Assembly (NCBI GenBank): GCA_903922825.1
Contig: CAIXVE010000044.1
Coordinates: 1-47,656, forward strand
DNA: 47,656 nt
Direction: 5' to 3'
Origin: an uncultured Micrococcales bacterium
GTDB lineage: Bacteria > Actinomycetota > Actinomycetes > Actinomycetales > Microbacteriaceae
Positions 1 to 47,656 of this stretch are shown here, in pieces (positions within the stretch are counted from its first letter, which is position 1; every line of letters starts with the position of its first letter). The position numbers were made by a program, and so were the translations under genes. Under the pieces are notes generated by a model, which was not told where the DNA came from, ran no database searches, and was given only the letters and a program-made list of their open reading frames with translations.

Positions 1-2295
1 AAACTAACCAAGGCAATGCCTCGAATGGTTCTTGGCAAGGACATGACTTTGACAGAAATGGTGGTTGATCCTAAAGCCAGAACGGTTGCCTTTGAAACCG
101 TTGATGATACCGACGATGAGTTTGATGAAGAGCCAGTTGAATTTGAACCGGTTGCTCCAGATACACCGGTTGATTCAAATAGCCGATACAAAGAAGCTGC
201 AGAGTTTAGGAAGATTCTCGAAGAAGATACTGATGCGCTAAAGACTTTCGAATTGGCTCGTGGACTAGAGGGTCTAAAGCGACAAACCAGCGTTCACGCG
301 GCTGGTGTGATTATGTCTGCTGAACCACTTCTTGATGTTATTCCAGTGATTAGAAGAGATGATGATGGGGCTATCATCACTGCCTTTGCTCAGCACGCTT
401 GTGAAGAGCTTGGACTTGTGAAGATGGACTTCTTAGGTCTTCGCAACCTCACAGTTCTAGATAAAGCAATTGAGAATGCTCAGAGCAATCGTGGTGTCAC
501 TGTTGTTCTTGAAGATCTTGATCTAGATGGGGATACCAATACCTACGAGATGATCTCAAGAGGGGACACTTTAGGTGTTTTCCAATTGGACAGTGGTCAG
601 ATGCGCTCACTACTTCGGCTGATGAAACCATCCAAGTTTGAGCATATCTCCGCAGCTATTGCTCTGTATCGACCAGGGCCTATGGGTATGGGTTCACACA
701 CTTCTTATGCTCAACGTAAGAATGGACTTGAAGAAAACAAGCCGATCCACGCTGAGTTGGCAGCACCTCTGTCAGAAATTCTTGATCCAACCTATGGTCT
801 TATTGTTTATCAAGAGCAGGTTATGGCCGTAGCTCAAAAGGTAGCTAACTTTTCTCTAGCTCAAGCGGATAACTTGCGTCGGGCGATGGGTAAGAAAAAG
901 AAAGAGGAGCTGGATGCTCTAAAGCTAACCTTCTCGGATGAAATGCGCAAAAATGGATTCTCCGATGAAGCTATAGATAAGCTCTGGGAGACCTTGCTCC
1001 CGTTTGCTGACTACGCTTTCAACAAGGCCCACTCGGCTGCATATGGTGTTCTGTCTTATTGGACCGCCTACATGAAGGCGAACTTCCCTCAGGAATACAT
1101 GGCAGCTCTTTTGACGTCTGTCAGGAACTCTAGAGATCGCCTGAGCACATATCTAAGCGAAGCTAGAAGAGCTGGGCTGAAGGTTTTACCGCCGGATGTA
1201 AACGATTCGATTGCCGATTTCCAAGCTGTTGGAAAAGACATTCGGTTTGGTTTGGAAGCTATCAGAAATGTTGGTGGCGGTGTAGTTCAAGCCATTATCG
1301 ACACCAGAAACTCAGAAGGACGTTTTGAGTCTTTCCAAGATTTCATAACTAAGGTTCCGGCTTCAGTTTGCACTAAACGTGTAATTGAATCTCTGATCAA
1401 GGCTGGTGCCTTTGATTCTTTCGGTGTGACTAGACGAGCGCTATACGAAATTCACGAAGAATTAGTCGATTCAGCTCTGAAGGATAAGAAATCTAAATCA
1501 TCGGGAGACATGGACCTGTTTGGTGATTTTGAAGAAGAGCAAAACAACATCAAGATTGCAAACCTCGATGAGTGGCCACAACGGCAACTCTTGAGCCTAG
1601 AGCGCGAGATGTTGGGCCTTTACGTTAGCGATCACCCACTTAGGGGAGCAGAGAACAGCATCCGAGCGGCAGCCACCGAGACTATCACTTCGTTCAATTC
1701 AAGAGCAAACTTCACAGAAGGTGAAGCTGTGACTCTAAGCGGTTTGATTACCAACGTTGAAGTGAAAACAGCAAGATCTTCAGGAAACGTTTATGCCAAC
1801 GTGACGATAGAAGATCTTGACTCGGAACTCACGTTGATGATGTTTAGTAAGACTTACCTTGAGAATGCAGAGAAACTCAAAGTGGATTCCATTGTTGCTG
1901 TTAGAGGTCGACTGCGTCCAAGAGATGACAGTTTCACCTTGAACGTTAACGATGTTGTAGTTCTAGAAAAAGATAAATCAGGGTTTGTTGGGCCACTGAA
2001 GGTCGCTATTGCTCAGCATCTTGCCACTCGAGCAAATATTGAACAATTAGACAGAATTCTTTCTAGATATCCAGGTCAAACCGAAGTGCAACTATTACTG
2101 AAGGCGGATACCGGAATCACCGAATACCGGATTAAGCACAAAGTTTATGTTGGCATTGAACTTATTTCAGAAATCAAACAGCACTTTGGTAATGATGTTC
2201 TTGAAATGCCGGTTCAGGTTGACCTAGTCGAATCTCTTGCCGGGGATGACGTAGCCTCTGTTGTGGTAGAGCAAACTGGCGAGCTCTTCGGGTAA
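1..2295 (+). CDS. dnaE: DNA polymerase III subunit alpha, C-terminal part (5' end lies outside the window)
   Basis: Frame stays open to base 1 (K-L-T-K-A-M-P...). Contains VHAAGVIMS, MDFLGLRNLTV, ALYRPGPM, FNKAHSAAYG and a C-terminal OB-fold region typical of DnaE. Confidence 0.96.
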   Translation, partial: KLTKAMPRMVLGKDMTLTEMVVDPKARTVAFETVDDTDDEFDEEPVEFEPVAPDTPVDSNSRYKEAAEFRKILEEDTDALKTFELARGLEGLKRQTSVHAAGVIMSAEPLLDVIPVIRRDDDGAIITAFAQHACEELGLVKMDFLGLRNLTVLDKAIENAQSNRGVTVVLEDLDLDGDTNTYEMISRGDTLGVFQLDSGQMRSLLRLMKPSKFEHISAAIALYRPGPMGMGSHTSYAQRKNGLEENKPIHAELAAPLSEILDPTYGLIVYQEQVMAVAQKVANFSLAQADNLRRAMGKKKKEELDALKLTFSDEMRKNGFSDEAIDKLWETLLPFADYAFNKAHSAAYGVLSYWTAYMKANFPQEYMAALLTSVRNSRDRLSTYLSEARRAGLKVLPPDVNDSIADFQAVGKDIRFGLEAIRNVGGGVVQAIIDTRNSEGRFESFQDFITKVPASVCTKRVIESLIKAGAFDSFGVTRRALYEIHEELVDSALKDKKSKSSGDMDLFGDFEEEQNNIKIANLDEWPQRQLLSLEREMLGLYVSDHPLRGAENSIRAAATETITSFNSRANFTEGEAVTLSGLITNVEVKTARSSGNVYANVTIEDLDSELTLMMFSKTYLENAEKLKVDSIVAVRGRLRPRDDSFTLNVNDVVVLEKDKSGFVGPLKVAIAQHLATRANIEQLDRILSRYPGQTEVQLLLKADTGITEYRIKHKVYVGIELISEIKQHFGNDVLEMPVQVDLVESLAGDDVASVVVEQTGELFG

Positions 2296-2724
2296 TAAGC
2301 CTTTCAAAATTTCAACCACCATCACGGCATTTGATTCGACTTCAATTCGTTCTCTGATTTTGCAAATTAGGACTGCATTGACTTTGTCAAAAATGGGTAA
2401 CTGGTGCTCAGATTCTGGATTCCAGTCATTGTCAAGGAATCTTTTTGTGTGATCCTCGGATAGCTTTTTAGCCAGGTAGAGGGATTCTTCATTCAGCATC
2501 GAGATTGCAACATATTCGGCGTTTTTGAGAGCGTTCCAACTGCTTGCACCTCTTGCTACATTGAAGGTGGCCAGGGCAGGGTTGGATCCAAGTGAGGTAA
2601 CAGAAGTTGCTGTGAAGCCCACCGGCTTACCTTCAGGGTCATTGAGCGTGATTATGCAAACACCAGATGCATGCCTTCTAAATGCGGCTTTTAAGGCTTC
2701 TGAGGTATCCAATATTTCTTGCAC
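2224..2724 (-). CDS. Flavin reductase family protein (GTG start)
   Basis: FRRHASGVCIITLNDPEGKPVGFTATSVTSLGSNPAL...C-terminal LLYHNRGY resembles the flavin reductase-like FMN-binding family. The 3' end overlaps dnaE by 72 nt. Confidence 0.85.
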   Translation of the reverse strand: MQEILDTSEALKAAFRRHASGVCIITLNDPEGKPVGFTATSVTSLGSNPALATFNVARGASSWNALKNAEYVAISMLNEESLYLAKKLSEDHTKRFLDNDWNPESEHQLPIFDKVNAVLICKIRERIEVESNAVMVVEILKGLLPEELASLLYHNRGYVIPGKRFD

Positions 2725-2865
2725 TTGGGTCCTATCTAGGGGTACTTGTATAGGCTAACGCCTAAATCTACGTCAGGTCATGTTTGAAGCTTTCGGCTTC
2801 CTACCACTACATCTAGGTTGAGATTAGACTATAGGCACTACATCTTGGATTTGAAGGAGATATTC

Positions 2866-3336
2866 ATGTATTGCCCTTTTTGCCGTAATCCTGATTCCAG
2901 GGTTATGGATTCAAGAACTTCAGATGATGGATCATCCATTCGCAGAAGAAGACAATGCCCTGAATGTGGAGCTAGATTTTCAACCACCGAAACCGCCAGC
3001 CTTTCAGTTCTAAAGCGTGGGGGAACAACCGAACCTTTCAGTAGAGACAAGATTATGAATGGCGTGCGCAAAGCGTGTCAGGGACGACCTGTTACCGAGT
3101 CTGATTTAGCAATGTTGGCTCAAACTGTTGAAGAAACAGTTAGAGCAACTGGATCTGCTCAAGTCGAAGCTCAAGAAGTTGGTTTAGCCATCCTAGAGCC
3201 ACTTAGAAAGCTTGATGAGGTTGCTTTCATGAGATACGCCAGTGTTTATCAGGGATGGGAAACGCTAGAAGATTTTGAGGCTGCTATTACCCTATTGAAA
3301 GTTGAACGCGAAACAAGTTTCGATGAGCAGGCTTAG
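2866..3336 (+). CDS. nrdR: Transcriptional repressor NrdR
   Basis: [42 protein letters not shown] zinc ribbon plus ATP-cone. Start set at ATG 2866 behind RBS gaaggaga rather than ORF start 2818. Confidence 0.95.
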
Positions 3337-3358
3337 TCAGTTGAGAGAAAACTAACTC

Positions 3359-4357
3359 GTGCTATACAAACTCATATTTAGAGTCTTTTTATCCAAACTC
3401 AACCCTGAGACTGCACATCATCTGGGTATGTTTGCCATAAAAACAGCTTCTAGCATCGGGCTGCTTCGTTTACTAAATAACAAGGCTGAAAAGCACAAGG
3501 CCTTGGGTTTGAGTTTTAATGGACCATTTGGAATTGCAGCTGGATTCGATAAGAACGCTAATGCTGTTGTTGCTCTAGGCGAATTAGGTTTCTCACACGT
3601 TGAAATAGGAACTGTCACTGCAATTGCCCAGCCGGGAAATGAAAAACCAAGACTTTTCAGATTGAAAGCAGATCGCGCTCTGATCAATCGAATGGGTTTC
3701 AACAACGATGGGGCAGAAGTGGTTGCCAAAAGACTGGAGAGCCTAAGAGCATCAGGGAAGAAACTTCCAATTGTCGGTGTGAACATTGGAAAAAGTAAAG
3801 TCACACCGGTTGAAGACGCGGTCGCTGATTATCAGAAAAGCGCGAGACTTTTAGCGCCATATGCTGACTATTTAGCAGTCAATGTTTCATCGCCAAACAC
3901 GCCTGGGCTTCGATCTCTGCAAGATGTCAAAGCACTAGAACCGATTTTGGTTGCAGTTTTAAGCGAAGCCCTTGGGAAACCGGTGTTGGTGAAGATTGCA
4001 CCAGATCTTTCTGATGAAGACATTGTTGAGGTGGCACATTTAGCACAACGTCTAGGCCTTGCAGGAGTGATTGCAACCAACACAACGATTACCCGTGAGA
4101 ACTTAACTACCTCGCGTGAAAAGGTCGCTGCTATGGGTGTTGGAGGCCTCTCTGGTCCTGTTCTTGAAGCCCGATCTTTAGAAGTTCTGAAATTACTTAG
4201 AAAAAATTTAGATAAAGAAATAACGATTATTTCTGTTGGTGGCGTAGAAAAAAGAGATCAAGTTCAAGAGCGCTTAAATGCAGGGGCAAACCTAGTCCAG
4301 GGTTATACCGGTTTTATCTACTTCGGTCCTTTTTGGGGACGCAAACTAAATCGTTAG
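3359..4357 (+). CDS. pyrD: Dihydroorotate dehydrogenase (quinone)
   Basis: GPFGIAAGFDKNANAV, VEIGTVTAIAQPGNEKPRLFRL, VNVSSPNTPGLR, GVIATNTT; GTG start. Confidence 0.95.
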   Translation: MLYKLIFRVFLSKLNPETAHHLGMFAIKTASSIGLLRLLNNKAEKHKALGLSFNGPFGIAAGFDKNANAVVALGELGFSHVEIGTVTAIAQPGNEKPRLFRLKADRALINRMGFNNDGAEVVAKRLESLRASGKKLPIVGVNIGKSKVTPVEDAVADYQKSARLLAPYADYLAVNVSSPNTPGLRSLQDVKALEPILVAVLSEALGKPVLVKIAPDLSDEDIVEVAHLAQRLGLAGVIATNTTITRENLTTSREKVAAMGVGGLSGPVLEARSLEVLKLLRKNLDKEITIISVGGVEKRDQVQERLNAGANLVQGYTGFIYFGPFWGRKLNR

Positions 4358-5359
4358 TTAGACAAGCCTTGCTTCAGGAGACTTTGTTTCTGAAGGGTCG
4401 GTAACAGTGACATCAGCCAATATCTCGGTGACCTTAGTCATAACCTCTTGAGGAATCTCAACCCCCACCGCACCAATGTTGCTTGTGATTTGTTCTGGTG
4501 ATGTTGCACCAACAATCGCACTAGAAACATTCTTGTTCTGAAGAACCCAAGCCAATGCAAATTGAGCCATGGTTATACCAAGCTCATCTGCTAGAGGCTT
4601 TAGAAGTTGGACTTTGGTCAAAACTTCATCGGTAAGCATCTTTTGAATCGAGCCGTTCACTTTTTCATCTGAGGCACGTGATCCAGCAGGAACAGGTTGC
4701 CCTGGTAGATACTTGCCAGTCAAAACACCTTGCGCCATAGGTGACCAAACTATTTGGCTAACGCCAAGTTCTTCACAGGTAGGAATTACTTCAGCTTCAA
4801 TCACTCGCCAAAGCATCGAGTATTGCGGCTGGCTTGAGATTAGCTGAATGTTTAGTTCCTTAGCCAATTTAACGCCGGCACGAATCTGCTCTGCGTTCCA
4901 TTCAGAAACTCCGATATAAAGAGCTTTACCTTGTCGAACAATGTCAGCGAATGCCTGCATAGTTTCTTCCAGAGGAGTTTCAACGTCGTAACGGTGAGCT
5001 TGATATAGATCGACGTAATCCATCTGCAAACGCTTTAGTGAACCATTGATTGATTCCATGATGTGTTTACGTGAAAGGCCATGGTCATTTGGCATACGTT
5101 CTGCAACTGGCCAATAAACCTTGGTGAAAACTTCCAGCCCTTCGCGGCGTTGACCTTTAAGAGCATCACCAAGCACGCTTTCAGCTGCCTGATTTGCGTA
5201 GACATCAGCAGTGTCAAAAGACGTTATACCACCGTCAAGTGCAGCATGCACTGTTGAGATGGCGCGCTCGTTTTCAATTTGAGTTGCGTGGGTCAACCAG
5301 TTTCCATAAACCAGTTCACTTACTTTAAATCCACTATTTCCTAGGTAACGATATTTCAT
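4358..5359 (-). CDS. Aldo/keto reductase family oxidoreductase
   Basis: MKYRYLGNSGFKVSELVYGNW...FDTADVYANQAAESVLG...YVDLYQAHRYDVETPLEETMQA; YajO/Kv-beta-like AKR. Confidence 0.93.
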   Translation of the reverse strand: MKYRYLGNSGFKVSELVYGNWLTHATQIENERAISTVHAALDGGITSFDTADVYANQAAESVLGDALKGQRREGLEVFTKVYWPVAERMPNDHGLSRKHIMESINGSLKRLQMDYVDLYQAHRYDVETPLEETMQAFADIVRQGKALYIGVSEWNAEQIRAGVKLAKELNIQLISSQPQYSMLWRVIEAEVIPTCEELGVSQIVWSPMAQGVLTGKYLPGQPVPAGSRASDEKVNGSIQKMLTDEVLTKVQLLKPLADELGITMAQFALAWVLQNKNVSSAIVGATSPEQITSNIGAVGVEIPQEVMTKVTEILADVTVTDPSETKSPEARLV

Positions 5360-5403
5360 TTCTTATCCTTCTTCTTATAATCAAATTGAAAATTCGGTTT
5401 GAA

Positions 5404-5955
5404 CTACTTCTTTGCTTTACGACGCGGTGCAGGCTTTGGGATGCGAAGCGGGCGTGGCTGCATGCCACGGCTTACTACATAGAACCAGGTGCCTCTTTGA
5501 ACTACAGTTCCTGCACCTAATTTCTCATGAATGTGCTTTTTTATGATCCTGTGCAGCAGGGTTGCTTCGATGGCAACAATCAACAGGGCAACAATCATCA
5601 CAAGTGTGGTTATGTTTTGAACTGCAACGTTGTTTGTTGAAGATACAAGTAACAGGATTACCATCATCGGCATCAGACCTTCGATGATTGTGTATCGATT
5701 ATCGATTACATCTCGAGCAATTTTTCTTTGAGGTCCGCGATCGCGAGCAAGTAAATACTTCTCGTCTCCAGCAAGCATGGCTGCTCTAGCTTTTAGCCTT
5801 GACTCTCGCTGGGCTTGGCGAGATTGAGCTATGGTTTCTTTATTTTTGCTTCCAACAATTGGGCGAAGGTTGGCTGCTTCACGTTCTTTACGGGTTGGGG
5901 TTGGGCGACCTTTACCTGAAGATTTCGAATTGGAATTATTTTGCTGGTCGCTCAT
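5404..5955 (-). CDS. DUF3043-type membrane protein
   Basis: KGRPTPTRKEREAANLRPI...RDRGPQRKIARDVIDNRYTIIEGLMP followed by two TM segments, as in actinobacterial DUF3043 proteins. ATG 5955 preferred over TTG 5958. Confidence 0.8.
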   Translation of the reverse strand: MSDQQNNSNSKSSGKGRPTPTRKEREAANLRPIVGSKNKETIAQSRQAQRESRLKARAAMLAGDEKYLLARDRGPQRKIARDVIDNRYTIIEGLMPMMVILLLVSSTNNVAVQNITTLVMIVALLIVAIEATLLHRIIKKHIHEKLGAGTVVQRGTWFYVVSRGMQPRPLRIPKPAPRRKAKK

Positions 5956-5998
5956 CAATGTCCTTAGTTTTCACGCTTATGTGATTTAGATTACTCAC

Positions 5999-7426
5999 AT
6001 GACATTCTTGCCGAATCCTGCCAGTTCATCTCGTATGACACCCGACCAGGAACTTATTGATACAACCGCCCAACTAATTGAATCTGAATTTGAAGAAAGA
6101 CTAGCCACTCTAGGTCAGTTGGTCCGAATCCCAGGGATAGCTTGGGAAGCATTCGATGCCAATGATCTTGAGCGCAGTGCTGAAGCCGTGGCACAGTTGT
6201 TCAGAGCTACCGGGGTTTTTGATGAAGTTGAAGTTAAGCGAGCAGTCTTGGGCGGTATTGCTGGAGCGCCTGCTGTTCTGGCTAGTAGAAAAGCTAAGAA
6301 CGGTAAGCCTCATGTGTTGCTTTATGCCCACCATGATGTTCAACCTCCCGGTGATGCCGACCTATGGTTGAGCCCGGCGTTCGAGCCAACTGCCAAAGAT
6401 GGCCGAATTTATGGTCGTGGTGCAGCGGATGACAAGGCTGGCGTGATTACCCACCTCAGCGCAGTGGAAACCCTTAAAAAGCTTGCTGGAGCTGATTTTG
6501 ACCTTGGTCTGTCTATCTTTATCGAAGGTGAAGAGGAAGCTGGTTCAAGGACTTTTAGAGCGTTTTTGGATGAAAATAAGGGCAAATTGGCTGCAGACGT
6601 GATTATCGTGGCCGATTCAATGAACTGGTCACCTGAGATACCTGCACTAACCGTCAGCCTTAGAGGAATGGTTTCACAGGTCATCCACATTAGGACCATG
6701 GAGCATGCCGTTCATTCTGGAATGTTTGGGGGAGCGGTCCCAGATGCCTTGATTCCATTGGTAAAGGTCCTTGCCTCTTTGCACGATGACAAGGGAAATG
6801 TGGCAGTCAAAGGCCTCAAATCCTACGAATTTGAAGATCTGCCTTACTCTGAAGCCAATTTGAGAGCGGATAGCAGTCTTTTGCCGGAAGTTAGCCAAAT
6901 CGGTGAAGGTGGCCTAATGACCAGAATGTGGGGTAAATCTTCGCTCACAGTGATAGGTATCGATGCACCTTCAGTTGCGACATCTTCGAACACTTTGATG
7001 CCAAGTGCCTCAGCCAAAATAAGCCTAAGAATCGCTCCAGGGCAAGATCCTCATGAGGCTCTTTTGCTGCTTCGAGCACATATCGAGGCAAATGTTCCAT
7101 TTGGCGCAAGGCTTGAATTTGGTGAAATTGAAGAAGGTAAGGCATTTATGGCTGATTCTTCAGGTTGGGCTGCACAATTGGCTAAAAATAGCCTAGGAGC
7201 GGCCTTTGGCAACCCTTCGGTTGACATCGGAATCGGTGGATCCATCCCGTTTATAGCTGATTTGACCGAAGTGTTCCCAGATGCGCAAATTCTGGTCACT
7301 GGCGTTGAAGACGCCGATTCTCGAGCCCATAGCCCAAATGAGTCGATTCACTTGGTTGGTTTGCGCAATGCAATGGTGGCTGAAGCCTTATTCTTGCTTT
7401 CTGCTAACCAATTACAGGCAGATTAG
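5999..7426 (+). CDS. M20 family dipeptidase/metallopeptidase
   Basis: VLLYAHHDVQPPGDADLWLSPAFEPTAKDGRIYGRGAADDKAG...FIEGEEEAGS. Confidence 0.93.
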   Translation: MTFLPNPASSSRMTPDQELIDTTAQLIESEFEERLATLGQLVRIPGIAWEAFDANDLERSAEAVAQLFRATGVFDEVEVKRAVLGGIAGAPAVLASRKAKNGKPHVLLYAHHDVQPPGDADLWLSPAFEPTAKDGRIYGRGAADDKAGVITHLSAVETLKKLAGADFDLGLSIFIEGEEEAGSRTFRAFLDENKGKLAADVIIVADSMNWSPEIPALTVSLRGMVSQVIHIRTMEHAVHSGMFGGAVPDALIPLVKVLASLHDDKGNVAVKGLKSYEFEDLPYSEANLRADSSLLPEVSQIGEGGLMTRMWGKSSLTVIGIDAPSVATSSNTLMPSASAKISLRIAPGQDPHEALLLLRAHIEANVPFGARLEFGEIEEGKAFMADSSGWAAQLAKNSLGAAFGNPSVDIGIGGSIPFIADLTEVFPDAQILVTGVEDADSRAHSPNESIHLVGLRNAMVAEALFLLSANQLQAD

Positions 7427-7455
7427 TTAGACTAGGAGAGCAGTAAGGAGCAAAA

Positions 7456-7818
7456 ATGACTGAAACTCTGACCCACGGTTTGGAAATAACCGAAGCCGCT
7501 AAAGCTGAACTTCGTCGTCACATAGAGACCGCTGACATTTCAGATCTTGAAGAAGGGCAGAAATTGCGCCTTCGTGTTGAAGTTAAAGTTGGTGGCTGCG
7601 CAGGTTTCCAGTATTTGCCATTCATTTTGACTCCAGAACTGCGTGAAGATGACTTAATCCGTGATTTTGACGGGGTAGAGGTAGTTGTTGACAACATGTC
7701 AGCACCTTTCATCAATGGCGCAACTTTCGACTTCGTGGACACTTTCCAAAAGCGTTCATTCGAAATTGATAATCCAAACAGCCAGGGGACCTGCGCCTGC
7801 GGATCTTCTTTCAGCTAA
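7456..7818 (+). CDS. erpA: Iron-sulfur cluster insertion protein, HesB/IscA/ErpA family
   Basis: LRVEVKVGGCAGFQYLP ... C-terminal GTCACGSSFS; RBS aaggag. Confidence 0.88.
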   Translation: MTETLTHGLEITEAAKAELRRHIETADISDLEEGQKLRLRVEVKVGGCAGFQYLPFILTPELREDDLIRDFDGVEVVVDNMSAPFINGATFDFVDTFQKRSFEIDNPNSQGTCACGSSFS

Positions 7819-7831
7819 CAAACTTAAGGCT

Positions 7832-7863
7832 AATTACCTCCGTAATTTCGGGGGTAATTTTGC
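7832..7863 (+). terminator. Probable rho-independent terminator after erpA
   Basis: aattacctccg-taatttc-gggggtaattttg: GC-rich stem followed by a short T run, 14 nt after the stop codon. Confidence 0.8.
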
Positions 7864-7957
7864 TTTAAACCCTTTATTTATAGGTGTTTATGGCCAACTT
7901 AAGGCTTCGGGGCCAATAGACTTAGAGCACAGTTAAAACAATGTTGAAGGGTCGATT

Positions 7958-8815
7958 GTGCTTCGTAAGCCTCGATTAAAGTGGGCATTTTTACCCATAT
8001 TTGCCGTCCTAGTAGCCTCGCTATCCGGTTGCAGTGCTGAAACTTCCAGAGGTTTCTTGCCAGGAGTTCCAGGGGTAACCAACCACACAGACACAATTGT
8101 CAAACTTTGGACAGACTCTTGGATTGTGCTTTATGCGGTTGGAATCATCGCCTGGGGCCTAATGTTCTTCGCAATTATTGTTTACAGACGTCGCAAAGGC
8201 GACTCAGAAATTCCACCTCAACTTCGCTACAACATGCCTATCGAAACCCTGTTTACAGTGGTTCCTTTGATCTTGGTTATTGGTTTCTTTGCTCAGACTG
8301 CAAAGGATCTGAACTCGGTAGAGGCTCCGGTGCAGAGCGATTACAGAATAGAAGTAGTTGGAAAGCAATGGTCTTGGGACTTCAACTACACCAACAACAA
8401 CGTTTATGACAGTGGAATTCAATACCAGGGAGACGGCACTGAAGCTGAGTTGCCAACTCTCTATTTACCGGTCAACAGAACCGTTGAAATTGACCTAACA
8501 TCTCGAGATGTTATCCACTCCTTCTGGGTTATTGACTTCCTATACAAAAAGGACGTTTTCCCTGGCCGAGTCAACAAGATGTATTTCACCCCACAGGTAA
8601 TTGGCGACTACAAGGGTAAGTGTGCAGAGCTCTGTGGTGAGTTCCACTCGATGATGCTTTTCAATGTGAAAATCGTTTCACAAAGCGACTACGACAAGCA
8701 CATGGCAGAACTTGCAGCAGCCGGTTACACAGGGCAACTGACAGCAGATCCAAGCGATCCAAACAACTTGAACCGAAACAACCTTCCGGGTACCAACCCA
8801 GCAAACAAAGGCTAA
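7958..8815 (+). CDS. ctaC: Cytochrome c oxidase subunit II (lipoprotein signal, CuA site)
   Basis: Lipobox LVASLSGC, two TM segments, CAELCGEFHSMM CuA ligands; GTG start. Confidence 0.96.
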   Translation: MLRKPRLKWAFLPIFAVLVASLSGCSAETSRGFLPGVPGVTNHTDTIVKLWTDSWIVLYAVGIIAWGLMFFAIIVYRRRKGDSEIPPQLRYNMPIETLFTVVPLILVIGFFAQTAKDLNSVEAPVQSDYRIEVVGKQWSWDFNYTNNNVYDSGIQYQGDGTEAELPTLYLPVNRTVEIDLTSRDVIHSFWVIDFLYKKDVFPGRVNKMYFTPQVIGDYKGKCAELCGEFHSMMLFNVKIVSQSDYDKHMAELAAAGYTGQLTADPSDPNNLNRNNLPGTNPANKG

Positions 8816-8818
8816 AGC

Positions 8819-10471
8819 ATGATTACTACAGTAAAGAAATCTAAAGGTCGCATTGTTGTTGATTGGCTAACCACCACAGACCACAAGAAGATTGGTTACT
8901 TATACCTAATCACTGCGGTGATTTACTTCATGATTGCCGGTGTCATGGCACTTATTATTCGCGCTCAACTGGCAATGCCGGGCTTATCAATTGTTCAAAC
9001 CAAGGAACAATACAACCAGCTTTTCACTATGCACGGAACGATCATGTTGCTTATGTTTGCTACGCCGTTGTTCGCGGGTTTCGCAAACGTTTTGATGCCC
9101 TTGCAAATTGGTGCACCGGATGTTGCCTTCCCAAGATTGAACGCAATCGCTTACTGGTTCTACTTCTTCGGTAGCTTCGTAGCAGTTGCAGGTTTCTTCA
9201 CTCCTCAAGGTGCTGCATCATTCGGTTGGTTTGCCTATGCACCACTATCTAACACGACTTTCTCGCCAGGGCTAGGCGGTGACCTTTGGGTATTTGGTCT
9301 TGCTCTATCTGGTTTCGGTACCATCATGGGTGGTGTGAACTTCATCACAACAATCGTGACGATGCGAGCTCCGGGTATGACAATGTTCCGTCTACCAATC
9401 TTCACTTGGAACACTTTGGTCACATCAATTCTGGTAATTATGTGTTTCCCACCTTTAGCTGCAGCTTTGTTTGCTCTTGGTGCAGATCGAAAGTTCGGTG
9501 CACATATTTTCGAAGCAGCAAACGGTGGGCCAATGCTCTGGCAACACTTGTTCTGGTTCTTCGGTCACCCAGAGGTTTATATTCTTGCGTTACCTTTCTT
9601 CGGAATCGTTTCTGAGATCTTCCCAGTATTCAGCCGTAAGCCAATCTTCGGTTACCGAACACTTGTTTACGCAACCATTGCAATCGCAGCTTTGTCAATG
9701 ACTGTGTGGGCTCACCACATGTATGTAACTGGTTCTGTGTTGCTTCCATTCTTTGCTTTAACAACAATGCTGATTGCAGTTCCAACCGGTGTGAAAATAT
9801 TCAACTGGATCGGAACTATGTGGCGAGGGTCAGTGACATTTGAAACTCCAATGATTTTCGCACTAGGGTTCCTAACCACATTTATTTTCGGTGGTCTAAC
9901 CGGTGTAATCCTGGCCTCACCAACACTTGACTTCCATCTATCAGATTCATACTTCGTGGTAGCTCACTTCCACTACGTAGTGTTTGGTACAGTAGTGTTC
10001 GCGATGTTCGCAGGCTTCTACTTCTGGTGGCCAAAGATGACCGGAAAGATGCTCAACGAGCGTCTAGGTAAGATCCACTTCTGGTTGCTATTTATTGGTT
10101 TCCACACCACATTCTTGATCCAACACTGGTTGGGTGTTATTGGTATGCCGCGTCGTTACGCAACTTACCTTCCAAGCGATGGCTTCACCTTCATGAACCA
10201 GGTGTCAACATTTGGAGCAGCAATTCTTGGACTATCGATGATTCCATTCCTCTGGAATGTTTGGATCACGCACCGCAACGGTGTTCGAGTTGAAATGAAT
10301 GACCCATGGGGTTATGGACGCAGCTTAGAGTGGGCAACAGCCTCACCTATTCCTCGCCACAACTTCACCTCAATTCCTCGAATCAGAAGTGAATCACCTG
10401 CATTTGATTTGAACCACCCTGAATATGCTTCACCTGAAGCTAAGGTCGCAGTTAAAGCGAAGGCGAAATAG
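8819..10471 (+). CDS. ctaD: Cytochrome c oxidase subunit I
   Basis: [54 protein letters not shown]. Confidence 0.98.
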
Positions 10472-10476
10472 TAATC

Positions 10477-10887
10477 ATGAAGACCAATAAAAATATCTTT
10501 CTACTACTTACCGTTTTCTATGTTCTTATAACAGCAATTTATGGTTACTGGTCCTACCTGGCCAACGGCAAGGTAGAAATCATTGGAACAGCAGCAATCG
10601 GAATGCTAGTTTTCTTGTCAGGTTTCATCGCCTTTTACTTCGGTAAGACCGCAAAGAACTTTACTGGAGCTGAAGATCTACCGGATGCAAACATCGAAGA
10701 TGGGGAAGCGGAGTCAGGCTTCTTTGCTCCGTTCTCATGGTGGCCTTTGGCACTTGGAATCAGTAGCGCTTTATGCTTCACAGCTTTGGCTGTTGGCTGG
10801 TGGCTGTTTGTTTGTGCATTCCCACTAGCACTTGTTGCTTTGATTGGTTTCGTATTCGAACACTCACGCGGAGCTCACGCCCACTAA
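10477..10887 (+). CDS. ctaF: Cytochrome c oxidase subunit IV, actinobacterial type
   Basis: Four-TM 136-aa protein directly after ctaD; PFSWWPLALG motif typical of CtaF. Confidence 0.9.
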   Translation: MKTNKNIFLLLTVFYVLITAIYGYWSYLANGKVEIIGTAAIGMLVFLSGFIAFYFGKTAKNFTGAEDLPDANIEDGEAESGFFAPFSWWPLALGISSALCFTALAVGWWLFVCAFPLALVALIGFVFEHSRGAHAH

Positions 10888-10903
10888 TAAAAATCTATAT
10901 CTT

Positions 10904-10943
10904 AAACAAAACTGCCCACCATCACTGGCGGGCAGTTTTGTTT
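10904..10943. terminator. Bidirectional intrinsic terminator between convergent ctaF and qcrB
   Basis: aaacaaaactgcccacc-atcact-ggcgggcagttttgttt: long stem flanked by A and T tracts on both sides. Confidence 0.9.
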
Positions 10944-10953
10944 AACAGGATCT

Positions 10954-12597
10954 TTACTTCTGGTTCTCGATTGCTTTCTGAACCTGCTCTTCGATTTCGT
11001 GAGCGTGGTGTGCATTTGCTTCGATAGCAGTTTGAGTAGTAGGGGAGACGCTGTCCTTGAAGTAGAAACTAGAAGCCGCTGCACGCATGCGAGCCCTGAT
11101 CGTAATCTTTCCTTGGGCGTTAGGTCTAGCCAGTGTTGGCTGGTAGTCCTTGTAGTCAACTAGCTTGAATAGATCATATTCGTTAGCAGCTTCGTGAACT
11201 TCAATGTATTCACCGTGAGGTAGTCGAACGATTCTTCCAGACTCGCGACCGTGCAGAGCAATTTCTTGATCCTTGCGCTGAAGGGCTAAGCAGATTCGCT
11301 TGGTAACTACGAAAGCAACAATAGGCAAGATGATCAAAGAGACTTGCATGGTTAACAGAACCTGGTTCAATGACATCTTGAAATTAGTTGCAATCAAGTC
11401 TGTTGAAGCACCAGCCCAGAGCACTGCATAAAACGTAACACCCGCAGCACCGATGGCAGTTCGAACCGGTGCGTTTCGTGGACGGTCTAGCACGTGGTGC
11501 TCTCGCTTATCACCGGTTACCCAATTTTCGAAGAATGGGTATAGAGCAACAAGAGCAAGGAAGACCAAGCTGATGATAAGTGGCAACAAAATGTTCATAG
11601 AAACAGTCACGTTACCAGCCATGAATTCCAGGTGGCTTGGTGCAAGACGAAGTGCGCCATCTAGCCAACCGATATACCAGTCAGGCTGGGTTCCTGCTGA
11701 AACAGGGGATGGATCGTAACCACCGTAGTTCCAAATCGGGTTGATGGTGAAGAACGAAGCTATCAACATGATTACACCGAATACGATGAAGAAGAATCCA
11801 CCAGCTTTGGCAACATAGACAGGCATAAGTGGGTAACCAACAATGTTGGAATCTTTACGACCAGCTGCTGAATAGTGAGTGTGCTTGTGAAGAACAAGCA
11901 TCACCAAGTGGATAGCAAGGAATACCAAGATAAGTGCCGGCACCAACATGATGTGAAGGCTATAGAGTCTTCCCACGATTGAATGTCCAGGGAACTCGCC
12001 ACCGAAAAGCAAAGATGAAATCCAAGTGCCAATAAATGGAACACCCTTGATCATTCCATCAATGATTCTTAGACCGTTACCTGAAAGTAAGTCATCCGGT
12101 AGTGAGTAGCCAGTGAAACCAGCTGCCATACCTAAAACAAATAGAACAAATCCAACAACCCAGTTCAATTCACGAGGTTTACGGAAAGCTCCGGTGAAGA
12201 ACACTCGAAGCATGTGAAGACCGGCGGCTGCAACGAAAAGCAATGCAGACCAGTGGTGAACCTGGCGCATAAGCAATCCACCGCGAACCTCAAAGCTGAT
12301 GTCCAAGCTTGATGCATACGCGATTGACATGTGTGCACCTTTTAGCGGAGCATAAACGCCGTTATAGATCACATCAGTCATTGAAGGTTGGAAGAAGAAG
12401 GTTAGGAAAGTTCCAGAAAGTAGCAACACTAGGAATGAATAAAGTGCAACTTCACCGAGCATGAATGACCAGTGGTCAGGGAAAATCTTACGACCAAATT
12501 CCTTTAGGACACCAGCAACACCGACGCGCTCGTCGACGTAGTTAGCAGTTCCAGCTAGGAAGCCATTTTTCTTTTTCGCGGTAGCTGTGTTACTCAC
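10954..12597 (-). CDS. qcrB: Cytochrome bc1 complex cytochrome b subunit
   Basis: WSFMLGEVALYSFLVLLLSGTFLTFFF, HHWSALLFVAAAGLHMLRVFFTGAFRKPRELNW. Confidence 0.97.
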   Translation of the reverse strand: MSNTATAKKKNGFLAGTANYVDERVGVAGVLKEFGRKIFPDHWSFMLGEVALYSFLVLLLSGTFLTFFFQPSMTDVIYNGVYAPLKGAHMSIAYASSLDISFEVRGGLLMRQVHHWSALLFVAAAGLHMLRVFFTGAFRKPRELNWVVGFVLFVLGMAAGFTGYSLPDDLLSGNGLRIIDGMIKGVPFIGTWISSLLFGGEFPGHSIVGRLYSLHIMLVPALILVFLAIHLVMLVLHKHTHYSAAGRKDSNIVGYPLMPVYVAKAGGFFFIVFGVIMLIASFFTINPIWNYGGYDPSPVSAGTQPDWYIGWLDGALRLAPSHLEFMAGNVTVSMNILLPLIISLVFLALVALYPFFENWVTGDKREHHVLDRPRNAPVRTAIGAAGVTFYAVLWAGASTDLIATNFKMSLNQVLLTMQVSLIILPIVAFVVTKRICLALQRKDQEIALHGRESGRIVRLPHGEYIEVHEAANEYDLFKLVDYKDYQPTLARPNAQGKITIRARMRAAASSFYFKDSVSPTTQTAIEANAHHAHEIEEQVQKAIENQK

Positions 12598-13655
12598 GCT
12601 TTCACACTCCTATCCCAGAATGAAGGCCCAACAGGTTCGAGGAAATCTGACTGAGCTCTTAGGTAACCTTGCTCATCAACATAGATTGGAAGCTGGGGAA
12701 GTGGTCTTGAGGCAGGGCCAAAGATTACTTTGCAACCGTCAACTAGATCAAAGGTTGATTGGTGACATGGGCATAGAAGATGGTGGGTAACTTGTTCGTA
12801 CAGAGCAACTGGACAACCTACGTGTGTGCAAATCTTTGAATAGGCAACGATGCCCTGATAAGACCAATCCTTTTTCTCAGGAGATTCCTTAAGAATTTGT
12901 GGATCAACACGAACCAAAAGAACTGCAGCCTTAGATTTCTGCTCTAGGTAGTCTTCTTGATCTGGGTTTAGGCCTTCGGGGATTACGTGGAATACAGATC
13001 CCTCTGTCAACTCTGAAGCCTTGATTGGAGTTCCGAATGGATCTTGGGTTAGACGAGTTCCTGGCTTCCAAGCGGTGTGACGAAGCTTGTCGCCTGGGTT
13101 AGGTCCAAGGTCAGCAAAGATAATGATTCCCGGAAGTGGGAATAGAGCTAGAGCTCCGTAAAGAGTTCTGCGAATAAGTTTTCTTCTTGAGAAACCAGAT
13201 TCCTGGTTAGCCAAGTTAATGATTTCAATCGCTGCTGCACGCTTGTCTTCACTTGAGCGAATTGGGTGACGATCTTCAGCAACTTCGTTATCTGGCATCA
13301 AGGTTTTCGCCCAGTGCACTGCACCAATTCCAATACCAAGTAGACCGAGTGTTATTCCAACACCTAGGAACAAAGTGTTGTTGCGAACAGTAATTAAATC
13401 TGCACTCAGTGGGAATGCAAAGTATGCATACAACGCAAAAGCGCTACCCAACATTGATAGCGTGAAAAGCAAAACTACTTGGCGAACTGCCGCTTTCTCA
13501 TGCTTTTTACTCTTGTCTGTCATTCTGACGCGGTGAGGTTCGATACCTGGATCTTTCACTGCGTCTTGATGAACTACATTCAAACCACCGTCATAGACAT
13601 GTTCTGCCCCTGAGGTATGGCTGCTCTTAGCAACTTCTTTAGACTGCTCGCTCAA
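12594..13655 (-). CDS. qcrA: Cytochrome bc1 complex Rieske iron-sulfur subunit
   Basis: CTHVGCP...CPCHQSTFD Rieske motifs with three N-terminal TM segments; 4-nt overlap with qcrB. Confidence 0.97.
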   Translation of the reverse strand: MSEQSKEVAKSSHTSGAEHVYDGGLNVVHQDAVKDPGIEPHRVRMTDKSKKHEKAAVRQVVLLFTLSMLGSAFALYAYFAFPLSADLITVRNNTLFLGVGITLGLLGIGIGAVHWAKTLMPDNEVAEDRHPIRSSEDKRAAAIEIINLANQESGFSRRKLIRRTLYGALALFPLPGIIIFADLGPNPGDKLRHTAWKPGTRLTQDPFGTPIKASELTEGSVFHVIPEGLNPDQEDYLEQKSKAAVLLVRVDPQILKESPEKKDWSYQGIVAYSKICTHVGCPVALYEQVTHHLLCPCHQSTFDLVDGCKVIFGPASRPLPQLPIYVDEQGYLRAQSDFLEPVGPSFWDRSVKA

Positions 13656-13673
13656 TTTTGTCTTTCTTTTTCT

Positions 13674-14474
13674 TTAGTTAGATTTCGCGCCAAGCCAGAT
13701 GGTGATAGCAATGATTAGTCCTAGCAAACCTAACCATGCAAGAAGACCTTCAGTAACAGGACCTAATCCACCAAGCTCATCTCCACCTGCAGAACTGTGT
13801 GTCTGAAGATACTGCAAGTATGTGATGATGTCGTTCTTCTCTTGAGGAGTCAGGTTGGCATCGTTGAATACCGGCATGTTTTGTGGACCAAGAATCATAG
13901 CTTCAGCAATTGTTTTTGCTGATGAATGCATCAATGCAGGAGCGTACTTACCTTCGGTAAGAGCTCCACCTTGTCCAGCAGCGTTGTGACACATTGCACA
14001 GTTGATTCTGAAAAGCTGTCCACCTTTTTGAGCATCACCGTTTCCAGCAGTGTAGGCGATACCTGGAATAGCAGGACCCGTGGCAAGTGAGCCAACATAT
14101 GCGGCCATTGCAGCAATTTGATCGTTAGTGAATTGAACTGGCTTTACTTGCAATTGAGGGCCGCTAGCAGCACCAGGCATACGTCCGGTTGAAACTTGGA
14201 AGTCTACAGAAGCTTCGCCAACACCAATCAAAGTTGGAGCGTTAGCTGTTCCTTCTGCATTCTTACCGTGACATGATGCACAGTTCGACAGGAATAGTTT
14301 CTTGCCGTAAGTAACCTGAGCTGCTGAGTGTGAAGCAGCCTGTGGGGAAGCGGACATCGCAGCGCTAACCGCGGTATATCCTGTTCCGACTGCTAGAAGT
14401 CCAGCAAAAAGAATAATTACTAGAGCTTTAGGACTGCGACGTAAACCGTTCAGTTTCTTTTTCAATATCTGCAT
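13674..14474 (-). CDS. qcrC: Cytochrome bc1 complex diheme cytochrome c subunit
   Basis: Two CxxCH motifs (CASCH, CAMCH), C-terminal TM anchor. Confidence 0.96.
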   Translation of the reverse strand: MQILKKKLNGLRRSPKALVIILFAGLLAVGTGYTAVSAAMSASPQAASHSAAQVTYGKKLFLSNCASCHGKNAEGTANAPTLIGVGEASVDFQVSTGRMPGAASGPQLQVKPVQFTNDQIAAMAAYVGSLATGPAIPGIAYTAGNGDAQKGGQLFRINCAMCHNAAGQGGALTEGKYAPALMHSSAKTIAEAMILGPQNMPVFNDANLTPQEKNDIITYLQYLQTHSSAGGDELGGLGPVTEGLLAWLGLLGLIIAITIWLGAKSN

Positions 14475-14490
14475 CTTCCGAGTTATTTCT

Positions 14491-15108
14491 TTATTTCAAA
14501 ACGTAAATGATTAGGAACAAGGCGATCCAAACTACGTCAACGAAGTGCCAGTAGTAGGAGACAACGATGGCTGTAGTTGCTTCTTTGTGCCCGAATTTCT
14601 TGGCAGCAAAAGTTCTACCAATCACGAAAAGGAATGCAATCAGACCACCGGTAACGTGCAAAGCGTGGAATCCTGTGGTCATGTAGAACGAAGAGCCGTA
14701 GCTGTCGCTACTCAATGAAACACCCTCGCTAATTAGATTTGAGTATTCCCAGACCTGTCCTGAAACGAAGATAGCTCCAAGGATGTAGCTCAAGATAAAC
14801 CACTCGACCATACCCCATTTGAGTGGGGACTTTCCAGTTGCTCTAGGCTGCATTCTTTCAGCTGCAAAAACACCGAATTGAGCGGTGAAAGAGGATGCTA
14901 CAAGGATCAAGGTGTTGGTCAAAGCGAAGCCAAATTGCAACTTTTCGGTTCCATTTGTCCACATCGCCGGAGAATTGCCTCTAAGGCTGAAATACATGGC
15001 AAAAAGGGCAGCAAAGAACATAACTTCACTACCTAGCCAGACGATTGTTCCAACCGAAGTTGCACTAGGGCGATGTATTTGATTGTGAGTTAGGGGAGCA
15101 GAGGCCAT
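14491..15108 (-). CDS. ctaE: Cytochrome c oxidase subunit III
   Basis: [50 protein letters not shown]. Confidence 0.97.
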
Positions 15109-15120
15109 GTCTTTATTTTA
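15109..15120 (-). promoter_or_regulatory. Leaderless promoter of ctaE (-10 TAAAAT, N6, ATG)
   Basis: Minus strand reads TAAAATaaagacATG. Confidence 0.6.
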
Positions 15121-15198
15121 GCCCTTAATCCAACCGTTACCTTGCCAATATCCGCGTTGCGGTGCGGAATTCTTGAATTATCTCTAACCACTGAAGAC

Positions 15199-15210
15199 TA
15201 GAATGACTCC
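15199..15210 (+). promoter_or_regulatory. Leaderless promoter of trpD (-10 TAGAAT, N6, ATG)
   Basis: TAGAATgactccATG. Confidence 0.6.
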
Positions 15211-16287
15211 ATGACCGAAGAAATGTCCTGGGCAAGGGTAATCGAAAGCGTTGAGCGAAATCAACACCTAACAAAAGCGCAGGCGCGATGGTCGATGCAC
15301 GAGATTATGTCAGGTAGAGCGACAGATTCTCAGATGTCAGCCTTCCTTTTAGGTCTTAGAGCTAAAGGTGAGGTTCTAGATGAACTCTCGGGTTTTGTGG
15401 ACGTCATGTTAGAACATGCGGTCAAAGTTCCTGTGACAGATCAAGCAATCGATATTGTTGGCACAGGAGGGGACCAGCTCGGAACCGTCAACATTTCATC
15501 TATGGCTGCCATTGTGATTGCCGCCTGCGGATATCCAGTCTTGAAGCACGGTTCGAGATCTGCTAGCGGTAAAACAGGATCCTCTGAGATGCTCGAAAGT
15601 CTGGGTATAAAGCTTGATTTGACGCCGGAACAGCTCGCTGAGGTCTTCCAAAAAACCAAAATAACCTTCTTTTTTGCCCCGCTATTTCACCCATCTCTCA
15701 AGCACGTTGGACCAACCAGGAAAGCACTTGGAGTGCCGACAACATTCAATTTCCTTGGACCATTAGCCAACCCAGTTCAGCCCATTGCCACTGCTCTCGG
15801 AGTTGCAAATAGAGATATAGCACCCCTAATTGCCAATGAAATAAAGGCAAGGAACCGTTCAGCAATCGTCTTTAGAGGCTCTGATGGCCTTGATGAACTC
15901 ACAATTACAGGCCCTAGCCACGTGTGGTTAGTTCATAAAAACAGCATGACAGAGCTTGATTTTGACCCTAAATCACTAGGAATTGCTCTAGGTTCCGTGA
16001 AAGACCTGCTCGGCGGAGACGCCAAGGACAACGCTGAGGTAGCCAGAGACCTTTTTGCTGGAAATCTGGGGGATAGACCTGCTATCAAAGACATTGTTGC
16101 CTTGAATGCAGCTGTTGGCATGGCGGCAATGGAATTAGCCAAATCAGCAGATCTTGAGAGTTTCAACTTCCAGAACGTTCTTGAACAAAAGTTTGCATTA
16201 GCTAACAACTCAATAAGTTCAGGCGAAGCCCAGAGCAAGATGCTCGAGTGGGTAGAGGCTACGCAGCAGTACCAGAGCTTGCCTTGA
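15211..16287 (+). CDS. trpD: Anthranilate phosphoribosyltransferase
   Basis: DIVGTGGDQLGTVNISSMAAIV, KHGSRSASGKTGSSEMLESLG, LFHPSLKHVGPTRKALGVPTTFNFLGPLANP. Confidence 0.96.
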   Translation: MTEEMSWARVIESVERNQHLTKAQARWSMHEIMSGRATDSQMSAFLLGLRAKGEVLDELSGFVDVMLEHAVKVPVTDQAIDIVGTGGDQLGTVNISSMAAIVIAACGYPVLKHGSRSASGKTGSSEMLESLGIKLDLTPEQLAEVFQKTKITFFFAPLFHPSLKHVGPTRKALGVPTTFNFLGPLANPVQPIATALGVANRDIAPLIANEIKARNRSAIVFRGSDGLDELTITGPSHVWLVHKNSMTELDFDPKSLGIALGSVKDLLGGDAKDNAEVARDLFAGNLGDRPAIKDIVALNAAVGMAAMELAKSADLESFNFQNVLEQKFALANNSISSGEAQSKMLEWVEATQQYQSLP

Positions 16288-16327
16288 GCGCTAGATAAAC
16301 ATTACTTGACATAATGTTCATTATCGG

Positions 16328-16801
16328 TTATTTGATAAACCTTTTCCTCAGGTATTCAGCAAGCTCATGAGGCGCTAACGATTCTCCGCTGTCCAAAAGC
16401 TCTTGGATGTTCCACCAACGAAATTCCAGAATGTCTCGATGTTCATCTTCAGTAAAGCCTGAAGTATCTGGAGAAAATGCTTTAACTTGCAATTCAAAAA
16501 TTGTGTCGTGATACGTGTGATAGTTCAATCCGTCGGCCCAATCCCAGCGGCCTGATGTTTCCAGAATTGGATCTCCTAGTTGGTCTTGAGTGACCAACAA
16601 GCCGGTTTCTTCGCGAAGTTCCCGGACTGCTGCCTCCAAAGGCGTTTCACCAGCATCGATGCCGCCACCTGGAGTCAGCCATCTTGGCGGTAATCCGACT
16701 TCAGGATCAAAATGGGTCTTTAGTAAGAAGATCTCATTGTTCCCGTTTATTAGGAGAACTCTGGCAGTTGGACGGTGTTTAACGTGAGTTTTGCGGCTCA
16801 T
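16328..16801 (-). CDS. NUDIX hydrolase
   Basis: GGGIDAGETPLEAAVRELREETGL Nudix box. Confidence 0.93.
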   Translation of the reverse strand: MSRKTHVKHRPTARVLLINGNNEIFLLKTHFDPEVGLPPRWLTPGGGIDAGETPLEAAVRELREETGLLVTQDQLGDPILETSGRWDWADGLNYHTYHDTIFELQVKAFSPDTSGFTEDEHRDILEFRWWNIQELLDSGESLAPHELAEYLRKRFIK

Positions 16802-17424
16802 TTAGAGACTTTCACTCCACTTTGACTAGTTTTTGGGTCAAATCCGAACATTTTCATGGTTATTCCAACTAAATATCCGATGCCGATCGCAAAAAATGCT
16901 GTCCCAATCCCCACAGTGCCTCCCAAAAGCCAACCTGTGGCTAGAACTAACGCCTCGGCGATAGATCTAACAATCCAGTAGGGAGACTTACTGACTCTAG
17001 TAAGTCCCACCATGAGGCCGTCACGCGGCCCTCCACCAAGCTCTGCACTTATGTATAGACCTGAACCGATAGCAATGATTAATAGGCCCAAGACTAACCA
17101 AATTAGGTTCATCCAAAATCCAGACAGATCTGGCATCAAAGGCCTGTTCCAGTCGGCAAAAGGTCCAATTGAGACAGCGTTGACTAGAGTTCCGAAACCT
17201 GGACGTTGACGTATAGGGATCCATATCAAAAGAACCACTGCGCTAATAACTATGGCTGCGAAGCCAAAGCTCCAGTTTGTTTGTTTTTGGATTCCTTGCG
17301 TCAAAACATCCCAAGGTGGAACACCTAAACTGGTATGAATCATCATGGCTAAACCAAGCCCCACCAGATACAGCCCGCCCACTAAACGCAGAATAGGTTT
17401 AACCCTGAGGCCTGATAAGTTCAC
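16798..17424 (-). CDS. YczE/YitT-like membrane protein
   Basis: Multi-TM; GLAMMIHTSLGVPPWDVLTQGI and SAELGGGPRDGLMVGL are characteristic of YczE-type proteins. Confidence 0.8.
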   Translation of the reverse strand: MNLSGLRVKPILRLVGGLYLVGLGLAMMIHTSLGVPPWDVLTQGIQKQTNWSFGFAAIVISAVVLLIWIPIRQRPGFGTLVNAVSIGPFADWNRPLMPDLSGFWMNLIWLVLGLLIIAIGSGLYISAELGGGPRDGLMVGLTRVSKSPYWIVRSIAEALVLATGWLLGGTVGIGTAFFAIGIGYLVGITMKMFGFDPKTSQSGVKVSK

Positions 17425-17459
17425 GAATCTAAGCCTACCCGTCAGTATTTAGGAGCATC

Positions 17460-18215
17460 GTGCAAGAACATCCGTTCTTCGTTAAAGACAGAGTTGTGGT
17501 ACTCGCCCACCGTGGTTTCACTCCCCCCACAGAAAATACTTTAGGCGCAATCCAGCACGCAATCGCTTCTGGCGCTGACATCATCGAGACAGACGTCCAT
17601 TCATCAAAAGATGGAATTGCTGTTCTTATCCACGACTCTGACCTTATGCGAATCGCCGGAGTTTCAGCCAACGTCAAAGATTTGAATTGGGAAGAGCTTC
17701 AACAGATCACTTTGAATGATGGTTCATTTTTGTTGAGTCTTAGTGATGCACTGGCTGCATTCCCAACAATGAAATTTAACATCGATGTCAAAGATAGAGC
17801 AGCCATTCAAGGCACAGTCAAAGCCATAGAAAGTAATAAAGCACACGAGCGAGTTCTGGTTTCTAGCTTTAGTAACAAAAGAAGGAAAGATTCACTAAAA
17901 ATGTTCAAAAAGCCAGTAGCAACATCGGCTAGTGCAAGTGTAGTTATCTCAACTTGGTTGCTGTTCAAATTGGGTTTCAAAGATTTATCCAGGCACCTTT
18001 CCGGTATTGGAGCATTACAAATACCAATTTCCTTATATGGAATAAAACTTGATAGCCCAAAGTTCATAAAACTCGTCAACTCAACTGGCACTCAGCTGCA
18101 TTACTGGACAATAAATGATCCTGTTGAGATGAGAAGGCTGGTTGAACTTGGTGCTCAAGGTATTGTTACAGATAACACATCTTTAGCCATTGAGGCTCTG
18201 GGGAAAACTTCTTAG
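17460..18215 (+). CDS. Glycerophosphodiester phosphodiesterase
   Basis: VLAHRGFTPPTENTLGAIQHAIASGADIIETDVHSSKDGIAVLIHDSDLMRI GDPD motif; GTG start. Confidence 0.93.
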   Translation: MQEHPFFVKDRVVVLAHRGFTPPTENTLGAIQHAIASGADIIETDVHSSKDGIAVLIHDSDLMRIAGVSANVKDLNWEELQQITLNDGSFLLSLSDALAAFPTMKFNIDVKDRAAIQGTVKAIESNKAHERVLVSSFSNKRRKDSLKMFKKPVATSASASVVISTWLLFKLGFKDLSRHLSGIGALQIPISLYGIKLDSPKFIKLVNSTGTQLHYWTINDPVEMRRLVELGAQGIVTDNTSLAIEALGKTS

Positions 18216-18216
18216 C

Positions 18217-18243
18217 GGGAATAAATCTTTAGTTACCTTAGTT
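18217..18243 (+). promoter_or_regulatory. SigR/SigH-type promoter of rbpA
   Basis: GGGAAT (18217-18222), exactly 18 nt, GTT (18241-18243); RBS ggagg and ATG follow. Confidence 0.7.
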
Positions 18244-18275
18244 CTAACAAGTAAAGCAACTATTGGAGGTAACTT

Positions 18276-18629
18276 ATGAGTTCAGACTCACTACGCGGAA
18301 CCAGACTTGGAACACAATCCCAAGAGAAGACAACTGGCATCCAATACTCCCCTAGACAAACCGTTAAGTATGTTTGCCCGAAAGGCCATGAATCAGAAAT
18401 GCTATTTTCTGCTGATGCTGAAATTCCCCACACTTGGCAGTGCAAGCATTGCAGCGCAACTGCAATAACAGACGCTGTCCCCACTCCCCCAGAAGTCATT
18501 TCAAACGTATCGAAGACACATTTCGATCAACTTCTTGAACGCCGATCTCGAGATGAACTAGAAGAAATTCTTGCAGAAGCGTTAGCTGATCTGAAGAAAC
18601 GTAGAGAAGCTGCCGCAGCGGCTAGCTAA
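18276..18629 (+). CDS. rbpA: RNA polymerase-binding protein RbpA
   Basis: LRGTRLGTQSQEKTTGIQYSPRQTVKYVCPKGHE..FSADAEIPHTWQCKHCS. Confidence 0.96.
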   Translation: MSSDSLRGTRLGTQSQEKTTGIQYSPRQTVKYVCPKGHESEMLFSADAEIPHTWQCKHCSATAITDAVPTPPEVISNVSKTHFDQLLERRSRDELEEILAEALADLKKRREAAAAAS

Positions 18630-19335
18630 TTCTCAAAAGTCTTTGGATGCCAAACTTAGTCATAAGTAAAAGTGCTTCAACAACAATATTGCTAGACATC
18701 TTTGATGTTCCAATTTCACGTTCAACGAAAGTGATTGGAACTTCCGCAGCACGTCCACCAGCTCTAAGGGTTCTATAAGCCATTTCAATCTGGAAAGAAT
18801 ATCCTCTGGCGTTGATTGATTTGAGGTCAAGCTTCTTCAAGAAACTACAGTCAAACACTCGAAAACCAGCAGTCATGTCGTTTAGTTTTCCACCAAGCAT
18901 TAGTCGTGCATAAATGTTTCCCCCACGCGAGAGCCATTGGCGATGCAGCGGCCAGTTAACTGTCTGTCCACCTTTGACATACCTGGAGCCGATTACTAGA
19001 TCGTTAGAAGGGCAAACCTCCAGAAGTTTTGGTAGGTCAACTGCACGGTGAGAACCATCGGCATCCATCTCAACTACATAGTCGAAACCTTTACCGAATG
19101 CCCAGTTGAATCCGGCGATGTATGCAGCCCCTAGTCCTTCTTTACCTTGACGGTGCAAAACGCTGATGCGTTTGTCTTTCTTGGCAAGGTCATCTGCTAG
19201 TTTTCCTGTGCCGTCAGGACTTGCATCATCAACGATTAGAAGTTCAACATTCTTATTGAATTCAAAAAGCTGATCGACACTTTTATGGATATTGCCTGCC
19301 TCGTTATAGGTGGGCATGATGACTAAGACTTTCAT
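18622..19335 (-). CDS. ppm: Polyprenol monophosphomannose synthase
   Basis: GT2 fold: VIMPTYNEAGNI, LIVDDASPDGTGKLAD, EMDADGSH, DMTAGFRVF; adjacent to lnt as in actinobacteria. Confidence 0.88.
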   Translation of the reverse strand: MKVLVIMPTYNEAGNIHKSVDQLFEFNKNVELLIVDDASPDGTGKLADDLAKKDKRISVLHRQGKEGLGAAYIAGFNWAFGKGFDYVVEMDADGSHRAVDLPKLLEVCPSNDLVIGSRYVKGGQTVNWPLHRQWLSRGGNIYARLMLGGKLNDMTAGFRVFDCSFLKKLDLKSINARGYSFQIEMAYRTLRAGGRAAEVPITFVEREIGTSKMSSNIVVEALLLMTKFGIQRLLRIS

Positions 19336-20921
19336 GCTCTCCTTCTCGCTCTGGCAATGGTTAAGCCAATCAACGCTATCAAGAACAGAGCGATGGCAAA
19401 AACAAAAGCTCCAGCTTCGATATATCTTCCAAAGATAACGGCGGGTGTCTTGTCGCTTCTGAGCGAAATGTTTGCAACCATCGCTGCCGGGGTGAACATT
19501 GGCAGCTCCTTCACAATATGGCCATCAGGGGTATAAATACCTGACAGACCAACAGTTGAAATTGCAACCACAGTTCTACCCGTAACTATTGCTCGCATTC
19601 TTGAAATTCCAGCTAACTGAACTCCCTGTTCGCTTTTACCAAAGTCAGAACTGTTTGTTTGAATCATGATTGCTTGAGCACCATTATCGACAAGGTCGTA
19701 ACCTAATTCGTCAATAGTTGCTTCGAAACAAATAAGTGAACCAACTCGAACATTCTTCTTGATATCGAAAACGCCATCACGAGTACCAGGAGACATATCC
19801 CAACCGATAAGCCCAATCATGTCTGGAGCTAAACCCATGAAGAAAGAACGATAAGGAACGTATTCTCCAAAAGGAACTGGACGTTTCTTGTCATACCAGT
19901 CGGTTAGTCCCTTGACCGGATTCCACAGATCCACTTCATTGAAGTAATCCACTCCCCTGAAAGTCTTATTACCAAAAAGCAAAGGTGCCTTTAGGACTTC
20001 ATTTACGAATATTGTAACTTTCACATTCTCTTCAGCAACGTTTATTGGATCTAGATCTGCAGAGTTTTCCGGCCAGACCATCAAATCTAAGTTCTTTGCT
20101 TTCCCAGATGCGATTAGCTTCTTAGCAACTCTTAGGTGCTTATCCAATATCGACCCTGGTGGGTTGTGAGCAAATAGACCAGCGTTGGCATTTCCTTGAA
20201 CTGCCGCAACTTTCAATGCTCCAGAGGTGGTTGGGCTAGGCAGAACGAAAAGAGCTGGAAGAGTAAAAAATATAAGCCAAGCGGTCAGCGTCGGAGTCCA
20301 AGACTTCACTCGATTTACTATGCCTGACCCTATAGGCAGTGGCGAAAGAACTTGCAGAGCTAGAAGAGCAGAAACAAAAACAATCAGCCAGCTAAGACCG
20401 GCGATGTCTATACCCCAAGCCCATTTGGCTAGAAAATTATCTGCCTGACTAACTCCAATTCTTGCCCAGGGCAATCCTCCAAAAGGAAAATGACTTGAAA
20501 CAAATTCACGTCCGGTGTAGATGCCACCGATTGCAAATGCGACAACCGTGTTTTTCCATGACCCAAGTTTGAGAGTGTTTAGGTAACGCCAAACCACGGC
20601 TATTACGCCAAATGAAATCGCAAAGAAGATTGCTTCCATGAAAGAAAGTGCAAACCAAGGAATTGGACCCAAATATGTAGTTAGCCAAATTAGCACTAAC
20701 CCATAAAAGCTGAAACCTGCAAATAAGCCAAGCCAGAAGGCCTTTAGAAACTTAATGCCTCTAACGGCTAAAACAATAAGAAAAATTCCCAAGAAAGCAC
20801 CAGGAATAAAAGTTATGGCTGGAAAACTTGAGGCTAGCGATAGTCCACCGAGGATAGCAAGTGGCACTCTTGCGAAGAAAGAGTCTGACTGGCTAAAGAA
20901 CCTGAGAATTTTGGACACCAT
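19332..20921 (-). CDS. lnt: Apolipoprotein N-acyltransferase
   Basis: Multi-TM N-terminus plus nitrilase domain (MVWPENSADLDP, KKRPVPFGEYVPYRSF, GSLICFEATIDEL). Confidence 0.93.
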   Translation of the reverse strand: MVSKILRFFSQSDSFFARVPLAILGGLSLASSFPAITFIPGAFLGIFLIVLAVRGIKFLKAFWLGLFAGFSFYGLVLIWLTTYLGPIPWFALSFMEAIFFAISFGVIAVVWRYLNTLKLGSWKNTVVAFAIGGIYTGREFVSSHFPFGGLPWARIGVSQADNFLAKWAWGIDIAGLSWLIVFVSALLALQVLSPLPIGSGIVNRVKSWTPTLTAWLIFFTLPALFVLPSPTTSGALKVAAVQGNANAGLFAHNPPGSILDKHLRVAKKLIASGKAKNLDLMVWPENSADLDPINVAEENVKVTIFVNEVLKAPLLFGNKTFRGVDYFNEVDLWNPVKGLTDWYDKKRPVPFGEYVPYRSFFMGLAPDMIGLIGWDMSPGTRDGVFDIKKNVRVGSLICFEATIDELGYDLVDNGAQAIMIQTNSSDFGKSEQGVQLAGISRMRAIVTGRTVVAISTVGLSGIYTPDGHIVKELPMFTPAAMVANISLRSDKTPAVIFGRYIEAGAFVFAIALFLIALIGLTIARARRRA

Positions 20922-23363
20922 CTAAGCGTAATAGGAGTAAGCGACGATGCCACGTTTGATCTGATCCATAGCCGCTTGAGCAGTCTTACTCAGTTTGTCG
21001 TCGTTTATGTTGGAGATTTGGTCCAGCAGATCGATGGATTGTTTGCACCAGCGAATAAAGTCTCCTGCCAGCATCCCCGTTGCTTTCAGAATTCCATCAA
21101 GTCTGGCCCCCGTTGCCCAGCGATACATCTGCAAAGCCATGGTGGCATCAGGTTCGATGGTAAGAGGTAGGTGATGCTCCTTTGATAACGCTTGAAGTTC
21201 ATCCCAAACTCCAAGAGTCTCATCAAACCTCTCCCCGAACTCACCTCTTGGAAATCTTGGGTTGAGTTCCTCATCATCTCTTCTGGCCTCATAAACAAGT
21301 GCTGCGGCTAAAGCTGCAAAGGTGGCTGCATCTATCCCAGCCCACGTATTTCTTCGCAAGCATTCTGAGACAAGAAGGTCTCGGTCACCATAAATCTTTG
21401 CAAGTTTCAAACCTGCGTCAGTAACTTCCAAGTCATCGTCGTCTTGAACAAGATATCCGAGTTCTAAAAGCATGTCTGACAGGTGATCAAAGGTTTTAGC
21501 CACCTGGTTCGTTCTGGATTCGATCTGTTTGATGATGGTTTGAGTTTCACGGTAAAGCTTGTACCAGCGTTCTGCCCATCTCGAATGTGCTTCACGCTCA
21601 GGGCAACCATGACAAGGATGTGCTCGGAGATCCCTCTTGAGATTTGTGATCTTTAGTTCCTGAGCTCGCATGCCTTTGGTTTGACGTAAGTCATTACGTT
21701 TAGCTTGGCGACCCCAAGTTGCCAGCTCTTTCTCCATGTCGCTGATCTCTCGACGCAATTTGGCATATTCAGTGAAATCGCCGAGATGACATTTCATTGA
21801 TTGTTCATAACCAAATAATGAGGATTGTTTCTCCCTAATTCCTCTGGCTAAGCCAACTACCGATCTGTCGGCTTGGAACTGAGCGAACGAGGTTTCTAAA
21901 ACTTCGCGAGACCTTCGAGCACCAAAAGCTTGAATAAGATTCACAGTCATGTTGAAAGTTGGCTTGAAAGACGAGTTCAATGGGTAGGTTCTTTTTGAGG
22001 CTAAAGATGCAACATAGGTAGGGTCTAGATTGCCAGACCATTGAATAACTGAGTGGCCTTCATGATCAATTCCTCTTCGACCAGCGCGTCCAGTTAGCTG
22101 AGTATATTCACCGGGTGTGATTTGAACTCTTCCTTCACCGTTGAACTTATCTAACCGTTCTAAAACCACAGTTCTAGCCGGCATGTTTATACCTAAAGCT
22201 AAAGTCTCAGTTGCGAAAACAACCTTCACTAGTTTTCTTAGAAAAAGCTCCTCAACAACTTCTTTGAAAGCAGGTAACAAACCAGCGTGATGCGCTGCTA
22301 CCCCTCGTTCAAGAGCATTCAACCACTGGAAGTAGCCCAGAGCAGATAGGTCTTCATCAGGAATGTTTCCACACTTTTCTTCTGCAATACGGCGAATCAG
22401 CTGCTTATCTTCAGGTCTAGTCAACCTGATTCCTGAGGCAAGTACGGCTTGAACTGCCGCTTCACATCCAGCTCTAGAGAAGATAAAGAAAATCGCTGGA
22501 AGTAAATCTGCCTCTTCAAGAATGTCAATCACATCAGGTTTACTTACCCTCGCAATTCGACCCATGTTCCGATCTGGACCCTGATGACCTCTTCGGCCTC
22601 GTATTGGTTTATTTATAGGTTGACGCATCTTGTTTGCATGTCGCTGCACTAGATCAACATTTACTCGGTTGTCATCATCCTTTTCACTAAACAAAGGAAT
22701 AAGGTCATCACCGAAAAGCACATGTTGATTCAGGGGTACCGGTCTAATTTCAGAAACGATGATTGCAGTATCGCCGCGGATTTCATCTAACCAGGCTCCA
22801 AACTCTTCAGCATTTGACACGGTTGCGCTCAGGGAAACAACTTTCACATCTTTAGGTAAATGCAGAATCACTTCTTCCCAAACCGCTCCCCTAAAACGGT
22901 CTGCCAAATAGTGAACTTCATCCATGACTACGAAACCAAGATTCATCAGAGATTCTGAGTTTGCGTAAATCATGTTTCTAAGCACTTCAGTAGTCATAAC
23001 CAAGAACTGTGCATCACTGTTGATGCTTGTGTCACCGGTCAGGAGACCGACTTTCTCAGAACCATAGCGAGTGACCAACTCAGCATATTTTTGATTACTC
23101 AACGCTTTGATAGGCGTTGTATAGAAAACCTTTTGGTTTCTGTCTAATCCCAGATGCATGGCAAATTCACCAACCACTGTTTTACCTGCCCCAGTAGGAG
23201 CTGCAACTAAAACACCCTGACCTCGAAGTAATGCTTGGCAAGCTTTCATTTGAAAATCGTCCATCGGGAATTTCAAAAGAGCAATGAATGAATCCAAAGC
23301 TGGATCTGTGCGATTCTGTTTCGCCCTGGCGTAACGCTCTGCAGGGCTTAGTTCATCGCTCAT
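20922..23363 (-). CDS. helY: DEAD/DEAH-box helicase, HelY/Ski2-Mtr4-like
   Basis: VLVAAPTGAGKTVVGEFA, MDEVHYLADRFRGAVWEEVI, SLSATVSN, ALGINMPARTVV, QLTGRAGRRGID. Confidence 0.93.
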   Translation of the reverse strand: MSDELSPAERYARAKQNRTDPALDSFIALLKFPMDDFQMKACQALLRGQGVLVAAPTGAGKTVVGEFAMHLGLDRNQKVFYTTPIKALSNQKYAELVTRYGSEKVGLLTGDTSINSDAQFLVMTTEVLRNMIYANSESLMNLGFVVMDEVHYLADRFRGAVWEEVILHLPKDVKVVSLSATVSNAEEFGAWLDEIRGDTAIIVSEIRPVPLNQHVLFGDDLIPLFSEKDDDNRVNVDLVQRHANKMRQPINKPIRGRRGHQGPDRNMGRIARVSKPDVIDILEEADLLPAIFFIFSRAGCEAAVQAVLASGIRLTRPEDKQLIRRIAEEKCGNIPDEDLSALGYFQWLNALERGVAAHHAGLLPAFKEVVEELFLRKLVKVVFATETLALGINMPARTVVLERLDKFNGEGRVQITPGEYTQLTGRAGRRGIDHEGHSVIQWSGNLDPTYVASLASKRTYPLNSSFKPTFNMTVNLIQAFGARRSREVLETSFAQFQADRSVVGLARGIREKQSSLFGYEQSMKCHLGDFTEYAKLRREISDMEKELATWGRQAKRNDLRQTKGMRAQELKITNLKRDLRAHPCHGCPEREAHSRWAERWYKLYRETQTIIKQIESRTNQVAKTFDHLSDMLLELGYLVQDDDDLEVTDAGLKLAKIYGDRDLLVSECLRRNTWAGIDAATFAALAAALVYEARRDDEELNPRFPRGEFGERFDETLGVWDELQALSKEHHLPLTIEPDATMALQMYRWATGARLDGILKATGMLAGDFIRWCKQSIDLLDQISNINDDKLSKTAQAAMDQIKRGIVAYSYYA

Positions 23364-24160
23364 TCTGTTACTTCATCAGTAAGGAGGTCCGTGACTAGTT
23401 CATTTTTCTGGCGGGCAGCTCTGCGCTTGTCATTGGCTAAAGCAACTGCTGCTGCCACAAAGTAGAGAACTGTAAGCGGCACCATAAGTAAGAACATAGA
23501 CATCGGATCAGATACCGGTGTTGCGATAGCTCCAATGACGGCGATGATAAAGATCGCTGGTCGCCAACCTTTGAGAATAGTTTTTCCGGAAATCACTCCT
23601 AGCGCGTTTAGAAAAACAAGAATGATCGGCAAAACAAAAGCCAAACCAAAAACGAGTAGAACTCGAACGGCAAACAAAACATATTCCGCGGCATTAATTA
23701 CGTTGGCGGCACCCGGTGGCGTAAATGAAAGCAGGCTTCGAATGAATTCAGGAAATAACCACCAGCCGAACCAAGCCCCAGCCAAGAAAACTGGTGAGCT
23801 TAAAAACAGAAAACCGATTGTGTAACGGCGTTCACGCTTCTTTAGGGCAGGGGTAATAAAGGCTAGAACCTGGTAGAGCCAAACTGGACTAGAAATAAAC
23901 AAGCCAACAAAAAATGCAATTTGAAGGTGAAGGTCAAAAGCCGAAACTACGGAATTGAAGTTAATGGTTGCATTGACATGCTCGTCACGTGCTAAATCAA
24001 TTATTGGCTGTTGCAGGGCTGAGAAAACCTGATCAAAGGTTATCCAGCCAATAATTCCACCACCGACTATGGCAAAAGCTGACTTGAAAAGTCGGTTCCT
24101 AAACTCTCGAAGATGCCCCGAAAGTTTCATTTTCTTTTCGGGGTTACGGCTCCTAGCCAT
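23360..24160 (-). CDS. tatC: Twin-arginine translocase subunit TatC
   Basis: LSGHLREFRNRLFKSAFAI, six TM segments. Confidence 0.95.
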   Translation of the reverse strand: MARSRNPEKKMKLSGHLREFRNRLFKSAFAIVGGGIIGWITFDQVFSALQQPIIDLARDEHVNATINFNSVVSAFDLHLQIAFFVGLFISSPVWLYQVLAFITPALKKRERRYTIGFLFLSSPVFLAGAWFGWWLFPEFIRSLLSFTPPGAANVINAAEYVLFAVRVLLVFGLAFVLPIILVFLNALGVISGKTILKGWRPAIFIIAVIGAIATPVSDPMSMFLLMVPLTVLYFVAAAVALANDKRRAARQKNELVTDLLTDEVTE

Positions 24161-24366
24161 TACTTCTCTTCTTTGGTTTGGTCTTTCTCAACGCTAGTTT
24201 TCTTGTCTTCGGCACGCTCGTCGCCCATTTGCTTCATTTCCTTGCGGAAAATACGCATTGACTGGCCAAGACTCTTTGCAAACCCTGGAAGCTTAGGAGC
24301 TCCCCAGATCACAAGAACCACTAGCACGATGACAATGATGTGCCATCCTTCGAGTCCTCTAAACAT
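24160..24366 (-). CDS. tatA: Twin-arginine translocase subunit TatA
   Basis: GLEGWHIIVIVLVVLVIWGAPKLPGFAKSLGQSMRIFRKEM. Confidence 0.93.
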   Translation of the reverse strand: MFRGLEGWHIIVIVLVVLVIWGAPKLPGFAKSLGQSMRIFRKEMKQMGDERAEDKKTSVEKDQTKEEK

Positions 24367-24377
24367 AACTAGCCTTA

Positions 24378-24605
24378 CTACTCAGATACGGTTTTGTTTC
24401 TAGTTTCCAGCCTACGCTGTCTATCTAGTCTTGAGTGTTTAAGTGCACTCACCTCAAGTTTAAGCCCTTTAACCTTCTGGTTTATCGGGTCAATAGATCT
24501 CATTACTCGTTTAGAAGAAGCCCTTAGCTTGAGGCTAACCCAGAGCAACGCTAAAGCTGAGCAACCGACGACTATGGCTATCACATAAGGCATGAGGTTA
24601 CCCAC
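24378..24605 (-). CDS. Small hypothetical membrane protein (75 aa)
   Basis: Single N-terminal TM then a basic helix; sits between tatA and pafC and overlaps the pafC end by 1 nt. Confidence 0.6.
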   Translation of the reverse strand: MGNLMPYVIAIVVGCSALALLWVSLKLRASSKRVMRSIDPINQKVKGLKLEVSALKHSRLDRQRRLETRNKTVSE

Positions 24606-25600
24606 TATTCGGCGTCCTTAGGAACGGAGCCGATTGAAGGGTTAATGGCTGCCAAAGCAAAGTCTCTAACCGCCTTTTTAGCATCTGCTGGACTGATGAC
24701 CTTAGCGCCTCCCCCGTAACGAGTAACCAAAGGTCCGAGATTTCGAACATCTCCAACTTTGACTGTGAACCTTCTTGAAGTCTTGTTGACCACCACAGTT
24801 TCAGCTATAGGTTTCAGGTCATACATTAGGCCATACGCGCCTGGTTCAACTTCGAGGACAACCTCTATGTCGTTATCAGAGGGAACATATATTTCATCCT
24901 GAAGTTCTGCTTGTTTCGCAGCTTCACTTATTGGAACATCCGGAAGGATAACTGTGTTTCGCATACGGTCAATCCTGAAGGATCTGAGTGCCTGTTTCTG
25001 CTGGCACCAACCCCGAAGATAAATCAGCTCGCTTTGTGGATCAATTCTTAGTGGTTCAATTACTCGACCAATCGAGGTAACACCTTTATTGTCTTGGTAA
25101 TCGCATTTGATAGCGACACCTTTGTTTATTGCTTGGCGAAGAATTCTGATGTCAAGATCAATACCAATCGGGTTTATCTTTATTTCTGGAGCCTGTGTCT
25201 TATCGAAACCACTAGCAATTATTTTTTGCAGAGTTTCAATCTCATCGCTGTCGGCCAGCCCCGGAATTGACTTGAGATACACCAACCCCGCAGCCAAGGC
25301 TGATGCCTGACGTGCTGAAAGTCTTGGAACTTCCTTTAGAGACATCTTTTCTTTGTAGTTGACAGCAACGTTCCCATCTTCAAGTTCATCGAAGTCAATT
25401 CCATATGGTGAATGGTGGTTTATTTCAATAAACCCCAAGTTCTTCACAGCGTTTGTGATTTCAACTTCTGGAACCTTGAAATGCTTTGCAAGTTCAGGAA
25501 CATCATATTCAGCGCCATCAATTAGATTGCCAACCAGGGCAAGCATGAGGTTGAAACGATCAGAATCAGTAAGTTTTCTTGGCTCACGCATGATCATCAA
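24605..25600 (-). CDS. pafC: WYL-domain transcriptional regulator PafC
   Basis: HTH plus WYL region (EPLRIDPQSELIYLRGWCQQKQALRSFRIDRM), next to tatA as in actinobacteria. Confidence 0.9.
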   Translation of the reverse strand: MMIMREPRKLTDSDRFNLMLALVGNLIDGAEYDVPELAKHFKVPEVEITNAVKNLGFIEINHHSPYGIDFDELEDGNVAVNYKEKMSLKEVPRLSARQASALAAGLVYLKSIPGLADSDEIETLQKIIASGFDKTQAPEIKINPIGIDLDIRILRQAINKGVAIKCDYQDNKGVTSIGRVIEPLRIDPQSELIYLRGWCQQKQALRSFRIDRMRNTVILPDVPISEAAKQAELQDEIYVPSDNDIEVVLEVEPGAYGLMYDLKPIAETVVVNKTSRRFTVKVGDVRNLGPLVTRYGGGAKVISPADAKKAVRDFALAAINPSIGSVPKDAE

Positions 25601-26588
25601 CCACTTTTTTATATCCAGCTTGAACCAAATCGTCTAGCTCTTTGGGCTCTAAGACTTCTATTTGACCTGGGTATTCACGAATCTGTTCTGCTAAAACGAA
25701 CTTGTCGTAATAGCGAAGAGTTACTACATCTTTAGCTTTTTGCTCGTTCAATTTAGTTTCGTATTTAAACCAAGCAGCAGTGTCCGGTTTGATTCTAATT
25801 TTAGCAATTTGCTTATCAGCGAATTTCTCTAAATCCTCAGTTGCTTTCTGAATCGCTTCGGTGCTTGGCGCATCAAAGGGTGCACTGTTTGCTGACACAA
25901 TAACTCGGCTAATCATTCGTCTGAGCATAAAGTTGCGTGCCTCCTTGTTCTTTTGGTCAAAACCTAAAACTACCCACTGCCCATCCAGATGCTGAATCAA
26001 CCATGGTTCAACTGAACGAGTTTCTATGACTCCAGTATTTGGGTTTCGATAATCAAACTTGATGACTCTCAAATCTGAAATAGCGTTGTTTATTTCACGG
26101 AAGTTAGGTTCATGTTCGATTATTCGAGGTGCGATACCGACAATGTCAGAGTCCTCACCGACAACTCCCATAGATCGAAGTTTCACAATTCCTTTGTTGG
26201 CGGCAGTTGAAAGCGATCCTCCAGCCCAAGCTTCTGCGGCTAGGGTTAGAAGGGCAAGCTGCCTGGCTGTCAATTGGATGTTTTCCGGCCAGGTGAAATC
26301 TGATTTCTTGATCACATAGACAGTAGCCTGATTGTTCTCATCTTCGTGAGCTGGGATGACTGCCTCAGCGATTATTCCGTTGTGCTTCAGAGTCGTCTTA
26401 TCTCTTTCAAACTTTCTTTCAAGAGATTTATTGTTACCGTTTGGCTTGTAGTCGGCCATGTAACCAGGAATTGAACTCAGAATCTGATGTTTGGAAAGTC
26501 CAACTTTTGAATATAAAAGCGCACAGGTCAGCGCAAAGAGCCGCTCAGGTCTAGAGATTTTATATTTAGCAACAGACTTATCCGCCAT
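25584..26588 (-). CDS. pafB: WYL-domain transcriptional regulator PafB
   Basis: ISRPERLFALTCALLYSKVGLSKHQIL HTH; VEPWLIQHLDGQWVVLGFDQKNKEARNFMLRRM WYL domain. ATG 26588 preferred to the ORF-track start 26621, which would overlap the FKBP gene. Confidence 0.88.
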   Translation of the reverse strand: MADKSVAKYKISRPERLFALTCALLYSKVGLSKHQILSSIPGYMADYKPNGNNKSLERKFERDKTTLKHNGIIAEAVIPAHEDENNQATVYVIKKSDFTWPENIQLTARQLALLTLAAEAWAGGSLSTAANKGIVKLRSMGVVGEDSDIVGIAPRIIEHEPNFREINNAISDLRVIKFDYRNPNTGVIETRSVEPWLIQHLDGQWVVLGFDQKNKEARNFMLRRMISRVIVSANSAPFDAPSTEAIQKATEDLEKFADKQIAKIRIKPDTAAWFKYETKLNEQKAKDVVTLRYYDKFVLAEQIREYPGQIEVLEPKELDDLVQAGYKKVVDDHA

Positions 26589-26598
26589 TGTCGAAGTT

Positions 26599-27561
26599 TT
26601 ACTTACCCTTTCCAAGGACATCGATCACAAACAATAAAGTTGCATTCGCTGGAATGCTTCCCTGTCCAGATGCACCATAAGCATATTCAGGCGGGATGCT
26701 TGCGATGACTTGCGAACCAACTTTCACATCAGTCAGAGCCATAGCGAAACCTTTGATTGTTCCACCAGCAAGATTTAAAGTTGCTGGTTGAGAATCCCAA
26801 GAAGATTCAACCGAGCCACCAAGAGCAGAAGTCCAATCCCAAAGTGTGTAGTTCACAGTCACAGTGTCGGTTGCCTTAACAGTTTCACCTTTACCTTCGA
26901 TTACTACAGCCGACTTAAACTCTTTGGGAGCACTAAATGAAGGTGTGACCAAACCTGGTCTACCAGTTTTAGGATCTCTAACAACCTGTGGCAATCCACT
27001 TACAGGTGCTTGAACATCACCGTTAGCGTGCGGCAGATTTACTTTATTGATTTTGAAAATGTATAGAGAGCCACCTGGGTTTGATGCGTTGGCTGGAACC
27101 GCAAGTGCAGCTACCGAACCCTCTTTGACGCCAGATAGAGCATTACAGAAAACCGGATAGGTCTTTGTGTCAACGAGAATCGCTTGAGAGTCAGTTCCAT
27201 TGAAAGCATTTGATCCAAGAAGTTTTCCGGTTGATGAAGAGTAAATCGCGTAATCCACTGAAAGTAATTCATTGCCAGTAAATACAGGTCCACTTCCCTC
27301 AGAGACCAGCTTTGTTTCTGGCTTGGTGATTTTAGAAAGTTGGGATGCAAAGCTCACACCTGCTGATGCGTTAGCGAAATCAACTGTCGGTGCTCCTGTG
27401 CTATTGGTGGTCACCTGAACTGCATCAATGGCACTACCACCGACAAAGTGGTCACATGCGGCCGTTATGCCACTGAAGGCATCCTGCGCTCCAGTACTGG
27501 AGCAGCCTGCTAGAAGGCCAACTATGGCAAGAGTTAGAGATGGAATTCTGATTTTGTGCAC
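26599..27561 (-). CDS. FKBP-type peptidyl-prolyl cis-trans isomerase, lipoprotein
   Basis: Lipobox LLAGCSS; C-terminal GGTIKGFAMALTDVKVGSQVIASIPPEYAYGASGQGSIPANATLLFVIDVL; GTG start. Confidence 0.92.
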   Translation of the reverse strand: MHKIRIPSLTLAIVGLLAGCSSTGAQDAFSGITAACDHFVGGSAIDAVQVTTNSTGAPTVDFANASAGVSFASQLSKITKPETKLVSEGSGPVFTGNELLSVDYAIYSSSTGKLLGSNAFNGTDSQAILVDTKTYPVFCNALSGVKEGSVAALAVPANASNPGGSLYIFKINKVNLPHANGDVQAPVSGLPQVVRDPKTGRPGLVTPSFSAPKEFKSAVVIEGKGETVKATDTVTVNYTLWDWTSALGGSVESSWDSQPATLNLAGGTIKGFAMALTDVKVGSQVIASIPPEYAYGASGQGSIPANATLLFVIDVLGKGK

Positions 27562-27591
27562 TTGTTCCGCTTTCTTTGTTGAACCTTAAGT

Positions 27592-28581
27592 TTAGTCCTG
27601 GTTTGGGTCGGAACCACCGACAATTGAGTCAGCGGCTCTTTGTGCAGCTCGAAGTGACTTACGCACCTTTTTCTCGCTAACCTTGCGCTCCCCTAGATGT
27701 TCAGGGTTCCAAACGGCTATGTCCTCATCATCAAACTCAGGTTTAGCCTTTCTAACAAAGGACGGCAGCACTGTTCCTGGAGCCAGTTTCCTTGTGGTTA
27801 GAAGGAAGCCAGTGTGTCCTGACATGCGATGTTCCGGTCTAACGGCGAGTCCTTGCAGATGCCAGCCTCGAAATAGAGTCTCAAAAGCTTCTGGCTCAGT
27901 GAAAAGGCCTGATGATCGAATGTCTTCGGCAACTCGGGAAAGCTGAGTGACAGTTGCCACGTAGCAAACTAAAACTCCTCCTGGCTCTAAAACCTTGCTC
28001 ACTTCATCCAAACACTCCCACGGAGCAAGCATGTCTAAGACGACTCGATCAACACTCTGCGGCTTAATTTCCTTAGGTAATTCTTCTTGAAGGCTGCCAA
28101 CCTTGATTTCCCAGTTCTCCGGAAGATATCCAAAAGCCGCGGTGACGTTTGCCTGAGCTATCTCTGCAAAGTCAGATCTTCGTTCAAATGAGGTTAGAGA
28201 GCCTGAAGGTCCTATCGCTCTAAGCAAATACATGCTCAAAGCACCTGAACCAACTCCCGCTTCCACAACCCTTGCTCCAGGAAAAATATCTCCCATCGTT
28301 ACGATGTTGGCAGCATCCTTTGGATAAACAATTGCTGCTCCCCTGGGCATTGATAAAACAAAATCGGTTTGCAGTGGTCGCAGGACTAAGTATTCAATCC
28401 CTGCTTCGCTCCTAATGACAGACCCGTCAGGTAAACCGATAATGTCATCGTGTTTCACATTGCCGCGATGAGTTCCAAACACTGCACCAGTTGCCAAAGT
28501 TATGGTGTTCAGTCTTCCCTTTGGGCCGGTTAGTTGAACTCGTTCCCCAGCCTGAAAAACTCCACGTAGTGCTCTAGCCAT
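27592..28581 (-). CDS. trmI: tRNA (adenine-58-N1)-methyltransferase TrmI
   Basis: IVYPKDAANIVTMGDIFPGARVVEAGVGSGALSMYLLRAIGPSGSLTSFERR; DRVVLDMLAPWE. Confidence 0.93.
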   Translation of the reverse strand: MARALRGVFQAGERVQLTGPKGRLNTITLATGAVFGTHRGNVKHDDIIGLPDGSVIRSEAGIEYLVLRPLQTDFVLSMPRGAAIVYPKDAANIVTMGDIFPGARVVEAGVGSGALSMYLLRAIGPSGSLTSFERRSDFAEIAQANVTAAFGYLPENWEIKVGSLQEELPKEIKPQSVDRVVLDMLAPWECLDEVSKVLEPGGVLVCYVATVTQLSRVAEDIRSSGLFTEPEAFETLFRGWHLQGLAVRPEHRMSGHTGFLLTTRKLAPGTVLPSFVRKAKPEFDDEDIAVWNPEHLGERKVSEKKVRKSLRAAQRAADSIVGGSDPNQD

Positions 28582-29237
28582 TACAGCAACTTCCTTAGCT
28601 TTTTATAGGTGACACCTTCGAGAGTTTCCCAAAGAATACGTCCAGGTTTTGCTGGCAACTCAATAACGTGAGGAATACCTATCGCGTAGGTGCCAGCAGC
28701 CTCAGCAGAGCTGAGTCCTGAAATGCTGTCTTCAAAAGCTATGCATCGGTTCGGTTCAAATCCAAGCTGCTCGGCTGCCTTCAAATAAGCCTCAGGATGA
28801 GGTTTCCCATGCCTGACATCATCGCCAGCAATAATAAGATCAAAGGCATCAAAATCTATGGCATCAACTACTTGCTTTGCCATCCGGTGTAAAGACATGG
28901 TTACCAGAGCTGTTGGAACTCCATGTTTTCTTAAGTCAAATAAAAGTTCTTTTGCTCCTGGCCGCCAAGGAATCGATTTGGCTAGTCGTTCTTGGACCTC
29001 ATTTGTTAATCTGGTTACTATTTCTTCGGGTTCAAGCGGCACATTGGTTCGATCCTTGAAAAGTTGTGAAGATTTATCAAGACTCATGCCAACCACGTCT
29101 AAACCGTCTTGATCAGTCCAAACACCATTGTGTTCGCTAGCAAGCGCTCTTTCACTCTGAATCCAATAAGGTTCAGAGTCTATGAGGGTTCCATCCATGT
29201 CAAAAAGCACGGCAAAGGGGCGTTTAATTCCAAACAT
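28581..29237 (-). CDS. HAD family phosphatase
   Basis: AVLFDMDGTLIDSEPYW, GDDVRHGKPHPEAYLKAAEQL, AFEDSISGLSSAEAAG. ATG 29237 preferred over TTG 29246. Confidence 0.9.
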   Translation of the reverse strand: MFGIKRPFAVLFDMDGTLIDSEPYWIQSERALASEHNGVWTDQDGLDVVGMSLDKSSQLFKDRTNVPLEPEEIVTRLTNEVQERLAKSIPWRPGAKELLFDLRKHGVPTALVTMSLHRMAKQVVDAIDFDAFDLIIAGDDVRHGKPHPEAYLKAAEQLGFEPNRCIAFEDSISGLSSAEAAGTYAIGIPHVIELPAKPGRILWETLEGVTYKKLRKLL

Positions 29238-29304
29238 TATGCCCAAAGTCTAATCTGCAGTTATGAATTAGAGTTCTATCTAGAGCATCTAGCAATGAAA
29301 TGGT

Positions 29305-30177
29305 ATGGATTTGAGCGAGACTTCAAAGATTTTTAGTGGCCGTGTTTTGATTGTGGCGTTAGACGGTTGGACCGATGCCGGTTCAGCTGCTAGCGGAGCC
29401 GCAATCTACATCAAAGACAAACTCAATTCAGAGCGTTTACTGAGTATTGATGACTCAGAATATTTTGACTACCTACGTCAACGACCAATTATTGTGCTTG
29501 ATGAACACGGTGACCGCGATTTCCTATGGCCCAGCATTGAACTCTGGGCGCCTTCAACTAAAAGCCCTGTAACCAAAGACCTCGAACTCTATTTCTTGAT
29601 TGGCCAAGAACCTGCAATGCAATGGCCTTATCTTCGTGATGAGTTAAAGGAAATAGTCGAAGACAGGGAAATAACTTCCGTCATCATGCTTGGCTCTTTA
29701 GCCTCTGAGGCTCCGCACAATCGTCCAATTAAGATTCACAAAAACTCACAAACTGCTTCAGTTCGTAACGCCTTTGGTATTGAACGAAGTAATTATGACG
29801 GTCGCGCTGGTTTCATGTCGGTTTTAGGCGATGCTCTTGAAAAAGCTGGGTTGCCAACAATATCTATTTGGGGTCAGGTCCCCCACTATGTCGCTTCAAT
29901 GCCTTCACCTAAGGCGGCTCTTGCACTGGTCAATGATCTTGAAATTATGTTGGGTTTTGAAGTTGACCATAAAGAACTTCTAACAGCTGCATTCGAATGG
30001 GAAAGATCCGTGGATGATTTTGTCGAGGGTGACGAAGATTTGCAAGGTTATATAACCAGCCTTGAAAAAGCTAGAGACGAATCAGAAGCTGAAGAACTTA
30101 ACACTGACCAGCTGGCCCTTGAATTTGAAAAATACCTAAGGCAGAACGAAACCGATTCTGATACGCCGGAAAGCTAG
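29305..30177 (+). CDS. PAC2 family protein
   Basis: VLIVALDGWTDAGSAASGAAIYI..., MLGSLASEAPHNRPI; PAC2/proteasome assembly chaperone 4-like family of actinobacteria. Confidence 0.85.
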   Translation: MDLSETSKIFSGRVLIVALDGWTDAGSAASGAAIYIKDKLNSERLLSIDDSEYFDYLRQRPIIVLDEHGDRDFLWPSIELWAPSTKSPVTKDLELYFLIGQEPAMQWPYLRDELKEIVEDREITSVIMLGSLASEAPHNRPIKIHKNSQTASVRNAFGIERSNYDGRAGFMSVLGDALEKAGLPTISIWGQVPHYVASMPSPKAALALVNDLEIMLGFEVDHKELLTAAFEWERSVDDFVEGDEDLQGYITSLEKARDESEAEELNTDQLALEFEKYLRQNETDSDTPES

Positions 30178-31013
30178 GCTGCAATAAACCCGGTGCTGAG
30201 CATCACAACTAATGCAATTCCCACCAGCACGCGCCAAATAACAAATGGAACAAATGAACCTTTGTTTAGGTATCTCAGTAATCCTGCTATTACAAGGTAG
30301 CCAACAACGAATGAAGTTACCGTGGCGGTGAGAGTTCCGAGCATCAAATTCGAGTCAAGATTATGATAGCTATCTTTGAATTCTAAAAGCCCACTGGCTA
30401 ACACTGCAGGTATGCCAATCAGGAACGAGAATCTGGCAGCCGCAGCTCGATTGAAACCTGCAAACAAACCAAAGCTGATGCTTGCGCCAGACCTTGAAAC
30501 TCCAGGGATCACTGCAAGCATTTGACCAATTCCAAAGAGCATTGCTGAACCAAAGCTCAGTTCAGTAATTTGTTTTTGCTTGGTTCCTCGACGATCTGCG
30601 ATGAGCAAAACTAAACCAAAGACAATCAAAGTAATTGCAATAACCCAAAGGTTTCTAACTGTGGTCTCGATGAATCCTTTGAATAAAATCCCGACAACGC
30701 CAACCGGAATCGAACCTAGAATCACGTAGCAAGCCATTCGGTAATCTCTAGTTGCACGTTTTTGGACATTGAAAATACCAATAAAAAAAGCACTAACTAA
30801 GCGCCAAATATCTTTAGCGAAATAAAGAAGAACTGCTGCTTCTGTGCCGAGTTGGATGGTTGCAACAAATGCGGTTGTGGCAGAGTTTTTGTCACTTAGT
30901 CCTGGCACATTCATCAGTTCTGAAGCTATTTGAACGTGAGCGCTTGAAGAGATTGGCAAAAATTCAGTTAAACCTTGGATAACACCAAGAATTAATCCTT
31001 GGATGAAATTCAA
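30174..31013 (-). CDS. uppP: Undecaprenyl-diphosphatase
   Basis: GVIQGLTEFLPISSSAHVQI, AVIPGVSRSGASISFGLFAGFNRAAAARFSFLIGIPAVLASG; TTG start. Confidence 0.95.
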   Translation of the reverse strand: MNFIQGLILGVIQGLTEFLPISSSAHVQIASELMNVPGLSDKNSATTAFVATIQLGTEAAVLLYFAKDIWRLVSAFFIGIFNVQKRATRDYRMACYVILGSIPVGVVGILFKGFIETTVRNLWVIAITLIVFGLVLLIADRRGTKQKQITELSFGSAMLFGIGQMLAVIPGVSRSGASISFGLFAGFNRAAAARFSFLIGIPAVLASGLLEFKDSYHNLDSNLMLGTLTATVTSFVVGYLVIAGLLRYLNKGSFVPFVIWRVLVGIALVVMLSTGFIAA

Positions 31014-31228
31014 TTCCAGTCCTCATCGTCTTCTAAAAGTCCGAAAGGCAAAAACTCGCTGTGTTGATCGGTTAGAGCTTCTTCATAGTCCAGGAAAGCA
31101 CTTTCAAGATGTTCGTAGGCTGCTAAAACTGCAGGATCATCATTACCTCGACCGGCTGAAACAGCCTCAAAGTGCCGTTCTAGAGCAGCAACGAATTTGT
31201 TGAGTGAGTTACGCGCATCCTGAGCCAT
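31010..31228 (-). CDS. Small acidic hypothetical protein (72 aa)
   Basis: Coupled to uppP by a 4-nt overlap; leaderless-type promoter upstream. Confidence 0.65.
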   Translation of the reverse strand: MAQDARNSLNKFVAALERHFEAVSAGRGNDDPAVLAAYEHLESAFLDYEEALTDQHSEFLPFGLLEDDEDWN

Positions 31229-31330
31229 AAGGCAAAACTACTCCTGAAAGCCGAAAACTAGCGGAAGCCAAAGCGAAATGTTCCAACCGGAGAAACATAG
31301 TAAATTAGTTAGGTAACAAAGACACCTTCA

Positions 31331-31413
31331 GTCCGGGTGGCGAAATGGTAGACGCGCTAGCTTGAGGTGCTAGTCCTCGTTAGAGGGTAGGGGTTCAAGT
31401 CCCCTTTCGGACA
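31331..31413 (+). tRNA. tRNA-Leu (anticodon GAG)
   Basis: Acceptor gtccggg/ttcggac, anticodon stem ctagc-TTGAGGT-gctag, long variable arm, T arm agggg-ttcaagt-cccct, discriminator A; CCA not encoded. Confidence 0.95.
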
Positions 31414-31445
31414 CTCACCCAACATGAGAAAAAGCAAGACTAGAC

Positions 31446-32276
31446 ATGCCATCAGATCAGCTTTCAGAAGCCGCAGCCTATTCAATTGAGGTCGCTCGGC
31501 AAAGACTTGCTGGAAAGAAGATCTTTGCGCTAACCGGAGCAGGGCTAAGTACGGATTCTGGTATCCCTGATTATCGTGGCGAAGGTCGAATTGCCAGACA
31601 CCCGATGACCTACGACATTTTTATGGCATCATTCGAGGCTCAGCAGCGTTACTGGGCAAGAAGTTACGTCGGTTGGTCTCGTATAGCTCAGGCTAAAGCG
31701 AACCCTGGTCATTTCGCACTGGCTAGTGCCGAAGCTCAAGGTCAACTTAGTTTCTTGGTAACTCAAAATGTTGATGGTTTGCATCAGCAGGCTGGAAGTA
31801 AAAGAGTAGTTGATCTGCACGGACGGTTAGATCGGGTCATTTGCTTATCCTGCAAAGAGATAATTTCCAGAACAGATATGGATCAATTACTTGAACAACT
31901 CAACCCGGAAATCTCTAAAAACCCCATGGTTGAATTCACCCCAGATGGTGATGCAGAAGTTGATGGAACTGAAAACTTCAAAGTTCCAAACTGCGCCTGC
32001 GGCGGCAAATACAAACCTGATGTGGTTTTCTTCGGTGAATCGGTTCCCAGCGATCGAGTTGAAAAGTCTATGCAAGAACTCGAAGCAGCAGATGCAATCT
32101 TGGTAGCTGGATCGTCTTTGACCGTTAATTCTGGTTATCGTTTCGCGCGTCAAGCAGCCAAAACTGGTAAGCCTGTGGTTATTGTGAACATCGGGCCAAC
32201 TCGTGCAGATGTATTGGCTACCGCCAAAATTGAAGCCAACACTTCTATAGCTCTTGAAAGGCTTCTAATTGACTGA
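31446..32276 (+). CDS. Sir2 family NAD-dependent protein deacylase
   Basis: ALTGAGLSTDSGIPDYRG, TQNVDGLHQQAGS, ELHG-like VDLHGRL, CLSC..CACGG zinc ligands, VVFFGESVP. Confidence 0.94.
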   Translation: MPSDQLSEAAAYSIEVARQRLAGKKIFALTGAGLSTDSGIPDYRGEGRIARHPMTYDIFMASFEAQQRYWARSYVGWSRIAQAKANPGHFALASAEAQGQLSFLVTQNVDGLHQQAGSKRVVDLHGRLDRVICLSCKEIISRTDMDQLLEQLNPEISKNPMVEFTPDGDAEVDGTENFKVPNCACGGKYKPDVVFFGESVPSDRVEKSMQELEAADAILVAGSSLTVNSGYRFARQAAKTGKPVVIVNIGPTRADVLATAKIEANTSIALERLLID

Positions 32277-32847
32277 AACTAAAGTGGGTTTTTTACGTCA
32301 TGGACAAACCGATTGGAATATCGATTTGAGACTCCAGGGATCAAGTGATATTCCGTTAAATGCCACAGGGATAGCTCAGGCTCACAGTGCGAGCTCAAAA
32401 CTTCACGTAGGTGACTGGGATGTTATTTTGGCCTCCCCGCTCTCCAGAGCTAAAGATACCGCGCAAATATTTGCGGATAAATTTGGTTTGAAAGTAGCCG
32501 TCATCCCAGAGCTGGTTGAACGTTCTTTTGGAACTGCCGAAGGTTTAGCTCATGGTGAATGGAGAAAACTCTATGAAAGTGGAACTCACATTGAAGGACT
32601 TGAATCTCTTGAAGATCTAAAAACCAGAGCAATAAATCTGCTTTCGATTCTGGCAAATGAATATGCTGGACAAAAAGTCTTGGCAGTTTCACATGGCGCT
32701 TATATTCGCAAACTTCTGAGAATAGTTTCAAATGATCTTTATCCAACAGATGGAGATCGTTTAGCCAACGTTTCCTTGAATCTACTTGGACACCAGGATG
32801 GCATTTGGGAAGTCTTGGACTACAACCCTAGTTCTCTAGCTGACTAA
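32269..32847 (+). CDS. Histidine phosphatase family protein
   Basis: VGFLRHGQTDWNIDLRLQGSSDIPLNATG, VSHGAYIR; TTG start overlapping the sir2 end by 8 nt. Confidence 0.92.
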   Translation: MTETKVGFLRHGQTDWNIDLRLQGSSDIPLNATGIAQAHSASSKLHVGDWDVILASPLSRAKDTAQIFADKFGLKVAVIPELVERSFGTAEGLAHGEWRKLYESGTHIEGLESLEDLKTRAINLLSILANEYAGQKVLAVSHGAYIRKLLRIVSNDLYPTDGDRLANVSLNLLGHQDGIWEVLDYNPSSLAD

Positions 32848-33901
32848 AGCTTTTGAGAAGTTCACCTGCAGAATTATCCCAGTTAAACTTTTTCGATTGT
32901 TCAACACCCAACGCAGACTGAGCTTCCCAGGTTTGTCTTGAATCTAGATTGGCAAGCTGCTGAGCTAACCCCAAACTGTCATCAGGTGAGAAGTAAAGTC
33001 CTGCTTCCCCAGCCACTTCCCTAAAGATTTCCAAATCTGAAACAACTACCGGTAAACCCTTTTGCATTGCTTCAACAAGTGGAATGCCGAAACCTTCGTC
33101 TTTACTTGCGGTGACCAGTGCGAAAGTCTTACTTAAAAGCCCTTCATACTCCTCATCGCTGACGCCTTCATGGAAAATAACTTTTGCACCAACCTGACTG
33201 GCTAGTTCACTCAACGCAGACTTACGAGCAGGGGTTATTTTGCTCAATAGATGCAGAGTGAAACCGTTTGCAAGTCCAACACCCCGAATTAGTGTCTCGA
33301 CATTTTTATATGGCATAAACGAACCTATATAGATGAGGTCTCGGTTTGCAGGGAATAATCTCTCAGAAGTAATTCCTGATCCTGTTGGCGCGTTGTAAAC
33401 AACGCTAACCGGACGTTTTGTAAGTTGATGTTTTTCAATAAGCCGCTTCGTCGTTTTCGAAACAGTCACGACAGAATCAGCACGATTCAAAAGTAAGCGT
33501 TGAGGAATGTAACTCAGGTGATAGATACGCCAAACTGCTCTAAGGAAAAGATTTAGGTCTTGTGGAGGCTTTCTGTGACGATAGTAAATCAAGTCATGAA
33601 GCGTGAGAATCAGCTTGTATTTTCGACCTGAAGTCCCCATGACTTGCATAGGTGAATACACATACTTAGCTCCAAGTTTGTTTAGTTTCCTTGCTATTGA
33701 AAACTCCTTGGCTGACTCAGGGCTATTTAGCAATACAAACTCGATACCTTCAGGCAAAAATTCAAGTTGACGCAAATCATAAACAATAGCTATAACTCGA
33801 ATTTTCTTTGAAAGTGCTCGGATTAGTTCAACGCTGAACCGACTTATACCGTCATGGTGATCGAGTCTTATAAATCTTGCATCGAAGTGAAGAACATCCA
33901 T
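32828..33901 (-). CDS. Glycosyltransferase family 4 protein
   Basis: DLIYIGSFMPYKNVETLIRG, SKDEGFGIPLVEAMQKGLPVVVSDLEIFREVAGEAGLYF. Confidence 0.9.
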   Translation of the reverse strand: MDVLHFDARFIRLDHHDGISRFSVELIRALSKKIRVIAIVYDLRQLEFLPEGIEFVLLNSPESAKEFSIARKLNKLGAKYVYSPMQVMGTSGRKYKLILTLHDLIYYRHRKPPQDLNLFLRAVWRIYHLSYIPQRLLLNRADSVVTVSKTTKRLIEKHQLTKRPVSVVYNAPTGSGITSERLFPANRDLIYIGSFMPYKNVETLIRGVGLANGFTLHLLSKITPARKSALSELASQVGAKVIFHEGVSDEEYEGLLSKTFALVTASKDEGFGIPLVEAMQKGLPVVVSDLEIFREVAGEAGLYFSPDDSLGLAQQLANLDSRQTWEAQSALGVEQSKKFNWDNSAGELLKSFSQLEN

Positions 33902-34800
33902 TAAAACGATTTCCCAGCAAAGAACAATTTCATCTGTTCGATAGCCTCAGCGGCAGCTTCATAGTGAACCAAATGGCCACAATTCGAAATCTCATACATC
34001 ACCGCGTTATCCATTGTCTTGGCCATCTCGACAACGGCTTTGACCGGCGTTACTTCATCAAGTTCGGCAGCTATTAGCAACACAGGAACCTTGAGGTGAT
34101 GAATATACGGCGCCATAGTGTTTGAAATTGAAGCGATGTAGGACTCCCAAACAACTTGCGAGTTGGCAAAGCTATTGAAGTGTTGCCGGTGCTGCATCTT
34201 TATCCAGTTACGAAGTGCCTTGTCTTTACTTTTAGTCGTATAAGAGCTCATCGAATCAACCAACAAATATGTTGTCACGAGGCTCATGCCAAATTTTTGT
34301 GGAACCACGTGAGCAAGCCAGTAATAACCTTTAACTAAGTACATAAGGAATCTGGATAAGCCCTCAACTTTTCCTCCGGCAACTGGGTTTATAAAAACCA
34401 TTCCGCTAAAGGTATGTTCTTTAGCTTCCAAGCCTGCGCTAATCAAAGTTCCAAAAGAATGACCAACTGATAAGGGTTTTTCGAGTCCTATTGTTTTTAT
34501 GAAACCCTGAAGCCACGTTATGTAGTTTTCTAAAGTGTGTTCAACTTTCAAAGGAGACGAGACACCAAAGCCGGGCAGGTCAGGCGCATATACGTTGAAA
34601 TCTGTTAGTCCTCCGGCGAATGATTCAAGGCCATGGTGATCACCACGATATCCATGAACAAACACCACGTTTTTCGCTTTAGAACTGTGCGAAGTGGTGG
34701 CTGGATAAAACCAATATTGACACTCAACCCCGTCGACCATGACTGATTTTTTGATGGCTCTAGCCTGAGCTAATTCCATCAATTCAGATGCTGGCTTCAT
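33901..34800 (-). CDS. Alpha/beta hydrolase
   Basis: VVFVHGYRGDHHGLESFA, YAPDLPGFGVSSPL, SVGHSFGTLIS, LIAAELDEVTPV, GHLVHYE. Confidence 0.9.
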   Translation of the reverse strand: MKPASELMELAQARAIKKSVMVDGVECQYWFYPATTSHSSKAKNVVFVHGYRGDHHGLESFAGGLTDFNVYAPDLPGFGVSSPLKVEHTLENYITWLQGFIKTIGLEKPLSVGHSFGTLISAGLEAKEHTFSGMVFINPVAGGKVEGLSRFLMYLVKGYYWLAHVVPQKFGMSLVTTYLLVDSMSSYTTKSKDKALRNWIKMQHRQHFNSFANSQVVWESYIASISNTMAPYIHHLKVPVLLIAAELDEVTPVKAVVEMAKTMDNAVMYEISNCGHLVHYEAAAEAIEQMKLFFAGKSF

Positions 34801-34870
34801 TACCTAACTCCAATTTTGCTTTCCTTGACAAGTCTAGCCAGAGCCATTGAACTATTGGGCTTGCCTAGGT

Positions 34871-34893
34871 TTGTCAGTGTCGAGAAGTAGTCT
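34871..34893 (+). promoter_or_regulatory. RecA-NDp / PafBC-type DNA-damage promoter of the DnaQ-like exonuclease
   Basis: TTGTCAGTG (34871-34879), N8, TAGTCT (34888-34893), then 6 nt to ATG 34900. Confidence 0.75.
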
Positions 34894-34899
34894 GGTTCC

Positions 34900-35625
34900 A
34901 TGAATGAGAAATTGGCTTTACCGGAATGGCTAAACGTTGTTGCTGTCTTTGACACAGAAACAACAGGATTGATACTCGACCAATCAAGGATCGTAACCGC
35001 TGCTATCCACTTGGTGGATGTGAATGGAAAAGTACTTGAAGGCGGTAAAGATTGGCTATTAAATCCAGGGGTTCCTATCCCCCCAGAAGCAAGTGAAGTA
35101 CACAAGGTTTATGACAAAGACGTTGTAAATGCTCAGGATGCTGCTTCTGGAGTCAAGGAAATTGTCACGACTATTCAAGAGTATTTTGATCAGGGAATTC
35201 CAGTCTTGGCTTATAACGCTCCTTATGACTTTACGATTTTGCACTACGAAGCGAAACGACATGGAATTGATCCAGTCAAGTTTGGTTACGTAATTGATCC
35301 GCTTGTAATCGATAAGACCATAGATAAGTTTCGCAAAGGTAAGCGCACTCTAGCTGCTGCTGCCGAAAGATATGGCGTTAGTCTTGAGAACGCCCACACT
35401 GCAGCTGATGATGCCATTGCAGCCGGTCAGGTTGGTTTAGCGATGATGCGTTTTTATCAGGCGCTGAATGATCCAAAATTTCCCTTTCCAGGTTCACTTG
35501 AGGAACTGCACGAGTTTCAAGCTAAATGGGCAGATGAAAATGAGAAGAGTTACGCGCAGTGGCGTCAGAAGGATTATCCAAACTATAAACCTACTTACGG
35601 TTGGCCAGTCAAGAAACTTGATTAA
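34900..35625 (+). CDS. DnaQ-like 3'-5' exonuclease
   Basis: VFDTETTGLILDQSRIVTAAI (ExoI), LAYNAPYDFTILHYE (ExoII), NAHTAADDAIAAGQ (ExoIII). Confidence 0.92.
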   Translation: MNEKLALPEWLNVVAVFDTETTGLILDQSRIVTAAIHLVDVNGKVLEGGKDWLLNPGVPIPPEASEVHKVYDKDVVNAQDAASGVKEIVTTIQEYFDQGIPVLAYNAPYDFTILHYEAKRHGIDPVKFGYVIDPLVIDKTIDKFRKGKRTLAAAAERYGVSLENAHTAADDAIAAGQVGLAMMRFYQALNDPKFPFPGSLEELHEFQAKWADENEKSYAQWRQKDYPNYKPTYGWPVKKLD

Positions 35626-35628
35626 ACA

Positions 35629-35660
35629 AAAATGGACCCCAATCGGGGTCCATTTTCTTT
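35629..35660. terminator. Intrinsic terminator between exonuclease and rpmE2
   Basis: aaaaatggacccc-aatc-ggggtccattttcttt. Confidence 0.92.
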
Positions 35661-35669
35661 AAGACGTTA

Positions 35670-35927
35670 TTAGTTCTTCGCACCGAACTGCTTGTAACGT
35701 GCGTTGAAGCGCTCAACACGACCAGCTGAGTCAAGAATTCTCTGCTTACCTGTGTAGAACGGGTGTGATGCTGATGAGATTTCAACATCGAAAACTGGAT
35801 ATGTGTTGCCGTCTTCCCACTCGATGGTCTTGTTGCTAGTCACGGTTGAACGTGTCAAAAACGCAACACCAGAAGCTAGGTCGCGGAAAACAACTGCCTC
35901 ATACTTTGGGTGAATGTCAGCCTTCAT
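35670..35927 (-). CDS. rpmE2: 50S ribosomal protein L31 type B (no zinc-ribbon cysteines)
   Basis: [29 protein letters not shown]...[37 protein letters not shown]; no CxxC pair. Confidence 0.96.
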
Positions 35928-36013
35928 AGGGTAAATCTTTCAACTAAAAGGGATTTAGATGCCGTTGGCACCAAGAGAAAACTATACCAGAGCCAGCCTT
36001 GACTTACCAGTGG

Positions 36014-36796
36014 TTATTTAGCTCTAACCGCAAATCTGCCATTCAAAAGCACTACCTCGAGGGCGATTCCGAAGGCTTCGCTTAGCTTATCTGTGGTCAA
36101 AGTCGTGTTTATTGGGCCTGCAGCCGACACTTTTCCAGCATTTAGAACCAGGGCATGGGTGAAACCGACAGGGATCTCTTCCAGGTGATGGGTAACCATG
36201 ATGATTGCGGGAGCCTGAGGATGGGATGCGTAACCACTCAAAATCTTGATTGTTGACTCTCTAGCCCCGATGTCCAGGCTGGCTACTGGCTCATCTAAGA
36301 GTAGGAGTTCTGGGTCTGGCATGACTGCCCTAGCAATTTGAGTTCTCTTCTTCTCGCCGTCACTCAAAGTTCCAAAAGGGCGATCTGCATATTCAGACAG
36401 ATCCCATTCCGCTAGGACACGTCTAGCTCTTCTTTCATCAACATCTTCGTATTTCTCTTTGAATCTGCCAGTTATCGCATAACTAGCGGTCATAACAGCA
36501 TCTAAAACTCGCTCGGAATTAGGAATTCTTCCCGCTATCGCAGTGGAGGCAAACCCAATTCTGGTTCTTAAATCAAATACATTTATTTCGCCCAAAGTCT
36601 CCCCTAAAACTCTCGCTGTTCCGGAGGATGGTTGCAGTTGAGCGGCAGCTATTTTGAGCAAAGTTGTTTTCCCAGCACCGTTCGGCCCCACGATGACCCA
36701 GCGTTCATTATCTGAAACTTGCCAATTAACGCCGTCGAGAATCTTCTTACCGTCGCGAACGACGGACACGTCATGCAGAGCTAAAACTTCTTTCAT
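36014..36796 (-). CDS. ABC transporter ATP-binding protein
   Basis: VGPNGAGKTTLLKIA Walker A, LSDGEKKRTQIARAVMPDPELLLLDEP. Confidence 0.92.
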   Translation of the reverse strand: MKEVLALHDVSVVRDGKKILDGVNWQVSDNERWVIVGPNGAGKTTLLKIAAAQLQPSSGTARVLGETLGEINVFDLRTRIGFASTAIAGRIPNSERVLDAVMTASYAITGRFKEKYEDVDERRARRVLAEWDLSEYADRPFGTLSDGEKKRTQIARAVMPDPELLLLDEPVASLDIGARESTIKILSGYASHPQAPAIIMVTHHLEEIPVGFTHALVLNAGKVSAAGPINTTLTTDKLSEAFGIALEVVLLNGRFAVRAK

Positions 36797-36888
36797 AGAT
36801 TTTTAGCCTATGGGAATAACCCTGCACAAACAGTCTTTGACACTCAAGCCTGAACAAGTTAGTCCAATCCAAGCTATAAAGTTTCTTT

Positions 36889-37542
36889 ATGACCAACACG
36901 ATTCCTGCGGCAACAATGCTGGTCGTTTTCGATGTTGACTCCACCTTGATTGAACAAGAAGTTATTGAAATGCTGGCTGCTAAAGCCGGCAAAGCTCAAG
37001 ACGTTGCCGACGTTACAGAACGAGCAATGAGAGGTGAATTGGATTTCAGTTCTAGTCTCAGAGCTAGAGTTGCGACTCTGAAAGGTATGCCAGTATCTAT
37101 CCTCGAAGAAGTGTTAGAGGAAATCAGAATCACTAAAGGTGCGATCGAGCTTATTCAGCACATTCATGCCCAAGGTGGTAAAGCTGCTGCAGTTTCAGGT
37201 GGATTCATCGAACTTCTAGAACCGCTATCTAGGAAACTAAACCTGGATTTCATTAGAGCAAACACCCTAGAAACCCAAGATGGGTTCTTCACTGGAGATG
37301 TGATTGAGCCAATCATCGATAAACCTGCCAAAGCTCATGCGCTAAGCGAATGGGCAGAAGAACTGGGCTTAGCTTTAGATCGAACAGTTGCTGTTGGCGA
37401 TGGCGCAAATGATTTAGATATGATGGCAATCGCAGGAGTTAGCATTGGTTTTAATGCAAAGCCCCGTGTTCGAGATGCAGCAGATCACTGCATAGACAGC
37501 GGAAATCTTTTAGACGCAGTAAACCTGCTACCTAAAAACTAG
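36889..37542 (+). CDS. serB: Phosphoserine phosphatase (HAD family, no ACT domain)
   Basis: VVFDVDSTLIEQEVIEMLA, GGKAAAVSGGFIELLEPL, VGDGANDLDMMAIAGVSIGFNAKP. Confidence 0.92.
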   Translation: MTNTIPAATMLVVFDVDSTLIEQEVIEMLAAKAGKAQDVADVTERAMRGELDFSSSLRARVATLKGMPVSILEEVLEEIRITKGAIELIQHIHAQGGKAAAVSGGFIELLEPLSRKLNLDFIRANTLETQDGFFTGDVIEPIIDKPAKAHALSEWAEELGLALDRTVAVGDGANDLDMMAIAGVSIGFNAKPRVRDAADHCIDSGNLLDAVNLLPKN

Positions 37543-38306
37543 TGACCGGTTGAGTGCAGTCCACCATCAACGTGAATAATTTCACCTGTAGTAGCTGGGA
37601 ACCAATCGCTTAGCAAAGCAACAATACCTTTAGCTGCTGGTTCTGTATCTGCAAGTTCCCACTTCAACGGAGCTCGGGTAACCCAGATGTCTTCCATATC
37701 TGAGAAGCCTGGAATTGATTTACCAGCAGGAGTTCTTAGTGGACCGGCAGAAATCAAGTTCACACGGATGCCGTCTTTGCCTAGGTAACGAGCTAGATAA
37801 CGTGAAGTAGATTCGAAAGCTGCCTTAGCAACACCCATCCAGTCGTATACCGGCCAAGAAACAGATGCATCAAAGGTTAGACCTGCTACAGACGAACCTG
37901 GACGAAGTAAAGACTTAGCTGCCATGGTGATCGACTTCAAGGAGAATGCTGAAACTTGAACTGCAGTTGCAACATCTGGCCATTCAGTTGAAAGGAAATT
38001 TCCACCAAGTGCTGTTCCTGGAGCGAAAGCAATAGCGTGAACAATTCCGTCGAGGTAAGGAAGGTGTTCCTGAACACGTGCAGGAAGCGCAGCTAGATCT
38101 TCATCGCTGGTTGCATCAAGTTCAATAACAGCGCAAGGCTTAGGTAGACGAAGTGCAATCTTCTCTGTGATTGGAAGCATTCTTCCGTAGGAAGAAAGAA
38201 TGATGTCTGCTCCCTGCTCTTGAGCTAGCTTTGCGACAGTGAAAGCGATAGACGCTTCAGTTAGAACACCTGTGATCAGGATTTTCTTACCTTCGAGGAT
38301 TCCCAT
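37539..38306 (-). CDS. fabI: Enoyl-ACP reductase (FabI/InhA type)
   Basis: GILEGKKILITGVLTEASIAFTVAKLAQEQGADI, DGIVHAIAFAPGTALGGNF, YDWMGVAKAAFESTSRYLARYLG. Confidence 0.94.
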   Translation of the reverse strand: MGILEGKKILITGVLTEASIAFTVAKLAQEQGADIILSSYGRMLPITEKIALRLPKPCAVIELDATSDEDLAALPARVQEHLPYLDGIVHAIAFAPGTALGGNFLSTEWPDVATAVQVSAFSLKSITMAAKSLLRPGSSVAGLTFDASVSWPVYDWMGVAKAAFESTSRYLARYLGKDGIRVNLISAGPLRTPAGKSIPGFSDMEDIWVTRAPLKWELADTEPAAKGIVALLSDWFPATTGEIIHVDGGLHSTGH

Positions 38307-38374
38307 TTTCTTCCTTCATTTGAGTAACAATTATCCCCCAAGGGATATTCTGCCACTAGTTAGGCAAATAAGGT

Positions 38375-39079
38375 CTAATGACCCATGCCCATTCCGCCAT
38401 CAACTGGGATAACGGCACCAGAGATATAGGCTGCATCATCGCCAGCCAGCCACAAAACCACGTTTGCAACTTCCTCAGGTGAGGCAAAGCGTCCAGCTGG
38501 AATCCTCTTTTTGTAGTCAGCCTGCATCTCTTCACTCAATTCGGCTGTCATATCGGTGTCAATGAATCCCGGAGCAACAACGTTAGCCGTGATACCGCGA
38601 CCACCAAGTTCACGAGTTAGTGATCGAGCAAGCCCAATTAGGCCACTCTTTGCTGCTGAATAATTAACCTGGCCTGGGCTTCCAAGGAGAGCAACAACTG
38701 AACCAATTAAAATCACACGACCATAGCGGGCCTTGATCATGCCTTTAGTAGCTCTTCTAACCACTCTGAATGCTCCAGTTAGGTTGGTGTTGATTACTTC
38801 TTCAAATTCTTCATCGCTCATACGCATCAAAAGAGTGTCACGCGTAATGCCAGCGTTGGCAACCAAAATCTCAACCGGGCCAAGCTTCTCTTCTATTTCT
38901 GCGTATGCCGCATCAAGTGAAGCAGCATCGGTAACATCGGCTTTTACGCTTAGTGAGCCTTGAGGACCTTCACCGCTTCTAACTGTGACGGCTACTTTAA
39001 ATCCAGCTTTAATGAAAGCCTCGGCGATCGATTTGCCGATACCACGGTTACCACCGGTAACTAAAACTACTTTTGACAT
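38375..39079 (-). CDS. fabG: 3-oxoacyl-ACP reductase
   Basis: VLVTGGNRGIGKSIAEAF, NAGITRDTLLMRM, YSAAKSGLIGLARSLTREL, VAPGFIDTDMT. Confidence 0.94.
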   Translation of the reverse strand: MSKVVLVTGGNRGIGKSIAEAFIKAGFKVAVTVRSGEGPQGSLSVKADVTDAASLDAAYAEIEEKLGPVEILVANAGITRDTLLMRMSDEEFEEVINTNLTGAFRVVRRATKGMIKARYGRVILIGSVVALLGSPGQVNYSAAKSGLIGLARSLTRELGGRGITANVVAPGFIDTDMTAELSEEMQADYKKRIPAGRFASPEEVANVVLWLAGDDAAYISGAVIPVDGGMGMGH

Positions 39080-39168
39080 AAGATCTTGGCCTTTTGTTAG
39101 GATTTGGCTTTATCGGGTCAAGTCTATATCTAGGCTGGTAATAGGTGCTTTATATAAGAAAGGCCAAA

Positions 39169-39474
39169 TTGGCTAACAGACAGTCGGTAACTTCGGTAGA
39201 TATCTCCCCCGAAGATGAACGCAGAAGCAGATTCATCAAATACACAATCGCAATGATTATCAGGGTTATCTGCATCATTTTGGCGGTAGTTGTTCCATTA
39301 GGTTGGATAACTTTGCTATTTGCGATTGGGGCTATCTTTCTTCCCTACTTCGCAGTTATTATCGCTAATGCCGATTCAAGAACAACCGAAACTAAGAAAA
39401 CGAAAGCAATGGCACCGACTTTAAGCATTAGTGCAGACTCGTTTAGGGATAGCAGTGAAACCAAAAAGGACTAG
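39169..39474 (+). CDS. DUF3099 family membrane protein
   Basis: SVTSVDISPEDERRSRFIKYTIAMIIRVICIILAV...WITLLFAIGAIFLPYFAVIIAN. TTG 39169 behind aagaaagg preferred over GTG 39145. Confidence 0.8.
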   Translation: MANRQSVTSVDISPEDERRSRFIKYTIAMIIRVICIILAVVVPLGWITLLFAIGAIFLPYFAVIIANADSRTTETKKTKAMAPTLSISADSFRDSSETKKD

Positions 39475-40267
39475 ATCCAAGTTTGTGCAATGGGGATCCT
39501 GGATAGCTCTAGCAGCGGTATTTTCAAGTGCCTGTTGGTTCTTATCTCAGTGGCAGTTTGCTCGACAAAAAGAAGTCATCGCGGCTAACGCCATAATTCA
39601 AAAGAATTACAACGCTAATCCTGTTCCTTTAGAAAGTGTTCTCAAAGTTCATCAAGCTTGGAATAACCACTTGGAATTTAAGCCAGTGGTACTAGCTGGT
39701 CACTACATTCCTTTTGATGAATATTTAGTTCGCAACCGCCCAAACAATGGTTCTCCTGGCTTTCTACAACTTGTTGCCTTTATGACCACCAATCACACAA
39801 TCATTTGGGTTGATAGAGGTTGGTTGGCTACTGGAAATAAAACAGATAAGCCTGATTTCGTTCCAGCTGTTGACGAAAAACAAAGAGTAATAGTTCTTAG
39901 ACTTCGAGCTAACGAAGCGCCAGACAATAGAACCGCTCCGCTGCGTGAACTTCCAAATATTGATTTACCTCTGGCCAGTAAAGAGATCACCTCCAATAAT
40001 GTTTACCTTCAAAGCTACGGCCGACTAGTGAATGAAACTCCCTCACTACTTCGCGGTTCTGATCTGGGTGAACCTGATCTAACTGAAGGTAATCATTTGA
40101 GCTATGCCTTGCAGTGGCTGGCCTTCGCTTTGATGGCATTTGGCGCTGTGTTCTGGAACATAAGCCAAGATAGGCGAAGACGAGCTGGGCTTAGCGCTAG
40201 GAAACTAAAGATGCTGACTCAAGATAAAGATGGTGAAATCGAAGACGAACTGTTAGATAGAAAATAA
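39455..40267 (+). CDS. SURF1 family protein (cytochrome oxidase biogenesis)
   Basis: WQFARQKE, PVVLAGHYIPFDEYLVRNRPNNGSPGFLQLVAF, IWVDRGWLATG, HLSYALQWLAFALMA. GTG 39455 behind tagggat preferred. Confidence 0.9.
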   Translation: MKPKRTRSKFVQWGSWIALAAVFSSACWFLSQWQFARQKEVIAANAIIQKNYNANPVPLESVLKVHQAWNNHLEFKPVVLAGHYIPFDEYLVRNRPNNGSPGFLQLVAFMTTNHTIIWVDRGWLATGNKTDKPDFVPAVDEKQRVIVLRLRANEAPDNRTAPLRELPNIDLPLASKEITSNNVYLQSYGRLVNETPSLLRGSDLGEPDLTEGNHLSYALQWLAFALMAFGAVFWNISQDRRRRAGLSARKLKMLTQDKDGEIEDELLDRK

Positions 40268-40268
40268 T

Positions 40269-41867
40269 CTAAGACAGCGTAATCAAATCTCGATAACCAT
40301 CGTTCCAGAGGTCCTCTTGACCATCAGGCATGACCAAAACTCGTTCAGGGTTGAGTGCATCAACAGCACCGACATCGTGCGAAACCAAAACTATGGCTCC
40401 GGTAAACCCTGCCAAAGCTTTAAGTATTTCTTCACGACTGGCTGGATCCAAGTTGTTTGTCGGTTCATCCAAAAGCAAAACGTTTGCTCTAGAAACCACA
40501 AGGCTAGCTAAAGCCAACCGTGTCTTTTCACCACCGCTTAGAACTGATGCAGGTTTATTCACATCATCACCACTAAATAGGAATGAACCTAAAACTTTAC
40601 GAGCATCAACATCGGTTAGTTCTGGAGCCGCCATTTGCATGTTCATCAAAACTGTTTTGTTGACATCTAGGGTTTCATGCTCCTGCGCGTAATACCCAAC
40701 TTTAAGTCCGTGACCTGGGTCAATTTTCCCTGTGTCTGCTTGTTCAACGCCTGCCAGAATCCTAAGCAACGTTGTTTTACCAGCACCGTTAAGCCCAATG
40801 ATGACCACCTTGGAACCACGATCAATCGCTAAGTCCACCGCTGTGAAGATTTCTAGAGAGCCATAGCTTTTGCTCAGGTTATGCCCAAACAGTGGCGTCT
40901 TCCCGCAGGCTTGAGGATCAGGGAAACGAATGTTTGCGACTCTGTCCTTTTCACGAACATCATCAAGGCCACTCAGAAGTTTTTCAGCGCGTCTGGCCAT
41001 TTGTTGAGCGGCGACAGCTTTGGTAGCTTTAGCACCAAACTTGGCTGCTTGTAGCTGCAAGACGGATGCTTTCTTCTCTGCGGTAGCGCGTTCACGCTTG
41101 CGACGTTCTTCGTCGGCTTCGCGCTGCTTTAAATACTGACGCCATCCCATGTTGTAAATATCAATGACTGCTCGATTGGCATCCAGGTAGAAGACTCTGT
41201 TGACTGTTTCCTCAACAATGTCTATATCGTGGCTGATTACAATAAGTCCCCCAGAATAACCTTTGAGGAAATCTCGTAGCCAAATGACACTGTCAGCATC
41301 TAAGTGGTTGGTTGGCTCATCAAGAATCATTGTCTCTGCATTGGAGAAAAGGATCCGAGCCAATTCGATTCTTCTTCGCTGACCACCTGAAAGAGTTCCA
41401 AGTGGTTGATTCAAAACGTTTGCTTTAAGTCCCAAGTTTCCTGCAATCGCAGAGGCCTCAGCCTCGGCTGCATAACCACCGTTTGCGTCAAACTGGGCCT
41501 CCAGTTTCGAATAGCGTTCCATCGCCTTTTCATAAACTTTTTCATCCACCGAGCCCATCTCTTCTCGAGTGGCTTCAAGTTTTTCGATTATCGTTCCTAA
41601 GCCTCTAGCATTCAAAATGCGATTCTTAGCTAATTCCGCTGGATCGCCGGTTCTAGGATCTTGAGGCAGATAGCCGATTTCACCGGTGTGTTCGATAGTG
41701 CCATTGCTGGATTGAAAATCTCCAGCTATAACGCGAGTCAAAGTTGTTTTACCTGCACCGTTACGACCAACAAGACCAACCTTGTCACCTTTAGAAACTT
41801 GGAAGTTCACTCCCGACATTAGGACTCTCGGACCTATGGTGATCTCGAGATCGCGCACGCTAATCAT
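40269..41867 (-). CDS. ABC-F family ATP-binding protein
   Basis: Two Walker A sites (GRNGAGKTTLTR, GLNGAGKTTLLR), LSGGQRRRIELARILF and LSGGEKTRLALASLV, charged linker. Confidence 0.93.
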   Translation of the reverse strand: MISVRDLEITIGPRVLMSGVNFQVSKGDKVGLVGRNGAGKTTLTRVIAGDFQSSNGTIEHTGEIGYLPQDPRTGDPAELAKNRILNARGLGTIIEKLEATREEMGSVDEKVYEKAMERYSKLEAQFDANGGYAAEAEASAIAGNLGLKANVLNQPLGTLSGGQRRRIELARILFSNAETMILDEPTNHLDADSVIWLRDFLKGYSGGLIVISHDIDIVEETVNRVFYLDANRAVIDIYNMGWRQYLKQREADEERRKRERATAEKKASVLQLQAAKFGAKATKAVAAQQMARRAEKLLSGLDDVREKDRVANIRFPDPQACGKTPLFGHNLSKSYGSLEIFTAVDLAIDRGSKVVIIGLNGAGKTTLLRILAGVEQADTGKIDPGHGLKVGYYAQEHETLDVNKTVLMNMQMAAPELTDVDARKVLGSFLFSGDDVNKPASVLSGGEKTRLALASLVVSRANVLLLDEPTNNLDPASREEILKALAGFTGAIVLVSHDVGAVDALNPERVLVMPDGQEDLWNDGYRDLITLS

Positions 41868-41959
41868 GTTGCCCCGTCAGTGAGCGATAAAGTGGATTTG
41901 TGTTCAAGGGTTTAACCCTACAATTAACACTAACCACCTGCATCTCGAAAGGCCAAACA

Positions 41960-42547
41960 TTGAGTACTACTGCCCCATCAAATCCAATCCTTGTTGACCG
42001 CATCATTTCAAGAAGCCTAGCTTCAGACATCGTGCTCATTGTTTTTGGTGTCGCACTCACCGCTGCTGCCGCTCAACTCCAGATTCCAGCTTCACCGGTT
42101 CCTTTCACTTTTCAGACTCTAGCTGTTTTGCTTATTGGTGCAACCTACGGTGGTTCTAGGGCAGCTATCACAATGGCTAGCTATGTATTGGTCGGAGCAC
42201 TAGGACTTCCGGTCTTTGCAGGTGGAGCTTCTGGCGCTGAAAAGATTTTTGGTGCAACAGGTGGATTCCTTCTCGGATTTATCTTTGCTGCTTGGCTAAC
42301 TGGATACCTAGCTCAGTTGAGCTGGTCTTCCAATGCCGTGAAAATGTTTGTTAGCTTCGCACTTGGTTCAGTTGTTATTTATGCAGTTGGTGTTCCAGTG
42401 CTGGCTATGGTTGCTTTCAAATCTGATTTGCTGGCAGCGACAACCTATATGTTCCCTTATCTAATCTGGGACGCTGTGAAAGCTGTTCTTGCAGCAGGAA
42501 TAGTTCCTGGCGCTTTCGTTCTTGTCAACAAAATCAAGAAGAGCTAA
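41960..42547 (+). CDS. bioY: Biotin transporter BioY
   Basis: IPASPVPFTFQTLAVLLIGATYGGSRAAITMASYVLVGALGLPVFAGGASG. TTG 41960 with RBS gaaagg preferred to GTG 41900. Confidence 0.93.
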   Translation: MSTTAPSNPILVDRIISRSLASDIVLIVFGVALTAAAAQLQIPASPVPFTFQTLAVLLIGATYGGSRAAITMASYVLVGALGLPVFAGGASGAEKIFGATGGFLLGFIFAAWLTGYLAQLSWSSNAVKMFVSFALGSVVIYAVGVPVLAMVAFKSDLLAATTYMFPYLIWDAVKAVLAAGIVPGAFVLVNKIKKS

Positions 42548-42873
42548 ATAGAAAAACCAATCGAGCGCATCTGCTCTTTACCATCTTCAGTGATCTTCTC
42601 AGGTCCCCAAGGTGGCATCCAAACCCAGTTGATTCTAAATGCATCAACAACACCATCAAGTGCCATACCTGTTTGCTCTTCAAGCACATCAGTTAGAGGA
42701 CAGCCTGCTGATGTTAGCGTCATGTTAATTAGCAACGCACCATCTTCGGATTGCTGCAAACCATAGATCAAACCAAGATCAACGATGTTAACACCAATTT
42801 CAGGGTCGATAACTTCTTTGAGCGCTTCTAATACTTGATCGTATTTATCTGCAGGTAGTTCAAGTTCAGACAA
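42544..42873 (-). CDS. sufT: MIP18/DUF59 metal-sulfur cluster assembly factor (SufT-like)
   Basis: VLEALKEVIDPEIGVNIVDLGLIYGL...MTLTSAGCPLTDVLEEQ. Confidence 0.88.
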   Translation of the reverse strand: MSELELPADKYDQVLEALKEVIDPEIGVNIVDLGLIYGLQQSEDGALLINMTLTSAGCPLTDVLEEQTGMALDGVVDAFRINWVWMPPWGPEKITEDGKEQMRSIGFSI

Positions 42874-43629
42874 TTAGTTAGCCTTTACGTAACGGTCGTA
42901 ACCTTCAGCCTCAAGGCGCTCGGCAAGTTCTGCTCCGCCTTCTTCAGCAACCTTACCTGCAACAAAAACATGAACGAAATCAGGTTTGATGTAGTTCAAG
43001 ATTCTTGTGTAGTGAGTGATTAGTAAAACTCCAAGGTCGTTAGCTTTATGAGCACGGTTCACACCTTCAGAAACTACCTTCAGGGCGTCAACATCAAGAC
43101 CAGAATCGGTTTCATCTAGAACTGCAAAGCGTGGCTTTAGGAGCTCAAGCTGCAAAATCTCATGACGCTTCTTCTCACCTCCAGAGAAACCTTCATTGAC
43201 GTTTCTTTCGGAGAAGGAAGCATCCATGCGTAGGTTCTCCATTGATTCACGAACATCTTTGATCCACGTTCTAAGCGCAGGAGCTTCACCTGTAATAGCC
43301 GTCTTAGCAGTTCTAAGGAAGTTAGAGACCGAAACACCAGGAATCTCAACTGGATACTGCATAGCCAAGAAAAGACCTGCACGAGCTCTCTCGTCAACGC
43401 TCATCGCCAAAACATCTTCACCATCAAGCAGGATTTCACCTTCGGTAACGGTGTATTTAGGGTGACCAGCAATTGAATAAGCAAGTGTTGACTTACCTGA
43501 ACCATTAGGGCCCATGATTGCATGAATCTCACCGCTACGAATGGTTAGGTCAACACCTTTGAGGATCTCTTTGACTCCCTGCTCTGTTTCAACTGTTACG
43601 TGCAGGTTCTTGATTTCTAATACAGACAT
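42874..43629 (-). CDS. sufC: Fe-S cluster assembly ATPase SufC
   Basis: MGPNGSGKSTLAYSIAGHPKYTVTEGEILLDGEDVL, FSGGEKKRHEILQLELL, LDETDSGLDVDALK. Confidence 0.97.
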   Translation of the reverse strand: MSVLEIKNLHVTVETEQGVKEILKGVDLTIRSGEIHAIMGPNGSGKSTLAYSIAGHPKYTVTEGEILLDGEDVLAMSVDERARAGLFLAMQYPVEIPGVSVSNFLRTAKTAITGEAPALRTWIKDVRESMENLRMDASFSERNVNEGFSGGEKKRHEILQLELLKPRFAVLDETDSGLDVDALKVVSEGVNRAHKANDLGVLLITHYTRILNYIKPDFVHVFVAGKVAEEGGAELAERLEAEGYDRYVKAN

Positions 43630-43641
43630 TTCTTCCTCTAC

Positions 43642-43953
43642 TTAAGCTTCGTATTCAATAAAAATTTCACCGTTATCAACCAAAACTTCATAGGTTGAAA
43701 CAGGCTCATATGCTGGCAAACTCAAAGGCGCACCAGTCTCCAAAGAGAACTTAGCTCCATGAGCCCAGCACTCGATGGTCTCGTTATCCACAAAGCCTTC
43801 ACTCAGGGAAACTTCACCGTGTGAACACTTGTCATCTAGAGCGTGAATTGAACCATCAGGACTGTGAACAATTGCAAAAGCGTGGTCACCGATCTTCACA
43901 CGTATTGCTCTTCCTGGTTTAATGTCGCTCACATTACAAATACGGATAGCCAT
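43642..43953 (-). CDS. Rieske-type ferredoxin of the suf operon
   Basis: DDKCSHGEVSLSEGFVDNETIECWAHGAKFSLETG Rieske motif. Confidence 0.92.
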   Translation of the reverse strand: MAIRICNVSDIKPGRAIRVKIGDHAFAIVHSPDGSIHALDDKCSHGEVSLSEGFVDNETIECWAHGAKFSLETGAPLSLPAYEPVSTYEVLVDNGEIFIEYEA

Positions 43954-45110
43954 TAGTTCACTTCCAGCTTCTCTTCTAAAACTTTTGATAACGACTCGAT
44001 TACCTCAGGAACATTGGTTCTCTGAATAAGCTCAAGCAAGAATCCAAATACAACTAGACGTTTTGCTTCAGCTTCAGTAACACCACGCGCTTGTAAATAG
44101 AAAAGCTGCTCATCATCAAAGCGGCCGGAAGCGCTCGCGTGCCCAGCACCTTGAATTTCGCCTGTTTCAATTTCCAAGTTAGGAACAGAGTCTGCTCTGG
44201 TTCCGTCGGTCAGCAAAAGATTTCTATTAAGTTCATAAGTGTCTGTGCCCTCAGCTGCAACACGAATTAGAACATCACCAATCCAAACAGTGTGTGCCTT
44301 ATCTCCTGAAAGGGCACCCTTGTAGGTCACACGTGACTTGCAGTTTGGAGCAGCATGGTCAACGAAAGGTCTGTTCTCAATGTGTTGACCTGAATTGGCA
44401 AAGTAAACACCGTTCATCTCAACTTCAGCACCAGGTGAGCTCAAGGTCGAGATAGGTGTGATGCGAACTAGGTCACCGCCAAAGGTTGCAACGGTGTGCT
44501 TCAAGAATGAGTTACGTCCAAGCTTTGCGTAGTGAGCCGAAACATGAACTGAACCTTTATCCCAAGTCTGAACAGAGACTAAGTTCAGGCGAGACTGATC
44601 ACCAACGGAAATCTCAACATTCTCACCTAGAACACCGATTCCTCTGTAATCAAGAACCAAAGTGGCTTCAACCTGTGGTTTAGTAACTACTAATAGGTGC
44701 AAAGCACTTGCAGCTTTATCAACACCCGTGATGCTGATGGTTGCTGGTTCAGCAAGTGAAGAGTTGATCTCAACTAAAAGTGTTTCACTGGCGTTGGTGT
44801 ATGCAGCTGCTGATACACGATCTTCGGGAATACCAATAGCGCCAACGCGAGAGTCAGTACTAGGAATCCATGAGACGCTAAGTCCCTCTTGTGAAGTGAA
44901 AGAAACTTGTTCCTTGTACTCAGCTAGAACATCGGCATCCAAGCCTGCAAGTTGTTCAACGTCAAGATAACGCCAAAGATCCTGAGTTTTAGAGATTGCA
45001 GGAAAGTCAGAAACTGAAGTCGATTTAGGTCGATCAATTCGTATTTGAAGAGGAATAACTGCACCGTGACTGTGTTCAGCAAGTCCGTGCTGATTTGGAG
45101 ACTGTGACAT
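43953..45110 (-). CDS. sufD: Fe-S cluster assembly protein SufD
   Basis: [56 protein letters not shown]. Confidence 0.95.
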   Translation of the reverse strand: MSQSPNQHGLAEHSHGAVIPLQIRIDRPKSTSVSDFPAISKTQDLWRYLDVEQLAGLDADVLAEYKEQVSFTSQEGLSVSWIPSTDSRVGAIGIPEDRVSAAAYTNASETLLVEINSSLAEPATISITGVDKAASALHLLVVTKPQVEATLVLDYRGIGVLGENVEISVGDQSRLNLVSVQTWDKGSVHVSAHYAKLGRNSFLKHTVATFGGDLVRITPISTLSSPGAEVEMNGVYFANSGQHIENRPFVDHAAPNCKSRVTYKGALSGDKAHTVWIGDVLIRVAAEGTDTYELNRNLLLTDGTRADSVPNLEIETGEIQGAGHASASGRFDDEQLFYLQARGVTEAEAKRLVVFGFLLELIQRTNVPEVIESLSKVLEEKLEVN

Positions 45111-46528
45111 TAACCAACAGCCCCTTCCATCTGCATCTCAATCAGCTTGTTTAGTTCAAGTGCATATTCCATAGGAAGCTCTTTAGAGATAGGTTCGATG
45201 AAACCGCGAACAATCATCGCCATAGCTTCATCTTCAGCCATGCCTCGGGACTGTAAATAGAAAAGCTGCTCATCGCTGACTCTAGAAACAGTCGCTTCGT
45301 GACCCATGGAAACATCGTCCTCACGAACATCAACTGCAGGGTATGTGTCACTTCTAGAGATTGTGTCAATCAAAAGGGCATCACAGCGAACTGTGTTTGC
45401 TGAATGGTGAGCACCTGGGTTTACCCGAATTTCACCGCGGTAGCTTGTGCGTCCACCACCGCGAGCAATTGATTTAGAAACAATTGAGGAAGAAGTGTAC
45501 GGAGCAAGGTGAATCATCTTCGCTCCAGCATCCTGATGCTGACCTTCACCAGCAAAAGCAACTGAAAGGGTTTCTCCCCTTGCGTGCTCACCGGCAAGAA
45601 TTACTGCTGGATACTTCATGGTTACCTTAGAACCGATGTTTCCATCGATCCATTCCATGGTTGCTCCTTCGTGAGCAATGGCACGCTTGGTTACTAGGTT
45701 GTATACGTTGTTAGACCAGTTCTGAATGGTTGTGTAACGAACACGAGCATTCTTCTTCACAATGATTTCAACAACTGCTGAGTGGAGTGAATCTGATTTA
45801 TAGATAGGTGCAGTACAGCCCTCGATGTAGTGAACGTATGAACCTTCATCGGCAATAATCAGGGTTCTTTCGAACTGACCCATGTTTTCAGTGTTGATAC
45901 GGAAATATGCCTGGAGTGGAATCTCTACGTGAACACCCTTAGGAACGTAAACGAAAGACCCACCAGACCAAACAGCTGTGTTTAGTGCTGCGAACTTGTT
46001 ATCTCCGGCTGGGATTACAGTTCCAAAATATTCTTGGAAAATCTCTGGATGCTCTTTCAAAGCAGTATCAGTGTCTAGGAAGATAACTCCCTGGCGCTCC
46101 AACTCTTCGTTAATCTGGTGGTAAACCACTTCAGATTCGTACTGCGCCGCAACACCGGCAACTAGACGCTGGCGTTCAGCCTCAGGAATACCAAGCTTCT
46201 CGTAGGTGTTCTTGATTTCCTCTGGAAGTTCTTCCCAACTGGTTGCTTGCTTTTCAGTAGAACGAACAAAGTACTTGATGTTATCAAAATCGATACCTGA
46301 AAGATCTGAACCCCAGGTAGGCATCGGCTTCTTTTGGAAATAGCTGAACCCCTTTAGACGCATTTGGAGCATCCAGTCTGGTTCGGACTTTAGTCCTGAA
46401 ATGTTGGCTACAACGTCCTCGTTAATACCTCTTTTAGCGATGGATCCAGCATCGTCTTTATCTGACCAGCCGAATTCATAAACGCCTAAGCCTTCTAGTT
46501 CTGGGTGAGAAACTGAAGCATCAGTCAA
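45110..46528 (-). CDS. sufB: Fe-S cluster assembly protein SufB
   Basis: [64 protein letters not shown] start with gaaagagga RBS. Confidence 0.97.
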
Positions 46529-46553
46529 GGCAATCCTCTTTCTAGAGACATAT

Positions 46554-46582
46554 CAAGAAACCCCAAAAGGGATGTTTTCTTG
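46554..46582 (-). promoter_or_regulatory. Hairpin in the predicted sufB 5' leader
   Basis: Minus strand CAAGAAA-acat-CCC-tttt-GGG-g-TTTCTTG. Confidence 0.45.
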
Positions 46583-46697
46583 GTTCAAATCGAAACTTTA
46601 TGGAACCTGTTCAAAGGTTACGGGCTTCGCGAGTAATCTAAGTTTATCTAACCGTTACCGAATAAGTAACCCCTAAACCTAAGCTGAAGGGCCTGTT

Positions 46698-47570
46698 TTG
46701 AGAGATTTCCTAGTTGGAACCGCTCGTATGAAGTTCTTCGCTTGGGCTTCTGTTGTAAGCCAGATACTTTTGGTGGTCACTGGAGGGCTAGTTCGCCTAA
46801 CTGGGTCAGGCCTAGGTTGTCCAACCTGGCCAGAATGCGAAGCTGGTAGTCTCACGAATGTTCCAGCACTAGGGATTCATGGAGTCATTGAATTTACCAA
46901 CCGCATGCTGACATTCGTGCTTTTACTCATCGCAGTGCTAACTTTCATAACTGTCTTCAGTTTCGCTAAAGCTCAGCGCCAAGGGCTATTCTTTCCTGCC
47001 TTGATTCTTGGCTTCGGAATTGTGGTTCAAGCGGTTATCGGTGGGATCTCAGTTCTAACTGGATTGAACTCTTATATCGTTGGAGCGCACTTCCTAGTCT
47101 CAGCAGCGCTGATCACAATCGCCACGGTTCTGCTTTGGAATAGTTATGGAAGTAAGACCATCACTTCTTCTAAATCTCTGGAGTTTATAACCTCATTGCT
47201 TTACCCAATAGGAATTTTGACTGTTGTAATCGGTGTCTTGGTAACTGGATCAGGGCCACACGCTGGTGACGCAAAAACTCCTCGAAATGGCTTCAATCCA
47301 GATCTCATTACTCACCTCCACTCCTACCCTGCCTACCTAACACTTGCACTTGTAATTCTGCAGTTGGTTTTAGCCAGTCGTGTAAACGCCAAACTAACAA
47401 GTTCGATTTGGCTCTTAGTAGCACTTTTGGTTCAGGCGATTATTGGAATCGTGCAAACCAGAACGGGTCTTCCAATCGAACTTGTTGCTATCCATTTGCT
47501 TGGAGCTTCAACTCTGGTTTCACTCTTCACTTGGCAAGTGGTCTCCAGGGGTATTTGGTTAAAAAGATAA
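46698..47570 (+). CDS. ctaA: Heme A synthase (COX15/CtaA family)
   Basis: TGGLVRLTGSGLGCPTWPECEAGSLTN, GIHGVIEFTNRMLT, VTGSGPHAGDAKTPRNGFNPDLITHLHS; TTG start. Confidence 0.94.
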   Translation: MRDFLVGTARMKFFAWASVVSQILLVVTGGLVRLTGSGLGCPTWPECEAGSLTNVPALGIHGVIEFTNRMLTFVLLLIAVLTFITVFSFAKAQRQGLFFPALILGFGIVVQAVIGGISVLTGLNSYIVGAHFLVSAALITIATVLLWNSYGSKTITSSKSLEFITSLLYPIGILTVVIGVLVTGSGPHAGDAKTPRNGFNPDLITHLHSYPAYLTLALVILQLVLASRVNAKLTSSIWLLVALLVQAIIGIVQTRTGLPIELVAIHLLGASTLVSLFTWQVVSRGIWLKR

Positions 47571-47656
47571 TGAGCACCGTTTACTGGTTCCGAAAAGATC
47601 TAAGGCTTCAGGATAACGAAGCCTTAAATGCAGCTATTACTCTTGCTCACCAAACT
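47570..47656 (+). CDS. Deoxyribodipyrimidine photolyase/cryptochrome, N-terminus only (continues past window end)
   Basis: ATG at 47570 overlapping the ctaA stop (TAATG); translation MSTVYWFRKDLRLQDNEALNAAITLAHQT matches the photolyase N-terminal motif. Confidence 0.88.
   Translation, partial: MSTVYWFRKDLRLQDNEALNAAITLAHQT

Follow-up and report, generated by a model that had tools for sequence, protein, structure and literature searches.

A predicted PafBC-dependent, leaderless promoter of a stand-alone DnaQ-like exonuclease gene in an uncultured Micrococcales bacterium

A candidate promoter directly upstream of an exonuclease gene

In the genome of an uncultured Micrococcales bacterium, a stand-alone DnaQ-like exonuclease gene is preceded by a short site resembling the mycobacterial RecA-NDp promoters, which raises the question of whether this gene is controlled by the DNA-damage regulator PafBC. 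The window referred to below is the whole stretch of DNA analyzed (47,656 nt), and its relevant features are as follows.

34871 to 34879, plus strand: putative PafBC -26 element TTGTCAGTG (upstream half of RecA-NDp), from direct reading, with the TGTC core conserved
34888 to 34893, plus strand: -10 hexamer TAGTCT, 8 nt 3' of the -26 element
34900 to 34902, plus strand: ATG start codon and predicted transcription start (leaderless mRNA), 6 nt past the -10 box
34900 to 35625, plus strand: stand-alone DnaQ-like DEDDh exonuclease of 241 aa (NF005927/PRK07942), from profile score and catalytic motifs
25584 to 26621, minus strand: pafB, whose product would read the -26 element, from its 6sj9 match and its WYL and WCX domains
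24605 to 25600, minus strand: pafC, partner of PafB, from HTH_PafC, WYL and WCX domains and its 6sj9 match

Direct reading of the site (34871-34893) revealed TTGTCAGTG, 8 nt (tcgagaag) and TAGTCT at 34888, followed by 6 nt (ggttcc) and the ATG at 34900, which bears out the sequence-only reading of an exact RecA-NDp/PafBC promoter match 6 nt before that ATG. The motif TTGTCRGTG-N8-TANNNT, searched with zero mismatches, has a single match in the whole window, namely the exonuclease site, against a chance expectation (from base counts) of 0.011 per window and 0.29 per genome. Allowing two mismatches gave 8 matches versus 6.6 expected, so degenerate matches alone carry no meaning. The feature that marks membership in this promoter type (i.e., TGTC at -26 as the core, at a set distance from TANNNT) is present, and the site also fits the RNA-seq-based Mycobacterium tuberculosis motif TGTC(GG/AG/AC)-N10-TANNNT (PMC8151990). 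We searched the site for a -35 hexamer at 16-18 nt spacing, or any sigma-70-type pair, and found neither. As a consensus, TTGTCRGTG is mycobacterial: it is exact in the window and at L020, a locus from a Micrococcales MAG whose exonuclease is 84% identical to that of the window, but elsewhere in the genus conservation is limited to the TGTC core, the spacing and the TANNNT box, whereas the bases after TGTC (the RGTG half) vary.

The predicted exonuclease scored 215.3 bits against NF005927/PRK07942, above the curated NCBIfam cut-off of 186, matched the RNase_T domain (2.1e-15), and carries all of the DEDDh catalytic motifs (i.e., FDTETTG [17], NAPYDF [106] and HTAADDA [166]). Its reading frame is open from 34900 to 35625, and the closest upstream in-frame stop is the TAG inside the -10 box, so that no start codon is possible upstream of the promoter. 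Together with the 6-nt distance from the -10 box to the ATG, this stop fits a predicted transcription start at the start codon. The leaderless arrangement, likewise anticipated from the sequence, is further favored by the start codon lying 6-7 nt past the -10 box nearly everywhere that the site occurs, across genera. The upstream neighbor of the gene is a divergent alpha/beta hydrolase gene.

PafBC and the wider set of candidate sites

The window also encodes the putative regulator. The sequence-only reading had placed pafB and pafC at 24605-26588; we located both there, with slightly different ends, as adjacent genes on the minus strand. The pafB product matched the solved PafBC structure 6sj9 across its PafB part (E 4.7e-31), the pafC product matched HTH_PafC (1.1e-11) and the PafC part of 6sj9 (E 3e-17), and both also matched chains in two later entries, 7p5x and 9fnd. 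HTH_PafC was detected in 42 of 42 genomes tried, and above the cut-off in 41; within the genus its scores (46-63 bits) are below those in larger genomes. A correlation between presence of the motif and presence of PafC was rejected as a line of evidence, since PafC is nearly ubiquitous and affords no contrast. The bacterium's own genome also encodes LexA, as do 38 of the 40 genomes in which it was sought; PafBC would accordingly work beside SOS as a second pathway. The pafBC neighborhood (window 19332-29246) comprises a TrmI-like methyltransferase, FKBP, pafB, pafC, tatC and a DSHCT helicase, and none of the ORFs examined in that interval is a pafA, pup or proteasome gene; from this gene order, the partners in pupylation that normally accompany PafBC seem to be missing beside it.

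The own genome (1.22 Mb, 105 contigs, 86% complete) was sampled for a regulon by motif searches. The exact motif is present twice (0.29 expected); one-mismatch matches number 19, compared with 14 in the control, and those to WTGTC-N12-TAGNNT 15, compared with 14. Accordingly, the genome scan suggested by the sequence-only reading disclosed no large exact-motif regulon, the exact motif being scarcely enriched, and with so few sites we rejected such a scan as proof of a regulon. The second exact match (C51:5125) was dropped as a target; a possible start of an unnamed ORF follows it after 1 nt. The same reading had called for a scan upstream of recA, and in the window's own subclade recA proved to lack the -26 element: at all five loci (L095, L084, L092, L090 and L082) TAGTGTC is retained and TGTC at the expected offset is lost, whereas the recA TGTC element is present in most other genus members and relatives. 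A TGTC-N12-TAARTT-like site lies ~850 nt upstream at the subclade recA loci.

Across 26 genus genomes, TGTC-N12-TAGNCT-N6-RTG occurs 55 times versus once in the reversed control; part of this excess is the leaderless -10 arrangement itself. More specifically, T-anchored TAGNCT positioned 6 nt before ATG or GTG was found 222 times in 8 genomes, compared with 82 in the reversed control. TGTC stands 28 nt before 22 of these 222 leaderless starts (3.5 expected; 6-fold among T-anchored 4-mers), one of the 22 cases being possibly a contig-end duplicate. With the exonuclease excluded, TGTC was still over-represented 4-fold (14/214) when the -10 arrangement was held fixed.

The genus genes with leaderless TGTC-N12-TAGNCT sites are presumably dnaX (the most frequent), polA, ligA, uvrA, clpX, ftsH, birA and serS, names that were assigned from sequence by general family knowledge rather than by family search. 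Those in the own genome we take to be the exonuclease, ligA, a biotin-ligase-like gene and a site-2-protease-like gene. The arrangement was seen at dnaX, the gamma/tau clamp-loader gene (L056, L061, L063, L064, L069, L077, L079, L163, L166, L171, L173 and L176), which on this pattern is a possible further PafBC target; at ligA in the own genome, G022 and G015 (L160, L072 and L078); and, in several genus members, at clpX (L054, L175 and L177) and ftsH (L062, L170 and L174). The site-2-protease-like gene of the own genome (L006, with an HELGH motif) has ATGTCAGTG-N8-TAGGTT 6 nt before its ATG.

Conservation of the site and its agreement with recA promoters

Conservation in close relatives had been named as a check on the promoter, and the site is indeed kept: among 25 genus genomes, 22 carry TGTC-N12-TANNNT ahead of the exonuclease orthologue (PRK07942), with 6-7 nt between the site and the start. 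The remaining orthologues have CGTC (G024) or no site (G003 and G012). In most genus orthologues the -10 box is TAGYCT, and in nearly all the start codon follows 6 nt on. All five genomes of the window's subclade retain the site, as does L020. When the window is set against L020, identity is 96% over the 23-nt motif, compared with 33% over the 6-nt spacer and 49% over the 51 nt upstream (ungapped).

To compare these promoters with those of recA, we used a weight matrix trained on 20 recA promoters from the genus and order, with no exonuclease promoter in the training set. In most genus orthologues the top-scoring position of this matrix was the predicted site, usually at a shuffle p of zero or close to it. 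Of 80 genomes searched in the family, almost every one from a genus of its own, 78 have the exonuclease gene above the cut-off, and 75 upstream regions were read. At a threshold of 5 bits, the recA-trained matrix found a site of at least that score in 55 of these 75 orthologues (~70 genera), versus 2.3% of shuffles, and nearly always in the leaderless position; for about a quarter of the 75 upstream regions it found no site. The TGTC core stands at this offset in 37/75 and exact TGTC-N12-TANNNT in 35/75, with a start codon 5-8 nt past the -10 box in 34 of the latter.

Similar sites occur in more distant lineages. In f32, a distant family with genomes of 6-10 Mb, TGTCAGTG precedes the exonuclease in 11 of 11 genomes, the 12-nt spacing being maintained and the -10 box degenerate (GANNGT or CANNNT, not TANNNT); the site lies ~40-50 nt before the matched domain, and so the gene is not leaderless there. 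The f32 recA promoters read RTTGTCAGTGGC-N6-TAGCGT, or near it, in 10 of 10 readable cases. In those f1 genomes that measure 3-4 Mb, GATGTCGG precedes both the exonuclease and recA, and leaderless sites were found at an f6 orthologue (CTGTCGGTG) and an f12 orthologue (GGTCGGTG). No site was found upstream of the f38, f20, f45 and f31 orthologues, though PafC occurs in genomes of those four families. Where compared, the lineage variant of the exonuclease site is that of recA in the same genomes, and this lineage-by-lineage match is the best evidence that one factor would read both promoters. Such agreement, and conservation far outside the genus, support the PafBC reading.

Weighing the explanations, and comparison with known PafBC systems

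These data point to 34871-34893 as, most probably, a PafBC-dependent RecA-NDp-type promoter of the stand-alone DnaQ-like 3'-5' exonuclease. Could it instead be an ordinary leaderless promoter that the housekeeping sigma factor uses constitutively, in which only the -10 box counts, TTGTCA being either a poor -35 box or a chance occurrence? TAGNCT 6 nt before a start codon is common in the genus, as counted above, which would suit such a promoter. We rejected the -26 element as a -35 box, since the spacer would be 11 nt and there is no sigma-70-type pair at the site; moreover, TGTC is at its offset in 22/25 exonuclease promoters compared with only ~10% of T-anchored leaderless promoters, and a matrix trained on recA finds the site across some 70 genera. 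A constitutive promoter is therefore very unlikely. There is next to no chance that TGTC is kept merely through overlap with the end of an upstream gene. The -26 element does overlap the stop codon of a metF-like gene (C-terminus ..GLC-stop) in several relatives (G006, G017, G007 and G009; loci L028, L034, L035 and L041), but the site is there nonetheless in the window, at L020 and in many other genomes with no metF end before it, and coding constraint does not account for the fixed distance of TGTC to the -10 box and start codon. For the window, where the divergent hydrolase gene lies upstream, metF overlap is refuted as the cause of conservation.

A relic is also very unlikely, i.e., ancestral PafBC control in a subclade that is losing the regulon, with weak or no function of the site here. 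The loss of the -26 element at the subclade recA, the slight enrichment in own-genome scans and the lower HTH_PafC scores in the genus would all agree with decay, but each of the five subclade genomes retains the exonuclease site, as does L020; from the window to L020 this site changes far less than the sequence on either side; and a leaderless TGTC site survives before ligA both in the own genome and in G022. The preferred reading is that the gene very likely encodes a damage-inducible, leaderless, PafBC-activated DEDDh 3'-5' exonuclease, and would be a long-standing part of the PafBC regulon in actinobacteria. The earlier placing of the exonuclease in a PafBC "mutagenesis or repair regulon" is supported as to PafBC, with the corrections given above; the mutagenesis part is without support, as nothing favors mutagenesis over repair.

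In mycobacteria, PafBC is activated by single-stranded DNA as its ligand and adapts the housekeeping holoenzyme, with PafB in contact with the -26 element (PMC11804915). By analogy, DNA damage would yield single-stranded DNA that binds the PafBC WYL domains, and PafBC would join the housekeeping RNA polymerase holoenzyme. PafB would then read TGTC at -26, an element that substitutes for a -35 box, while the sigma factor reads TAGTCT, and the resulting mRNA, begun on the A of ATG 34900 or right beside it, would have no leader. The DEDDh exonuclease would trim 3' ends or single strands in repair. This scheme carries the mycobacterial mechanism over to the present bacterium by inference, as regards the binding of PafBC, induction by damage, the transcription start and the part of the enzyme in repair. 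Since one of the oldest conserved PafBC targets would be an enzyme possibly able to digest single-stranded DNA, a feedback loop is conceivable, though unlikely, in which single-stranded DNA switches on PafBC and the exonuclease digests it, removing the inducing signal and ending the response.

By its promoter structure, the exonuclease gene is a predicted new target for a promoter type already known, and the conservation is unusually broad. We found no paper linking PafBC with the PRK07942 exonuclease, the single "dnaQ" match being a network list, in a search that covered published regulon lists incompletely; our priority in placing it in the PafBC regulon is not certain. If mycobacteria lack the PRK07942 subfamily, mycobacterial regulon studies would miss the gene. 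A 2022 study of Streptomyces venezuelae did not, in its initial search, find the mycobacterial PafBC motif conserved (PMC9380542), a point on which the f32 motif before recA, and its -26 half before the exonuclease, bear.

By score and motifs the window protein belongs to PRK07942/NF005927, the "DNA polymerase III subunit epsilon" family. That name implies replicative proofreading, whereas the promoter suggests a damage role instead; a widespread actinobacterial "epsilon subunit" would thus be placed in the PafBC damage response rather than in routine replication. The same promoter type is known outside mycobacteria in Streptomyces coelicolor, where RecA-NDp promoters precede recA and SCO6735, the latter reported to be UV-inducible (PMC5087735); SCO6735 is a macrodomain hydrolase, unlike the DnaQ-like gene of the window, which gets no mention in the passages of that report consulted here. 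With the mycobacterial RecA-NDp/PafBC promoters (recA and the PafBC regulon), the window site shares the TGTC core, the 12 nt from TGTC to TANNNT, the lack of a -35 box, a PafBC encoded in the genome and a position before a DNA-repair-type gene. It differs from them in its target gene, in the variable bases after TGTC within the genus, in the predicted leaderless arrangement, and in the window having no pafA or pup gene beside pafBC.
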